Below are positions 1 to 64,000 of a stretch of DNA of 64,000 bases, piece by piece. Position 1 is the first letter of the stretch. Every line of letters starts with the position of its first letter. A program made the translations under genes and the position numbers. Source of the DNA: Chlorobaculum parvum NCIB 8327 (GTDB lineage: Bacteria > Bacteroidota > Chlorobiia > Chlorobiales > Chlorobiaceae); NCBI RefSeq assembly GCF_000020505.1, contig NC_011027.1, positions 46,001 through 110,000 on the forward strand, written 5' to 3'. The notes beneath the pieces were generated by a model. It was not told the DNA's origin. It searched no databases and saw nothing but the letters and a program-made list of their open reading frames with translations.

Positions 1-676
1 GCAAGAGCACATTTCCGCAGCTGCGGTTATTTGCGAAAGAATCCTTTCAGATATGACGGTTCTTCGCAGAACCCGCCCCGGTCACAAGTTCATTGTGGCC
101 ATTTCGGGTGAATCGGGAAGTGGAAAATCAGAGCTCGCCCATGCCATTGCCCAGGATCTGAAGAAAGCGGCGGTTCAGCCCAAGATACTCCACACCGACA
201 ACTACTACCGGGTCTGCCCGGCCGAGCGGCTCGCGGCAAGAATTGCCGACAATTTCGAGCATGTCGGTGCCGCCGAATACGACTGGGATCTCCTCAAAAG
301 CAACATCAACGATTTCCGCTCCGGACGCATGTCGCTTATGCCCTGCATCGACGTCGTCAACGGCCAGCTTGACCGGCTCATCAGCGACTTCTCAAAGGTC
401 GACGTACTTGTCGTCGACGGCCTTTATGCGCTCGGCATCAGGGAGGCTGACCTCAGCGTCTATATCGATCTCAGCTGGCGAGAGACTCGCAAAAACCAGA
501 CGCTGCGAGGTAAAGAGGAAGACGACGACTATCGCCTCAAAGTGCTCGAAAAGGAGAGCGAGGATGTGAAAGCGTTTCGTTACCGAGCCGATCTGATCAT
601 TGACCACGATTACTGCGTGCATAAAGTCGCCGCCCCGGATGATGTGCCTGCCGGGCAGGGTTATTACAGGGACTGA
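1..676 (+). CDS. Uridine kinase-like P-loop kinase (5' end outside window)
   Basis: The protein belongs to the phosphoribulokinase/uridine kinase P-loop family and probably phosphorylates a nucleoside or related small molecule in the cytoplasm. A Walker A motif GESGSGKS lies 19-26 residues after the ATG at 53, followed by a HTDNYYR segment, which is typical of uridine kinase (substrate-binding Asp), and VLVVDGLYAL, a Walker B-like strand. The reading frame stays open from the ATG at 53 back to base 2 with coding-like residues, so the true start probably lies before the window. About 207 residues are certain. The exact substrate cannot be told from sequence. No gene follows for 240 bases. Confidence 0.75.
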   Translation, partial: QEHISAAAVICERILSDMTVLRRTRPGHKFIVAISGESGSGKSELAHAIAQDLKKAAVQPKILHTDNYYRVCPAERLAARIADNFEHVGAAEYDWDLLKSNINDFRSGRMSLMPCIDVVNGQLDRLISDFSKVDVLVVDGLYALGIREADLSVYIDLSWRETRKNQTLRGKEEDDDYRLKVLEKESEDVKAFRYRADLIIDHDYCVHKVAAPDDVPAGQGYYRD

Positions 677-915
677 GGTTGCTTTTTTCGTTGATCTGTG
701 CCCTAAAAAACCGGTTGTTCTCAATCGCCCCCTCTTCAGCATAGTCCCGTTGATGGCATTTTACTTGCACGAGTGTTATGTTGAACCGTATAACACCATG
801 CAATAAAAAGCTTTAAGGTTTTTATTTCGCTTAAATTATATTCAGGAAAAAAATCAAGAATCAGGCGTTTATACGGAAACCCTGTAATCATCAAGATTGA
901 GTAAAAGAATGGGTC
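677..915. other. Intergenic region
   Basis: No convincing gene is seen. The stretch becomes AT-rich towards 790-900 and is the probable promoter region of the PAS-domain gene, but no clear -35/-10 pair was picked out. Confidence 0.4.
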
Positions 916-1620
916 ATGGCTGAGGGATACGATACACAGATCAGTGGGAGGTTGAGATCATTCCAGGAGCAGCAAGAGGAGCTTCAGATCATCTTTGATT
1001 CTATTCCCGCATGGATATTTTACAAAGACAAGGAGAATCGATTTCTGAAAGTCAATAAGGCTTTTTGCGATGGTATGGCTGTTTCCAGAGAAGAATTGGA
1101 AGGCCGTTCCATGTCTGAGTTATACCCCAGGGAACAGGCGGAAGCATTTTGGAAAGACGACAAGGAGGTGATGGCGTCAGGCCAGCCGAAGCGTAATATT
1201 CTTGAGCCTGTGACGCTCCCCAATAAGGAGACGCTATGGCTTCGGACAGACAAGATCCCTTATCGCGATGCGCATGGGGATGTGATCGGGATTATAGGTT
1301 TTTCTATTGATGTCACTGCTCGAAAACAAGCGGAGGATGCGTTGCGTGCGGCCTATGCGGAAGAGAAGCGACTTTGCTACGTTAACGAACAAATAGTTGT
1401 CCAACTAAGAGACGCGCTTGCACAAATACGGACACTGAATTCGCTTCTTCCTGTCTGTGCGCAATGCAAGAAGATTTGTGACGAAAACGGCCAGTGGCAT
1501 TATATGGAGACCTATATTAGTACGCGTACAAACACGCAGTTTACCCATGGACTGTGCCCTGATTGCGCTAAAGCAGCAATGCGGGACGCCGGCATGAATT
1601 ACGATGGCACTGAACTATAA
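916..1620 (+). CDS. PAS-domain protein with C-terminal Cys4 module
   Basis: This 234-residue cytoplasmic protein has a PAS domain at about residues 22-138 (WIFYKDKENRFLKVN opening and a VIGIIGFSIDVTARK closing segment). A short coiled coil follows to about 180, then a small cysteine module with CAQC and CPDC pairs around a YMETYI helix. That tail is common at the end of PAS sensor proteins in delta-proteobacteria and Chlorobi, where it may bind zinc. There is no kinase, GGDEF or HTH domain, so the output is unknown. It may work by protein contact or as a redox or metal sensor. It appears to be a single-gene unit; a terminator hairpin lies 140 bases downstream. Confidence 0.8.
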   Translation: MAEGYDTQISGRLRSFQEQQEELQIIFDSIPAWIFYKDKENRFLKVNKAFCDGMAVSREELEGRSMSELYPREQAEAFWKDDKEVMASGQPKRNILEPVTLPNKETLWLRTDKIPYRDAHGDVIGIIGFSIDVTARKQAEDALRAAYAEEKRLCYVNEQIVVQLRDALAQIRTLNSLLPVCAQCKKICDENGQWHYMETYISTRTNTQFTHGLCPDCAKAAMRDAGMNYDGTEL

Positions 1621-1762
1621 TAGGCCCAAGAGCTGAAGAGTTTGCGCGCCGCTCAGGCTGGTTGTTTGGTGTAAATACAGAGGTGATTTCGGAACGCTGT
1701 CCCGTTGATGAAATCCCTTTTTAGCATGTACTCAGCTTCGAGCTTAAGGGGCAGGAGTTTGA

Positions 1763-1798
1763 AGCTGTCTCGAAAGCGATTTCGAGACAGCTTTTTTT
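1763..1798 (+). terminator. Rho-independent terminator
   Basis: A perfect 13-bp stem (AGCTGTCTCGAAA and its complement) with a GCGA tetraloop is followed by a run of T. It points rightward and would end transcription coming from the PAS gene. Confidence 0.85.
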
Positions 1799-1933
1799 GT
1801 TCACAGTGTTTCGCTCACGTGGGTTCTGCAGGTTCTGTCGAAAAGGGTTTCGATGGTGAACGCAAAAGTTGTGTTTGCGGAGACTTAGAATGCTGGACTT
1901 GAGGCGGTGGTGCAGAATAGGCCCCGGGGTCGT

Positions 1934-2269
1934 TCACCCTGTCTGAATCTCGGTTCTGAGGGCGATCTCTTCCAGCACGGCGCTGACCTGGATGCAGTTG
2001 GACATAGGGCCTGCATAGACGATGGAGCGGCCTTTGGTGTGGACTTCCCAGGTCTTTTTTTCGGCGATGGCTCGCGGGCAGCGCACGGCTTTGATGATCT
2101 GGAAGATCACTTCGTCGAAGGTGTGCTCGTCATCATTGAAAAGCACCACCCGCCAGGCGTCGAGGGTATCGATGTCGGCAACAAGCTCTTCGGTTCGGGT
2201 ATCGGGGGTGTTGCCTGCGTCAAGACGGATCATATCCATAGGGCTCGCGTTCAGAGAATAATCTTTCAT
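1934..2269 (-). CDS. clpS: ClpS, adaptor of the Clp protease
   Basis: This is a 111-residue adaptor that delivers N-degron substrates to ClpA/ClpC-ClpP. The core begins at [16 protein letters not shown], matching the family NDD-x-T segment that binds the N-terminal residue of substrates. It continues with an [13 protein letters not shown] segment corresponding to the conserved H-x-x-G-x-A region. The N-terminal tail of about 40 residues is longer than in E. coli, and a start at the internal Met 11 is possible. It lies 39 bases downstream of the LD-carboxypeptidase gene on the same strand and may be cotranscribed with it. Confidence 0.9.
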
Positions 2270-2308
2270 GAAATGTATGGAGCTGAACGCTTTCAGGCAA
2301 ATCGTGCC

Positions 2309-3256
2309 TCAGCGGGAAACGACCTGCTCGGCAACGCCGAAGGCGTAGTGATCCGGCGTGATCTCCAGTCGGCATCGAGCGCCGACCGGCAGAGTCATCA
2401 GCTCTTTGATGTGCCCGTACGACAGGCCAGTCATCACCGGCGAACTTTCGTGCATCCGGTTCGCGTAGTAGGCGAACATCTTGTCGAAACGATACTCCCG
2501 GTGTTCGTCGGCAGGATTTTTACTGAACTGCCCGAACATCAGGCCGCGGCACTTCCTGACGAGCCCGGCATTGAACAGGTGCGAGAGCATCCTGTCGATG
2601 CGGTAGGCCGGTTCGTTGACGTCCTCGGTGAAAAGAATGCTGCCGCTGAGCGAGGGCAGGTAGGGGGTGCCGACCAGCGAGGAGAGTACCGAGAGGTTGC
2701 CGCCAATCAGTCGGCCGGTAACCGAACCCGATTTGATGCAACTGATCGGATGTTCCTGAAAATTGCGGAGCGCTGCCGGGTACTCCGGATCGGTCAGGAT
2801 GCCCCAGAAGTGCTCTTCGGTGTAGCTGCTGGGGGCATACAGCTCCGTGGCGGCCATCGGTCCGGAGAAGTTGACGAGCCCGCTTTTCCGGAAAACAGCC
2901 AGTGACAGGGCCGTGATGTCCGAATAGCCGACGAGAATTTTAGGGTTGGCCGCGATCAGGCCGTAGTCGATCCGGTCGAGAATCCGCGTGGCTCCCGCAC
3001 CGCCGCGCAGGCAGAACACAGCGCTGACAAGCTGGTCGGCGAACATCTCGTGAAGGTCGTGGAGCTTGTAACGGTCGGTATGCTCGGGGTCGTGTTCCGA
3101 GCGGTTCAGGTAATGGGATGTCTTGACCCTGTAGCCGTTGTGCTCAAGGTAGGTGACGGCCTGCTCGATCTTTTCAGGCTCAGCGCAGGTTGACGAGGGA
3201 GAGATCAGGCCGATCACATCTCCCCTGCGGAGGGCCTTCGGGATCAGAATCTTCAT
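2309..3256 (-). CDS. ldcA: LD-carboxypeptidase (S66 family)
   Basis: A serine peptidase of the MccF/LdcA (S66) family, expected to cleave the terminal D-Ala from L,D-tetrapeptides during murein recycling in the cytoplasm. The sequence opens with RRGDVIGLISPSS, has CLRGGAGATRILDRID (the family RGGYG-like region), LVGYSDIT (nucleophile Ser region) and a C-terminal MTLPVGARCRLE segment. Length from the chosen start is 315 residues, normal for the family. I chose the ATG at 3256 because residues upstream of it are not family-like. The start sits only 7 bases after the atpC terminator hairpin, so expression may depend on read-through or a promoter inside the hairpin. Confidence 0.85.
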   Translation of the reverse strand: MKILIPKALRRGDVIGLISPSSTCAEPEKIEQAVTYLEHNGYRVKTSHYLNRSEHDPEHTDRYKLHDLHEMFADQLVSAVFCLRGGAGATRILDRIDYGLIAANPKILVGYSDITALSLAVFRKSGLVNFSGPMAATELYAPSSYTEEHFWGILTDPEYPAALRNFQEHPISCIKSGSVTGRLIGGNLSVLSSLVGTPYLPSLSGSILFTEDVNEPAYRIDRMLSHLFNAGLVRKCRGLMFGQFSKNPADEHREYRFDKMFAYYANRMHESSPVMTGLSYGHIKELMTLPVGARCRLEITPDHYAFGVAEQVVSR

Positions 3257-3262
3257 GAATGC

Positions 3263-3303
3263 AAAAACCATCAGCACTACACGGGGCACTGCTGATGGTT
3301 TTT
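3263..3303 (-). terminator. Terminator hairpin after atpC, abutting ldcA start
   Basis: A perfect 14-bp inverted repeat (AAAAACCATCAGCA and its complement at 3290-3303) with a 13-base loop. On the minus strand it ends in a T run, so it should terminate atpDC. The A-rich and T-rich ends make it potentially bidirectional. Confidence 0.8.
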
Positions 3304-3325
3304 AACGGTGTTATGCCGCCGGGAA

Positions 3326-3589
3326 TCAGGAAACGTCCTCGGTCAGCAGGATTGCCTTGTTGTTGCTCACTTCAAAGAAGCCGTCCGAAATCTGGAACGT
3401 ATTCTCTGACCTGTCAGGCAGGGACAGGCGCACTTTACCGTTTTTCAGGGCTGCGACCAAAGGCGCGTGGCCTTTGAGCACCTGAAACAGGCCGTCCAGT
3501 CCGGGAGCAATGACGCTGTTAACCTCGCCGGAAAAGAACAACTTCTGCGGCGTGACGATATCGAGCGTAAAGTTTTCGGAACTTGCCAT
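3326..3589 (-). CDS. atpC: F1 ATP synthase epsilon subunit
   Basis: This 87-residue protein is the beta-sandwich part of epsilon, in the central stalk of F1Fo ATP synthase. The family segment runs from [20 protein letters not shown] through [20 protein letters not shown]. It is short compared with about 135 residues in E. coli: the C-terminal helical hairpin, which inhibits hydrolysis, is missing. A short epsilon is my reading of this sequence and I believe it is usual in Chlorobi. It starts 6 bases after atpD, so the two are translated from one message. Confidence 0.93.
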
Positions 3590-3595
3590 GTTAGT

Positions 3596-5005
<1,410 letters not shown>

Positions 5006-5097
5006 TTAGTTGCAATCAAACGTTTGGAGCAGGAGTCGCTTGACTCCGCATTCAGGCTCTGTTCCGGTTACCCGGCTCGGGTTCACGGGGGTAAGCG

Positions 5098-5170
5098 AGC
5101 CACCTGAGGGACTTGAACCCACGACCTACTATTTACGAAACAGTTGCTCTACCAACTGAGCTAAGGTGGC
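5098..5170 (-). tRNA. tRNA-Thr (anticodon CGT)
   Basis: 73 bases fold as a cloverleaf on the minus strand. The acceptor stem is GCCACCT/AGGTGGC, the D arm is GCTCAGTTGGTAGAGC, the T arm is GTGGGTTCAAGTCCC, and the anticodon loop TTCGTAA gives anticodon CGT, reading ACG. The CCA end is not encoded. Confidence 0.95.
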
Positions 5171-5377
5171 TTGAACAGCCTTTCCATGCCTACAGGCTGG
5201 AAAATTCAAGCCGAAATATAGTTTATTTGTTTTCAAAACACAAAGCAATTATCCGGGCCCTTTCTGAGGGGAAAAAATCGAGGTTTCCTATATTTACAAT
5301 TCCGCGGATCGGTTTATGCGGAATAGCCGTTTATGATCATTCATCCAGCAGTATTATTCGTTATCAAAATGATTGTT

Positions 5378-5911
5378 ATGAAAAAATTCACCCCATCGTT
5401 TGCCGCCATCTGTCTGGCGCTTGTGCTTTTTGCCGTTCAAGCCACGGTTTCCGGAACCGCCCGCGCCGCATCGGTAGCGGCTCCCTCTTTTTCAGGGAAA
5501 ACCGTTGACGGCAAGCCCTTCTCCTCTTCGTCCCTGAAGGGCAAAGGCTATATCGTCAACTTTTTCGCTACCTGGTGCCCGCCCTGCCGTGCCGAGATTC
5601 CCGACATGGTCGAGGTTCAGAAAAAGTATGAGAAGAAAGGTTTTACCTTTGTGGGCATAGCGGTCAACGAGACTCTGCCAAAGGTTCAGAATTTCATGAA
5701 GAGCAGCGGCATCACCTATCCGGTGCTCATGGCAACACCTGAACTGATCCGGACGTTCAGCGGCTACGCTGCCGGGGGCATTTCCGGCATCCCAACCTCG
5801 TTCGTTGTTGATTCCTCGGGTCAGCTGATCGGCGTGGTCGTCGGAGGACGGAGCCAGGAGGCGTTCGAGCAGATGGTCAACCAGGCTCTTAAGCCGAAAG
5901 CTGGCAAGTGA
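5378..5911 (+). CDS. Exported TlpA/ResA-like thioredoxin
   Basis: A periplasmic thiol-disulfide oxidoreductase of the TlpA/ResA (AhpC/TSA-Redoxin) group. A signal peptide covers about residues 1-31 and ends near ARAAS. The thioredoxin fold follows with active site WCPPC at residues 66-70, preceded by IVNFFAT. The cis-Pro region is SGIPTSFVVD. Total length is 177 from the ATG at 5378. I preferred this ATG to one 45 bases upstream because it directly precedes the signal peptide (MKKF). Likely roles are cytochrome c maturation or reduction of exported proteins; the neighbours do not tell which. A terminator follows. Confidence 0.87.
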   Translation: MKKFTPSFAAICLALVLFAVQATVSGTARAASVAAPSFSGKTVDGKPFSSSSLKGKGYIVNFFATWCPPCRAEIPDMVEVQKKYEKKGFTFVGIAVNETLPKVQNFMKSSGITYPVLMATPELIRTFSGYAAGGISGIPTSFVVDSSGQLIGVVVGGRSQEAFEQMVNQALKPKAGK

Positions 5912-5975
5912 TGCCCGGATTCGACACCGTGCTGCGAGGCCAGGGGGTTCGCCCTGCTTCTTGAGATTTTTCACC

Positions 5976-6018
5976 GCGCCAGCCCCGGAGGAGTGTTCCT
6001 GCCGGGGCGCGCTGTTTT
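5976..6018 (+). terminator. Rho-independent terminator
   Basis: GC-rich hairpin with arms GCGCCAGCCCCGG and CCGGGGCGCGC (one small bulge) followed by TTTT, placed 65 bases after the thioredoxin gene. Confidence 0.7.
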
Positions 6019-6061
6019 ACAGGATTTTATCTACACTTTTTTCAATTGATCATCAGTCATT

Positions 6062-7927
6062 ATGGAACCTATCCCAATCAATGCGCCGGAGTACGTCAAA
6101 AACCTGAAACTTCTCCAATGGGTCAAAGAGACCGTCGAGCTGTGCCAGCCCGATTCGGTTTACTGGTGTGACGGTTCCACCGAAGAGTACGACCGCCTTT
6201 GCAATGAAATGGTCGAGAGCGGCACTTTTATCAGACTCTCTGAAGAGAAGCGGCCGAACAGCTTCCTCTGCCGCTCCGACCCCAGCGACGTGGCCCGCGT
6301 CGAGGATCGAACCTTTATTTGCAGCATTCGCCGCCAGGACGCCGGCCCGACCAACAACTGGGTCGCACCGAAGGAGATGAAGGCGACGCTGAACAAGCTT
6401 TTCGCAGGCTGCATGAAGGGGCGCACCATGTACGTCATTCCCTTCAGCATGGGGCCGCTCGGCTCGCATATCGCCCACATCGGCGTCGAAATCACCGACT
6501 CGCCCTACGTGGTGACCAACATGCGCATCATGACCCGCATGGGCCGCAAGGTGCTCGAACTGCTCAGCGAGGAGGATGAGTTCGTGCCGTGCCTGCACTC
6601 GGTCGGTGCGCCACTCGAACCGGGCCAGCAGGATGTGCCGTGGCCCTGCAACGATACCAAGTACATCGTCCACTTCCCGGAAGAGCGCGCCATCGTCTCC
6701 TTCGGCAGTGGCTATGGCGGCAACGCCTTGCTCGGCAAAAAATGCTTCGCCCTGCGCATCGCCTCCTCGATGGCGCGTGACGAGGGGTGGCTTGCCGAGC
6801 ACATGCTCATTCTCGGCGTCGAGTCGCCGGAGGGGGAAAAGGATTACGTCGGGGCTGCCTTCCCGAGCGCCTGCGGCAAGACCAACTTCGCCATGATGAT
6901 TCCGCCAGGCGAAATGGAGGGGTGGAAGATCACCACCGTTGGCGACGATATCGCCTGGATCAAACAGGGTAAGGATGGCAAGCTGCACGCCATCAACCCC
7001 GAGTACGGCTTTTTCGGCGTCGCACCGGGCACCTCGGAGAAGAGCAATCCGAACGCGATGGCGTCGTTGCACGCCAACTGCATCTTTACCAACGTGGCGA
7101 TGACCCCCGACGGTGATGTGTGGTGGGAGGGGATGACCGATACGCCACCCGATTACCTGACCGATTGGCAGGGCAAGCCCTGGGTACCGGGGTGCGACCG
7201 TCCTGCCGCCCATCCGAACGCCCGCTTCACGGCTCCGGCCCATCAGTGCCCGGTCATCGACGAGAACTGGGAAAACCCGGACGGCGTGCCGATTTCAGCC
7301 TTCATTTTCGGCGGACGGCGCGGCGATACCATTCCGCTGGTCTACCAGTCGGCCAACTGGTACTACGGCGTCTATCTTGCCGCCACGATGGGCTCGGAGA
7401 AGACCGCCGCCGCCGCCGGCAAGATCGGCGACGTGCGCCGCGACCCCTTCGCCATGCTGCCCTTCTGTGGCTACCACATGGGCGACTACTTCAACCACTG
7501 GCTGCACGTTGGCCGCACGCTCACCGATCCGCCGCGAATTTTCGGCGTCAACTGGTTCCGCAAGGATGAAAACGGCAAGTTCCTCTGGCCCGGATTCGGC
7601 GAGAACATGCGCGTGCTGAAGTGGATTATTGGTCGGGTGCATGGCCGCGCCGGTGGCGTCGAAAGCCCACTTGGCTGGATGCCTCGCTACGAATCGATCG
7701 ACTGGCGCGGGCTCGACGATTTCACCATCGAAAAGTTCACCAAACTCATGTCGGTTGACCGTGAAGCTTGGAAGCAGGAGCTCTTCTCGCACGAGGAGCT
7801 GCTTGAGAAGCTCTACGACAAGCTGCCGAAAGAGTTTACCCATATCCGCGAGCTGATGCTTTCAACGCTCTGGATGTCTCCCGAGCACTGGGAAATGGCT
7901 CCTGAGCGCTACGCCATCTATCACTGA
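6062..7927 (+). CDS. pckG: Phosphoenolpyruvate carboxykinase (GTP)
   Basis: This 621-residue enzyme interconverts oxaloacetate and PEP using GTP/GDP. The kinase-1a loop reads [14 protein letters not shown], with the reactive cysteine of the GTP class at residue 271. The kinase-2 region follows with VGDDIAWI, then [17 protein letters not shown] and the guanine-binding [19 protein letters not shown] region. Length matches the GTP family (about 600-640) rather than the ATP family (about 540). In green sulfur bacteria it links the reductive TCA cycle to sugar synthesis. It is a single-gene unit with its own terminator. Confidence 0.98.
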
Positions 7928-7950
7928 GCGGCCAAGCGTTTCATACAATC

Positions 7951-7992
7951 AAAAAAGCTGCCCCGGTCTCGTTTCCGGGGCAGCTTTTTTTT
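7951..7992 (+). terminator. Rho-independent terminator of pckG
   Basis: AAAAAAGCTGCCCCGG pairs with CCGGGGCAGCTTTTTT around a short loop, 23 bases after pckG. The A and T flanks make it potentially bidirectional. Confidence 0.9.
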
Positions 7993-8028
7993 GTGGCGTA
8001 TTTTCCTCAACTGTTTTTGTTTTTGCTG

Positions 8029-8057
8029 TTGCACAATTGTTAATGTTACCATATATT
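8029..8057 (+). promoter_or_regulatory. Sigma-70-like promoter, candidate for the FadL-type gene
   Basis: A TTGCAC box at 8029-8034 and a TATATT box at 8052-8057 are separated by exactly 17 bases in an AT-rich stretch. It is the only strong match in the 500-base gap before the porin gene. If it serves that gene, the 5' leader would be about 360 bases long. No known riboswitch was recognised in the leader. Confidence 0.45.
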
Positions 8058-8426
8058 CAATTAGTTATATAGTTGTATCGACGATTTTTGTCTGGTGGTT
8101 GGCAATGATATGAGTTGTATTGCAGCTTTTTGTGCCAACAGAATTTGATTGACGATTTCGCTCCCCTTTACCCCTTCTCTTATTTGAGCCGGTACTGATG
8201 CCGGAATAGATGTTGTACCTCTCTCTGCGGAGTTGCCTTTTTGGCGCCCGCTGGACAGAGCGCATAGTGTTTCCTGGAGGGGTTGAACTCTTCCGGATTA
8301 AATCGGTACCGGCTCTTTCCGTTTCCTTTCATGATCATGCAACGGTCGTCTGCCCCTGCAGGAGGCTGTTGCGTCAAGGGCACGGTGCGCCGTACGCATC
8401 AAGCTAACCTCAAGTTCAATAACATC

Positions 8427-9839
8427 ATGATTCGTAAATCCGCATGTTCGGTTGCGGCATTGCTCGCCCTTGCCGGAGCCACTCCCGCTTTTGCCACCAA
8501 CGGCATGAACCTCGAAGGCTATGGCGCCAAGTCGATGGCGCTGGGCGGTGCCGGCATGGCTTTCGATACGGGCAACTCAGCCGTCATGAACAATCCGGCC
8601 ACCCTCGGCTTCATGAAAGAGGGGGTTGAGGAGATCGGACTCGGCCTGCGGGGGCTGCATCCGCACATCGAAATCGAGAACGGCGGCATTTCCGACAAGT
8701 CTGATGCCACCTCCTTTTTCATGCCCTCTATTTCCTACATGCGCCGCGACGGGCGCATCACCTGGGGCGCGGCCATGCTTGCTCAGGGCGGTATGGGCAC
8801 CGAGTACGGGGACGATTCGCCAATGTTCGCTTTCGGCACCTCGATGATGGGCACTCCCGGCGTTGCCCTGAGTGGCAAGGACATCCGGAGCGAGGTCGGC
8901 GTCGGGCGCATCATGTTTCCGGTGGCCTACCATCTGACCGATGACACGACCATCGGCGCATCGTTCGACGTGGTGATCGCCAACATGGATTTGCAGATGG
9001 ACATGGACGGCGCGCATTTTGCGCAAATGATGGGCGGGGTCGGCGGCTCGGTTGGCGGATCGATGGCCGGGACGTTGCAGTCTATGATGCCCACCATGGT
9101 TTCCGACATCAATTACACCCGGTTTGATTTCTCCAACGACAACCCGTTCACCGGCAAGGCCAGGGGCTTTGGTACCGGCCTGAAATTCGGCATCACGCAC
9201 AAGTTCAGCAAACAGCTGACCTTTGGCGCGAGCTATCACACGCAGACGCGTCTTTCCGACCTCGAAACCAACCAGGCGAAGCTCTCGTTTGACGGTGAGG
9301 GTCCGGCATTTGCCGGCGGAGCTGTTTCGGTGAACGGCAAGATCAAGATTCACAATTTCGAGTGGCCTGCCACGATTGCCGCCGGTTTGGCGTTCCAGCC
9401 GAACGACCGCTGGCTGATCGTTGGTGATGTCAAATTCATCGACTGGTCTGCGGTGATGGATACCTTCTCGACCACCTTCACGGCGGATGCCTCCGATCCT
9501 TACTTCGGCGGGCAGACGCTCGATGTCAGTCTGGATCAGGACTGGCGCGACCAGACCGTCTGGTCGGTTGGCGTGCAGTACAAGGCGACCGAAAAGCTCG
9601 CGTTGCGCGCTGGCGCCAGCTTTGCCAACAATCCGGTGCCGGACCAGTTCCTCAATCCGCTCTTCCCGGCCATCACCACCAACCATTACACTTGCGGATT
9701 CGGTTACAAAGTCAACGATGCCACCAAGGTTGGCGTGGCGTTCAGCTGGGCTCCGAGAGTCGAGGAGACCAATGGCGATCAGACCGTGATTTCGCACAGC
9801 CAGACCAACTGGGCGCTGAATCTGGTGCATGAGCTTTAA
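8427..9839 (+). CDS. FadL/OmpP1/TodX-family outer membrane transporter
   Basis: A 470-residue outer membrane beta-barrel of the long-chain fatty acid/hydrocarbon transport family. The signal peptide (MIRKSACSVAALLALAG) ends near PAFA. The mature N terminus TNGMNLEGYGAKSMALGGAG is the family hallmark: a hatch segment with NG and a glycine-rich turn, followed by NPATLGFM. Alternating polar and hydrophobic strands run to the end, which finishes with a barrel-type WALNLVHEL strand. The reading frame extends 48 codons upstream of the chosen ATG, but only this ATG precedes a signal peptide. Substrate is unknown; export or uptake of hydrophobic compounds is the usual family role. Confidence 0.88.
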   Translation: MIRKSACSVAALLALAGATPAFATNGMNLEGYGAKSMALGGAGMAFDTGNSAVMNNPATLGFMKEGVEEIGLGLRGLHPHIEIENGGISDKSDATSFFMPSISYMRRDGRITWGAAMLAQGGMGTEYGDDSPMFAFGTSMMGTPGVALSGKDIRSEVGVGRIMFPVAYHLTDDTTIGASFDVVIANMDLQMDMDGAHFAQMMGGVGGSVGGSMAGTLQSMMPTMVSDINYTRFDFSNDNPFTGKARGFGTGLKFGITHKFSKQLTFGASYHTQTRLSDLETNQAKLSFDGEGPAFAGGAVSVNGKIKIHNFEWPATIAAGLAFQPNDRWLIVGDVKFIDWSAVMDTFSTTFTADASDPYFGGQTLDVSLDQDWRDQTVWSVGVQYKATEKLALRAGASFANNPVPDQFLNPLFPAITTNHYTCGFGYKVNDATKVGVAFSWAPRVEETNGDQTVISHSQTNWALNLVHEL

Positions 9840-9883
9840 TCAGGTCTCGGACAGCGTAGGTTGAGCTGTTTGAGCAGAAACGC

Positions 9884-9918
9884 AAAAGGCTGCCCTGGCG
9901 TTGGAGCCCGAGCAGCCT
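9884..9918 (-). terminator. Terminator of the dodecin gene
   Basis: An AGGCTGC/GCAGCCT stem with a run of A on the plus strand (T on the minus strand) lies 37 bases beyond the dodecin stop codon. Confidence 0.55.
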
Positions 9919-9954
9919 CGTCGGTTGACGATGTGCGATTCTGCAGGAGTCAGA

Positions 9955-10167
9955 TCAGTTTTCGTCGAGCGTGAAACCGATTTTGCAGGTGACCTGCCAG
10001 TAGGCGATTTTCTGGTCTTCGACGTGGCAGCGGGTTTCAACCAGCTCAACCCAACGGATGTTCCTGATGCTTTCGGCGGCTTTGGCCATGGCGTTGTTCA
10101 CGGCCTCTTCGATGCTGCTGGTCGAGGAGCCTACAATTTCAATTTTTTTATAAACGTGTGCGCTCAT
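9955..10167 (-). CDS. Dodecin family flavin-binding protein
   Basis: A 70-residue protein with the dodecin pattern. It begins HVYKKIEIVGSSTSSIEEAV, and IRWVELVETRCHVED contains the Trp that stacks on flavin in dodecins. It ends with a QVTCKIGFTLDE strand. Dodecins form 12-subunit shells that store flavin or, in some bacteria, CoA. Length is normal for the family. It is transcribed away from the TauE gene and has its own terminator. Confidence 0.93.
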   Translation of the reverse strand: MSAHVYKKIEIVGSSTSSIEEAVNNAMAKAAESIRNIRWVELVETRCHVEDQKIAYWQVTCKIGFTLDEN

Positions 10168-10422
10168 AGCGGTGCGTGGTTATGAGGATTAAGAGATGCT
10201 AACGATTGACCTCCGAAGGTTTTGAAGGCAACCATACCTGAAAATAGGCTTCTCGGCACGAAAATAATTCCCCCTGACGCTTTTTTTGTGGAAAATGGGT
10301 TCGGAATAGCGCAACCGTCCAGTCGATGGGAGGGGGTGATCGGTTGTCGTGTCTGCAAAACTTATGCATCAGCGCAGGCTCCCTGATGCGTAAACGCTTC
10401 TTTCAGGAACGTTCGATTTTAT

Positions 10423-10451
10423 TTGGGAGTTTGAATGCCACGCCTTATAAT
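10423..10451 (+). promoter_or_regulatory. Sigma-70-like promoter for the TauE/SafE gene
   Basis: A TTGGGA box at 10423-10428 and a perfect TATAAT at 10446-10451 are 17 bases apart, about 90 bases upstream of the start codon at 10543. The gap 10168-10542 holds no other recognisable feature. Confidence 0.55.
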
Positions 10452-10542
10452 ATAACTGATTAATTGTATCGTTATATAGTGTGCTTTTTGCGGTATTGTG
10501 GGATACCCAGGCATTAACCCTTCAACTACCGGATTTCGTGGT

Positions 10543-11499
10543 ATGAAGCATAGCGCTTCCATTGTTCACCAGATGCTTCCAGCGTTGATTGTGCTTGGCA
10601 TGGTTACGCTCATGACGCCTGCAGAGGCGTTCTGCGCTGCCGCTCCTACGTCTGCGGGCGCTCCATGGTGGATATGGGTCGTTGGTCTGTTTGTGTTTTC
10701 GTTCATTCTCGGAATTGTCGCTGTGCTTGGCGGTGTCGGGGGCGGCGTCTTGTTCGTGCCGATCGTCAGCAGTTTTTTCCCGTTTCATCTCGATTATGTT
10801 CGCGGGGCGGGGCTTTTGGTGGCACTTGCCGGCTCTCTGGCTGCCGGGCCGCCGCTGCTGCGTAAAGGGCTGGCAGATCTGAAACTCGGCCTGCCGATGG
10901 CCCTGATCGGTTCGGTCAGCTCGATTGCGGGCGCGATCGTCGGCCTCCTGCTTCCGGCGCGTGAAATCCAGTTGATGCTCGGCATCGTGGTGCTTGGCGT
11001 TACGGTCATCATGATCACCTCCGGAAAATCGGGCTATCCTGCCGTTCGCAAGCAGGATCGCCTTTCCAGCATTCTGCAGCTTTCGGGCATCTATTACGAG
11101 GAGTTTTCCAGGCACGAAGTCTCATGGCAGGCGCATCGCACGCCGGTGGCCATGCTGCTCTTTTTTGCGATTGGCTTTATCGGCGGCATGTTCGGCCTCG
11201 GCGCCGGGTTCGCCAACGTGCCGGTCTATAACCTGCTCATGGGGGTGCCGCTCAAGGTTTCCGTTGCCACCAGCGGCCTGGTGCTCTCCATCAACGGCTC
11301 CGCGGCTGCGTGGGTCTATATCTTTAACGGCGCAGTGCTTCCGCTGATTACCGTACCCTCGATCGCCGGCATGATGATCGGCTCGAAAATCGGCGCGAAA
11401 CTGCTGCCGAAGGTCAATACGAAAACCATCAGGATGACGGTTATCGCCATTCTCGCGCTGTCCGGCATTCGATCACTGCTCAAAGGATTGGGAATATGA
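10543..11499 (+). CDS. TauE/SafE-family membrane exporter
   Basis: A 318-residue inner-membrane protein of the sulfite exporter TauE/SafE family. After an N-terminal hydrophobic segment there are about eight membrane helices in two repeated halves. The first half has the glycine-rich GVGGGVLFVPI motif and the second the matching FGLGAGFANVPVYNLLMGVPL motif. Family members move sulfite, sulfoacetate or other organosulfur anions; the substrate here is not known, though sulfur compound export would fit a sulfide oxidiser. The start at 10543 skips a non-family extension. Its stop overlaps the next start by 4 bases (ATGA), indicating coupled translation. Confidence 0.88.
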   Translation: MKHSASIVHQMLPALIVLGMVTLMTPAEAFCAAAPTSAGAPWWIWVVGLFVFSFILGIVAVLGGVGGGVLFVPIVSSFFPFHLDYVRGAGLLVALAGSLAAGPPLLRKGLADLKLGLPMALIGSVSSIAGAIVGLLLPAREIQLMLGIVVLGVTVIMITSGKSGYPAVRKQDRLSSILQLSGIYYEEFSRHEVSWQAHRTPVAMLLFFAIGFIGGMFGLGAGFANVPVYNLLMGVPLKVSVATSGLVLSINGSAAAWVYIFNGAVLPLITVPSIAGMMIGSKIGAKLLPKVNTKTIRMTVIAILALSGIRSLLKGLGI

Positions 11500-11969
11500 A
11501 TAACGCTACAGAGGCTCCAGCCAACAATCTCCAGCCGGGTGGCGCCAAAAAAGAGGGGAGCTATGCGGATCGGGTACACGTTCTCTATGCCAAAACCCTC
11601 GACCTGGTCTCTCATGCGGTGATCGTGACGATGAGCATCGGCTACGTGCTCTACCTGACCGAGTTGCTTCCGCTGGGGATTCCTATCGAGACGCTGGCCG
11701 CGAACTGGAATCTGAGTGCGGCCGACATGCAGGCCAGGTTGCATCAGCCGAGTGGTTGGAGCTTTCTGACCAATCCCGGCGGGTTGCTGCAGGGCGACAT
11801 CGTCAGCTACATGTCGGTCATTTTGCTTGCGCTGGCCACGCTGTTCTGCCTTGCTGTTGCCGTTACCGTCTATTTCAGGGAAAAGAAGCCGCTGTTTTTC
11901 ACCATCGCCCTCGGGCAGTTTCTCGTGCTTGTGGTTGCCGCCAGCGGTATCGTGGCAGCCGGTCGATAA
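11496..11969 (+). CDS. DUF1634 membrane protein
   Basis: This 157-residue protein has three predicted membrane helices: residues near 36-55 (AVIVTMSIGYVLYL), 105-125 (SYMSVILLALATLFCLAVAV) and 133-155. It matches DUF1634, which is very often encoded directly after a TauE/SafE gene and is thought to act with it. The 4-base overlap with the upstream gene supports this. The biochemical role is unknown. Confidence 0.82.
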   Translation: MNNATEAPANNLQPGGAKKEGSYADRVHVLYAKTLDLVSHAVIVTMSIGYVLYLTELLPLGIPIETLAANWNLSAADMQARLHQPSGWSFLTNPGGLLQGDIVSYMSVILLALATLFCLAVAVTVYFREKKPLFFTIALGQFLVLVVAASGIVAAGR

Positions 11970-12552
11970 ATGATGACTTAACCAAACGACTGAATCATGG
12001 AACCAGAGAACACTTCACCCTTTTTCTACCGATGCCGCGTCAAGGCGTCGCGCAATGAAGCGGATGTCGGCAATGAATCCACCCGCTCATCGGCATCCGT
12101 CAAGCGCGCATGTTCCGATGAAAGCGGAAGCGACTGCGACCGCGACCGTCACGAATCAGCCGACTTCCCCGAGCGCGGTTCAAGCGCCGGACGAGCCGAT
12201 AGCGAGTGAGCTCGTTTTCCGACATCGCTTGAACGCCCCCATTCTCCGTTGACCCGTCACGCCCCCTTTTGCGTGGCGAAGTGCTCTGTCGTCAGTTTTG
12301 ACGTCTCGTTCGATCATGCGACAAGTGCATTTTCTTTTTTGCCTCCATTGTGCCTCCGTTCGTTCATGAGCGGTTTGCTGATACTTCACGCCCCAGAGTC
12401 CGGTACTGTGGCTACGATGCAGCCATAATCATGAACGGCTGCAGAGATCATGCAGGATAATTTCCTTGCAGATTCAGCTGCTGATTGAAGTGACGGTTCT
12501 TTTTCCTACCTTTTGCCTCAGTTGATTTACGTGTACGAATGAATGTTATTCC
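11970..12552 (+). other. Intergenic region with one doubtful small ORF
   Basis: This 580-base gap has no recognisable gene. A 70-codon frame from ATG 11997 to 12209 has fairly GC-rich third positions but a low-complexity, charged product (many Ser, Arg, Asp) with no family resemblance. An overlapping 65-codon frame (12055-12252) looks equally plausible, so neither can be trusted. The last 150 bases are more AT-rich and probably carry the promoter of the MFS gene at 12553. Confidence 0.3.
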
Positions 12553-13875
12553 ATGAGCGCTGTTGCTGAAGAGCCGTCTCCTGAACCAAACGTTGCCGAC
12601 GGTCCCGCCCGGCAAACCGAAGGGCTGAAGTCGAGGTTTCTCCAGGCGTTTCCGCCGTTTGCGGGCCGGAACTTCCGGCTCTATTTTGTTGGTCAGATCA
12701 TTTCCATGATCGGCACCTGGATCGAGATGGTGGCGCAGGGTTGGCTGGTGCTTGAAATGACCGGCTCGGCATTCTGGGTTGGCGTGGCCGCGGCGGCTTC
12801 GACCGTACCGACGTTGCTGTTGTCGCTTCTGGGGGGTATGATCGTTGACCGCTATCCCCGCAAAATGGTGCTGCTTCTGACCCAGGTGCTTCTGATGATG
12901 CTGTCGTTCGCTTTTGGCGCAATCATTCTTGCCGGTCTGGCGACCATCCCGGTCATTCTCTTCCTTGCTTTCCTGATCGGCAGCGTCAGCGCGGTGGCCA
13001 CGCCTGCCATTCAGGCTTTCATCAGCGAAATCGTGGAGCGAAAGCACCTTGCGTCGGCGGTGGCGCTGAACTCCTCGATCTTCAACGCCTCACGCGTGAT
13101 CGGGCCGGTGCTTGCCGGTATCCTGATCACCTGGATCGGTACGGGCGGCGCTTACTTGGTCAACGGCCTCAGCTTCATTGCCGTGATTGCCGCGCTGCTT
13201 GCCATCAAGCTCAGCGATGCGACCCCACGACCGAAAACTACCGAACATCCGATCCAGTCGATCCGGGACGGCATCGCTTATGCGTGGCGGCACCCGATTA
13301 TCCGGGCGATCGTGCTCTTTGTGGCGGTGGTCTCCGTGTTCGGATGGTCGTTCATGTCGATGTTGCCGGTGGTGGCCAAGCGAACCTTCGGCATCGGTGC
13401 TGACGGCATGGGCTACCTCTACTCGGCCTTTGGCTTCGGTTCGCTGTGCGGTACGGTGGTGGTGTCGGCTTCAAGTGGTAGAGTGCACAGCGGCAAGATG
13501 GTGATTGGCGGGATTCTCACCTTCGCTTCGGGGCTGCTGGCCTTCACCTTCACCACCGTGCTGCCGGTGGCGCTCTCGTTTCTCTTCATCTCCGGGCTCG
13601 GGATGCTGACCGCTTTCGCAACCATGACCGGCACCGTGCAGCGCCTCGTCGAAGACCGCTTTCGTGGTCGCGTCATGAGCATCTACCTGATGGTGCTGCT
13701 CGGCCTGATGCCGTTCGGCAACCTCTTGATGGGCTTTGTCTCGGAGCATCTCGGCACGGCGCTCGCGTTGCGGGGCGGCGCGCTGGTTTCGATGGTTGCT
13801 GCCGTTTCACTCTTTACCTACCGAAAAGAGATTTCAAAAGCCTGGGATGCGTATCGGGCTTCGAGCGGAACGTAA
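12553..13875 (+). CDS. MFS exporter, DHA3 (EntS-like) group
   Basis: A 440-residue major facilitator transporter with twelve membrane helices after a soluble 35-residue tail. NFRLYFVGQIISMIGTW and GGMIVDRYPRKMVLL (motif A, loop 2-3) are typical of the DHA3/MFS_3 group that includes the enterobactin exporter EntS and macrolide efflux proteins. A second motif A-like RFRGRVMSIYLMV lies in the C-terminal half. The substrate is unknown. It is followed 37 bases later by msrB on the same strand, so the two may share a transcript. Confidence 0.85.
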   Translation: MSAVAEEPSPEPNVADGPARQTEGLKSRFLQAFPPFAGRNFRLYFVGQIISMIGTWIEMVAQGWLVLEMTGSAFWVGVAAAASTVPTLLLSLLGGMIVDRYPRKMVLLLTQVLLMMLSFAFGAIILAGLATIPVILFLAFLIGSVSAVATPAIQAFISEIVERKHLASAVALNSSIFNASRVIGPVLAGILITWIGTGGAYLVNGLSFIAVIAALLAIKLSDATPRPKTTEHPIQSIRDGIAYAWRHPIIRAIVLFVAVVSVFGWSFMSMLPVVAKRTFGIGADGMGYLYSAFGFGSLCGTVVVSASSGRVHSGKMVIGGILTFASGLLAFTFTTVLPVALSFLFISGLGMLTAFATMTGTVQRLVEDRFRGRVMSIYLMVLLGLMPFGNLLMGFVSEHLGTALALRGGALVSMVAAVSLFTYRKEISKAWDAYRASSGT

Positions 13876-13912
13876 GGCTCTGTGGCTTCGTTATGGTGGG
13901 AAAGGCACCGCC

Positions 13913-14455
13913 ATGAAACGAATCATTTTACATGTTCCGCTGATCCTGTTTGCGCTTGCCGCTTGCCAGGCTGCGCCGCAAGGATCGACGGTAACCCAAT
14001 CCGGAGCCGCCATGAGCAGCAACCATTCGCAGAATCCCTACTACTCGCGTACCGACACTACCAAGCTCGATCTCCCGGACGAGGTTTGGAAAAAGGTGCT
14101 CTCGCCCGAACTGTACGCCGTGGCGCGCAAGGGCGAGACCGAGCGGGCATTCACCGGCAAGTATTGGAATTACGAGGGGCTCGGCACCTACTACTGCGCG
14201 GCCTGTGGGAACGCACTTTTCCGCTCCGACGCCAAGTTTGCCAGCACCTGCGGCTGGCCGAGCTTTTTCGAGACCGTGCGTCCCGGCAGCGTCGAATATC
14301 GGGAAGACAACTCCTACGGCATGATGCGCACCGAAGTGCTCTGCGGAAGGTGCGATGCCCATCTCGGCCACGTTTTTGACGATGGCCCGCCGCCCACTGG
14401 CAAACGCTTCTGCATGAACTCGGTCTCGCTGGACTTTGAGCCGGACAGCAATTGA
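13913..14455 (+). CDS. msrB: Peptide methionine-(R)-sulfoxide reductase, lipoprotein form
   Basis: MsrB reduces methionine-R-sulfoxide in proteins. An N-terminal lipoprotein signal (hydrophobic core then LAAC, Cys at residue 19) places it in the cell envelope. The catalytic domain has two zinc CxxC pairs (CAAC and CGRC), CGWPSFF, the HLGHVFDDGP segment and the resolving/catalytic Cys in RFCMNS. Length is 180 from the ATG at 13913; residues upstream of that ATG overlap the preceding gene and are not family-like. An envelope MsrB suits repair of oxidised exported proteins. It is convergent with emrB. Confidence 0.93.
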   Translation: MKRIILHVPLILFALAACQAAPQGSTVTQSGAAMSSNHSQNPYYSRTDTTKLDLPDEVWKKVLSPELYAVARKGETERAFTGKYWNYEGLGTYYCAACGNALFRSDAKFASTCGWPSFFETVRPGSVEYREDNSYGMMRTEVLCGRCDAHLGHVFDDGPPPTGKRFCMNSVSLDFEPDSN

Positions 14456-14548
14456 TCATTGACAGTTGATAATGGATAATTGAAAAGGCCGAGCACGGGT
14501 TTCGTCCGTTATCCAACTCGTCCGCGCTGTTCAACGACACTATTTGCA

Positions 14549-14650
14549 GGGGCGGGTTTCACGCCCGCCCTTATGGTGTGCCGGAATGTTACGGCGAGTT
14601 GTATAAAGCGGTCGGCTGATGCAATAGGGGCAGGCGCGAGCCCTGCCCCT
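14549..14650. repeat. Two GC-rich palindromic elements between convergent genes
   Basis: Two hairpins lie in the 225-base gap between msrB and emrB: GGGCGGG...CCCGCCC at 14550-14570, and AGGGGCAGG...CCTGCCCCT at 14626-14650. Neither has a T tract, so they look more like dispersed REP-type palindromes than terminators, although either could stop transcription. The AT-rich stretch at 14455-14485 (TTGATCATTGACAGTTGATA region) resembles short repeats common between genes in this phylum. Confidence 0.5.
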
Positions 14651-14680
14651 ACGAAGAATGGAGGGAATGCTGCCCCAATC

Positions 14681-16285
14681 TCAGTGCGCCGACGAGATGT
14701 CGGCTTTCTGCTTTTTGTCAACCCTGATGAAGAGCAACAGTGGCAGGCATATTGCAAACAGGATGGCGATCATCTTGAAGGCGTCCATGTATGCCAGGTG
14801 GTAGCTCTGGCGGACGACGATGCCTTCGAGCGCAGCCATCGCGGCCTGTCCTGCTTCGACTGGCGAACTCATGTACTGGCCAAGCGCCTGCTTCATACCC
14901 TGCAATCGCTGGACGGCGGCGGGGTCGTAGGGCGAGAGGTGGCTGAGAATGTCAAGGCGGTGCGCAGCCACTCGCTGGGCGACGTAGGTGTTGGTGATGG
15001 CGATGCCGAACGAACCGCCGAGCTGCCGTACCATGTTGTTCAGGCCGGTCGCCTGCCCAATATCCTTGCCGTGCAGTCCCGTGACGGCGAGCAGGGTGAC
15101 CGGAATGAAGATGAATCCGAGCGAGAGCCCACGGAGGAGCAGTATCAGAAAGAAGTTTTCTGCACCCGACATGAGCGTCTGGTTGCCCAGTTCCCAGCAG
15201 AACAAAAAGAATGTGGCCATGCCAACCGTCATCATCAGCTTCGGCGATGCTCCTTTCTGCAAAGCTATGCCGAGCGGCATAGAAATGATGCCGGTGAGCA
15301 TGGCGCTGGGAAAGAGCACCAGGCCGGTCAGCATTGCCGTGAAGCCCAGCAGGCGTTGCACGAAGACCGGAAAGACGAACAGTGAACCGTACAGCCCGAA
15401 GCCGACGATGAAAGTCAGAACGGCGGCGATGGCCAGGTTTTTGCTTCGCGCCAGCACGGAGAGGTCAACCGCCGGATGGTCGGTGTGCAGCTCCTGCCAG
15501 ACAAAAGCTATCAGTGATACCACCGCGATGATGGTGAACCAGACGATATAATCGGTCTCGAACCAGTCTTTCTGTTCGCCCCGTTCGAGTACGAACTGGA
15601 GTGAGCCGATACCGATGGCAAGCAGTCCGATGCCCGACCAGTCGATCTTCTGCACGGCGTGCTTGACCTTCGGTTCGGTAACGAAGGTGAGCGCCGCCCA
15701 CGCCGCCGCGATGCCGATCGGGATGTTCACGAAGAAGCACCATTCCCAGGCGAAATAGTCCACGAGGTAACCGCCAAGCAGCGGCCCGATGGTCGGGCCG
15801 AGCACCAGCCCCATCGAAAAGATGCCTGTCGCCGCGCCGCGATCCTCCGGCCTGAAGGTTTCGTAAAGGATCGCCTGTGAGGTGGGCAGCAGTCCTCCTC
15901 CGCCTATGCCTTGGATGAAGCGGAAGAAGACCAGCATCCAGATGTTGGTCGAGATGCCGCACAAAAACGAGGCGACCGTGAAGAGCACGATCGAGGCCAC
16001 GAAGTAGTTGCGGCGTCCGAACAGGTTGCCGAGAAATCCCGACAGCGGAATGACAATCACGTTGGCGATGGCGTAGCTCGTGACCACGTAGGAGACATCC
16101 TCGATGCTCGCGCCGAGGTTGCCGCTGATGTGGTTGATGGCCACGTTGACGATGGTGGTGTCGATCAGTTCGAGCATCGCCGCCACGATAACCGTTACCG
16201 TGATGATCCATTTTCTGGCCCCGGTTTCGTAATGGTGCTCCGGCGCGCGCGCGCCCGGTATGGCTGTTGCGGTACTTGACATCAC
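14681..16285 (-). CDS. emrB: MFS drug exporter, DHA2 (EmrB/QacA) group
   Basis: The 534-residue inner-membrane pump of a three-part efflux system. About 14 helices are expected, as in EmrB. The family opening LIDTTIVNVAINHISGNLG and the motif C-like GLVLGPTIGPLLGGYLVD are clear. NLFGRRNYF is the loop 2-3 motif. The start overlaps the stop of emrA by 4 bases, and it is the last gene of the operon tolC-usp-emrA-emrB. The cargo is not known; EmrB relatives expel hydrophobic toxins and uncouplers. Confidence 0.92.
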   Translation of the reverse strand: MMSSTATAIPGARAPEHHYETGARKWIITVTVIVAAMLELIDTTIVNVAINHISGNLGASIEDVSYVVTSYAIANVIVIPLSGFLGNLFGRRNYFVASIVLFTVASFLCGISTNIWMLVFFRFIQGIGGGGLLPTSQAILYETFRPEDRGAATGIFSMGLVLGPTIGPLLGGYLVDYFAWEWCFFVNIPIGIAAAWAALTFVTEPKVKHAVQKIDWSGIGLLAIGIGSLQFVLERGEQKDWFETDYIVWFTIIAVVSLIAFVWQELHTDHPAVDLSVLARSKNLAIAAVLTFIVGFGLYGSLFVFPVFVQRLLGFTAMLTGLVLFPSAMLTGIISMPLGIALQKGASPKLMMTVGMATFFLFCWELGNQTLMSGAENFFLILLLRGLSLGFIFIPVTLLAVTGLHGKDIGQATGLNNMVRQLGGSFGIAITNTYVAQRVAAHRLDILSHLSPYDPAAVQRLQGMKQALGQYMSSPVEAGQAAMAALEGIVVRQSYHLAYMDAFKMIAILFAICLPLLLFIRVDKKQKADISSAH

Positions 16286-17274
16286 TTCACCTTCACTTCT
16301 GCGATCACATTCATTCCGGCGGCAAGCGGCAGTTCGGGCTTTTCGTCGAAGACGATCTTGACCGGAACCCGCTGGGCCACTTTCACGAAGTTGCCGCTGG
16401 CGTTATCGGGCGGGAGCAGGGCGAACTGCGCGCCGGTTCCCGCAGAAATTGAGTCGATATGGCCTTTCAGCTCCTTGCCGGGGAAGGCATCGACTTTGAT
16501 GATCACCTTCTGGCCGGGGCGCATATGTTCGAGCTGGGTTTCCTTGAAGTTGGCCACCACCCAGAGTTCGTCGCTGCCGACAATGGCGATGAGCTGCTGG
16601 CCGGGCGAGACGAACTGGCCCGGTTGCACATTCTTTTTGGCGACCTGTCCGTCAGCCGGTGCGGTGACGGTTGTCCACGAAAGCATGAGCTCGGCGTTCT
16701 TCAGCTCGGCCTCGGCAAGCTTTTCCTGCGCAAGTGCGGCTTTGTACTGGTCTCCGGCTGCGGAGTGCTGGGCTGTCGAGGCTGTGGCGCCCGCCGTGAC
16801 AGCATCGAGTTCGGCGCGGGAGATCACATCCTGCTTCTGGAGGTTCCGGCTGCGGCGAAGGTCGGCATTGAGCTTGGTCTGGTTTGCGCCTGCAGCCACG
16901 ATTTCCGCCTTTGCCGCCGACACTGCGGCGCGCGCCCGGAGGAGCTGGGCCTGAGCCATGTCGCGCTTGACCAGATAGTCAGACTGGTCGATGGTCAGAA
17001 GCGTGTCGCCAGCCTTGACCATCTGGTTTGAATCAACCATCACGTCGAGCACGTTTCCGGGCACGCGGGGGCTGACCGGGTAGATGTCTCCGGTGATCTG
17101 GGCGTCGTCGGTCTCCTCATGGCTGAGCGAGTGAACGAATTCCATGCCGCCCCAGCCGAGGCCGATGGCGAGCAGGACACCGAAGATGGCCAGCCGAGGC
17201 CATGATTGCCCCTGCGGTCGTTTGTCGAGGGCATTCGCCGGTTTTTCGTGGTTTGATTGCTGCTGTTCTGACAT
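16282..17274 (-). CDS. emrA: Periplasmic adaptor, HlyD/EmrA family
   Basis: A 330-residue membrane fusion protein bridging the inner-membrane pump and the outer-membrane TolC channel. One N-terminal membrane helix lies at about residues 27-45 (AIFGVLLAIGLGWGGMEF). The split lipoyl domain follows (YPVSPRVPGNVLDVMVDSNQMVKAGDTLL, interrupted, then TVTAPADGQVAKKNVQPGQFV), with a long alpha-hairpin between the halves and a beta-barrel after. Length is usual for EmrA-type adaptors. It overlaps emrB by 4 bases and starts 6 bases after usp. Confidence 0.92.
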   Translation of the reverse strand: MSEQQQSNHEKPANALDKRPQGQSWPRLAIFGVLLAIGLGWGGMEFVHSLSHEETDDAQITGDIYPVSPRVPGNVLDVMVDSNQMVKAGDTLLTIDQSDYLVKRDMAQAQLLRARAAVSAAKAEIVAAGANQTKLNADLRRSRNLQKQDVISRAELDAVTAGATASTAQHSAAGDQYKAALAQEKLAEAELKNAELMLSWTTVTAPADGQVAKKNVQPGQFVSPGQQLIAIVGSDELWVVANFKETQLEHMRPGQKVIIKVDAFPGKELKGHIDSISAGTGAQFALLPPDNASGNFVKVAQRVPVKIVFDEKPELPLAAGMNVIAEVKVK

Positions 17275-17280
17275 TGATGT

Positions 17281-17763
17281 TCAATCGTTGGAGTTGGTCA
17301 ATACTTCGGTTTGCTCTTTCTGATGCGAGGTTTTTTCTCCATCGCGCTTCGGCGACCTGAGCACGAGTACCGGGCGCGTTGCCTGGCGCATCACCGCTTC
17401 GGCCGTGCTGCCGACCAGGAGCCGTCGGAAATCGCTTGCGCCGTGCGAGCCCATCACGATGAGGTCGGCATCGGCTTTTTCGGCGTATTCGATGATGGCT
17501 GCGGACGGCGTGCCGTACTCGACGGCGAAACGTACGCGGCATCCGTAGCCCGAAAGCAGGTCGGAGTAGCCTGAGAAGTTATGGAGGTGCTCCTTGAGCA
17601 TTGTGCCGTGATCGCCTGAGCCGGAGGCTCCGATATGCAGCACGATCAGCTCCGCGTTGCCTCCGCACTGCCCTGCGGCATGAAGCAGGGCCTGTGTCGA
17701 GGCGACAGAGAAGTCGGTCGGGCAGAGAATGGTTCTGGATGATTTCGCAACGGTATTTGTCAT
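17281..17763 (-). CDS. Universal stress protein (UspA family)
   Basis: The 160-residue cytoplasmic protein shows the Usp fold: TILCPTDFSVASTQAL at the N terminus, then IVMGSHGASDFRRLLVGSTAEAVM, which is the ATP-binding G-x2-G-x9-G(S/T) signature (GSHGAS...VGSTAE), and RPVLVLR at the end. It probably binds ATP. Its position inside an efflux operon, overlapping tolC by 4 bases, is unusual and suggests that the operon is part of a stress response. Confidence 0.9.
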   Translation of the reverse strand: MTNTVAKSSRTILCPTDFSVASTQALLHAAGQCGGNAELIVLHIGASGSGDHGTMLKEHLHNFSGYSDLLSGYGCRVRFAVEYGTPSAAIIEYAEKADADLIVMGSHGASDFRRLLVGSTAEAVMRQATRPVLVLRSPKRDGEKTSHQKEQTEVLTNSND

Positions 17764-19106
17764 GATCCTTTCTCCTGTTTTTGGGCGATCAGATCGCCAG
17801 AGGCGCGCCTGACGTCATAGGCGTTCAGTACATATTCATAACGGGCCTGCAGGTGGGCCAGCTCGGCTTCGGCCAGTGCCGCTTCGGCATCGAGCAGGTC
17901 GAGCGTGGTGGCAAGGCCGTTGTCGTAGCGGATTCGCGCGTGTTGCGCAGCGAGGTCGGCCTGTGAAACCTGAAGGCAGGTCGTTTCGATTTTCTGTTCG
18001 CTGCTTTTCAGGTCGTTGAGCGACTGGCGAATTTCGGCCTGCGCCATCTGCTCGGTATCGAGCTGCTGTTGCTCGGCGGAGCGTTTCATGGCGGCGGCTT
18101 CCCTCAGCGCGGCGCTTCTGCCGAAGCCGTCGAAGATCGGTACCTGCAATTCAACTCCGGCGGCAACGTTGGTGCGCATCTTGTCGATATCGGGCATGTA
18201 GCCGTTGGCCGTGCCCCACGAGGCGCTGCCTACGATTTTCGGCAGGAACTCCTTGCCGGCCAGCGATTTTTTGTATGAGGCCGCCTTGAGGTTTTCGCGG
18301 GCGAGCATCAGCTCCGGACGCTGCTCCAGCGCTGCGGCTGCAAGGCGGTTGGCGTCCTTGTCGGCCACCGTGATGTCGAACGAGCCGCTCAGGTTCAGCG
18401 GAGCCTGCTCGTCGAGGCCGCAAAGACGGCGCAAGGCAATTTCCTGATTGTGCAGCTGCGTTTCGTAATCGATCTTGCGATTTCCGGCAGCGGCGAGACG
18501 CACCTGGGTGGTCAGCAGGTCGAAACGGGTCGCGGCCCCTTCATCGTAGCGTTTCTGCATGTGATCGAGGTTTTTCTGCAGGGCGTCGATCTCCTTCTGC
18601 TGCACGCTGACCGCCTCCTGGAGGAACAGCACCGAGTAGAAGGCCCGGATGGTGGCCAGCGAAAGATCGCGCAGGGTGATCTCCTGCCGGATGCCCGCCG
18701 AGTTGCGTCCGGCCTTGGCCAGATCGACCGTGCGGCCTGTGCGTCCGAAATCGTACAGCATCATTTCGGCGGTGACGCGCGCGTCGTAGTTGTCGTTCGG
18801 TACGAACTGGATGGTGGCGCCGCCGAAATTTGCCTCGGCGACCGGATCCAGGTAGCGGTAGCCGGCGCTTGCGGACAGATGCGGGAAGTAGCCGCTGCGT
18901 CCCCGGGTGACCTGCGCATCGGCAGCCTTGACCTCCTCGACAGCCTGCAAGGCTCGCGGATTGTGCTCGCGGGTCATGCGCAGCGCCTCGTCCAGCGTGA
19001 TCGGTTCAGATGTTGCCGGGGCTATCTCCTCAGCGCGGAGCGGCTGCGCCGTCGTCATCACTGCGGCGATCAGGAGGAGGGTGGCAATGGATTTGTTGTG
19101 CTTCAT
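17760..19106 (-). CDS. TolC-family outer membrane efflux channel
   Basis: A 448-residue outer membrane factor. The signal peptide (residues 1-24, ending near LRAEE) is followed by two OEP repeats rich in long helices; LDEALRMTREHNPRAL opens the first repeat and the second contains LMLARENLKAAS. The frame is open to 19217, but only the ATG at 19106 precedes a signal peptide. It is the first gene of the leftward operon tolC-usp-emrA-emrB; all junctions overlap or lie within 6 bases. A sigma-54-type promoter candidate lies about 200 bases upstream. Confidence 0.9.
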   Translation of the reverse strand: MKHNKSIATLLLIAAVMTTAQPLRAEEIAPATSEPITLDEALRMTREHNPRALQAVEEVKAADAQVTRGRSGYFPHLSASAGYRYLDPVAEANFGGATIQFVPNDNYDARVTAEMMLYDFGRTGRTVDLAKAGRNSAGIRQEITLRDLSLATIRAFYSVLFLQEAVSVQQKEIDALQKNLDHMQKRYDEGAATRFDLLTTQVRLAAAGNRKIDYETQLHNQEIALRRLCGLDEQAPLNLSGSFDITVADKDANRLAAAALEQRPELMLARENLKAASYKKSLAGKEFLPKIVGSASWGTANGYMPDIDKMRTNVAAGVELQVPIFDGFGRSAALREAAAMKRSAEQQQLDTEQMAQAEIRQSLNDLKSSEQKIETTCLQVSQADLAAQHARIRYDNGLATTLDLLDAEAALAEAELAHLQARYEYVLNAYDVRRASGDLIAQKQEKGS

Positions 19107-19308
19107 AGATTTGAACAATTCCTGTGTTGGTCGGTCAAATGTTCTCTTTTCATTGGAACCGTTATCGGGATCGACATGGTTCTGGTCCGGCGCCGATCCC
19201 GATTTCGATTCTTTCATCGTTCGTTTTGCATTTTCATCGTGTAGTCTTCTGAGGCAGTGCCGCTTCTTTGCCGGGCAGCCTCGATCAGCATGGTATCAAG
19301 GTTTATTC

Positions 19309-19324
19309 ATCAATTATCGTGCCA
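19309..19324 (-). promoter_or_regulatory. Candidate sigma-54 (-24/-12) promoter of the efflux operon
   Basis: Read leftward, TGGCACG (19324 down to 19318) is followed by four bases and TTGAT (19313 to 19309). The consensus is TGGCACG-N4-TTGCW, so the -24 half is perfect and the -12 half has one mismatch, at the conserved GC. Transcription would begin near 19299, about 190 bases before tolC. The gene on the other side encodes a sigma-54 activator and its likely binding sites sit at about -98 and -131, the normal place for enhancer sites. Confidence 0.5.
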
Positions 19325-19388
19325 GTTGTCGATTTTGCCTGTAGGCCCTGCTTTTCAAGGCTTTGAGCTTGTTATTTATTTCTTGTTT

Positions 19389-19405
19389 TTCTGAAAATTT
19401 CAGAA
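19389..19405. promoter_or_regulatory. Operator palindrome 1 (TTCTGA-N5-TCAGAA)
   Basis: This 17-base inverted repeat has a perfect dyad of ten bases per arm when the flanks are included (TTTTCTGAAA / TTTCAGAAAA around one base). The same TTCTGA-N5-TCAGAA pattern recurs 33 bases to the right. Confidence 0.65.
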
Positions 19406-19421
19406 AATTCTCTTAACTTCC

Positions 19422-19438
19422 TTCTGAATAAATCAGAA
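19422..19438. promoter_or_regulatory. Operator palindrome 2 (TTCTGA-N5-TCAGAA)
   Basis: This is the second copy, identical in both arms and different in the five central bases. The two centres are 33 bp apart, close to three helical turns, so bound proteins would lie on the same face of the DNA. It ends 8 bases before the regulator start codon and covers its ribosome-binding region, which would allow autoregulation. Confidence 0.65.
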
Positions 19439-19446
19439 AATCAGCT

Positions 19447-21552
<2,106 letters not shown>

Positions 21553-21652
21553 GCAAGGATTTGCTTACATTAACCCATATGCTTCTTTTTTTCAGTCTTA
21601 TCGTTGCTTCCGGTTCTTTTGAAACAACGCCAACCCCTAAATCAAAAAGATC

Positions 21653-22471
21653 ATGAAAGCTATCTCCCGTCGATTGTTTGCCGCTGTGCTGGTGCCGGGT
21701 CTCTTGCTCTCGGCATGTGGCGACAAAAAAGAGGCCAATGCGCCCGGTTCAGCCGCCGTTGAGCAGGCCTCACCCGCGATTGCAGGTCCGTTTACCGGCG
21801 TCCTGACCATGAAAACCACCATGCCGAACGCAGGCACGAGCGACATGAAGCTCTATATCGGCCCGAAAGGAATGCGCGCAGAGAGCAAGACCGCCGTTGG
21901 CGGTGCCGGTACGATTTCAATGACCGTGCTGTCGCTTACGGATAAGCCCGATAAAATCTACATGATCAACGAAGCGGCCGGTTCCTGCATGGAGCTGGAT
22001 GTGTCAAAAGTCAAAGAGGAGGCGCCCGACGATCCATATCTGGATGCGAAGATCGAAAAGCTCGGCAAGGAGGAGGTGAACGGCTTCGACTGTAACCATG
22101 TCCGGATTTCATGGCCTGACAAACAGAACACCGTTGATCTCTGGGTGAGCAAGGATATTCTCGACTACTTCGCCTACGCGCGCATGCAGGGTTCGGAAGA
22201 TCGCAAATATGAGCAGCTCGCCGAAAAACTCAAGGCTGCCGGTCTCGACGGCTTCCCCGTCAAGACGCTGATTTCTCCGGAAGGCGTGGTCACCGAGCTG
22301 GTCAAGGCTGAGCGCACCACTCCGGACAGCGCCCTTTTCGAAGTTCCGGCCAACTGCACGAAGCTGGAAATCCCCACAATGCCAGACGGCCCGCAGGGGA
22401 TGAGCGAAGAGAAGATGAAAGAGATGGAAGAGTTTGGCCGCCAGATGATGCAGCAGATGCAGCAGAAGTAA
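21653..22471 (+). CDS. DUF4412-like lipoprotein
   Basis: A 272-residue envelope protein. The signal peptide ends in the lipobox LLSAC, with the lipidated Cys at residue 22. The body has a beta-rich pattern: a FTGVLTMKTTMPNAGTSDMKLYIGPKGMRAE start, a CxE-type KIYMINEAAGSCMELD stretch and a VDLWVSKDILDYF stretch, in keeping with DUF4412. The C terminus is rich in Met and Gln and probably disordered. The function is not known. It stands alone, followed by a strong terminator. Confidence 0.75.
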   Translation: MKAISRRLFAAVLVPGLLLSACGDKKEANAPGSAAVEQASPAIAGPFTGVLTMKTTMPNAGTSDMKLYIGPKGMRAESKTAVGGAGTISMTVLSLTDKPDKIYMINEAAGSCMELDVSKVKEEAPDDPYLDAKIEKLGKEEVNGFDCNHVRISWPDKQNTVDLWVSKDILDYFAYARMQGSEDRKYEQLAEKLKAAGLDGFPVKTLISPEGVVTELVKAERTTPDSALFEVPANCTKLEIPTMPDGPQGMSEEKMKEMEEFGRQMMQQMQQK

Positions 22472-22488
22472 GTCAGCATGACGATAAA

Positions 22489-22525
22489 GACGAAACCCCC
22501 GGCGATGTCGGGGGTTTCGTCTTTT
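22489..22525 (+). terminator. Rho-independent terminator
   Basis: A perfect 13-bp stem GACGAAACCCCCG/CGGGGGTTTCGTC with a 7-base loop is followed by TTTT. It lies between convergent genes and may serve both. Confidence 0.92.
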
Positions 22526-22546
22526 ATGGGGTGGCTGGGTTGGCGA

Positions 22547-23752
22547 TTAATTTGTCGCCGTCTCCATCTCCTTCTTCTTGAACTCGATTGCCAGCCACTT
22601 CTCCTCATAACCGGCGTGCGCAACCTTCATCCCGGCGAGGAACGTGGGAAGGATGACGCCCTTCTGGTAGTTACCGATTCTGACCGTCAGCGAGTCGCCG
22701 ACCTGCGTGACGTTGGCGGCCATGCGGTTGTCGAAGACGAAAGGCAGGCGGAGCTTCATGATGTAGTGGCCTTCACTGACTTTGTGAATATCCACATGCT
22801 CTTCGTGGTAGAAGATGTCCAGCGGGTTGCGCTCGCCGTAGACCGTTTCACCCACCTTTTTGAGCATCTCCATGCCGAGCACCTCCTTGCGGTAGAGCGG
22901 CACTTTGGTTATGGGAATCGGTGCGAATGAGGTCTCGATCTCTTCGATGTACTTTTTCTGAATCTCTTTCCACCCCTCGAAGTAGTGGCCGTCAACGTCG
23001 TCCATATAGACGCGGTTGATGATGATCTGGTCAACCGTGATGCCGTAGAGGTTCAGGTAGGTGAGAGCCCTCATCGACTCCTTGATGACCATTTTTTCGG
23101 GGTTCATGACGAGCCGGACGGTGGTTTTTGAATCGTCGGACAGGAGCTCGATGATTCCTTCGATCGATGAAAAGAGGTGGTCGACCTGGTCATAGACTTC
23201 CGTTTCCGGCACGAAGTCGTGCAGGCGGCCGATGCGCTTGGAGAGCGGGCGGATGACCGGTTTGACCACATATTTTTCCATGTTGCGCATGAGCTTGAGC
23301 ATCCAGCCGAAGGTCTCCGGAATAGAGAGCAGACGCAGGGTTTCGCCGGTTGGTGCGCAGTCCACAACGAGCAGGTCGTATTCGTTGGAGTCGTTGTAGC
23401 GCTTGATGTAGGAGAGCGAGAAGAGCTCCTCCATGCCGGGCAGCACACCCATCTCCTCGACGTAAATGCCTTCGATGCCCTGCACCTCCATCAGGTGGGC
23501 GAAGTGCTCGCGTACCACCTCCCAGTTGAGCGAAAGGTCGCCGTATACGCTGACCTCCTGGCCCCAGAGATTGTCGGCGATCTTGACCGGTGATGGGCCG
23601 AGTTCGATGTCGAAGGAGTCTCCGAGGCTGTGCGCCGGGTCGGTGGAGATCACGAGTGTTTTGTAGCCCTGCGAGGCCGCCCTGACGGCGGTTGCCGCAG
23701 CGACGGAGGTTTTGCCCACGCCGCCTTTCCCGGTGAACACGATGTTTCTCAT
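22547..23752 (-). CDS. ArsA/Get3-type anion-transporting ATPase
   Basis: This 401-residue cytoplasmic ATPase has a deviant P-loop GKGGVGKTS at residues 8-16, the switch I segment [12 protein letters not shown] and the switch II segment [14 protein letters not shown], as in ArsA and Get3. It is a single-ATPase-domain form. The last 100 residues (from about [16 protein letters not shown]) form an HSP20-like beta domain known from ArsA homologues of phototrophs. There is no arsB or arsenic gene next to it, so arsenite efflux is doubtful. A role in membrane protein targeting or in photosynthetic membrane assembly is possible. It is divergent from the SQR-like gene. Confidence 0.88.
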
Positions 23753-24213
23753 GGCTGGAATGGTTGGGTTGCCCTGAATCCGATCGTAGAAATGTTAACA
23801 GGATCGCGCTCTTGAAAATTCAGTTCAGGTGCGTGTTCAGGGGCGATAAAGCGCAGCCAGGAAGAGCCGCTGGTTCGTCGATTGTCAGGGGGTTAAGGAT
23901 GCTTTTTCGTGTTCCGGCACTTTCGAGGCAAAATTTCCGTTAATCGGTTAATCAGTAGTTGTACATGATCGGGATTGCTTACTTTTCATGTGTAAAAACA
24001 GGATGATTCTTGGTTTATTATGACTATATGGTTATAGTTGAATTCGGTTGTCCATGATTCCCGGTGTTTTGTTGTTGTGTGCCCGCTCTTTGCCGAGCTG
24101 CCGCTTCAGCCGGGACGTGAACGTTGAAATGGCTACGAGGAACGACCTCTTGACGGTGGTTTTGGCTTCCTGTGATGGACATTTCGTTTAACAATTGAAA
24201 CTGCACAATCAGT
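23753..24213. promoter_or_regulatory. Divergent intergenic region, arsA-like / SQR-like
   Basis: No gene is seen in 460 bases. Two signals stand out: GTTAATC occurs twice with 8-base spacing (23939-23945 and 23947-23953), and a dyad ACTATA-TGGT-TATAGT lies at 24023-24038. Both are AT-rich and could be regulator sites for the divergent genes. The region to the right (24040-24213) looks like an untranslated leader. Confidence 0.35.
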
Positions 24214-25671
24214 ATGGCAAAGGTTGTCGTTTTGGGAGCTGGCGTTTCAGGGCATACCTGCGCCTCCTTCCTCAAGAAAAAGCTCGGGAAGAACCACGAG
24301 GTGGTGGTGGTTTCGCCCAATAGCTATTATCAGTGGATTCCGTCGAACATCTGGGTCGGTGTCGGCCAGATGACCATCGACGATGTTCGCTTCAAGCTGC
24401 ACAAGGTTTATGATCGCTGGGGAATCGATTTCAAGCAGGCGAAAGCCGTTTCGATCCATCCGGAGGGTGACGCCTCTATCGACAAAGGGTACGTCACGAT
24501 CGAATACACCGATCCGGAGTACGCCGGTCAGACCGAAATCGTCGATTACGACTATCTGGTCAACGCTACCGGTCCGAAGCTGAACTTCGAGGCGACCGAG
24601 GGGCTTGGCCCCGACAAAAACAGCATGTCGGTCTGTACCTACAGCCACGCTGCCCATGCGTGGGAGGAGTTGCAGAAAAGCATCGAGAAGATGAAAGCCG
24701 GACAGAAGCAGCGCTTTCTCATCGGCACCGGCCATGCGATGGCTACCTGCCAGGGCGCGGCGTTCGAATATATCCTGAATATCGCGCACGAAATCGCCAC
24801 GCTTGGCCTGAGCCACATGGCGGAGATTACCTGGATTTCCAACGAGTACGAGCTGGGTGACTTCGGTATGGGTGGCGCGTTCATCAAGCGCGGTGGTTAC
24901 ATCACCCCGACCAAGGTGTTCACCGAGTCGCTGCTTGCCGAGTACGGCATCAAGTGGATTCGCCGGGCGGGCGTTTACAAGGTCGAGCCGGGCGTGGCGC
25001 ATTACGAAACGCTCGATGGCGAAATGCTTTCGCAGGAGTTCGATTTCTCGATGCTGATTCCGTCGTTCTCGGGGGTCGGCCTTACCGCGTTCGATCGTGA
25101 GGGTAACGACATCACCGACCAGATGTTCCTGCCCAACAAGTTCATGAAGGTTGATGCTGACTACACGCCCAAGTCGTTCGATGAATGGACGGCTGCCGAC
25201 TGGCCGACAAAGTACCAGACGCCGATGTACGACAACATCTACGCTGCGGGTATCGCTTTTGCTCCGCCGCACCCGATCTCCAAGCCCCTGAAAAGCGAGA
25301 ATGGCCGCCAGATATTCCCGACTCCGCCGCGCACCGGAATGCCGTCGGGCGTTATCGGAAAGATCATCGCGCTCAACATCGCCGAGCAGGTCAAGGGCGG
25401 CCACAAAGAGCACCACCATACCGCCTCGATGGCGCGCATGGGCGCGGCCTGTATCGTATCCGGCGGCTTCGGCTCCTTCGACGGTCTCGGTGCGTCGATG
25501 ACCGTCTTCCCGATCGTGCCTGACTGGGAGAAGTATCCCGAGTGGGGCCGCGATATGAACTATTCTGTTGGCGAGGCCGGTCTTGCGGGCCACTGGCTGA
25601 AGTTCATTCTGCACTACCTGTTCTTCCACAAGGCGAAGGGCTACCCGTTCTGGTGGCTCATTCCCGAGTGA
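24214..25671 (+). CDS. Sulfide:quinone oxidoreductase-like flavoprotein
   Basis: A 485-residue FAD-dependent oxidoreductase of the SQR/NDH-2 superfamily. The FAD-binding GAGVSGHTCA lies near residues 8-17 and the second Rossmann segment is RFLIGTGHAMATCQGAAFEY. The Cys in ATCQGAAFE and the one in GAACIVSGG align with the redox cysteine pair of SQR, and another Cys lies in SVCTYSHA. The C-terminal WLKFILHYLFFHKAKGYPFWW segment is an amphipathic membrane-binding helix. It should oxidise sulfide and reduce quinone on the membrane, feeding electrons to photosynthesis. Which SQR type it is cannot be set without a tree; another sulfur substrate remains possible. A 52-residue ORF follows. Confidence 0.85.
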   Translation: MAKVVVLGAGVSGHTCASFLKKKLGKNHEVVVVSPNSYYQWIPSNIWVGVGQMTIDDVRFKLHKVYDRWGIDFKQAKAVSIHPEGDASIDKGYVTIEYTDPEYAGQTEIVDYDYLVNATGPKLNFEATEGLGPDKNSMSVCTYSHAAHAWEELQKSIEKMKAGQKQRFLIGTGHAMATCQGAAFEYILNIAHEIATLGLSHMAEITWISNEYELGDFGMGGAFIKRGGYITPTKVFTESLLAEYGIKWIRRAGVYKVEPGVAHYETLDGEMLSQEFDFSMLIPSFSGVGLTAFDREGNDITDQMFLPNKFMKVDADYTPKSFDEWTAADWPTKYQTPMYDNIYAAGIAFAPPHPISKPLKSENGRQIFPTPPRTGMPSGVIGKIIALNIAEQVKGGHKEHHHTASMARMGAACIVSGGFGSFDGLGASMTVFPIVPDWEKYPEWGRDMNYSVGEAGLAGHWLKFILHYLFFHKAKGYPFWWLIPE

Positions 25672-25843
25672 TCGAGCTGTTGCGGGCCACGATAGCTGCG
25701 TTGGGTGGTGCTCGGAATCCTCACGTACTGTATGTACGCTCCGGGTTCTCTGTTCCGTCCGCCTTGCTCTCTGGTCCCTCACGACGCTCGATAAGCTGTG
25801 CATGAAGCATGAAAAAATGTTGAACCAATAAAAATCCTGAATC

Positions 25844-26002
25844 ATGGGTAACTATAAATTCAAGGCATATTACGATGAGGCCTATCCGCCGGTGCCGGAC
25901 AAGGCTACGCTGTTCTGGCGCAAGTTTGTGCCGTGGCAGCTTTTCAGGTTCCTTGTCCTGAACATCAAGATGATCCGCATCGTCGCCGGCGGCCACTCCT
26001 GA
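25844..26002 (+). CDS. Small basic protein downstream of the SQR-like gene
   Basis: This short ORF encodes 52 residues, starting MGNYKFKAYYDEAYPPVPDK and ending in IVAGGHS. Codon use is strongly GC3-biased like the neighbouring core genes. The second half (LFWRKFVPWQLFRFLVLNIKMI) is a basic, aromatic, amphipathic segment that could lie on a membrane. A terminator begins 30 bases after its stop, so it seems to close the SQR transcription unit. I know no family for it. It may help anchor or regulate the flavoprotein. Confidence 0.65.
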   Translation: MGNYKFKAYYDEAYPPVPDKATLFWRKFVPWQLFRFLVLNIKMIRIVAGGHS

Positions 26003-26031
26003 TCTGCCGCTGGACGTTTAAAGCGCCATTG

Positions 26032-26076
26032 AAGCCCTCGATACCCCGGAGAATTCCGAAAGTGTCGAGGGCTTTT
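26032..26076 (+). terminator. Rho-independent terminator of the SQR unit
   Basis: AAGCCCTCGA at 26032-26041 pairs with TCGAGGGCTT at 26065-26074 and runs into a T tract. Confidence 0.85.
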
Positions 26077-26210
26077 TCATTGTAACCCTGAACTTGCCGA
26101 GCCTCTGACAGACGGAGCTGAATTGCGAAGAACGAGGGATTTCGTACACTGATATTAATTGGTGTTTATCGGCTTCTCTCTGACCAGTCCATGTACACGG
26201 AGGCTCTCAT

Positions 26211-26855
26211 ATGGAAAAAACGAATAACGAACTCTCCGCCTTTGTTTGTGATGCTTTGAGGAAAGAGGTCTCGCGTGATCGCATCCGCGAGGTTTTGCTC
26301 CAGGCAGGGTGGCAGGCGGAACGGGTTGATCGTGCGCTTGAGGAGTATGCGGAAATCGAGTTTCCCCTGCCTGTGCCGAAACCCAAGCCATACCTTTCGG
26401 CGCGCGAAACCTTTTTCTATCTCCTGCTTTTTGTGACGCTGTATGTCAGCGCCTTCAATTTCGGGAACCTGCTGTTCATTTTCATCGAGCAGGCGTTTCC
26501 GGATCCGGCGATGACGGCACACTCTGTTGACTGGGTCAGTTCCCGGATCAGGGGGGCGGTATCGGCGCTGATTGTTGCTTTTCCACTGTTCCTTTATCTG
26601 TCGCGGAAAATTGCCAATGAATTGCAGAACACTCCTGCGGGGCGTTCATCGGGCGTCCGGCGCTGGCTGACCTACCTTACCCTTTTCATTGCCGCCTGCA
26701 TTATTCTCGGTGATGTTTCGGCTTTGCTGTTCAACCTGCTCGGCGGAGAACTGACTGTTCGGTTCGTATTCAAAGCGTTGGTTGTCGCCGTCATTGCCGG
26801 AACGGTTTTTATCTATTACCTCAAAGGATTGCGCAAAGAGGAGCAGGAGTTATGA
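26211..26855 (+). CDS. DUF5671-like membrane protein
   Basis: A 214-residue protein. A soluble N-terminal helix bundle of about 55 residues (REVLLQAGWQAERVDRALEEY looks like a UBA-type three-helix fold) precedes four membrane segments at about residues 65-90, 113-133, 155-180 and 187-205. The arrangement resembles DUF5671. The function is unknown. The stop overlaps the next start by 4 bases. Confidence 0.6.
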   Translation: MEKTNNELSAFVCDALRKEVSRDRIREVLLQAGWQAERVDRALEEYAEIEFPLPVPKPKPYLSARETFFYLLLFVTLYVSAFNFGNLLFIFIEQAFPDPAMTAHSVDWVSSRIRGAVSALIVAFPLFLYLSRKIANELQNTPAGRSSGVRRWLTYLTLFIAACIILGDVSALLFNLLGGELTVRFVFKALVVAVIAGTVFIYYLKGLRKEEQEL

Positions 26856-27256
26856 AGCCTGTCGGAAAGGATGGCGTGCTGGGAATCGTGGTCTCCCTTC
26901 TGGTGGTGGCGGCCGTGGTTCGCGGCCTTTTTATGATTGGGCCGATCGATGAGCAGCGGAACAGGAAATTCGATGAGCGGCGTCTGTCGGATCTTCAGCG
27001 GATTGTCTCTTCCGTCGAGTTCTATTATCGTACCCATCAGGAGCTGCCCGAGAACCTCGATGTTCTCGCAAAGCAGCCAGCCAGCCGTGTTCCGCTTTTT
27101 GATCCGGAAAGCGGCAAGCCCTATGGTTATCGTCGGCTCTCTCCGGACAGCTATGAGCTTTGCGCAACTTTCGCGCTGGAGTCCGATGAATCCACGGCTC
27201 TGCGCTGGTCACACAAGGCTGGGCGCGCCTGTTTCCGCCTGAGCGTCCGGCGCTGA
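26852..27256 (+). CDS. Hypothetical protein, pseudopilin-like C-terminal half
   Basis: This 134-residue protein has one N-terminal membrane helix (about residues 8-32). A periplasmic region follows with the pattern LSDLQRIVSSVEFYYRTHQELPENLDVL...DPESGKPYGYRR....YELCATF, which resembles the helix and DP-x-G-x-PY segment of type II secretion pseudopilins. There is no prepilin peptidase site (no G-F-T-L-x-E), so it is not a classical pilin. The 4-base overlap links it to the DUF5671-like gene. The function is unknown. Confidence 0.6.
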   Translation: MKPVGKDGVLGIVVSLLVVAAVVRGLFMIGPIDEQRNRKFDERRLSDLQRIVSSVEFYYRTHQELPENLDVLAKQPASRVPLFDPESGKPYGYRRLSPDSYELCATFALESDESTALRWSHKAGRACFRLSVRR

Positions 27257-27295
27257 AGAGGCTCAGTTTGCGCGGCTTTGCGCCAGCGATAGTTC

Positions 27296-28312
27296 TTATC
27301 TCCCTTTGAGCAACTGCTGTTCCAGCCAGTCGAAGGTGGCGTTGATCGCCTTGCGTGAGGCGGTTGCGGTGGCTTGTTCATCGTTGCCGGTCCAGTCGTG
27401 GCTGACGCCGTCGATGAGCACCAGCTCAGCGCGTACTCCAGCGTTTTTCAGCCGCTCTTCGAGCTGACGGGATTGCTCTGCAGGCACCGTGGTGTCGTCG
27501 GTGCCGTGGATGAGCAGCGTCGGTGGATCGTTGGCGTCAACGTGGCTGACGGGGCTGGCTTTCACAAATACGCCGGGCGGGCAGCCTTCGGGGGTGCAAC
27601 CGAAAAAGCGCATCGGGCCACTGGGGTCGATCGTACTGCCGGGCGCCGTGGCCTGCTGGAACAATGCTTCCAGCTCATAAGGGCCATACCAGCCGACAAA
27701 GGCCTGCACGCGGTCGGACTCCCCGGCGTTCTCCATGCCTGGCAAATCAAACTCCATATCCTCGCCGGTGAAAGCGGTCATGGCGCCGAGATGCGCTCCG
27801 GCCGATGCGCCCCAAATTCCGACATGATCCGGATCGATGCCATACTTTCCGGCGTTGGCGCGCAGGAAGCGGATGGCGGCCTTGATGTCCTGCACGGCGC
27901 CTGGAAAGCTCGCCTCGCCACTGAGCCGGTAGTCAATCGATGCCACCACGAAGCCGCGTTCCGCCAGACGGGCCAGCACTCGGGGGAAGTCGGTGAAGTG
28001 AGCCGTCGTGCGTTTCGAGCCGGTTGTCCAGCTTCCGCCGTGTACGAAGATGACCAGCGGACGCAGGGCCTTGCCTTTGGGGCGGTAGAGGTCGAGCAGC
28101 ATCGGGCGGAAGCCGGGCAGCTTCAGGTAGGTGATGTCGGGGGTGACGGTCACCTTGCCGAGCTTGATGATTGCAGGCGGGAGCATGTCGGTATTGACGT
28201 TTTCAGCCGAGATCGGAATCGGCGGTTCGAGCGGGCGGGACATGGCCGTTGCGGTGGCCGGATTGCCGAGCAACAGGGCGAGCGCGATGGTGCCGAGCTG
28301 TTTGTTGAGCAT
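27296..28312 (-). CDS. Exported alpha/beta-hydrolase (esterase)
   Basis: A 338-residue hydrolase of the BD-FAE/esterase group. The signal peptide runs over residues 1-23. The oxyanion-hole motif is FVHGGSW, the nucleophile elbow is GASAGAH, the acid is in HGTDDTTVP and the catalytic His in GVSHDW. It should cleave an ester, possibly an acetylated sugar or short acyl ester, in the periplasm. The ATG at 28312 has an AGGA element upstream and precedes the signal peptide; the frame is open further but non-homologous. It lies 13 bases downstream of the nitroreductase gene. Confidence 0.85.
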   Translation of the reverse strand: MLNKQLGTIALALLLGNPATATAMSRPLEPPIPISAENVNTDMLPPAIIKLGKVTVTPDITYLKLPGFRPMLLDLYRPKGKALRPLVIFVHGGSWTTGSKRTTAHFTDFPRVLARLAERGFVVASIDYRLSGEASFPGAVQDIKAAIRFLRANAGKYGIDPDHVGIWGASAGAHLGAMTAFTGEDMEFDLPGMENAGESDRVQAFVGWYGPYELEALFQQATAPGSTIDPSGPMRFFGCTPEGCPPGVFVKASPVSHVDANDPPTLLIHGTDDTTVPAEQSRQLEERLKNAGVRAELVLIDGVSHDWTGNDEQATATASRKAINATFDWLEQQLLKGR

Positions 28313-28325
28313 GAGAGATTCCTGT

Positions 28326-28844
28326 TTACAGATACCGGACGACTTCGTCGAGTGATTTCCGGGTTTTGGGTCTGGTCTGCGCGTCGGCGGAAGCGTAGGC
28401 GAGTGGCGTGATGGCGAATACCTCTTCGGTGGGGCCGAGACCGAGCGCTTCGCGCAGCATTGCCGGATCGAAGGCTGAAATCCAGCAGGTGGCGAGCCCT
28501 TCGTCATGCGCGGCAAGAATCAGGTGATCCATCGCGATACCAAGATCGGTTTCAAGCGAGTTCCAGCCGTCCGAGGGGCGCACCCACGCCTCGGTGCGGT
28601 CGCCGGTGACGATGAGGATGTGCGGCGCTTCGGCAAACCAGTCGCGCTGGTAAGTGGGGCGGACTTTGGCGAGCATCTCGGGGGAGCTGACGACGAGGAA
28701 CTTCCACGGCTGGAGGTTCTTGGCCGACGGCGCAAGCCGCCCGGCGTTGAGCACCCGTTCGAGAATTTCCGGCGCGACCGGTCGGCTCTGGTCATAGCCA
28801 CGGACGCTTTTTCTCGACTCGACAAGGTCGTGCAGACTCGTCAT
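28326..28844 (-). CDS. Nitroreductase-family FMN oxidoreductase
   Basis: A 172-residue flavoenzyme. ESRKSVRGYDQSRPV is the FMN-binding RRSxR-type start of the family, and LAPSAKNLQPWKFLVV and HLILAAHDEGLATCWI are the other family blocks. The substrate is unknown (nitro compounds, quinones or others). Its start overlaps the end of the K+ channel gene by 4 bases, so the channel, the nitroreductase and the esterase probably form an operon. Confidence 0.88.
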   Translation of the reverse strand: MTSLHDLVESRKSVRGYDQSRPVAPEILERVLNAGRLAPSAKNLQPWKFLVVSSPEMLAKVRPTYQRDWFAEAPHILIVTGDRTEAWVRPSDGWNSLETDLGIAMDHLILAAHDEGLATCWISAFDPAMLREALGLGPTEEVFAITPLAYASADAQTRPKTRKSLDEVVRYL

Positions 28845-29872
28845 TTCTGTGCTTCTCCCTGTGTCAGATGGTTGAGCATTTCAAGGTCACCGCCCTGACC
28901 GATGGCGATGATCGTGCCGTTTTTCTGGATGATCTCCGCCGGGCGCGGTGTGGTGTGCAGCTCTCCGCCGGGCAGCTTGTAGCCGACCACGTTGATGCGG
29001 TGGTTGTTGTACAGGTCGACTTCCTGAAAGGATTTGCCGACCAGTGCCGAGTTTTCGTTCACAATGAACTGGGCGATGCGCAGGTTCAGGTTGTTCGCGT
29101 CGCTCAGCTCGTCGAGGTACTCTTCGAGCTCCGGCTCGATCAGGATGTTGGCCATGCGCTTGCCCGCCGAACGGTAGAGCATTACCACCTTCTGTGCCCC
29201 GGCGCGGAGCAGCTTGTTTTCGGACTCTTCGCAGTCCGCCCTGGCCACGATGTGCAGGCTCGGCTTCAGGTTGCGCGCAGTGAGCACGATGAAGACGTTT
29301 TCGGCGTCATTGCCCGCGGCGGCAATCAGCCCTTTGGCCCGCTGCAGGCCGGCATCGATCAGGACGCCTTCGTCCGCGGCGTTGCCCTTGATGGCAAGGT
29401 AGCCTTCGTCCCTGGCGCGGAGCACGTTGTCGATCATGTTGTCGATAACCATGAACGGAATCGACTTGATCCGGAACTCCTCGGCGACGTTGCTGCCGAG
29501 CCGTCCGAAGCCGCAGATGATGAAGTGGTCGTTGAGCTTCCGAAGCATGCGTTCATTGCGTTGTTGTTCCCAATGCTCCCTCCATTCGCCCGAAACGAAG
29601 AAGACGGCCACATTGGTCAGGGTGAAGAAAAAGATGCCCGTACCGCCGACGATCAGGGTCATCGTGAAAATCTTGCCAACATCGTCCAGCGGGCGCACTT
29701 CGCTGAAGCCGACCGTGGCCACCGTGATGACCGTCATGTAGAGGGCGTCGAGCGGGCTCATGTTTTCGAGGTACATGTAGCCGACCGTGCCCGAGATGAC
29801 CAGCAGCGCCACGCTGATAATCGAAGCCGAAAAGCGGCGGATGGCGGAAATCTGTTGTGCGTCCTTGCTCAA
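28841..29872 (-). CDS. Two-helix potassium channel with RCK (TrkA-N/TrkA-C) domains
   Basis: A 343-residue Kch/MthK-type channel. Helix 1 lies at about residues 15-36, the pore loop and filter read TVITVATVGFSE, and helix 2 is at about 67-92. The TrkA-N domain opens with FIICGFGRLGSNVAEEF (NAD-binding GxGxxG) at about 117 and the TrkA-C domain runs from about 245. The filter is TVGFS rather than TVGYG; Phe is tolerated in some K+ channels, but selectivity should not be assumed. It heads the channel-nitroreductase-esterase group. Confidence 0.9.
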   Translation of the reverse strand: MSKDAQQISAIRRFSASIISVALLVISGTVGYMYLENMSPLDALYMTVITVATVGFSEVRPLDDVGKIFTMTLIVGGTGIFFFTLTNVAVFFVSGEWREHWEQQRNERMLRKLNDHFIICGFGRLGSNVAEEFRIKSIPFMVIDNMIDNVLRARDEGYLAIKGNAADEGVLIDAGLQRAKGLIAAAGNDAENVFIVLTARNLKPSLHIVARADCEESENKLLRAGAQKVVMLYRSAGKRMANILIEPELEEYLDELSDANNLNLRIAQFIVNENSALVGKSFQEVDLYNNHRINVVGYKLPGGELHTTPRPAEIIQKNGTIIAIGQGGDLEMLNHLTQGEAQK

Positions 29873-29908
29873 GCGGCGATGAGAGTCATAGGGGTTGATG
29901 GAGGCCTC

Positions 29909-30520
29909 TCAGAGCTGGCGAATCGTGCCGAAATCGCTGGAGATGCTCTGGAACATCTTGTTGGTGGCGGTCTGCATGACCAGCGACATGCCCGCGTTGG
30001 TCATGGTGCGGATGATCTGCTCGGGAATGATGCGGAAGGCCGGATAGAGAATGAACTGCACGTCGATGCGCAGGTCGAAATCGACCTTGGTGCGTTCCCC
30101 TTGCAGCGGTAGAATGAGCAGATCGGCCGTGGCTTTTCCCTCGAACAGGTACTTTTCGGGCATGGCGATGGTTTCGCTGGCCGGAAGGTGACGCCAGGAG
30201 ATTTTGCGACCGATGGTGTACTGCTCGATCATTGCGTCGGTCAGCTCATCGGGATGCATTGTGCCGAGCTCTTCGGGAAGTTCAAGCAGGAGTTCAGTTT
30301 CCTGCTGGATGTTGAAGATCACGTCGAACGGGTTGTTCTGCGGATCGGTTACCCTGAAGTGCCAGCGGTACGCCTCGTCGCGGTCGAGCGGCTCGACTTT
30401 GTGGCAGAAGGGGTTGAATTCCAGAATCCTTGCATGGTCGGACAGATAGTCAACCGTCCGGTCGAAGGTTCCGTGAAAAACCCATTGCCCTTTGCTTTTG
30501 CCTGTGGCGTCCATTTCCAT
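29909..30520 (-). CDS. DUF1997-like SRPBCC-fold protein
   Basis: A 203-residue protein from the ATG at 30520, chosen because a GGAGG box lies 10 bases upstream. The frame is open to a TTG at 30649, but the added residues look untranslated. The pattern ([31 protein letters not shown] at the start, interrupted by a [14 protein letters not shown] strand) is that of a polyketide-cyclase-like SRPBCC domain and resembles DUF1997, found in phototrophs. The function is unknown; a link to pigments or lipids is a guess. It lies 36 bases upstream of the K+ channel gene. Confidence 0.65.
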
Positions 30521-30712
30521 GATATCATGTCCTCCAGCCCACGCCTGTGCAAAATGGCGCCTGGGCTCTGTCGTATCGTATGGTTTATAAAACTGCTCTC
30601 GTTGCCGGATTTGCCGATTCGGGTCGTTTTGCCGCCAGTAAGCGGACAAACTGAAATATAGCGACTCTGCGTTAAACTTGTGCGTTTCAGCTGCGCATTA
30701 CCGATGGCAGGA

Positions 30713-31786
30713 TCAGTTGGTTTCTGCCTTGAGGCGCTCCGCCTGGTCGTGCATCCGAAGGGCATCGATGATCGGTTCGAGCTCGCCCTGCATGACCTGC
30801 GGCAGGGCGTGGGTGGTGAAGCCGATGCGATGGTCGGTGACCCTCGATTGCGGAAAGTTGTAGGTTCTGATCTTGGCGCTGCGGTCGCCGGTGGCCACCA
30901 TCGAGCGGCGCAGGTCGGCGCGGCTCTGTAGCTGCTCGGTGATCTTGATGTCGTACAGTTTCGAGCGCAGCATTTTCATGGCGCGCTCGCGGTTCTGGAG
31001 CTGCGAACGCTCCTCCTGGCAGGCCACGACGATGCCCGACGGCACATGTGTTATGCGCACGGCGGTTTCCACCTTGTTGACGTTCTGTCCGCCTTTGCCG
31101 CCGCTGCGGAAGGTGTCCATCTGCAGGTCATCCTTGCGGATTTCCACGTCCACCTCTTCGGCTTCCGGCAGCACGGCAACGCTCGCCGCCGAGGTATGGA
31201 TGCGCCCCTGCGTTTCCGTTTCGGGCACGCGCTGCACGCGGTGCACGCCGCTCTCGAACTTGAGGATGCCGTACACATCGTGGCCGCTCACTTCGAGTGA
31301 AACCTCTTTCAGGCTGCCGGGCACCGAGCCTTCGCTCACGTCGAGCGTCTGGCAGCTCCATCCCTGCCGCTCGGCGTAGCGCTGGTACATGCGCATCAGG
31401 TCTGCGGCGAACAGGCCAGCTTCGTCACCGCCGGTTCCAGCGCGGATTTCGATGATGGCGTTGCGGGTGTCGGCTTCGTCCTTCGGAAGCAGCAGGATTT
31501 TGAGATTCTGTTCGAGTTCCGGCAGGCGCTCCTGAAGCTCTTCGGCCTCGGCTGCCGCCAAGGCGCGCATCTCGGGATCTTCCTCGCTTTTCTGCATGGC
31601 GAGGGTTTCGTCGAGCTGCTGTTTGGCGCTGCGCCAGTTGTCGTAGGCCCGCACGATCTCCCGGAGGCCGCTGTACTCTTTGTTCAGCTTTCTGAACCGG
31701 TTCTGGTCGGCAGCAACTTCCGGGTCGGAAAGCTGCTGCTCGATGGTCAGGTACTTGTCCTTGATGGACTGAAGTTTGTCAAACAT
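30713..31786 (-). CDS. prfA: Peptide chain release factor 1
   Basis: RF1 (357 residues) reads UAA and UAG. It has the PCRF domain, [14 protein letters not shown], the catalytic GGQ in [15 protein letters not shown] and the domain 2 stop-codon recognition region. Length is normal. The start lies 22 bases after rseP, so the two are likely cotranscribed. Confidence 0.97.
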
Positions 31787-31808
31787 GGTCGATGGCCGCC
31801 GCTGGAGA

Positions 31809-33170
31809 TCAGGGGTTCAGGAGATCGTTGATCATGAAGTAGGCGAACAGGGTCAGCAGCAGGGTCATGCCGACTTGCTGGATGCGCATTTTGAGCTCAA
31901 ACGGAATTTCCCGTCCCATGACGCCCTCGATGGCGTTGAGCACGAACTGGCCGCCGTCAAGCGCCGGAATGGGCAGGATGTTGATGATGGCCAGCGAGAT
32001 CGACAGCACCGCCACGAAATACATGAAGCTGATCGGCCCCTGCTCGGCGCTCTGGTTGGCGATCTTGGCGATTTTGATCGGGCCGCCGACCGATTTGCGG
32101 AAATCCTCCTTTCCGGTAAAGATTTTGGCAAAGCCCTGAACCGTCATGACGCTTGCCTTCCAGGTTTGGTTGATACCGCTTACGACCGCTTCTGGAAAGG
32201 GAACAGTGATGCGTTCGCTCTCGATGGTCTGCTTGAGCGAAATGCCGATCTTGCCCGACGTGTTCGGCGTGACCTCGGTGGTGAAGCTCTTGCCTTCGCT
32301 TCTGATGCGATTGGCGTTCAGCGGCGAATCTTCATGCTTGTCGAGGTGCATCCAGGTGATCGCGAGCGGTTTCCCGGCGTTACTGGAAACGATGTCAAGT
32401 ACCTGGCTCCAGTCGGTGATTGGTTGACCGTTGATCGCCGTGATGAGCGATCCTGGCAGAATTCCAGCTTTTTCTGCCGGGTTGTTCGGAAGTACCTCGC
32501 CGATAACTGGAGGCATGGCAGGCCCGATGCCGAGCGACCGGCTTTCATTGAGCTGGCTCATGAAGTCTTTTGGGGCTGTGAAAGTCAATTCCTGCCCATC
32601 GCGCATCACGGTGAAGCGGACAGATGAAGAACTGAGCTTTTCCGGATCGAGTGCATCTTCCCAGTACTGAAGCTTCGTGCCGTTGATCGAAATCAGGCGG
32701 TCGCCATCTCTGAAGCCCATCGAGGCGAAGACCGAGTTTGGCTCGACGTAGGACGGGGTTTTGATGGAGGTTTGCGATTCACCGAACATTGCCGTGATGC
32801 TGATGAAGATGACCGCGGCAAGCACCATGTTCATTGCGACGCCACCCGCCAGCACGATCAGACGCTGCCAGACTGGCTTGGCCCGGAACTCCCAGGGTTT
32901 GGCTTCACTCTGGACGTAATCGGTATCCATGCTTTCGTCAACCATTCCTGCGATCTTGACGTAGCCGCCAAGAGGAAAGGCGCCGATACCGTATTCGGTT
33001 TCACCGATCTTTTTCTTCCAGAGTGTCGTGCCGAAAAAGTCAAAGCCGATGAAAAACCGGTCAACCCTCATGCCGAAAATCCGGGCCGTGATGAAATGGC
33101 CGAATTCATGCGCTGTGACAAGAATGAAAATCGCGATGATAAAGTAAAATATCGTGCTCAGTAGATCCAT
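31809..33170 (-). CDS. rseP: Site-2 membrane metalloprotease RseP
   Basis: This 453-residue intramembrane zinc protease cuts anti-sigma factors and signal peptides. HEFGH at residues 21-25 is the zinc site, with the third ligand in the C-terminal [11 protein letters not shown] motif. Two PDZ domains lie between ([13 protein letters not shown] and [20 protein letters not shown]). Four membrane helices are expected. The order dxr-rseP is common in bacteria and present here; the gap to dxr is about 170 bases. Confidence 0.95.
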
Positions 33171-33336
33171 GATTGGTTCGGTTCAACCGGTTAATTCGTG
33201 ATGGCGTTTCGTTGCAAACGTCAGGCGATCCGTAAGCGACTGAAATGGCGCTTACGGAGGAGGCAAGGCGGAACTTTCGCCAGGGGGTTCCGCCCGTCGC
33301 ATGGTTGCGGTGCCTGTGATTTTGAGCTGTACGGGG

Positions 33337-34485
33337 TCAGCCGATAAGCTGCTTTGCTGTTTCGCGGGCCCATTTGTCCGCCTGAATATACTCGTCCAGC
33401 GTGACCGGTGTCCAGGCTTCGTGCGCCTGCATGGTTTTGTCCACCGTGTCGGCAATGGCGGTGAAGCCGATCTTCTTGTCAAGGAAGGCTGCAACGGCAA
33501 TTTCGTTCGCAGCGTTCAGCACCGCCGGATAGGTCTGGCCCGCTTTGAGCGCGTCGAAAGCAAGGCGCAGGGCTGGGAAGCGCTCCATGTCGGGCTCTTC
33601 GAAGGTGAGCGTGCCGACTTTGGCGAGGTCGAGTTTGCCGATGCCGGTTTCGCAGCGCTCGGGGTACGAGAGGGCGTAAGCGATGGGGGCGCGCATGTCC
33701 GGAACGCCGAGCTGGGCGATGACGCAGCCGTCGAGGTACTCCACCATTGAGTGGATGATGCTCTGCGGATGCACCACCACGCCGATCTTTTCAGCGGGCA
33801 TGTTGAACAGCCAGTGCGCTTCGATCACTTCGAGGCCTTTGTTCATCAGCGTGGCCGAGTCGATGGTGATCTTCGCGCCCATTGACCACTGCGGGTGCTT
33901 GAGGGCCTGCTCGGGGCCGACGTTTTTCAGCTCTTCAGCCGGGGTCTTGCGGAACGGGCCGCCGGAAGCGGTCAGGATGATGCGATCGATGTCCTCCGTG
34001 CGATGGCCGACCAGCGACTGGAAGATTGCCGAGTGCTCGCTGTCCACCGGCAGCAGCTTGACGCCGTGCTTTTTGACGAGGTCGGAGACGAGCTGACCGG
34101 CAACCACGAGGGTCTCCTTGTTGGCCAGCGCGATGTCTTTTCCGGCTTCGATAGCCCTGACGGTCGGAACCAGACCTGCCGCTCCCACGATGGCCGAAAC
34201 CACCATGTCGGCACCATCGACGGACGCAACTTCGGCAGCGCCGTCGAGGCCGCAGAGGATTTCGGGCTTGTGCTCGCCGAGCAGACCTTTCAGGCGCTCG
34301 CGAGATTCCTCATCACGCACCGAAACCAGGGAGGGCCTGAACTCCGCGATCTGCTGGCTGAGCAGTTCGACATCGTGGCCTTCGGCAAGCGCGGCAACAG
34401 AAAACCTGCCGGGATGCCGCCTGACGACGTCGAGCGTGCTGAGTCCAATGGAACCTGTACTGCCGAGAATGGATAACGATTTCAT
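33337..34485 (-). CDS. dxr: 1-deoxy-D-xylulose 5-phosphate reductoisomerase
   Basis: The second enzyme of the MEP isoprenoid pathway, NADPH-dependent. The NADPH-binding ILGSTGSIG lies at residues 6-14 from the chosen start. [12 protein letters not shown], the metal/substrate segment [12 protein letters not shown] and SGGPFR are all present, as is [14 protein letters not shown]. Length is 382, as usual. I chose the ATG at 34485 over one 30 bases upstream because it directly precedes the first beta strand. It supplies precursors for carotenoids and bacteriochlorophyll tails. Confidence 0.97.
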
Positions 34486-34666
34486 GGTCAATGACATTGG
34501 CGTGAAGAGGGACAAAATGCACCGCTGAAAACGGATGGTCCTGATAAGTCAGGATTATCCCATTTCGGGGCGGCACCCTGAATTTGAGACGGCCTGAATT
34601 TATGCTTTTTCGGCGCGCCGTACAAACAAAGCGTTCCCTGGCGGCGGGGAAAATGGCCGATCCGGT

Positions 34667-34694
34667 TTGTTATCTGTTGAAAATGTGTTATACT
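34667..34694 (+). promoter_or_regulatory. Promoter of tRNA-Val
   Basis: TTGTTA (34667-34672) and TATACT (34689-34694) are 16 bases apart, and the tRNA begins 17 bases further on. Confidence 0.65.
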
Positions 34695-34710
34695 GTCAGC
34701 CCTTTTCGAT

Positions 34711-34784
<74 letters not shown>

Positions 34785-34899
34785 CTCGCTTCTTCCGCTT
34801 TCCTTCCCGTACCAATTATCCCCGATCCCCGTTTCATGCGCGTCCCATGTTTGTGGCGCTGTTGCGTCGCTCGCGACTTGCCTGTGGGCGCCGGATTGC

Positions 34900-35178
34900 T
34901 CAGTAGCGGATCGAAAAATCGTTTTCGGCGTTGTCGGGAGCGATTTCGCGCACGGCAATCGAGTTGACCTGCGAGCGTGACGGGCCGATGCGGGCCTGTT
35001 TGACCAGCTCATCCACCATGCCGGCGTTGCCTTGCGCTTCAATTTCGACCGTGCCGTCCGGCAGATTTCTTGTCCAGCCAGCCAGATTTCTGGCGGAGGC
35101 TTCGCGATGGACGAACATGCGGAAACCGACGCCCTGCACCAGCCCCCGCACGATGATGTGTACCCTTTTTTCCGTCAC
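34900..35178 (-). CDS. acyP: Acylphosphatase
   Basis: A 92-residue enzyme hydrolysing acyl phosphates. GLVQGVGFRMFVHREA holds the phosphate-binding loop with the catalytic Arg, and GWTRNLPDGTVEIEAQG has the catalytic Asn. Length is normal. It lies 5 bases after ftsH and is probably cotranscribed with it. Confidence 0.95.
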   Translation of the reverse strand: MTEKRVHIIVRGLVQGVGFRMFVHREASARNLAGWTRNLPDGTVEIEAQGNAGMVDELVKQARIGPSRSQVNSIAVREIAPDNAENDFSIRY

Positions 35179-35183
35179 ACTGC

Positions 35184-37304
<2,121 letters not shown>

Positions 37305-37605
37305 TCATGATTAAAAAAGGCATAGCCATCGTTCACTGTTGACCGGCGCTGAATTTGCGGAGGCGGCTGCCTTGTCGACGAACTCCGCCGGATCTGATGT
37401 GAATCTCAATATACTATTCTTCGGATTTACAAGATACATAACTGACAGTGATAAATGTGCTCCCTCTGCTAATAGTTTCCCGTAGTCCGGGTCGACCGGT
37501 CTTGTGCAGCGCAGTTTCTTCGCTTCGTCTATCATGTTGCATCATGTATATTGCCATGACAAAACAGCGTCAGGGTTAACTATTTTTTGGGTTTTTATTC
37601 CAGGT
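37305..37605. other. Divergent intergenic region, ftsH / pyrF
   Basis: No gene is supported here. It must carry the promoters of ftsH (leftward) and pyrF (rightward). The stretch 37400-37445 is AT-rich. A 74-codon leftward frame ending just before ftsH has no family-like features. Confidence 0.35.
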
Positions 37606-38430
37606 ATGAATTCATCAAGGAACAAGGCAAACGAAAGAATTGCTTCGCTGCGCTCGATGCTCTGTGTAGGGCTTGATAGCGATCCGGCGAAAATTCCCGC
37701 TCTTTTTCAGTCGATGCAGCATCCGGTGCAGGAGTTCAACCGCGCCGTGATCAGAGCGACGCGCGATCATGCGGCTGCCTACAAAGTCAATACCGCATTC
37801 TACGAGTCGCGAGGGCTTGCTGGAATGCGCGATCTCGAAGAGACGCTGCAGGCGCTTCCGCCGGAGTGCCTGAGCATTGCCGATGCCAAGCGCGCCGACA
37901 TCGGCAACACCAGTCGACAGTACGCGAAGGCCTTTTTCGAGGCGTGGCCGTTCGATGCCATTACGGTGGCGCCCTACATGGGCTTCGATTCGCTCGAACC
38001 CTTTTTCGAGTACGAGGACAAGCTGGTGTTCGTGCTCTGCCTGACCTCCAATCCCGGTTCGCGCGATTTCGAGGAGCGGATTGTCGAGGATGGTCGTCCT
38101 CTTTATCGTTCTGTGCTTGAGCGGGTCAGCGCCTGGCAGCGCAACGGGAACGCAGGTGTCGTGGTTGGAGCCACCAAGCCTGGCCTGTTGCAGGAGCTCC
38201 GTCGAGACGCGCCCGACCTGTTTTTCCTCATTCCGGGGGTTGGCGCGCAGGGCGGTTCGATGCAGGAGGCGGTTTCGCACGGGGCTGATCCGGAAGGCCG
38301 GAGTGCCGTGGTCAATGTGAGCCGCGCCCTCATCTTTCCGGATGGCGAGTTCAGCAGCGTCGAGCAGTTCGAGGCGGCGGTGAACCGGGAAGCCGGGAAG
38401 CTGCATGAAAGTATGATAGGTATGTTGTGA
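37606..38430 (+). CDS. pyrF: Orotidine 5'-phosphate decarboxylase (type 2)
   Basis: OMP decarboxylase makes UMP, the last step of pyrimidine synthesis. The length of 274 and the opening LCVGLDSDPAKIP place it in the type 2 subfamily. The catalytic D-x-K-x-x-D motif is IADAKRADIGNT, and GATKP followed by FLIPGVGAQGG is the phosphate site. I chose the ATG at 37606 because the N-terminal helix of the family begins there; the frame extends upstream without homology. glmS follows after 91 bases. Confidence 0.95.
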   Translation: MNSSRNKANERIASLRSMLCVGLDSDPAKIPALFQSMQHPVQEFNRAVIRATRDHAAAYKVNTAFYESRGLAGMRDLEETLQALPPECLSIADAKRADIGNTSRQYAKAFFEAWPFDAITVAPYMGFDSLEPFFEYEDKLVFVLCLTSNPGSRDFEERIVEDGRPLYRSVLERVSAWQRNGNAGVVVGATKPGLLQELRRDAPDLFFLIPGVGAQGGSMQEAVSHGADPEGRSAVVNVSRALIFPDGEFSSVEQFEAAVNREAGKLHESMIGML

Positions 38431-38521
38431 TTTTAGTGTGCAATAACATAGATATATTGGGCAAGCCTCCGGTTGATACCGGCGTCTTGTCTGCATGAAA
38501 ACGTAATCAAGGAATTGGAAT

Positions 38522-40366
38522 ATGTGTGGCATTATCGGCTATATCGGTAAGCGTGAAGCGGCTCCGCTGCTTCTGAATGGTTTGAAACGTCTTGAATACA
38601 GAGGATATGATTCCGCCGGCATGGCGGTCATGAACGGTTCGATGCAGGTGCTCAAGCAGAAGGGCAGCGTCGGTAATCTCGAAGAGCTGCTGAACGTTTC
38701 GGGCTCGGTCATGCTCGGGGCTACCATCGGCATCGCGCATACCCGATGGGCGACGCATGGCGACCCGAGTGACCGGAACGCTCACCCCCACATGAACATC
38801 TCCGACGACATCGCCCTGATTCACAACGGCATCATCGAGAACTATACGACCCTGAAAAAAGAGCTGATCTCTCAGGGGTACGAGTTCGAGAGCGATACCG
38901 ATTCCGAGGTGCTGGTGCATCTGATCGACCGCGTCTGGAAAGCCGATCCGTCGATCGGGCTGGAGGGAGCCGTCCGCCAGGCGCTTCGGCATGTAGAAGG
39001 TGCGTACGGCATCTGCGTGGTCTCTTCCCGGGAGCCCGACAAGATTGTGGTGGCCCGCAAGGGAAGCCCGCTGGTGATTGGCCTGGGCGACGGCGAATAT
39101 TTTATCGCCTCCGACGCAGCGCCGATCGTGGAGCACACCAACAAAGTGGTCTATCTGCTTGATGGCGAAATGGCTGTGGTGACCCACGAAAACTACACGG
39201 TCAAGACTATCGAGAATGTCGAGCAGGAGAAACGGGTCACCGAACTTGATTTCAGCCTTGAAAAGATCGAGAAGGGCGGATTCGAACACTTCATGCTCAA
39301 GGAGATTTTCGAGCAGCCCGAGGTGATGCGCGACGTCATGCGCGGCCGCATTCGCGTCGATGAGGGGCGGGTGCAGCTTGGCGGCATCGAAGATTACCTC
39401 GACAGGCTCAAGCAGGCCAAGCGTATCGTGATCTGCGCCTGCGGTACGAGCTGGCACGCGGGGCTGATCGGCGAGTACCTGATCGAGGAGTACGCCCGCA
39501 TTCCGGTGGAGGTCGATTACGCGTCGGAATTCCGGTACCGCAACCCGATTGTGACCGCCGACGATGTGGTGATCGTCATCTCCCAGTCCGGCGAAACCGC
39601 CGATACGCTGGCCGCGCTTCGCCTTGCCAAAGAGAAGGGCGCGCTGGTGATGGGCATCTGCAACGTGGTTGGCTCGACGATCGCCCGCGAGACCCTGTGC
39701 GGCATGTACACCCATGCAGGGCCGGAGGTGGGCGTGGCCTCGACCAAAGCCTTCACGGCCCAGGTGATCGTGCTTTTCATGCTCGCCATGGCGCTCAGCA
39801 AGGGGCGCACCATTTCGCAGGAGGAGATCAAGCTCAATCTGCGTGATCTGGCCGATGTGCCGGAAAAGGTTGCGCGGATTCTGGAACAGAACGACGTTAT
39901 CAAAGAGCTTGCCGCCAAACTCAAGGATGCACGCAACGCGCTCTATCTTGGCCGTGGCTACAACTTCCCGGTTGCGCTCGAAGGAGCGCTGAAGCTCAAA
40001 GAGATATCCTACATCCACGCGGAAGGCTATCCCGCCGCCGAGATGAAGCACGGGCCGATTGCGCTGATTGACGAAGATATGCCGGTGATCGTCATTGCCA
40101 CCCGCGACAACACCTACGCCAAGATTCTGAGCAACATCGAGGAGGTGCGAAGCCGCAAAGGCCGCGTTATCGCCATCGCCAGCGAGGGCGACCGCGAGAT
40201 CGCCGAACTCACGCCCGACGTGATCTACATTCCCCAAGCATCCGCCGCGCTGCTGCCGCTCCTGACGGTCATTCCGTTGCAGCTGCTCTCCTACCACGTG
40301 GCCACCATGCGCGGTTGCAACGTTGACCGCCCCCGTAACCTCGCCAAATCGGTGACGGTGGAGTAG
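38522..40366 (+). CDS. glmS: Glutamine-fructose-6-phosphate aminotransferase
   Basis: GlmS (614 residues) makes glucosamine-6-phosphate for peptidoglycan and LPS. The N-terminal glutaminase has the nucleophile Cys2 (MCGIIGYIG) and HTRWATHGDPS. Two SIS domains follow, with CGTSWHAGLIGEYLIEE and SQSGETADTLAALR, and the C terminus ends with the typical ...DRPRNLAKSVTVE. Length is normal. No glmS ribozyme was recognised in the short 91-base leader. Confidence 0.98.
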   Translation: MCGIIGYIGKREAAPLLLNGLKRLEYRGYDSAGMAVMNGSMQVLKQKGSVGNLEELLNVSGSVMLGATIGIAHTRWATHGDPSDRNAHPHMNISDDIALIHNGIIENYTTLKKELISQGYEFESDTDSEVLVHLIDRVWKADPSIGLEGAVRQALRHVEGAYGICVVSSREPDKIVVARKGSPLVIGLGDGEYFIASDAAPIVEHTNKVVYLLDGEMAVVTHENYTVKTIENVEQEKRVTELDFSLEKIEKGGFEHFMLKEIFEQPEVMRDVMRGRIRVDEGRVQLGGIEDYLDRLKQAKRIVICACGTSWHAGLIGEYLIEEYARIPVEVDYASEFRYRNPIVTADDVVIVISQSGETADTLAALRLAKEKGALVMGICNVVGSTIARETLCGMYTHAGPEVGVASTKAFTAQVIVLFMLAMALSKGRTISQEEIKLNLRDLADVPEKVARILEQNDVIKELAAKLKDARNALYLGRGYNFPVALEGALKLKEISYIHAEGYPAAEMKHGPIALIDEDMPVIVIATRDNTYAKILSNIEEVRSRKGRVIAIASEGDREIAELTPDVIYIPQASAALLPLLTVIPLQLLSYHVATMRGCNVDRPRNLAKSVTVE

Positions 40367-40463
40367 GGCGACTGGCTGTTATTTGCTCAGGCCTGAAATA
40401 AAGCCGGCTCCGCAGATGGCGAAGCGCGGGCATCAGGCCAGTATCGAGAGAGCAAAAAAAAAA

Positions 40464-40493
40464 TTGACAATCACATGCATTTGGCGGTTTAAA
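40464..40493 (+). promoter_or_regulatory. Promoter-like sequence facing the CRISPR array
   Basis: A consensus TTGACA box at 40464-40469 is preceded by a run of ten A (UP-element-like). A TTTAAA box lies 18 bases later at 40488-40493. Arms GGCG and CGCC flank the -10 box, which could be an operator. No gene follows in this direction before the array. Confidence 0.4.
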
Positions 40494-40600
40494 ATCGCCG
40501 AAAAGGTACCGGCTTGATTTCTTGCTCACAGGAGCGGGGCTTTGCCTGGCCCCTTGGCCACTCCGGAGCTGGAGGTCGAGGACACGATCAGGAATCTGAT

Positions 40601-40696
40601 GCCGATCATTCTGGGCGTAGCGAAGAATCCAGAGCGCTTTGTTGCTGTAACAAAATGGATGCTTCATGACGCTGCGCTTTATTCAGAACGACAGAA
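40601..40696. repeat. Degenerate inverted-repeat element
   Basis: The left arm (ATCATTCTGGGCGTAGCGAA, then GAATCCA) and the right arm (complement of GTCGTTCTGAATAAAGCGCA plus GCATCCA) are imperfect complements around about 30 bases. This form is similar to small dispersed elements carrying a GTCATTCTGAGCGCAGCGAA core. Confidence 0.45.
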
Positions 40697-40822
40697 TCAT
40701 CTGTCCACGTTATTGCTGAAACTGCGGGTTTCGGCAATTGGCTGGGAGCGACAGCTCCATGAGCTTGTAATTCCATTTCTAAAACAACTATGCATCATCA
40801 TCGGGCTTGTGGCATGTCAGTC

Positions 40823-40894
40823 CGTCATTCCCGCGAAAGCGGGAATCCATGTGCTTTTTCCAGATTCTGGATTCCCGCCTGCGCGGCAATGACG
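40823..40894. repeat. REP/MITE-like palindrome, 72 bp
   Basis: The left arm CGTCATTCCCGCGAAAGCGG continues with GAATCCA and is answered at 40868-40894 by TGGATTCCCGCCTGCGCGGC followed by AATGACG. Each arm is also a small hairpin on its own. This sequence type is widely dispersed in bacterial genomes. Confidence 0.75.
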
Positions 40895-41151
40895 AGGATA
40901 CGGCATTTTATTGATGCATGAATGATCTGTAATTGTAATAAGGCACTCATTAGTGTGGCCTACGTCATTTCTTGAAAAGACTTTTCGGAATGACTATAGG
41001 CGCATTTCCCACCCCAAATCCTCCTCTTCAAACAACTCGTTAGTAGAACGAGATGCTCTCCATCATTGGGCAGAACGGGTTCATTCTGAATTGCTTGCCC
41101 TTTAACTCCGGCAGATTTAATAGTTCTTGGCTTTTTTCGCTGTTCGAAGAT

Positions 41152-42366
41152 GCTTCGATACGCAAAAGCGTGCAATGAAATGAAATACGTGTACCATGCA
41201 AAGGCCCAGGCGACGAACTATGACTTGTCGCAATACGCTAAGGCGTGCAATGAAATGAAATAGAAACCAGTACTTGAATCACTCAAACGATACGCAAAGT
41301 TGTCGCAATACGCTAAAGCGTGCAATGAAATGAAATGTTGCAGGCGTGGCGAGACGGCTTTTCCGTCGAAGGGTCGCAATACGCAAAAGCGTGCAATGAA
41401 ATGAAATCATTGGATACGTAACTATCAGGGGGCGGGAATACCGATGTCGCAATACGCTAAAGCGTGCAATGAAATGAAATGTATGCTGATGTGTCGCTGC
41501 CGGAGCTTCAGAGGGAGCTGTCGCAATACGCTAAAGCGTGCAATGAAATGAAATTTTCGGGTTTGTGATTCCGTCAGGTACGGTGTCAGAGGACGGTCGC
41601 AATACGCTAAAGCGTGCAATGAAATGAAATCAGAATGCTATCGATAGCATCGATAGATAGCGTCCGACAAGTCGCAATACGCTAAAGCGTGCAATGAAAT
41701 GAAATCGTCGGTGATGATGGAACGCAGTATTGGCCAATCTTCATGTCGCAATACGCTAAAGCGTGCAATGAAATGAAATCCGTATGTCAATTACCGCATC
41801 CACGTGGTCGGCACTGGTCGCAATACGCTAAAGCGTGCAATGAAATGAAATCGTGGTATTTCGAACTGACGAGGCGGCTCGAAAGGGTCGCAATACGCTA
41901 AAGCGTGCAATGAAATGAAATTATCGAGATCGGCACGCTCATGGGCGGCCTGACGAAAGGGTCGCAATACGCTAAAGCGTGCAATGAAATGAAATCCCTT
42001 GCCTAACCCTGACGATTGTCCGGTAATTCCAGTCATGTCGCAATACGCTAAAGCGTGCAATGAAATGAAATCCCCTGTCTGCAGAACGCCGAATATCGTC
42101 TGCATTTGGCTGCTGTAATACGCTAAAGCGTGCAATGAAATGAAATAATGAAAAAAATGAACATCGCCACTCTCTTTTTCCTGCGCTGTAATACGCTAAA
42201 GCGTGCAATGAAATGAAATCACTCCACCATATCCGAACGCACCAAACCACCCGGATAGTCGCAATACGCTAAAGCGTGCAATGAAATGAAATCGCCTACG
42301 CATTTCGCCTCGCGCTTATATCGGTAGGCATGTCGCAATACGCTAAAGCGTGCAATGAAATGAAAT
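41152..42366 (-). CRISPR. CRISPR array, 17 repeats and 16 spacers, type III repeat
   Basis: The 35-base repeat begins GTCGCAATACGC on the plus strand and ends GCAATGAAATGAAAT. Repeat starts are 41152, 41227, 41302, 41373, 41446, 41520, 41596, 41671, 41745, 41817, 41887, 41961, 42037, 42112, 42185, 42258 and 42332. Spacers are 35-41 bases and all differ. The first repeat is degenerate (GCTTCGATACGC start), which marks the trailer end, so the leader is on the right. Read on the minus strand the repeat ends in ATTGCGAC, the 8-base crRNA handle known for Thermus type III systems, which gives the same direction. Repeats 14 and 15 share a variant end (GCTGTAATACGC). The inner ACGC-TAAA-GCGT can form a small hairpin. 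Confidence 0.97.
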
Positions 42367-42616
42367 AGTCCCCTTGAAAATCCTTGACTGGTGCGGCTTT
42401 ACGGAGCCTTGTGCGTAGGATCTCCGATTTTCAGCGATGCCAATGAACATGAGGCTTGTTATCACATATTTTTAACAGCCGTATCTCCAATTATTATCGT
42501 TGGTTAAGTAGTCTGCGGACAATCAGCCAGCCGCTTATCTGCCATATCCTTTTACTGAATAACAACTTAAGGCGCTTTTCAGGTGTTTTCAGCGATGCTC
42601 AGAATTATCCTCCGCA
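42367..42616 (-). promoter_or_regulatory. Presumed CRISPR leader
   Basis: This 250-base AT-rich non-coding stretch adjoins the non-degenerate end of the array and separates it from the cas1 remnant. The motif TTTTCAGCGATGC occurs twice (near 42434 and 42583), and CTGAAAAGCGCC, read leftward near 42572, recurs just upstream of cas6 (52460). The promoter for the array should be here, read leftward; no firm -35/-10 pair was identified. Confidence 0.55.
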
Positions 42617-43276
42617 TTATCTGCTGACCCGGTATGGCTCGTACACCGGGCGCTTCCCTTCAAGGACCTCCTTGAGCTTGTGCACCTGGTGTTCCATGTG
42701 CCGCCGGATGTTCATCGCCTTTCCGGTTTCCTGATCGACGGCATTTTCCCACATCCGCCGCTCGAAAACGGTCAGAAACGTTTTCCTTGCCTTGTCTGTC
42801 AAAAAACAACCGAGTCTGTCTTTATGATAATAAAAATCCTTGTTCCTCAGAATTCCCTTGTTGAGCATGTACAGCGCCAACGAATCGATAATGGTTCTGA
42901 ACTCTTCGACAAGATCGTTGATGAGCGCTGGATTTCCTTTGTCTTCAGCATGAAGAAAGCCGATGTAAGGGTTCATGCCTTTCATCCGCACGAGAGAAAA
43001 CATGTTGGTGTGCAGCAGTGAATAACCAAAACTGAGCAAGCTGTTGACCGGGTCGGTCGGAGGCCTGCGAACACGGCGGAACGCTTCGGTATAAAACGGA
43101 AGCTCTTTTTTGAACAGGAGTCCAAACAACTCGAAGTACAGCGCGGCAGCTTTTCCCTCAAAGCCTCTCAACGCATCCATGCTTTCGCACCTCTGCGCAT
43201 GTCCGGCCAGCGCACTCAAAGCGCCAAGATGGTTATCGAACCGCTCTTTCAGTTCGCCGTTATGCTCCCATGCCAT
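42617..43276 (-). pseudogene. cas1: cas1, N-terminally truncated
   Basis: The frame encodes 219 residues that match only the catalytic helical domain of the integrase Cas1. RGFEGKAAALYFELF holds the first catalytic Glu, RPPTDPVNSLLSFGYSLL is a strong signature, the His lies in IGFLHAEDKGNPAL, and the last acid in NDLVEEFR. Full Cas1 is about 330 residues, so roughly 100 residues of the N-terminal beta domain, needed for dimer formation, are absent. Cas1-like residues (NPKIRNSRTLIRKRRA) continue 21 codons upstream of the ATG without a start codon until a TAA at 43340-43342. This shows that a longer gene was cut. The divergent csx15 gene now occupies the place of the missing part. No cas2 is present. 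Confidence 0.85.
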
Positions 43277-43395
43277 AGCCCGGCGTTTGCGAATAAGGGT
43301 GCGGGAATTGCGGATTTTTGGGTTGCTTATTGATATATCTTAGTTTTGTATCGCTGGGCAATGAACAGCCAATAATAACCAACGACTTTTCCAAA

Positions 43396-43974
43396 ATGCA
43401 GGAATTGTTGAGCCAACTGACCATTTCAGAGTGGGCGATCATCATCTCTGGTATCAGTACTATTGCCGTGGTGTTTCAACAAGCGCTTGAACTCATCTTT
43501 ACCAGAAATATTCCGTGGCTCATCCGGTTGCTGCAAAAAGGCTGGCGCTGGTTAAAACGCCTCGTGCGAGGTCGTTTAACGGGAGTGCGGACCCTGATAC
43601 TCAATTGCTCCGGACACCCGGTTCACCCCGCGCAGAAAAGCGCCATCGAAAAACTGATGCACTGGCAGGACGCCGAAGTGCTCGATGTCGAGCTGGGCAA
43701 CGTGCCCGAAGACCGGCATTTCGTTCCGTCAATCGAAAAAGCGATTGACCGGCTCGGCCTGACCTCGAAGGAGTGGGAACAGCCGATAGTAGTCATCCCG
43801 GCAGGCTACCCGCCCGCTTGCTCGGCTATTCAGTCAATCCTGCACGGCAGGCTCGGCCACTTTCCCGACGTCGTCCGGCTCCGACGCGTCGACCCGGTTG
43901 ACGGAGTGCGCTACGAAGTTGCCGAAATCATGCCCCTGCAACAATTGCGGCACGATTCGAGGGGAAAACGGTGA
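43396..43974 (+). CDS. csx15: Membrane-anchored Csx15 (putative ring nuclease)
   Basis: A 192-residue protein. Residues 12-35 (EWAIIISGISTIAVVFQQAL onwards) form one membrane helix, followed by a basic, Trp-rich linker to about 62. The rest is a full Csx15 domain: TLILNCSGHPVHPAQK, LGLTSKEWEQPIVVIPAG, SAIQSILHGRLGHFPDVVRL and ending RYEVAEIMPLQQLR. Csx15 is a type III accessory family that has been proposed to be a ring nuclease, degrading cyclic oligoadenylate. The anchor would place it at the inner membrane, facing the cytoplasm. I chose the ATG at 43396; a TTG 78 bases upstream is in frame but adds nothing recognisable. It is divergent from truncated cas1 and 230 bases before cas10. Confidence 0.8.
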   Translation: MQELLSQLTISEWAIIISGISTIAVVFQQALELIFTRNIPWLIRLLQKGWRWLKRLVRGRLTGVRTLILNCSGHPVHPAQKSAIEKLMHWQDAEVLDVELGNVPEDRHFVPSIEKAIDRLGLTSKEWEQPIVVIPAGYPPACSAIQSILHGRLGHFPDVVRLRRVDPVDGVRYEVAEIMPLQQLRHDSRGKR

Positions 43975-44204
43975 TGGTCAGCATTTTTTAGTGTTGATTA
44001 AGCCGGGAAAAAAGCGTAAGCTGATAAGAGTGCTTATGTTCGACCTCTGATGAGATGATGACCAAGTACGCGCAATCCCCGCTCAGCCTTTCAGCTATGC
44101 CTCGATGGTAACTCCCCAAAGGGTATGAGTATCCCCGACCCTGATCTGCGATTTTCGGTAGAACGACTTTTTGCCTTTTTGTAAGCGCATTATTCTGTAC
44201 CGTT

Positions 44205-46598
44205 ATGTCGAGTCAGCATCCAGTCATCGAATGTGGAATCCGGCTTCTGAAATCACCAGAAGGAGAACTCAAAACCGGATGGACAGAGCAGGGCGGCAAA
44301 GAGCTTGCGGAAGCCTGCTCACTGCTGAACATCAAGCTTGATGAGCCTCTGACGCTTCAAGCGCTGCAATCTGTCTTTCTGGAAGAGAACTCTCCGGAGG
44401 CTGCGCCAATGTGGTTTAAGCCTTGCGAACTCAAAGCCGGACCACTTCCCGCTCTCGTTGAAACCCCAGAACCCGACCAACTCACTCTCCGAAACACCCT
44501 CCAGGGCCTCCGCCAAACCGGCAATGGAGAGGCGGCTTTTTCCGATCCGTTGACAGAGCTGGAACACTACGGCAGTTTCATTGCCACCTCTGCTCACGCC
44601 TCAACTCCCCTTTTCGACCTCTTCAAAAGCCTTGCCGCCCTCTACGACTGCCTCAAACAGGGCACTCCTGAAACACCATGCCTTATGGTGAGTTGCGACT
44701 TTTCAGGCATTCAGGACACCGTGTACACCATCACCTCCAAAGGTGCGCTCAAAACCCTGCGGGCGCGCTCGTTCATGCTTGAGCTGCTCTGCGAACACCT
44801 GATCTACGAAATTCTTCACATGGCACGCTCTGACCGTCACGCTGTCATCTATTCCGGTGGTGGAGGCTTCAGCCTATTGTTGCCCAACATCGAACAATCG
44901 CACGACAGCGATGGGGGGATCATCGAAAAAATCGAGGAGTACAGAGAGACCATCAACAAGTGGGCGTTGAAAGAGTTTGAAGGGCGGCTCTTCATCGCTC
45001 TCGACGCAAAGCCTTTTGATAAAGAAAAGCTTCGCGACCAGGCATCGTTCCAGGAGATACGTCAATCCCAAGCCGACGCGCTTGATCGCCTCAAACGGCG
45101 CAAATTCAGTGACCATCTTGAGACGCTCTTCACTCCGTCAATGCCGGAACAAGTAACGGTAAAGAAAGAGTGCCAGATAACCCATCGGGACGATCTGACC
45201 GATGATGAGATGTTCGACCTCAACGAGCTAAAAAAGTGCGTCTCCATGGCATCAGTGGATGCCGACAAGCGTGACAGCGACGACTACCTCTGGGTCTCGG
45301 AAAGCTGCTACCACCAGTTTAAGCTTGGCGACAAGCTGGTTGGAGCCACCGGCATCTTCAGATACACAACCGCCATTGACCGCTCAAAAAACCCCGGCAC
45401 CCTCGTGCTGCCCAGCGCTTCTGGCGGGATGGTCTCTTACACTGTCGAAGAGGTCGCCGACGCCACTCCGGCGACTCAATGGTCGATCAACTCATGGGAT
45501 GGCCAGAGACTCTTCCTCTACGCCAACTATGTCAGAAAGCATGGTGAGCTCTCAGCCTACGCAAGGCAGGAGGAGAAAGAGCAGTTACTCGAAGAGGGTA
45601 GGAGGTCTGTCAAGGCTGACGACACCGCCTCCTTTGCCGGTCTTGCCGCGAGCTCCTGCGGTGCCGACCTCATTGGCGCACTCCGCATGGATGTCGATAA
45701 TCTCGGGAAGCTCTTCAGCAGCATCAGCAACATTGCCCAGCTCTCAGCACGCTCACGAATGCTGAACCTTTTCTTCAAGCTCCATCTCAACCACATCTGC
45801 GCAAACCGCTCTTTTGATCTTCTCAAAAAAAATCAAGCAGAGCACGAAGAGTGGGGTAAACCGGGGCGCAATGTCTCGATCATCTACGCCGGTGGTGACG
45901 ACCTCTTCATTGTGGGGGCGTGGGATGAGACCGTTGAGTTGGCCTTTGATATTCAGGAGGAGTTTGAGTGTTTCACTGCCGCCCTTCCCAAGGGAGCGAA
46001 TGGAATCAGCGGCGGCTTGACGCTCCACCAGCCGAAGTTCCCGCTTTATCAGATGGCCCGCCTCTCAGCCGAAGCCGAAGCGTACGCAAAGGGTGATCGT
46101 GACGCCGAAGAGCTTAAGCCAAAGAAAAACCGTATTTCGCTCTTTTACGACCACTCAAAAGTGAACCGAAAGAGGCGGCTTGGGGACAGAGAGCTGTCGC
46201 AGCGGTATATGCTCTCTATGCAGTGGGGGCTGGCCAATGCGTTTCTCCGCTCGTTGATGAAGGTGTATCAACGCTGCTTTAAACAAACTGCATTTCAGAG
46301 CGAAGAGAGAAAGGGAATTGAAATTGAAAAATTCAGCTACGGCACCATTGAAAAGTGGTTTGCCGTTATCAAAAAATATCAGCAAAGCAATCAACTCTAC
46401 CTGCCTACAATGGCTCGGGTTATGAAAGATGTCGAACGAGAATTTTCTGACGACGACAAAGACGATAAAGACGACAAAGCTGAGCTGTTCAAAAATCTGG
46501 TTTCCTATCTCTACACAACAGAAGAGAACAAAAGAAACTGGATATCTCACTTGCATATCGCACTCAACTGGCTAACCTATCTCAGGAGAAAAGTATAA
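44205..46598 (+). CDS. cas10: Cas10 (Csm1), without recognisable HD domain
   Basis: The 797-residue large subunit of the type III-A complex. The first palm domain begins near residue 165 (LMVSCDFSGIQDTVYTI), with a SGGGGFSLLL segment. A zinc/linker region follows, then the second palm with the cyclase signature YAGGDDLF (GGDD at 563-566), so synthesis of cyclic oligoadenylate should be intact. Residues 1-160 contain no HD pair and no LLHDIGK-type motif, so the DNase domain appears lost or replaced. It is the first gene of cas10-csm2-csm3-csm4-csm5-CARF-cas6, all on one strand, and shares its stop with the csm2 start (TAATG). Confidence 0.93.
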   Translation: MSSQHPVIECGIRLLKSPEGELKTGWTEQGGKELAEACSLLNIKLDEPLTLQALQSVFLEENSPEAAPMWFKPCELKAGPLPALVETPEPDQLTLRNTLQGLRQTGNGEAAFSDPLTELEHYGSFIATSAHASTPLFDLFKSLAALYDCLKQGTPETPCLMVSCDFSGIQDTVYTITSKGALKTLRARSFMLELLCEHLIYEILHMARSDRHAVIYSGGGGFSLLLPNIEQSHDSDGGIIEKIEEYRETINKWALKEFEGRLFIALDAKPFDKEKLRDQASFQEIRQSQADALDRLKRRKFSDHLETLFTPSMPEQVTVKKECQITHRDDLTDDEMFDLNELKKCVSMASVDADKRDSDDYLWVSESCYHQFKLGDKLVGATGIFRYTTAIDRSKNPGTLVLPSASGGMVSYTVEEVADATPATQWSINSWDGQRLFLYANYVRKHGELSAYARQEEKEQLLEEGRRSVKADDTASFAGLAASSCGADLIGALRMDVDNLGKLFSSISNIAQLSARSRMLNLFFKLHLNHICANRSFDLLKKNQAEHEEWGKPGRNVSIIYAGGDDLFIVGAWDETVELAFDIQEEFECFTAALPKGANGISGGLTLHQPKFPLYQMARLSAEAEAYAKGDRDAEELKPKKNRISLFYDHSKVNRKRRLGDRELSQRYMLSMQWGLANAFLRSLMKVYQRCFKQTAFQSEERKGIEIEKFSYGTIEKWFAVIKKYQQSNQLYLPTMARVMKDVEREFSDDDKDDKDDKAELFKNLVSYLYTTEENKRNWISHLHIALNWLTYLRRKV

Positions 46599-47071
46599 TG
46601 GCAGGAAAAGAGTTTGATTTCATTAAAGAGTTGGGAGAGTTGCCAAAACTGGACGAAGTAAAGAAAAGGCTGGAAAGAGTAAACACCTTTTCCTCTGCCT
46701 CTTCAGAGATAAAAGAAAGCTTGTATCTCTATGCTGCAGCCATTGCCAAACAGATGAGTGCAGATGTCACTCCAACTCAGTTGCGACGTTATTACAGCTA
46801 TATCAAGTCAATTGAATTAGTCAACAGAGATCAAAAAGATGATGCTCCTCAAATAATTGACAAGTACAAGCTGAGCTTTCTTCTGCCAAAAATTGCAGGA
46901 AGCAGCGAAAGGAAGAAATTAGAATCGTTGTACGATGTCATGAAGGTATGTCTTTCAAATAACAATGGAGGCAAAATCAAGACTGTAGCTGATCTTCGTC
47001 TCTTCGTTGAATTTTTTGAGGCGATTCTTGACTATCATGCCTCAATAGAAAAGAGTGTAAACCACAACTAA
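46598..47071 (+). CDS. csm2: Csm2, small subunit
   Basis: A 157-residue helical small subunit of the Csm complex, lining the target RNA groove beside Csm3. The conserved segment VTPTQLRRYYSYIKSIE is the typical Csm2 hallmark, followed by KLSFLLPKIAG and a C-terminal LRLFVEFFEAILDYH helix. Length is usual (about 120-160). The start overlaps the cas10 stop by one base. GC content begins to fall here relative to the flanking core genes. Confidence 0.9.
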   Translation: MAGKEFDFIKELGELPKLDEVKKRLERVNTFSSASSEIKESLYLYAAAIAKQMSADVTPTQLRRYYSYIKSIELVNRDQKDDAPQIIDKYKLSFLLPKIAGSSERKKLESLYDVMKVCLSNNNGGKIKTVADLRLFVEFFEAILDYHASIEKSVNHN

Positions 47072-47086
47072 TCAGGAGAGTTAGTG

Positions 47087-47956
47087 ATGAGCGATCCAAA
47101 ACAGCCAAAAACGATCAAGCTCTTGGGCTATGTCAAAATATATGGTGAGATCGAAGCAGTCACCGGCCTGCATATCGGCGGAACCGCTGACGCTATCGAC
47201 AAGGGAGGAATCGATTCACCTGTCATCAAAAATCCGATAACAAATGAACCATACATCCCGGGCAGCTCGCTCAGAGGACGAATGCGCTCCCTGCTTGAGA
47301 AGAAAAATGGGAAACCATTGACAGAGATGACAAAAGGCATCTGGATGGAGATTTATGAAGATGACAAGAAAGAAGATGCTGAGGATGGCAACAAAAAGAA
47401 GGCAAAAGACTCAGAGGTGTGCCGCGTTTTTGGCAATGCGCACACAGGACTCCCTTCTATTTTGATTGTTCGGGACGCACTTTATACAGAAGAGACAAAA
47501 AATAACGGTTACATCGAGTCCGATCTACCGGTAACGGAAGCAAAGATGGAGATTGCCGTTGACAGGATAACTGCCCAGGCATTGCCCCGAACCATCGAGC
47601 GGGTTCCATCAGGAGCGCGGTTTGATTTTTCAATGGTGTACAGGGTTCAGCAGGACGAAAATCACCCAAACCCGACCGATACTCTCGAAAAAGACTTGAA
47701 GAATATTCTTGAAGCGCTCAAAGATATTGAAGAGTTTGACGGACTTGGAGGCAACACCGCACGGGGACATGGCCAGGTAAAATTTCACCTGAAGCCGTTG
47801 CAGGTTACCGTGTTGGAACCAAAGCAGCAATCATCAGAAATTCTGGGTGAGAATCCTGATGCGAAAGGCTTTTATGACCTCAAAAAGATGGCAACCAAGG
47901 GTGCGAAGGTAGCCGGGGAGTTTGGGCCTGCACCATCGAAAGCTCCAACTACATGA
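47087..47956 (+). CDS. csm3: Csm3, backbone RAMP and target RNase
   Basis: The 289-residue backbone subunit, repeated along the crRNA, that cuts target RNA every six bases. VTGLHIGGTADAIDKGGIDS holds the catalytic Asp (in GGIDSPV, residue 43, equal to D33 of Streptococcus Csm3). IPGSSLRGRMRSLLEK is the RAMP glycine loop, and FDGLGGNTARGHGQVKF is the C-terminal glycine-rich loop. An AGGAG box at 47073-47078 suits the ATG at 47087 (a GTG precedes it). A charged insert (residues about 88-105, EDDKKEDAEDGNKKKAKD) and a 30-residue C-terminal tail are extra. Confidence 0.95.
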   Translation: MSDPKQPKTIKLLGYVKIYGEIEAVTGLHIGGTADAIDKGGIDSPVIKNPITNEPYIPGSSLRGRMRSLLEKKNGKPLTEMTKGIWMEIYEDDKKEDAEDGNKKKAKDSEVCRVFGNAHTGLPSILIVRDALYTEETKNNGYIESDLPVTEAKMEIAVDRITAQALPRTIERVPSGARFDFSMVYRVQQDENHPNPTDTLEKDLKNILEALKDIEEFDGLGGNTARGHGQVKFHLKPLQVTVLEPKQQSSEILGENPDAKGFYDLKKMATKGAKVAGEFGPAPSKAPTT

Positions 47957-47969
47957 GATCATCAACGCA

Positions 47970-49070
47970 ATGAATACCGAAAAAACCTACCTCATTCGCC
48001 TCTATTTCAAGAACGCCCTTCGCGTGGGAGCAGCCCGTTCTGGCGTAGGCATAGAGGCATCTCAAGACTACATCCATTCGGACTCCTTTTGGGCAGCGCT
48101 TGCAAACTACTGGGCGCTTCTTGGCTCTGCCGGAGGCATCTCATTTGCTGAGTTTCTCGAAGGCTTTCGCGTAGGGAGTACTAGCTCTGGCGCATCTTCT
48201 GGCGTGCCGCCACTCTTTACTATTTCGTCAGTATTTCCGTTTGCCAGAAGTTCAGGAATGCGCCGCTATTGGCTGCCTAAACCCCTCTCCGTTCCGTTTG
48301 ACCTCTCCACGAGCAACTCTAAAGAGTCGAGAGATTCAGAGAGAGAGAACTACGGCAAAGCGTTGAAACAGGCTCGACTTCTCTCGGACAAAACTTTCAC
48401 CAATTGGCAAGCTTTTGAGCATCAGGTTGGGTACGAAGTAGGCAACGAAAAGGATTTCAGCTCCACAGGCAAAAACAACGTTCGTCCCCAGTCCTCTCTT
48501 GACAGGATAACAAGCCAATCGAATCTCTTTCATAGCGGCATCTCCTACCTCAATCCCAACGACAATGACGAAGGGCTGTACGTTCTTGTGAAAACATCCG
48601 ATGAGCGCGTCAAGGAAGCGCTGGAAGAGGTGCTCGATGTTATCCGCGATGCCGGTGGACTTGGCGGAGACATCAGCTCAGGATGTGGCGAGTTGGTCAA
48701 CTATTCGATAGAGCTTATTGGCAGCAATGACAAAAAATGGGCTTTTCTGCGTGAGTGTGATGGTGCAAATGCCCGTTGCCTGCTCTCACTCTGTTTGCCG
48801 AGCGACCCAAAAACCATCAGCACCAAATTGGTTGCCTATGACACCGTACTCCGCAAAGGGTGGACAGGCTCCTTGACGGCGAGCCTGCAACGCAAACGCC
48901 AAACCCTTTACATGCTTTCGGAAGGAACTGTTCTTTCCGTTGAAGAGCAAGGACAAATGGCGACCATTACCCCCGCCTCCACAAAAACACCTGATTGGAC
49001 AGGCCAACATCCGGTTTATCGTTACGGATATGCGTTCTCAGTACCAATCAAGATCACCTTCGAGGATTGA
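47970..49070 (+). CDS. csm4: Csm4, RAMP subunit holding the crRNA handle
   Basis: The 366-residue Csm4 (Cas5-type) RAMP that caps the 5' handle of the crRNA and contacts Cas10. YLIRLYFKNALRVGA at the N terminus, the IHSDSFWAALANYWALL helix and the GGLGGDISSGCGELVNYSIEL glycine-rich loop (interrupted) are typical. The C terminus ends HPVYRYGYAFSVPIKI. The start at 47970 lies 13 bases after csm3; an in-frame codon further upstream overlaps csm3 and is unlikely. Length is slightly above the common 300-340. Confidence 0.9.
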   Translation: MNTEKTYLIRLYFKNALRVGAARSGVGIEASQDYIHSDSFWAALANYWALLGSAGGISFAEFLEGFRVGSTSSGASSGVPPLFTISSVFPFARSSGMRRYWLPKPLSVPFDLSTSNSKESRDSERENYGKALKQARLLSDKTFTNWQAFEHQVGYEVGNEKDFSSTGKNNVRPQSSLDRITSQSNLFHSGISYLNPNDNDEGLYVLVKTSDERVKEALEEVLDVIRDAGGLGGDISSGCGELVNYSIELIGSNDKKWAFLRECDGANARCLLSLCLPSDPKTISTKLVAYDTVLRKGWTGSLTASLQRKRQTLYMLSEGTVLSVEEQGQMATITPASTKTPDWTGQHPVYRYGYAFSVPIKITFED

Positions 49071-49071
49071 G

Positions 49072-50921
49072 ATGGATAAGACAACAAAATCTAAAGAAAC
49101 TGCCATTATCGAGCTGGAAACGCTCACCCCTCTCTTCATTAAAGGCAAAGACCCCGACTATGGCGAGGGAATGTATTTTTTCCCAAATGAAAACAAAGCC
49201 TATCTCCTCGATAACGATAAGTTGTGTAAATTTATTTATGATAAAACGTATGATAAAGATGGTAATATCTTAGTGGATGGAAAAGATTATGTTGCATTGT
49301 ATAGTGAATTATTGGCGAATGAAGGTGGCGAAAAAGAGATTGCTGGTTTGTATGATAAATTTTCTCGGTTCCAGGCTCAAAGATAGATTCTAGTTTAGAC
49401 GATATTCCTAAGCAAGATAAAGAACGTTTGAAGGGTAAGTCTATTCAGTATTTTCTTGACAATCTTGACTTGTTAGAAAAAAATAAAAAATCCGAGATCG
49501 AGCGTCTTTCCAGGGGGGTTACTACACTCCACTTATCAAACAAGAACAAAAAGTTTATTCAGAATGGATGTGGTGAGCGTTTCCTGCCAGGCAGCTCCAT
49601 CAAAGGAGCAATAAGAAATGCACTTTTATGGAAAATGCTCAATGCTGATATGGGATTAAAACTCAAATTCTCAAAATTTGCTTACGATAAGTTTCAATGG
49701 TGTGAGGAGTGGACTCAAGCCAAAGTATTAGAATATATAAATGGCCTATCAGGGCTATCCCCTCAAAAACAAGAGGAGGAAAAAGAAAGATATAAGAAAA
49801 AGAAGCCGAGAGAGTTTGCTTCCCGCTTTTCTCGAAAAGATGACGACGCACCAACTTCCTTGGCACAGGCATCGCTCGATTCTATAACCTTGGCAGCTTT
49901 CTCTCCAGAGTTTGCAGGCAATAAAGCATTAGTCACGCCAAAGTATATCAAGGAATATAATGAGCAGTGGGGAAAAGCAACCGACATTCATCGAGATCTT
50001 TCCCGTATCATCAGAATTACGGATGCTAACTTTATCGAAAGAGCTAAATGGAAAAAAATCGATATAGCAACATACAATTTAAGGGGTGAAAGGTTTCAGA
50101 AAAGAGATAATACATTTGCCAAACTTGAGGCTACTGATAAAACAACAAAAGCTTGGTTCAGAATTACTCTTGATCACGATCTTGCGAGAGAATTTTTTGG
50201 AAATAGCATTCCGACATATCTCCAATCAATTGAAAATATCTTGAAAACAGTGAGCGAGTTCTTTTATGCGGTAGCGAGAGAGGAACTCGACTTTTATGGA
50301 AAAGCAACTCACGTTGGTCCTGTGCATGCTGTGAAAAAGTGGTACGAAGAGTTACTGCGTTCTGCGGAGCTTGAGGGACAAGAGGGGGCTCAGCTGTTTC
50401 GTCTGGGTTGGGGCGGTGGGATGATGACGAAAACCCAATTTCTCCATCTCGATGAGAAAGACAGAAAACGATCCAGAGACTTGATGAACCCTCGTGATGA
50501 AACGGTTGCACCACAATCGAGATGCTTGCAGACCGAAAAGGTAAATGGGAATAACAACAGAAATCAAGAGGATAAAGCTCTTCACCCATTAGGCTGGTGC
50601 ACGCTCCGTTATCTCGGAAGCAACATAGCTAAAGCTAAAGATGCGTCGGCCAACGCTGAAGCCAAACGGCAAGCAACAGAACCTGCACCACCCGGTTGCG
50701 TTCGTGCAACTATAATGGATGACGAAAGTTTTCCAATTAAGATCAAAATTGAAGAAGGTGAGTATCAGAACTCTAACACCAATCTGAAAATCATGGAGCT
50801 TCAGGATCTCCAGAACACTCAATTCAAAAAAGGTGTGGTTGTGTTTGTGCAACTTAATGAACAACAAGGGAAAAAAGGCAAGAAATCACTTAGGAATGCA
50901 ACCTACAGAGGCAAACCATGA
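49072..50921 (+). pseudogene. csm5: csm5, broken by a frameshift near 49360
   Basis: Csm5 caps the 3' side of the Csm complex. The first part (ATG 49072 to TAG at 49384-49386, 104 residues) has the RAMP start AIIELETLTPLFIKGKDPDY. The second part lies in a different frame, open from 49359 to 50921. It contains GVTTLHLSNKNKKFIQNG, the signature RFLPGSSIKGAIRNALL and the C-terminal LGWGGGMMTKTQ loop. Joining the frames at about 49355-49370 gives one uninterrupted Csm5 of about 610 residues, so a single-base change in an AT-rich run is the simplest reason. A separate second part could start at TTG 49428. A sequencing error, true mutation, programmed shift or split protein cannot be told apart here. 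AT content is high. Confidence 0.85.
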
Positions 50922-52453
50922 TTGACGCTATATATATCAATAGGCGAGTTGAAAAGCTTTCAAAAAACGAACCTGAAAAGGTTCAATGGCGGAACTTACT
51001 TAGAAACCTTAGCGATGACCAAGATAATATATCTAACCATGCAGATTCAGAAAAAAGGATTACTAAATATTTTGGCGTTAATGCTGAGTTTCATCCAGAT
51101 AACAAAACCTTTTTCAAATCACCCTTTAGTAAATCGCTAAAGGCCTTTCGTGCTCTATACTCAATCGATTATCCAACAGACGAAGGTGACTCTTGTGACC
51201 TTTTGATGTCGATTGTAGGTTTTTCGCTGGAGCCTATCATGCACACAGTATTGACTCTCAGACCGAAAAACTTGCTTTTCCTTTTCTCGAAAGAGAGCTC
51301 TTTGATAGGAAGTAAAGATGTGAACGCTTTTGATCGTCTTCAAGCACTTATCGCTTGTCATGGCGATGGTTACAATCCCAAAATCGATCAAGAAATTCTC
51401 GAAGTTGCCGATGCGCCTCACGTTTTTTCAGTCGTGCGCGATGCAATCACGAAAGCCTCTTCACCTGAACGAGTCGCCATAGACGTTACCGGCGGGAAAA
51501 AGTCTATGGATGCATCCGCTTTTCTTGCAGCCTCACTCTTTGAAAAGGTCGCAATCTACTATGTTGATTATGCAAGCTATGACACTGATAAAGGCTTTCC
51601 TGTTTGGGGGTCAGAATTCCTAAACAAGCTGGAAAATCCTTACAAAGTGTTCGGTGTGCGTGAAGAGAAGCTTATTAAAGAGTTTTGGGATAAAGCTGAT
51701 TTCCCTGCTGTTGTAAAGTTTATTAAACTATGCATAGACAAGCTAAAACCAGAGATTGCAAAAAAGTACCGCCTTACTGAAAAAATTAATCAGCTTGAAT
51801 TAGTGAAAAAAGCAGCTGAGTGTTACACAGAGTGGCGAATATTTGATTACCAAAAAGCTAAGGATAAGCCTTTTAAAGGATGCGATAAACACCACAGCAA
51901 TGTTCTTGAAGAGCTTGCCAAGTGCTCTACTTTAGAAGCCGATCAAAACATCAATAACCAACAAAGCGCTCAACTTGCGTTGGCTTTGGCAATTGATAGA
52001 TACCGTCGTGGGTCTGATGCATATGAGCATGAAAAGCATAGCACAGCTATCCTCTGCTATGCGCAGTCTGTCGAGATATTGTTACGCTTCTGCTGCAAAA
52101 AAGATTGGAATGAGCTCAAGCAGAAAAGGAATTGTAAAGGCATAAAAATGCTTGGAGACCTAAGGCGCGTTCTTTTTAAAGACAACCCATTTTATTTTAA
52201 TGCTCCAGGCTTTGGTGAACGCCTCAATGAAAATGTAAATAAGGCTAGAAATGCAATCGCTCATTATAATTGCATCTCTTCAAGTGAAAATTCAGATATC
52301 AAAATCGATGCTGAATGCATGCGTGAAGTTGTTGATGAATTATTCTTTTTGTTTGTAAATAAACACGGTTTAGCAGAAGGGTTAATCAATGAGTATAAGC
52401 AATCTCTATCCTTTTGCTCGCTTAACGAAAATCTTGAGCTTTACAAGCCTTAA
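50918..52453 (+). CDS. csm6: CARF-HEPN effector (Csm6-type, TIGR02710-like)
   Basis: A 511-residue protein expected to be a cyclic-oligoadenylate-activated RNase. The N-terminal half is a CARF domain with the DVTGGKKSMD ligand loop (D189-G193) and LLMSIVGFSLEPIMHTVLTL as first strand and helix. The C-terminal half is helical with a HEPN active site RNAIAH (R444, H449), the R-x4-H type. This layout matches Csm6 and the TIGR02710 group. It overlaps csm5 by 4 bases. Together with the intact Cas10 GGDD it forms the signalling arm, with Csx15 as a possible off switch. Codon use is AT-rich, unlike the core genes, which suggests transfer. Confidence 0.85.
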   Translation: MIDAIYINRRVEKLSKNEPEKVQWRNLLRNLSDDQDNISNHADSEKRITKYFGVNAEFHPDNKTFFKSPFSKSLKAFRALYSIDYPTDEGDSCDLLMSIVGFSLEPIMHTVLTLRPKNLLFLFSKESSLIGSKDVNAFDRLQALIACHGDGYNPKIDQEILEVADAPHVFSVVRDAITKASSPERVAIDVTGGKKSMDASAFLAASLFEKVAIYYVDYASYDTDKGFPVWGSEFLNKLENPYKVFGVREEKLIKEFWDKADFPAVVKFIKLCIDKLKPEIAKKYRLTEKINQLELVKKAAECYTEWRIFDYQKAKDKPFKGCDKHHSNVLEELAKCSTLEADQNINNQQSAQLALALAIDRYRRGSDAYEHEKHSTAILCYAQSVEILLRFCCKKDWNELKQKRNCKGIKMLGDLRRVLFKDNPFYFNAPGFGERLNENVNKARNAIAHYNCISSSENSDIKIDAECMREVVDELFFLFVNKHGLAEGLINEYKQSLSFCSLNENLELYKP

Positions 52454-52479
52454 CCAATCGCTGAAAAGCGCCCTCACCC

Positions 52480-53271
52480 ATGCGCATAACCCTCGAACTT
52501 TCGCATCGCCGTTCGTTTGTGACGGTGCCGATCAATCACTCCTCCCTGATCTCTTCCCTGATCTATAACGTCATCGACAGGAGTTCGAGCGAGTATGCGG
52601 AGCGGTTGCATGAGCAGGGATACCGGTTGGAGAATCGGGCGTTCAAGTTGTTTACCTTTTCGCCGCTGAATCCGGGGCATCACCGTAAATGGGTGATGCA
52701 CGAAAACGGGACGATGAGTACCGGTGAAAAGAGGCTCTATCTGACAATCTCCTCACCGAAAGAAGAGTTCATCGAGCATCTGATTCTTGGCCTGCTGCAC
52801 GAGCCGTTTGTTTCAGTGGGCAAGGAGCGCTTCAGAGTGGAGACGGTCAGGAAGCTCGATGCGCCTCTGTTTTCAGGCGATATGCGATTCGTGATGCTTT
52901 CGCCGCTGGTGTGTGCGACAAAGAGCGAAGCGGATCAGTATCCCCAATATCTGTTTCCGGGCGATCCTGATTTCAAGCGGGTGCTGGTAGCCAACCTTTG
53001 CCGGAAGTACGAGGTTCTGCACGGCAAGCCGATTGCCTGCGACGAAAATGATGTCATGTTCGAGCTTGATCGGGATTATGTGGCTAAGGTACATGGCAAG
53101 GTGCAGAAGCTGATTACCCTGAAAGAGGGGCGGAGCGACGAGTCAAAGGTAAAGGGTACGCTTGCGCCGTTTCGTTTGGTAGCTCCAACGGAATTGATCG
53201 AGGTCGGCTACGAATGCGGCTTCGGCGAGAAGAATGCCCAAGGGTTCGGCATGGTCAAGGCGATCAATTGA
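52480..53271 (+). CDS. cas6: Cas6, pre-crRNA endonuclease
   Basis: This 263-residue protein cuts the CRISPR transcript within the repeat. It has two ferredoxin-like folds: MRITLELSHRRSFVTVPINH start, RLYLTISSPKEEFIEHLIL in the middle, VRKLDAPLFSGDMRFVMLSPLV, and the C-terminal glycine-rich loop YECGFGEKNAQGFGMVKA that marks the family. Length is usual (220-270). GC content is back to the genomic level, unlike the two genes before it, so cas6 may have a different history. It ends the cas operon. Confidence 0.93.
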   Translation: MRITLELSHRRSFVTVPINHSSLISSLIYNVIDRSSSEYAERLHEQGYRLENRAFKLFTFSPLNPGHHRKWVMHENGTMSTGEKRLYLTISSPKEEFIEHLILGLLHEPFVSVGKERFRVETVRKLDAPLFSGDMRFVMLSPLVCATKSEADQYPQYLFPGDPDFKRVLVANLCRKYEVLHGKPIACDENDVMFELDRDYVAKVHGKVQKLITLKEGRSDESKVKGTLAPFRLVAPTELIEVGYECGFGEKNAQGFGMVKAIN

Positions 53272-53346
53272 CAAACATGCCCCATTTATAATAACTCAGG
53301 GTTGGAGGCGTTTCGGTGGCTTTATACAGTCTCTCGATGTTTTTGG

Positions 53347-53489
53347 CAGAAAGTTACCAACTCTATTTGCAGAGAATTGGTGGTGTTCTGTGGTCAGGCG
53401 CCAGAAAGTTACCAACTTTATTTATTTCCAAAGATTTCGACCCCCTGAATTTTCTGCCTTACAGCGGGGCAAAGTTACTGACTTTATTT
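53347..53489. repeat. Three-copy palindromic repeat downstream of cas6
   Basis: CAGAAAGTTACCAACTCTAT at 53347-53366, CAGAAAGTTACCAACTTTAT at 53402-53421 and CAAAGTTACTGACTTTATTT at 53470-53489 are direct repeats about 22 bases long. Each contains an AAAGTT-N3-AACTTT dyad (perfect in copy 2). The intervals between copies are 33 and 44-45 bases. Confidence 0.7.
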
Positions 53490-53499
53490 TCATCCCACA

Positions 53500-53541
53500 C
53501 CGGGAAACCGCAGTGCTTTCGATAAGGCTGTGGTTTCCCGG
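53500..53541. repeat. Strong hairpin
   Basis: CCGGGAAACCGCAG pairs with CTGTGGTTTCCCGG (one G-T pair) around 14 bases. There is no T run on either side, so it is not a classical terminator, although it may protect or end the cas transcript. Confidence 0.6.
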
Positions 53542-53649
53542 AAGTCACTCCCATTTCCTCCCTTCGGGAATTATTTCCTTTCCTCCTCCGGTTAACTGAC
53601 GAATAGGCATACAATCCTGTTGCCGGATTTTCATTTAAATCATACAGTT

Positions 53650-54591
53650 ATGGACGGCCATATCGTCATTACGGGAGCGACCGGTGTTATCGGCAAAGAG
53701 GTTGCGAAGCGGCTCATCACTTCAGGACGCAAGGTTGTTGTGTTTGCGCGTTCCACAGAGGCGGCGAAAGCCAAGGTGCCTGGCGCCGCAGCTTATGTGC
53801 ACTGGGATTCTGACATGGCGACGGGCGAGTGGACCAAATGGATCGACGGTGCGTACGGCGTAATTCATCTTGCAGGCAAGCCGTTGCTTGAGGCGCGGTG
53901 GACCGAAGAGCACAAGAAGGCCTGTTACGATTCCCGCATCGACGGTACCCGGGCGCTGGTTGCAGCTATGACGGCCGCTTCGGCCAAGCCGAAGGTTTTT
54001 CTCTCATCCTCGGCCATCGGTTACTACGGCTCGTTCGAGCGGTGTCAGGATACGCCGCAGCTTGGCGAATCTGGGGCTCCAGGAAAGGATTTTCTGGCCC
54101 AAATCTGTTTCGACTGGGAAAAGGAAGCGCTTCCGGCTGAGCAACTCGGTATTCGGGTAATACGCCTGAGGACGGGCATCGTGCTTTCCAGCAAGGGGGG
54201 GATGTTACAGAAGATGATGACGCCGTTCGACTTTTTTATCGGCGGATCGATCGGTTCAGGCCAGCAGTGCATTTCGTGGATTCATCTCGATGACGAGGTG
54301 GAAATCATTCTCGAAGCGCTTGACAAGGAAGAGTTTCACGGCCCGATCAATGCCGTTGCTCCCGATCCGGTGAACATGAAAGACTTTGCGGATGCGCTCG
54401 GTTCGGTGATGCATCGGCCATCACTTTTTCCGGTGCCTAAACTGGCTGTTCAGGTACTCATGGGTGAGGGTGCGGAGTATGCCGTCAAAGGGCAGAACGT
54501 CAAGCCCGAGTTTCTTCAGCAGCATGGCTTTTCGTTTGCCTGGGCCCACCTGCATGATGCGCTTGCCGATCTCATTTCCAGAAAGATTTGA
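53650..54591 (+). CDS. NAD-dependent epimerase-like protein, TIGR01777 family
   Basis: A 313-residue SDR-fold protein. The Rossmann motif is GHIVITGATGVIGKEVAKRL (residues 3-22). NAD-binding VIHLAGKPL follows, then the YfcH/TIGR01777 markers SRIDGTRALV, SSSAIGYYG, RTGIVLSSKGGML and ISWIHLDDEV. The YxxxK-type catalytic pair is not obvious, as in this family generally. The reaction is unknown. I chose the ATG at 53650 rather than 53620 because it directly precedes the first beta strand. Confidence 0.87.
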   Translation: MDGHIVITGATGVIGKEVAKRLITSGRKVVVFARSTEAAKAKVPGAAAYVHWDSDMATGEWTKWIDGAYGVIHLAGKPLLEARWTEEHKKACYDSRIDGTRALVAAMTAASAKPKVFLSSSAIGYYGSFERCQDTPQLGESGAPGKDFLAQICFDWEKEALPAEQLGIRVIRLRTGIVLSSKGGMLQKMMTPFDFFIGGSIGSGQQCISWIHLDDEVEIILEALDKEEFHGPINAVAPDPVNMKDFADALGSVMHRPSLFPVPKLAVQVLMGEGAEYAVKGQNVKPEFLQQHGFSFAWAHLHDALADLISRKI

Positions 54592-54607
54592 AGTTCCGGA
54601 GAGGCAT

Positions 54608-54642
54608 AAAAAAAGCGGGCCAGGCCTTGTGAGCCTGCCCGC
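54608..54642 (-). terminator. Terminator between convergent genes
   Basis: GCGGG-C-CAGGC pairs with GCCTG-CCCGC (one bulge). Seven A on the left give a T run for the leftward RRM gene, and a weaker T run on the right may serve the epimerase gene. Confidence 0.75.
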
Positions 54643-54672
54643 ATGAGCTTTTTGACGAGAGAAAAACCGCTA

Positions 54673-54945
54673 TTAGTAGCGCTCTCTTCTCATCGGCCTC
54701 TCTTCGCGCGGCCTTGCCTCGTTGACTTTTATGGTGCGGCCTTTGAAGTCTTTGTCGTTCATGGCGTCGATCGCTTCACGAGCCTCGCCGTCGTTCGGCA
54801 TATCGACAAATCCGAAGCCTTTGGAACGGCCTGAAAACTTGTCGGTAATGATGTTGGCGCTGTGCACCTGCCCGAACTCAGAGAACGCATCGCGTAAGTC
54901 ATCTTCCGAAACGCTGTACGGCAGATTGCCAATGTAAATATTCAT
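54673..54945 (-). CDS. Small RRM RNA-binding protein
   Basis: A 90-residue protein made of one RRM. RNP2 is MNIYIGNLPYSV and RNP1 is SKGFGFVDM, followed by an Arg/Glu-rich tail (RPREERPMRRERY). It is of the Rbp type found in cyanobacteria and Chlorobi, where such proteins bind RNA and are often cold-induced. The ATG at 54945 was chosen because RNP2 starts there; the frame is open further upstream. It has its own terminator. Confidence 0.92.
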   Translation of the reverse strand: MNIYIGNLPYSVSEDDLRDAFSEFGQVHSANIITDKFSGRSKGFGFVDMPNDGEAREAIDAMNDKDFKGRTIKVNEARPREERPMRRERY

Positions 54946-55355
54946 TGTGGGACGGTAGAAACATGTGCTTCGATAGAGAATTTCGCCATCGGATAACCAA
55001 AGCACCAATCATCCGTCAAGCGATCAGCCAACCACTGGCTAATTAATTAAGATGCAATTTACCTCAATAAACTATCCTTTTCAAAAAGAAAAACGTTTCG
55101 GCTTGATTAATTCTTGATGTTTTTTAAGCCGGACAAGTTCTCTTTTTTCTCCTTTTGCGTTCCCTTTCTCTCTCTTCAAGCCTCTTTTTTCATTTCATCT
55201 TCTTCGGCCAGAAAAATTCCTGAATGTCGGTTTTTCCGCCTTTTTCTACTATTTCGTAAGAAAGTTGCTTGTAATTCTTGTTTCGCCTTAAATGAATCGT
55301 TATTATCAACACTCATTCATAAAATTTTTAGGATTTATTAATCGAATAAGACGGG
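54946..55355. other. Divergent intergenic region, RRM gene / amtB
   Basis: No gene is supported. The part 54946-55090 is AT-rich and should contain the promoter and leader of the RRM gene. At 55137-55207 lies a marked pyrimidine-rich tract on the plus strand. The part 55260-55350 is very AT-rich and probably carries the amtB promoter; no TGGC-N-TTGC sigma-54 site was found. Confidence 0.45.
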
Positions 55356-56693
55356 ATGTTTATGGGTAACAAACTGAGATCATCACTGCTTGTTCTGTTT
55401 GCGCTGATGATGGCTCACAATACCGGATGGGCTGCCGAAAGTGTGACTTCGGATACCGGTACGACGTCATGGATGCTGACTTCCACGGCACTGGTGTTGC
55501 TGATGGTGCCAGGTCTGGCCATGTTCTATGGTGGCCTTGTCCGGACGAAAAACGTTCTTGGTACCATGATGCACAGCTTTGCCGCTATGGTGATTATCGG
55601 CGTGATCTGGCCTGCGGTGGGTTATGCGCTGAGCTTTGGCCCCAATATTCTTGGTGGACTGGTTGGCTGGAACAGCGACTATTTCATGTTGCAGGGTATC
55701 GATAACGCGATTATGGACAGCCATATTCCTGAATATGTATTCGCCATGTTCCAGGGCAAGTTTGCCATCATCACTCCGGCGCTGATTGCCGGTGCGTTTG
55801 CCGAGCGTGTCAATTTCAAGGGCTACCTTCTGTTCATCGCGCTCTGGAGCATCGTGGTCTATACGCCGATCTGCCACTGGGTGTGGGCTGCTGACGGCTT
55901 TCTGTTCAACCTCGGTGCTGCCGGTGCGATCGACTTCGCAGGTGGCACGGTGGTTCATATTTCGTCCGGTGTTACGGCGCTGGTTGCCGCGCTGTACCTC
56001 GGCGCCCGCCGTGGTTACCCGAGGAATGTGATGCATCCGAACAATCTGGTCATGACCCTGATGGGCGCCGGTCTGCTTTGGGTTGGCTGGTTCGGCTTCA
56101 ACGCCGGCAGCGCCATTTCGAGCGATCTTGCCACCGCCCGTGCCCTGACCGTGACCCAGATGGCCGCCGCTGCCGGTGCGTTCACCTGGATGATGGTTGA
56201 GCTCGTTCACTACGGCAAGGCCACCAGTCTTGGCGTGGCATCGGGCATTCTTGCCGGTCTGGTTGCAATCACTCCGGCCGCCGGGGTTGTGCCGCCTTTC
56301 GGTGCATTCGCGCTGGGCGCCATTGCTGCTCTGATCTGCTACATGGCCATTACGCTCAAAAACAAGCTCGGTTACGATGACAGCCTCGATGCGTTCGGCG
56401 TGCACGGTGTCGGTGGTATTGTCGGCGCTCTTTTCCTCACCTTTTTCATTCGTCCCTCCTGGATGGCCGAGGCTGCTGAAGCTGCCGGCGGTTCCTGGAC
56501 GGTGTGGCAGCAGCTCGGTGTTCAGGCTACGGCGGTGGGCGTTACGGTGGTGTTTGCCGCTGTCGTTTCGCTGGTGCTGCTGGTGATTGTGGAAAAAACC
56601 GTCGGTTTGCGTATCGGCGAAAGCGATGAAATGTCCGGCCTTGACCACAGCATGCACGGTGAGCAGGGATACGGCCTTATCAATCCTAACTGA
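55356..56693 (+). CDS. amtB: Ammonium transporter AmtB
   Basis: This 445-residue protein has a cleavable signal peptide (about residues 1-27, ending GWAAES), then eleven membrane helices. Family landmarks are VPGLAMFYGGLVRTKNVLGT, the first pore His in TPICHWVWAADGF, FGFNAGSAIS and the second His in FGVHGVGGIVGALF. The C-terminal tail (LDHSMHGEQGYG) is the PII-interacting region. It sits 11 bases before a PII gene, the classic amtB-glnK pair. The start could be the ATG two codons later. Confidence 0.96.
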   Translation: MFMGNKLRSSLLVLFALMMAHNTGWAAESVTSDTGTTSWMLTSTALVLLMVPGLAMFYGGLVRTKNVLGTMMHSFAAMVIIGVIWPAVGYALSFGPNILGGLVGWNSDYFMLQGIDNAIMDSHIPEYVFAMFQGKFAIITPALIAGAFAERVNFKGYLLFIALWSIVVYTPICHWVWAADGFLFNLGAAGAIDFAGGTVVHISSGVTALVAALYLGARRGYPRNVMHPNNLVMTLMGAGLLWVGWFGFNAGSAISSDLATARALTVTQMAAAAGAFTWMMVELVHYGKATSLGVASGILAGLVAITPAAGVVPPFGAFALGAIAALICYMAITLKNKLGYDDSLDAFGVHGVGGIVGALFLTFFIRPSWMAEAAEAAGGSWTVWQQLGVQATAVGVTVVFAAVVSLVLLVIVEKTVGLRIGESDEMSGLDHSMHGEQGYGLINPN

Positions 56694-56704
56694 TAGAAAA
56701 CAGT

Positions 56705-57046
56705 ATGAAACTTATTACCGCTATCATTCCTCCGGACAGGCTTGACCACGTTCGCGAAGCGCTGATACAGGCCGATATTACCAGAATTACGGTCAGCCGC
56801 GTGAGCGGCCACGGCCGCCAGGAGGATATCGAGTATTATCGTGGCCAGAAAATCGCTCCGAACCTTATTCCGAAGGTGCGTCTGGATATCGCCGTCAACG
56901 ATCAATATGTCGATACCACCATCGATACCATCATCGAAGCCGCGCGGCATGCCGCTGGCAAAATCGGCGACGGCAAGATTTTCGTTACGCCGCTGGAGCA
57001 GTGCATCAGGATCAGGACTGACGAGCGCGGAGGAAGCGCTATCTGA
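56705..57046 (+). CDS. glnK: PII signal protein (GlnK/GlnB)
   Basis: The 113-residue PII protein reports nitrogen and energy status and gates AmtB. KLITAIIPPDRLDHVREAL is the N terminus. The T-loop GHGRQEDIEYYRGQKIAPN contains the Tyr (YYRG) that is uridylylated in many bacteria, and the C-terminal signature is GKIGDGKIFV. The T-loop is unlike the enterobacterial GFGRQKGHTE, so partners or modification may differ. It is cotranscribed with amtB and followed by a strong terminator. Confidence 0.95.
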   Translation: MKLITAIIPPDRLDHVREALIQADITRITVSRVSGHGRQEDIEYYRGQKIAPNLIPKVRLDIAVNDQYVDTTIDTIIEAARHAAGKIGDGKIFVTPLEQCIRIRTDERGGSAI

Positions 57047-57085
57047 GCCTTGATTCAGCACGGTTCGTGCACCGATTATCTAATG

Positions 57086-57134
57086 AAAGCAGAAGCCGCC
57101 GGGAGACAGACGTTCTCCGGCGGCTTCTGCTTTT
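57086..57134. terminator. Strong terminator between glnK and the TPR gene
   Basis: AGCAGAAGCCGCCGG plus GAGA pairs with TCTC plus CGGCGGCTTCTGCT, with one bulged base, and runs into TTTT on the right; A residues on the left give a weaker T run leftward. It lies between convergent genes. Confidence 0.88.
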
Positions 57135-57164
57135 CAGCTCAAATGCGTTCAGGCTTGGCGGTGT

Positions 57165-57710
57165 TCATGGTTTCGCTTCTCGCCAGCTGGGCGAAAGGAG
57201 GTCGAGCCATTTTTTTGCATCGGTGTCACCGCGCCGGGCGGCCTGGTGTAAATCTTTGAAAGCACCGGTGCTGTCTCTGCTCTTGAGGCGGGCGACGGCT
57301 CTGTGGAAATAGGCTGCTCCCATTTTCCAGTCGATCTTCAAGGCTCCAGTGAAGTCGCTGATCGCTTCGGTGTGACGGCCTGCGATGTCGTTGACGATGC
57401 CGCGATTGAAGTAGCCGACGGCCCGGAAGTAGGGATCGTCCTGCTCGATAAGGATGGTGTAATCGTCGAAGGCCTGCTGTAATTGCCGCATTTTCTGCCA
57501 TGCCGCACCCCGCATCTGGTAGGCCATGATCATGCGATCATCTTTGTTGATGGCTTTGGTGTAAAGGCGCACTGCCTCTTCCAGCTCTCCAGCTTTTTGC
57601 TTTGAGAGCGCCTGGTTGTAGTACTCCTCGGCCGATTGTGCCGCGCACGGCGAGGCGAGCGAGGCCAGGATGGCGAAGGCAAGCATGGGTGTAGCAGCAC
57701 GGCGCTTCAT
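57165..57710 (-). CDS. Exported TPR-repeat protein
   Basis: A 181-residue protein. The signal peptide (residues 1-24, ending PCAAQS) is followed by about four tetratricopeptide repeats: AEEYYNQALSKQKAGELEEA, AVRLYTKAINKDDRMIMAYQ, FRAVGYFNRGIVNDIAGRHT, and AAYFHRAVARLKSRDSTGAF. It should be a periplasmic scaffold. No partner is suggested by the neighbours. Confidence 0.85.
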   Translation of the reverse strand: MKRRAATPMLAFAILASLASPCAAQSAEEYYNQALSKQKAGELEEAVRLYTKAINKDDRMIMAYQMRGAAWQKMRQLQQAFDDYTILIEQDDPYFRAVGYFNRGIVNDIAGRHTEAISDFTGALKIDWKMGAAYFHRAVARLKSRDSTGAFKDLHQAARRGDTDAKKWLDLLSPSWREAKP

Positions 57711-58117
57711 AAGGAAGTGATCGAATGAATGGAGGGTGTTTTATGGATTGGTTCCGAACACCGATAACGGCATCGGGTGGCAACAAGTTCGCATCCCGGT
57801 TTGTCGGGGATTCCGGTTTCCGTGCTCCGTTTGCTTTGCTGTCGAACTTCCTGAGCGTCAAGTGGCGCGGGAGAGTTCGGCGTTATTGCGGCAAACGAGG
57901 GCCGTCGGGGTAAAAATACCGATCGTGGTTCAAAAATTTAAACGGAAAGTCTTTACCTTGTAGGGGTACGCGGAGAGCTGCGGCGCTTCGGATTGGCCTT
58001 CCGTCAAGGCCGGCGCTGTATGGCGATCTCTTGAAAACGGTAGCATCGCCTTACTGAAAGCTCTTCAGAAGGCATCGTTGTCTGCCCACATCTCAATTCG
58101 AAATCAACAGGTACTGC
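57711..58117. other. Intergenic region before scpA
   Basis: About 400 bases without a recognisable gene. An AT-rich patch at 57920-57960 may contain the scpA promoter. I see no repeats, RNA gene or hairpin of note. Confidence 0.4.
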
Positions 58118-58846
58118 ATGTTCCGCATCAGTCTGGAAGAGTTCGAAGGCCCGCTCGACCTTCTCCTGTTTTTTATCAAGCGTGACGAGCTTGACATCTA
58201 CAATATTCCGGTTTCAAAGATTACCGGCGACTTCATCGCCTACATCCATGCCATGCAGCGGCTGAATCTTGAGGTCGCCGCCGAGTTCATCTACATGGCC
58301 TCGATGCTCATGAGCATCAAGGCGCGAATGCTGCTTCCTCGTCCGGAGCCCGAGGCTGGCGACGATGGCGAGTTCGACCCGAGAACCGAGCTGGTGCAGC
58401 GGCTCCTCGAATACAAGCGCATCAAAGAGGGGGCTTCCGAGCTTGAGTTGCTGGGTCTGGATCGTGAGCGGATGTTTCCGCGCGGCGTGTTCGAGGAGCT
58501 GGAACCGGAGGTGATCGACGAGATGGACGAACCGGTCAACCGTCCGACGCTGTACCACCTCATGCTGGCCTACCAGTCGGTGATCGACAACATGCCGAAA
58601 ACGAGGACGCAGAACGTTTCAGACGCGCCGGTGACCATCGAGCAGCAGAGCGCCCTCATCATGACGCGCCTCGGTGAGCGGGTGCAGGTTTCCTTCACCT
58701 CCCTGTTCGATGAACTGCGCGAGGCGATTGTGATTGTCGTCACCTTTCTGGCCGTGCTCGAATTGTGTCGGAACAATAAAATTTCCGTCATCATCAAGGA
58801 GGGGGTCAACGATTTCTGGATTTCACAGCGAGAGCCCGTCGATTAA
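58118..58846 (+). CDS. scpA: ScpA, kleisin subunit of the SMC complex
   Basis: The 242-residue kleisin bridges the two heads of SMC for chromosome segregation. ISLEEFEGPLDLLLFFIKRD is the N-terminal SMC-neck-binding helix, with EFIYMASMLMSIKARMLLPR next. The C-terminal winged helix runs from about TSLFDELREAIVIVVTFLAVLE (interrupted) to VIIKEGVNDFWI. scpB is not in the window. The DUF1015 gene follows after 20 bases. Confidence 0.94.
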   Translation: MFRISLEEFEGPLDLLLFFIKRDELDIYNIPVSKITGDFIAYIHAMQRLNLEVAAEFIYMASMLMSIKARMLLPRPEPEAGDDGEFDPRTELVQRLLEYKRIKEGASELELLGLDRERMFPRGVFEELEPEVIDEMDEPVNRPTLYHLMLAYQSVIDNMPKTRTQNVSDAPVTIEQQSALIMTRLGERVQVSFTSLFDELREAIVIVVTFLAVLELCRNNKISVIIKEGVNDFWISQREPVD

Positions 58847-58866
58847 CCGCCTAAACCCATAAGCCC

Positions 58867-60150
58867 ATGCCCGAGATTGTGCCGTTCAAGGGGATTGTTT
58901 ACGGCCCCGATGTCGCCAGCGAAGCCTCGAAGCTTATCTGCCCGCCTTACGACGCCATATCTGCCGACCTGCAGCGAGCGCTGTACGAGAGTTCGGATTA
59001 CAATGCGGTTCGTCTGGAGTTGCCTGCCGAAGCCGACCGCTATGCCGCTGCGGCAGCCCGGCTCCACGAATGGCTTGCCGCATCGGTCCTTGTGCAGGAC
59101 GATGAGCCCGCGCTCTACCCCTGCTTTCAGACCTTCGAGGACGAGCAGGGCGTAAGCCGCACGCGCAAGGGGCTGTTCGCTGCGCTGCGACTGTATGAGC
59201 CCTCCGAGCAGAAGGTGCTGCCGCACGAGCGGACGCTTTCCGGGCCGAAGGCCGACCGGCTGAAGATGTTTCGTGAGACCAAGGCGAACCTCAGCAGCAT
59301 TTTCGGGCTGTATGCCGATCAGTCCCAACGCACCGACAAGCTGCTATATGAGTTCGTCGAAGGGCGCGAGCCGGTTCTCGATGCCGAGTTCGACGGGGTG
59401 CGGAGTCGCATGTGGCGCATGAGCGATCCGGCGCTGATCGCCCGGTTCGCCGCCAAACTCGATGCGCTGAAGGTGTACATCGCCGACGGGCATCATCGCT
59501 ATGAAACCGGGCTGGCGTACAGGAACGAACGGGCTGCCGCCAATCCCGGCCATACGGGGCGTGAGCCTTATAACTATATCATGGCCTATTTGTCGAACAT
59601 CTACGACGAGGGGCTGCTGATCCTGCCGATTCATCGCCTGGTGCACGGACTGGAATCGTTCGATCCCGAAGCTTTCATCGCGAGTCTCGATCGCGCGTTT
59701 ACCGTCTGGGAGCTGCCCGGCAGGGGGGCGCTCGACGAGTTTCTCGCCACCGGCGGACAGCAGCCGTGCTACGGAATTGTGCTGCCGGAGATGGTGCTCG
59801 GCGTTTCGCTCGATGCGAAGCCTTCGGAAGTGTTGTCGGGGCCGGTGCCCGAGGCGTTGCAGGGGCTCGATGTGGTGGTGCTGCACGACCTCGTACTTGG
59901 CCAGATGCTTGGCATCGAGGCCGAGGCGGTCGAGAAGGAGAGCAACCTGACCTACGCCAACCGTATGGATGAGGTGTTTGACGCCGTTGCGTCGGGCAAG
60001 GCGCAGGTCGGCATCGTGCTTCGACCAACCGGAGCCGAGCAGGTGATGTCGGTCTCGCAGTCGGGTGAGGCGATGCCGCAGAAATCGACATGGTTCTATC
60101 CCAAGGTGATGACCGGCATGGTGTTCCGCTCTCTGGAGGGGGATGCATGA
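58867..60150 (+). CDS. DUF1015 family protein
   Basis: A 427-residue protein. It opens [20 protein letters not shown], then CPPYDAIS, the invariant block of DUF1015, and includes [15 protein letters not shown] and the conserved [18 protein letters not shown]. The His-rich [10 protein letters not shown] looks like a catalytic or metal site. The structure resembles ParB/Srx-type folds, but no reaction is firmly established. The stop overlaps tsaE by 4 bases. Confidence 0.9.
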
Positions 60151-60590
60151 TGGCTCAGGAGATGAGGGGCGAGTTTCTGTCGCATTCGGCTGACGAGACC
60201 CGCGAGTATGCGCGGCGGTTCGCTTCCGGGCTCGGGCCGGGCCAGACGGTTTGCCTGACCGGGACGCTTGGCGCGGGCAAGACCGAGTTCATGCGGGGCA
60301 TCGCCGAAGTGTTCGGCTGCGAGGAGCAGCTCTCCAGCCCCACCTTTTCGCTGATGAATATCTACGAGGGCTCGATGCGTGGCCGCCCGGTCGAACTACA
60401 CCATTTCGACCTGTATCGGATCGAATCGGAAAAGGAGCTTGACGCGGCGGGGTTCGACGACTATCTTTCGGGGCCGTTTCTGTCGGTGGTCGAGTGGGGC
60501 GAGCGTTTTTCGTCGCTCGACCGGCGCTACACCCGTCGGGTGGAGCTGCTCATTACCGGCGACGAGCAGCGGAAAATCGTCATCAGTTGA
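60147..60590 (+). CDS. tsaE: TsaE, ATPase for tRNA t6A37 synthesis
   Basis: The 147-residue P-loop protein that works with TsaB and TsaD to make threonylcarbamoyl-adenosine on tRNAs reading ANN codons. [16 protein letters not shown] is the Walker A loop, [13 protein letters not shown] is the switch segment, and HHFDLYRI and VVEWGERF are the other hallmarks. The start overlaps the preceding stop (ATGA). tsaB follows after 9 bases. Confidence 0.95.
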
Positions 60591-60599
60591 GTTGAGTCC

Positions 60600-61277
60600 A
60601 TGAAGATTCTTGCCATCGAGTGCACCCACGGATTTGCCAGCGTCGCGGTCAGCCGAGACGGCACCATTGTTGAACAGCGCCTCGCCGAGTGGCAGAAAAC
60701 CGCCGAAGCGCTGGTGCCGCTGGTGATGCAGGTTATGGCGGAGGCGGGGATTCCGTCCGCCGCTGAACTCGATGGCGTCGCGGTCTCCTCCGGTCCCGGT
60801 TCGTTCACCGCCCTGCGCATCGGCATGTCGGTGGCTAAGGGAATCGCTTTCGGTGCGGATTTGCCGCTCTTGCCGGTTCCTACCATGATCGCGCTGGCTT
60901 CCGCAGCCCTGCCGCATACCGAGGCTGCCAACCTCGTGCCGGTTATTCCATCCAGGGCAGGCGAGTATTTCGCGGCGATCTACCGGCGCGACGGCAAAGC
61001 GCTGACCGAGATCGAGAACTTCCGTTGCGATGCCGCCAAATTGCCCGGTCGTCTGGCTTCGCTTGGCGGAGCGTTCGTCATTGTCGGGCGGGGTGTCCAA
61101 ACGCTTGCCGATGAGGTTCCGCAGCTTGCTTCCCGCTGCATCGAGGCTTCGTTTTTCACCGCATCTGCGCTGTTGCCTTTTGCCGAACAGGCGTTCGCGG
61201 CAGGCGGTGGCGAATCGAGCACCGATGCGACGCCCGAGTATCGCCAGGCGTTTGTGCCCAAACAGGCGCGCTCATGA
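60600..61277 (+). CDS. tsaB: TsaB, t6A synthesis scaffold
   Basis: A 225-residue ASKHA-fold protein partner of TsaD. ILAIECTHGFASVAVSRDG opens the fold, and VSSGPGSFTALRIGMSVAKGIA is the family signature. Length is usual. It is encoded with tsaE in one message; tsaD must lie elsewhere. Confidence 0.95.
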   Translation: MKILAIECTHGFASVAVSRDGTIVEQRLAEWQKTAEALVPLVMQVMAEAGIPSAAELDGVAVSSGPGSFTALRIGMSVAKGIAFGADLPLLPVPTMIALASAALPHTEAANLVPVIPSRAGEYFAAIYRRDGKALTEIENFRCDAAKLPGRLASLGGAFVIVGRGVQTLADEVPQLASRCIEASFFTASALLPFAEQAFAAGGGESSTDATPEYRQAFVPKQARS

Positions 61278-61465
61278 TGCAACCTGTGTTTTTTCTTTGA
61301 CTTGCATGGTTTCAAAAGAACGTATCGTCCGATGTAACTATTTTGTAAAAAAGCATTTCAATTTCTCATTTGCCCATAAATAAAGGTGTTCAAACGAGCC
61401 CATTATTGACTATATTATGACGCGGGAATGCTTCTCGCCAGAACGATTTTTTATCATCAAAACGG

Positions 61466-61903
61466 ATGTTTATGTCCCGTTCGGAACATGCCGCCTCTTC
61501 CGGGGTTGAAGCCCGCGAAGTGGCTATGAGTGAACTGCTTGCCAGGAGAGTTGCTGAATTGTCGCTTGAAAAGAAAGGTGAAGAGGTCAAGATTCTTGAT
61601 GTTCGGGGCCTGACGAGTGTCACCGATTTTTTTGTCATTATTACCGCCGACTCGGAGCGAAAGAGCAAAGCTATTGCCGAGTTCATTGTCGATGAGCTTC
61701 GCGAAGAGGACGAGCGCCCGGCGCACGTCGAGGGGCTCGATACGCTTCACTGGGTGCTGATCGACTACATCGATGTGGTCGTGCATGTTTTTCAGCCGGA
61801 CGATCGCCGTTTTTATGATCTGGAGTCGCTCTGGTCGGATGCCAAGGTGAGCACGGTCACACTGCCGGAGTCCAATGAATTTTCAGAGCCGTCCGAAGGC
61901 TGA
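61466..61903 (+). CDS. rsfS: Ribosome silencing factor RsfS
   Basis: A 145-residue protein of the Iojap family that binds ribosomal protein uL14 and blocks subunit joining in starvation. [20 protein letters not shown] and [20 protein letters not shown] are typical, and [10 protein letters not shown] closes the fold. An N-terminal stretch of about 20 residues before [11 protein letters not shown] may be excess, and an internal start is possible. Confidence 0.93.
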
Positions 61904-62003
61904 AGCGATCGCTTGCCGGAGGGAAAGAGCTTTATGTTTTTACGAGCTATTTCATACATTAAGCCGTTGTTTGTCACGGTAAATCAAAGTCAGGGTATCG
62001 ATT

Positions 62004-64000
62004 ATGCAGCGCGAAAAGATATTGCCGATCAGCATTGAAGAGGAAATGCGGGATGCCTATCTCGATTATTCAATGTCGGTCATCGTCAGTCGAGCGCTGC
62101 CTGATGTGCGCGACGGCCTGAAGCCGGTGCATCGCCGTGTGCTGTACGGTATGCACGAGCTTGGTCTCCAGTCAAACAAGCCTCACAAGAAATCGGCTCG
62201 CGTGGTCGGTGAGGTGCTCGGTAAGTATCATCCGCATGGTGACTCGGCTGTTTACGACAGCCTTGTTCGCATGGTGCAGGACTTCTCGCTGCGCTATCCT
62301 CTGATCGACGGCCAGGGTAACTTCGGTTCGGTCGATGGCGACTCTCCGGCGGCGATGCGTTACACCGAGGTGCGCATGAAGGCGATCGCAGGCGAAATGC
62401 TCAAGGATCTCGACAAGGAGACGGTCGATTTCGCGCTGAACTTCGACGATTCGCTCGAAGAGCCGACGGTGCTTCCCTCGGCGATTCCGAATCTGCTGGT
62501 GAACGGTGCTTCGGGTATCGCGGTCGGCATGGCAACCAATATTCCGCCGCATAACATGCGCGAGGTGGTCAGCGGACTGATCGCCATGATCGACGATCCG
62601 GAGATCGAGATCACCGATCTCATGAAATATGTGACTGCGCCCGACTTCCCGACCGGAGGCATCATCTACGGCTACGAAGGTGTTCGTCAGGCCTACCTGA
62701 CCGGTCGCGGCAAGGTGGTTATCCGGGCCAGGGCCGTCGTCGAGGTGACGCAGAAGAATGGTCGCGAGTCGATCATCGTTACCGAACTTCCCTATCAGGT
62801 CAACAAGGTCAGGCTTATCGAGAAGATTGTCGAGCTGGTGCACGACAAGAAGATCGAGGGCATCGCCGACATCCGCGACGAGTCCGACCGTGAAGGTATG
62901 CGTCTGGTGATCGAGCTGAAGCGCGACGCCGTGCCGAAGGTGGTGCTGAATCACCTCTACAAGCACACTCCGATGCAGGATACCTTCGGCGTTATCATGC
63001 TGGCTCTGGTCGATGGTGTGCCGAGAGTGCTCAATCTCAAGGAGATGATGCAGTACTACATCCGGCATCGCAACGAAATCGTGCTGCGCCGTACGCAATA
63101 CGATCTCAACGCAGCCGAAAAGCGTGCGCACATCCTCGAAGGTCTCAAGATCTGCCTCGACAATCTCGACGAGGTGATCACCACCATTCGCCAGTCTCCC
63201 GATACTCCTACTGCGCAGAGCCGCCTGATCGACCGTTTCGGCTTGACCGAAGTGCAGGCCAAGGCGATTCTCGAAATGCGCTTGCAGCGCCTGACCGGCA
63301 TGGAGCGCCAGAAAATCGACGACGAGTACAAGCAGACGATGGCGCTTATCGAAGAGCTGAAATCGATTCTCGCGAGCCCGGCCAAGCAGATGGAAATTAT
63401 CAAGGAGGAGCTGCTCAAGGTCAGCGAGGTTTACGGCGACGAACGCCGCACCGAGATGCGTCCTCAGGAGGGCGACTTCTCGATCGAGGACATGATCGCC
63501 CAGGAGGATGTGGTCATTACCATCACCCACGACGGCTTCATCAAGCGCTTCCCGGTTTCGGGCTATCGCCGTCAGCATCGCGGTGGACGCGGCGTTGCCG
63601 GAGCGCAGGCGAAGAACGAGGATTTCATCGAGCACATGTTCATCGCTTCGACGCACAACTATATCCTCTTCTTCACCACGGCTGGTCGTTGCTACTGGCT
63701 CAAGGTGTACGAAATTCCGGAGGCGGGACGTTCGGCGCGTGGCCGTTCGCTGGCCAACATCATGGAGCTGCCGCCCGGCGAGAAGATCCGCACCTACATC
63801 AACATCCGGAACTTCGACGATCCGCACTTCATCATCATGGCTACGGCCAACGGCATCGTCAAGAAGACCGATCTCAAGCAGTACTCCAATCCGCGACGTA
63901 CCGGCATCAACGCCATTACGATCGAGGAGGGCGATGAACTGATCGAGGCGCGCTTGACCGACGGCGACCATCAGGTTATTCTGGCCAAGAGCTCGGGCTA
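62004..64000 (+). CDS. gyrA: DNA gyrase subunit A (3' end outside window)
   Basis: The first 665 codons of gyrase A. The N terminus is [20 protein letters not shown]. The quinolone-resistance region reads [20 protein letters not shown], with Ser (HGDSAVYD) at the position of E. coli Ser83. The active-site Tyr lies in AMRYTEVRM. The coiled-coil arm and the first C-terminal beta-pinwheel blades are present; the GyrA-box and the end lie outside the window. Confidence 0.98.

Follow-up and report, generated by a model that had tools for sequence, protein, structure and literature searches.

The window, a 64,000-nucleotide stretch of the Chlorobaculum parvum NCIB 8327 chromosome, contains two divergently transcribed units: a gene encoding a predicted sigma-54-dependent enhancer-binding protein and, facing away from it, an operon for a tripartite efflux pump that also includes a universal stress protein gene (Table 1). 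The region between them holds two palindromes, a conserved half-site and a putative -24/-12 promoter element. Both palindromes and the leftward element lie where a first-pass annotation, made from the letters alone, had placed them, and the 33 bp that it gave as the distance between the palindromes is what is seen in the window, start to start.

Table 1. Features of the divergent regulator-pump locus, in window coordinates.
Feature	Coordinates	Strand	Remarks
emrB-like DHA2 MFS permease	14681..16285	-	TIGR00711 above cut-off
emrA-like periplasmic adaptor	16282..17274	-	HlyD family
usp, universal stress protein family	17281..17763	-	
tolC-like outer membrane efflux protein	17760..19106	-	signal-peptide start 19106; ORF reaches 19217
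GC-rich 13-bp hairpin in the long tolC leader	19164..19203	-	z -2.7 for the leader
Sigma-54 -24/-12 promoter element TGGCACGATAATTGAT, facing tolC	19309..19324	-	
Palindrome 1, TTCTGAAAATTTCAGAA	19389..19405	none	predicted activator site
Middle half-site	19408..19412	+	TTCTC in the window, TTCTG in most relatives
Palindrome 2, TTCTGAATAAATCAGAA	19422..19438	none	predicted activator site, close to the regulator's start
Regulator gene, enhancer-binding protein of 701 aa	19447..21552	+	GAF - GAF-like - AAA+ (GSFTGA) - Fis-type HTH

The leftward order tolC-usp-emrA-emrB, as first annotated, is confirmed by family models, which identify an OEP/TolC protein, a Usp protein, an EmrA-like HlyD protein and EmrB. 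The permease scores 409.8 bits against TIGR00711 (cut-off 230.2); the adaptor (TIGR00998, 226 bits) and the outer membrane protein (TIGR01844, 187 bits) stay under the cut-offs of those models (390.8 and 225, respectively) and are well above the cut-offs of the general Pfam HlyD and OEP models. For tolC, the start at 19106 rather than 19217 is most likely, based on the signal-peptide start and its alignment with relatives. The gene order is kept in all relatives with long enough contigs, except that usp was undetected at two loci (L028 and L042).

The regulator carries an AAA+ sigma-54 activation domain (PF00158, E 2.9e-73) and, at its C-terminus, a Fis-type HTH (PF02954, residues 650-692, E 2.9e-5, above cut-off). 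In all 35 of the 35 proteins examined the loop motif GAFTGA is replaced by GSFTGA, a listed variant with activity kept (PMC4641369). The domain order GAF-GAF-AAA+-Fis proposed in the first-pass annotation holds for the GAF, AAA+ and Fis parts; the second GAF is without a Pfam match in the window regulator, has weak Pfam GAF matches in some orthologues and appears as a GAF-like fold in a predicted structure model, which was used for the GAF part only, its AAA+ region being poor (mean pLDDT 63). Among the NCBIfam models the FhlA equivalog is the best match to the window regulator, with 425.9 bits far under its cut-off of 830, and the NorR equivalog, with 370.5 bits, is likewise under its cut-off of 476. 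PDB entry 3K2N is titled as a sigma-54-dependent regulator domain from Chlorobium tepidum TLS. It matches the orthologue at the C. tepidum locus (L051) without a difference over 174 residues and is the N-terminal GAF of that protein, so a structure of the sensor domain exists and a structural-genomics orphan gains a likely job.

Exact copies of TTCTGA-N5-TCAGAA occur twice in the whole 2,289,249-bp genome, both at this locus, and nine one-mismatch copies lie elsewhere. In the 64-kb window alone, six matches with at most two mismatches compare with a mean of 2.95, which is unremarkable; judged on the sequence, the weight of the palindrome evidence is in exactness, pairing and conservation, and not in the count of loose matches in the window.

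Conservation was assessed by anchoring the upstream regions of 40 Chlorobiaceae loci on the paired sites, and two contig-limited loci were dropped to leave 38 usable ones. All 38 have TTC-N11-GAA at both positions with a spacing of always 33 bp, or about three helical turns, and in 37 of the 38 the block TGGCAYR-N4-TTG faces tolC at 60-92 bp from palindrome 1, against a chance expectation of 0.016 from Markov-resampled sequence; the loci are mutually related, and such counts overstate the independent evidence. Within the anchored alignment, the outer TTC and GAA of the palindromes are invariant or nearly so and the centre is variable. In a less-redundant set of 27 loci, pairwise identity averages 0.79 for palindrome 1, 0.71 for palindrome 2 and 0.74 for the promoter block, compared with 0.27-0.39 for the spacer and flanks, which indicates that three islands are kept while the DNA between them drifts. 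The spacers fall into length classes of 64-65, 73-76 and 83-88 bp, apart from one outlier of 175 bp (L011) outside the helical series, and these classes, behind which stand only about three or four independent length changes, are consistent with changes by whole turns and a retained helical phase. Conservation in orthologous regions, which the first-pass annotation had proposed as a check on its reading, is thus found for both palindromes; the divergent regulator-pump gene pair is conserved throughout the Chlorobiaceae, and the palindrome pair recurs beside the regulator across the genus.

Between the palindromes, a further half-site (TTCTG, offset 19) is conserved about as well as the palindromes themselves across the 40 anchored loci, with 1.8-2.0 bits in alignment columns 19-21. 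A third dimer site of the NorR type was considered here and is not supported, because only this left half is conserved, with no right half. In the same segment (19406-19421 in the window), a GT ahead of palindrome 2 is also kept across relatives.

The element facing tolC has the -24 GG, the correct spacing and the -13 G of the consensus TGGCACG-N4-TTGC, and differs from it at the -12 C, which is an A here (TTGAT, not TTGC). Across the 40 loci this base is C in 25, T in nine and A in six, and the C. tepidum locus and other relatives likewise have TTGAT. Placing -12 at 19310 predicts a transcription start near 19298 and centres the palindromes at about -99 and -132, in agreement with the earlier estimate of about -98 and -131. 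A sigma-54 gene, the absence of which would, according to the first-pass annotation, have spoken against its interpretation, is present in the genome (rpoN; PF04552, E 5.1e-57). The genome also contains a canonical sigma-54 site, TGGCACACCAATTGCA, ahead of nifH (G000:C1:1770047-1770062), which means that normal sigma-54 promoters exist in this organism. Close to the nifH site is the gene of another enhancer-binding protein, presumably nifA. Another canonical sigma-54-like site (G000:C1:1274221-1274236) is found about 50 bp upstream of an ORF of 309 aa that has no match in Pfam or NCBIfam.

The sequence ahead of the regulator gene departs in one respect from what had been suggested. In the window, palindrome 2 lies 8 bp from the start codon of the regulator, and it had been thought to cover the ribosome-binding region; no AGGA-type site is found in the window from palindrome 2 to the ATG, and the overlap is not conserved, since the regulator starts tens of bases further downstream in several relatives. 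In a search for sigma-70 promoters of the regulator, a TATAAT between the two sites is conspicuous only in loci of the Chlorobium side, where the regulator transcript would consequently start inside palindrome 2. As a basis for autoregulation, an overlap of the operator with a sigma-70 promoter of the regulator is, we infer, better than one with a ribosome-binding site, and control of the gene through such operator overlap is plausible.

Taken as a whole, the locus is best read as a dedicated one-component sigma-54 switch for the tripartite drug exporter encoded by tolC-usp-emrA-emrB, operated by a NorR/FhlA-like activator, and we give this reading, drawn from comparative sequence analysis, a probability of roughly 85%. 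In the proposed model, activator dimers would bind the two palindromes, perhaps with help from the middle half-site, and seed a hexamer. The GAF sensor domains would keep the AAA+ motor inactive until they bind a ligand, a small molecule that is probably a pump substrate. The active ring would then reach the sigma-54 polymerase at the -24/-12 element, about 100-130 bp away, by DNA looping, and its use of ATP would open the tolC-usp-emrA-emrB promoter. With operator sites that span the expected transcription start of the regulator, the protein would probably also limit its own synthesis. The operator and promoter architecture, the pairing of regulator and pump and the presence of sigma-54 are supported by comparative sequence analysis; binding to DNA, loop formation, GAF-mediated repression and autoregulation would apply here by analogy with enhancer-binding proteins in general. 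This broadly upholds the interpretation put forward at first, with the conserved palindromes, the conserved divergent pair, an exact palindrome pair unique in the genome and rpoN all on its side. Points that speak against it are the A or T in place of the -12 C in 15 of the 40 loci, the 175-bp spacer of L011 and the poor -12 part in two more distant Bacteroidota (G138 and G208).

Three other explanations were weighed. The palindromes could serve only as operators for autorepression of the regulator gene, with the pump on an unrelated promoter, and the closeness of palindrome 2 to the regulator ATG, together with the consensus TATAAT between the sites in Chlorobium-side loci, would fit this; we nevertheless think it unlikely, as it leaves unexplained both the -24/-12 element that faces tolC at near-fixed helical spacing in nearly all loci and the presence of an AAA+ domain of the activator type whose GSFTGA loop is intact. 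That some other regulator binds the palindromes while the enhancer-binding protein acts elsewhere appears very unlikely: one-mismatch sites do exist elsewhere in the genome, but no further regulator gene is seen at the locus, exact sites are confined to it in the window genome and the pair recurs next to this regulator in relatives, and paralogous regulators have similar site pairs by their own genes. As inverted repeats, the palindromes might also be taken for RNA or DNA hairpins acting as a terminator or attenuator and not as protein sites, an explanation to which we attach hardly any probability, given that the sites are short and A+T-rich, vary at the centre and are conserved mainly at TTC and GAA, that they are paired at exactly 33 bp and that they coincide with the predicted transcription starts or lie upstream of them.

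Several known systems can be set beside this one. The E. coli EmrAB-TolC pump has the same kinds of parts, namely a DHA2 permease, an EmrA-like adaptor and a TolC-like channel, whereas here a single operon encodes all of them plus Usp and is under a predicted sigma-54 activator. Classical emrAB is under the MarR-type repressor EmrR, and for drug pumps the usual description is of control by a local repressor or a global activator. Switching by sigma-54 needs an ATP-driven activator and would leave the pump almost without basal expression. For the mechanism of the regulator, the closest worked example is NorR of E. coli, which is also a one-component, receiver-less GAF activator with a divergent target operon (norVW), multiple intergenic enhancer sites and a sigma-54 promoter. 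NorR requires three enhancer sites (PMC2941729) and has one GAF domain, in contrast to the two full sites plus a half-site, the two GAF-like domains and the drug exporter target seen here. FhlA shares the N-terminal GAF-type sensor region, the AAA+ and Fis HTH domains and the length of about 690-700 aa; its targets differ and the best-matching stretch is the C-terminal half. Local sigma-54 regulators identified by comparative genomics in Desulfovibrio (PMC4641369) are likewise one-component proteins that adjoin their target operons, and these operons have palindromes upstream and -24/-12 promoters that are conserved, but the words efflux and TolC are absent from that paper.

Neither receiver-less GAF activators nor local sigma-54 regulons are new as such; what may be new is the predicted dedication of a sigma-54 activator to an EmrAB-TolC-type drug pump. 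No description of such a pair was found in the full-text literature covered, which included few subscription journals; efflux is not mentioned in a Geobacter RpoN paper, and the same literature yielded neither a regulon study in green sulfur bacteria nor a map of transcription starts for the locus. The earlier remark that sigma-54 control of an EmrAB-TolC pump is unusual fits this picture. For green sulfur bacteria, the model would give sigma-54 a role besides the site at nifH, and it offers a compact, testable set of regulator, operator and promoter for which an inducer could be screened.

Almost every Chlorobiaceae genome that was searched has the regulator, and regulator and pump are largely present or absent together. 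Three Chlorobiaceae genomes (G028, G074 and G083) lack both a full regulator match and the pump permease; in three others with the pump (G034, G035 and G051) the contig stops at tolC or breaks within the regulator gene, and one more (G005) has the pump on a truncated stretch without a full regulator match. Both regulator and pump are absent from the sampled members of other families of the order, with the exception of one genome (G063), where a regulator that is 43% identical is divergent from genes for TolC, HlyD, a polyketide-cyclase-like protein, an ABC ATPase and an ABC-2 permease, with TTCC-N10-GGAA sites and a TGGCACG-N4-TTGA element. In two other Bacteroidota (G138 and G208; L138 and L139), a regulator of about 45% identity is divergent from a complete tolC-usp-emrA-emrB set, and long inverted repeats of the TTCCTGA type are present. 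In these two genomes the block that faces tolC is TGGCACA, with no convincing -12 after it, and control of the pump may differ from that in the Chlorobiaceae.

Paralogous or distant regulators are found next to other exporters: in G018 such a gene is divergent from usp, an HlyD adaptor and an RbbA-like ABC protein, in G019 the regulator lies beside an outer-membrane barrel gene and a tolC-usp-HlyD-ABC cluster, each with its own -24/-12 element, and in G001 usp alone is the neighbour. These neighbourhoods suggest that the regulator family tracks exporters, often with usp alongside. A broader proposal, to which we give even odds, is that these proteins form a family of tandem-GAF sigma-54 activators, not described before and specialised in exporters, that is, a portable sigma-54 drug-export module of green sulfur bacteria and some other Bacteroidota, paired with MFS EmrAB, RbbA-like or other ABC-2 pumps and often with usp, the product of which may take part in sensing or response. 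Regulator paralogues or distant homologues at loci L133, L134, L136 and L127 have usp and ABC-type exporters as neighbours, and the palindromes and -24/-12 elements there are similar.

The tolC leader varies among relatives. In most of them the tolC ATG is a few tens of bases from the -24/-12 element; the leader in the window is about 190 nt, owing to an insertion. The hairpin within it is present in the window and in close lineages, and probably is not part of the conserved circuit. Its identification as a dispersed repeat was rejected, as it occurs in a single copy in the genome. At another locus (L015), the corresponding region of the tolC leader contains an insert that resembles a dispersed repeat (CCTGTCATTCTGAATGAAG...).
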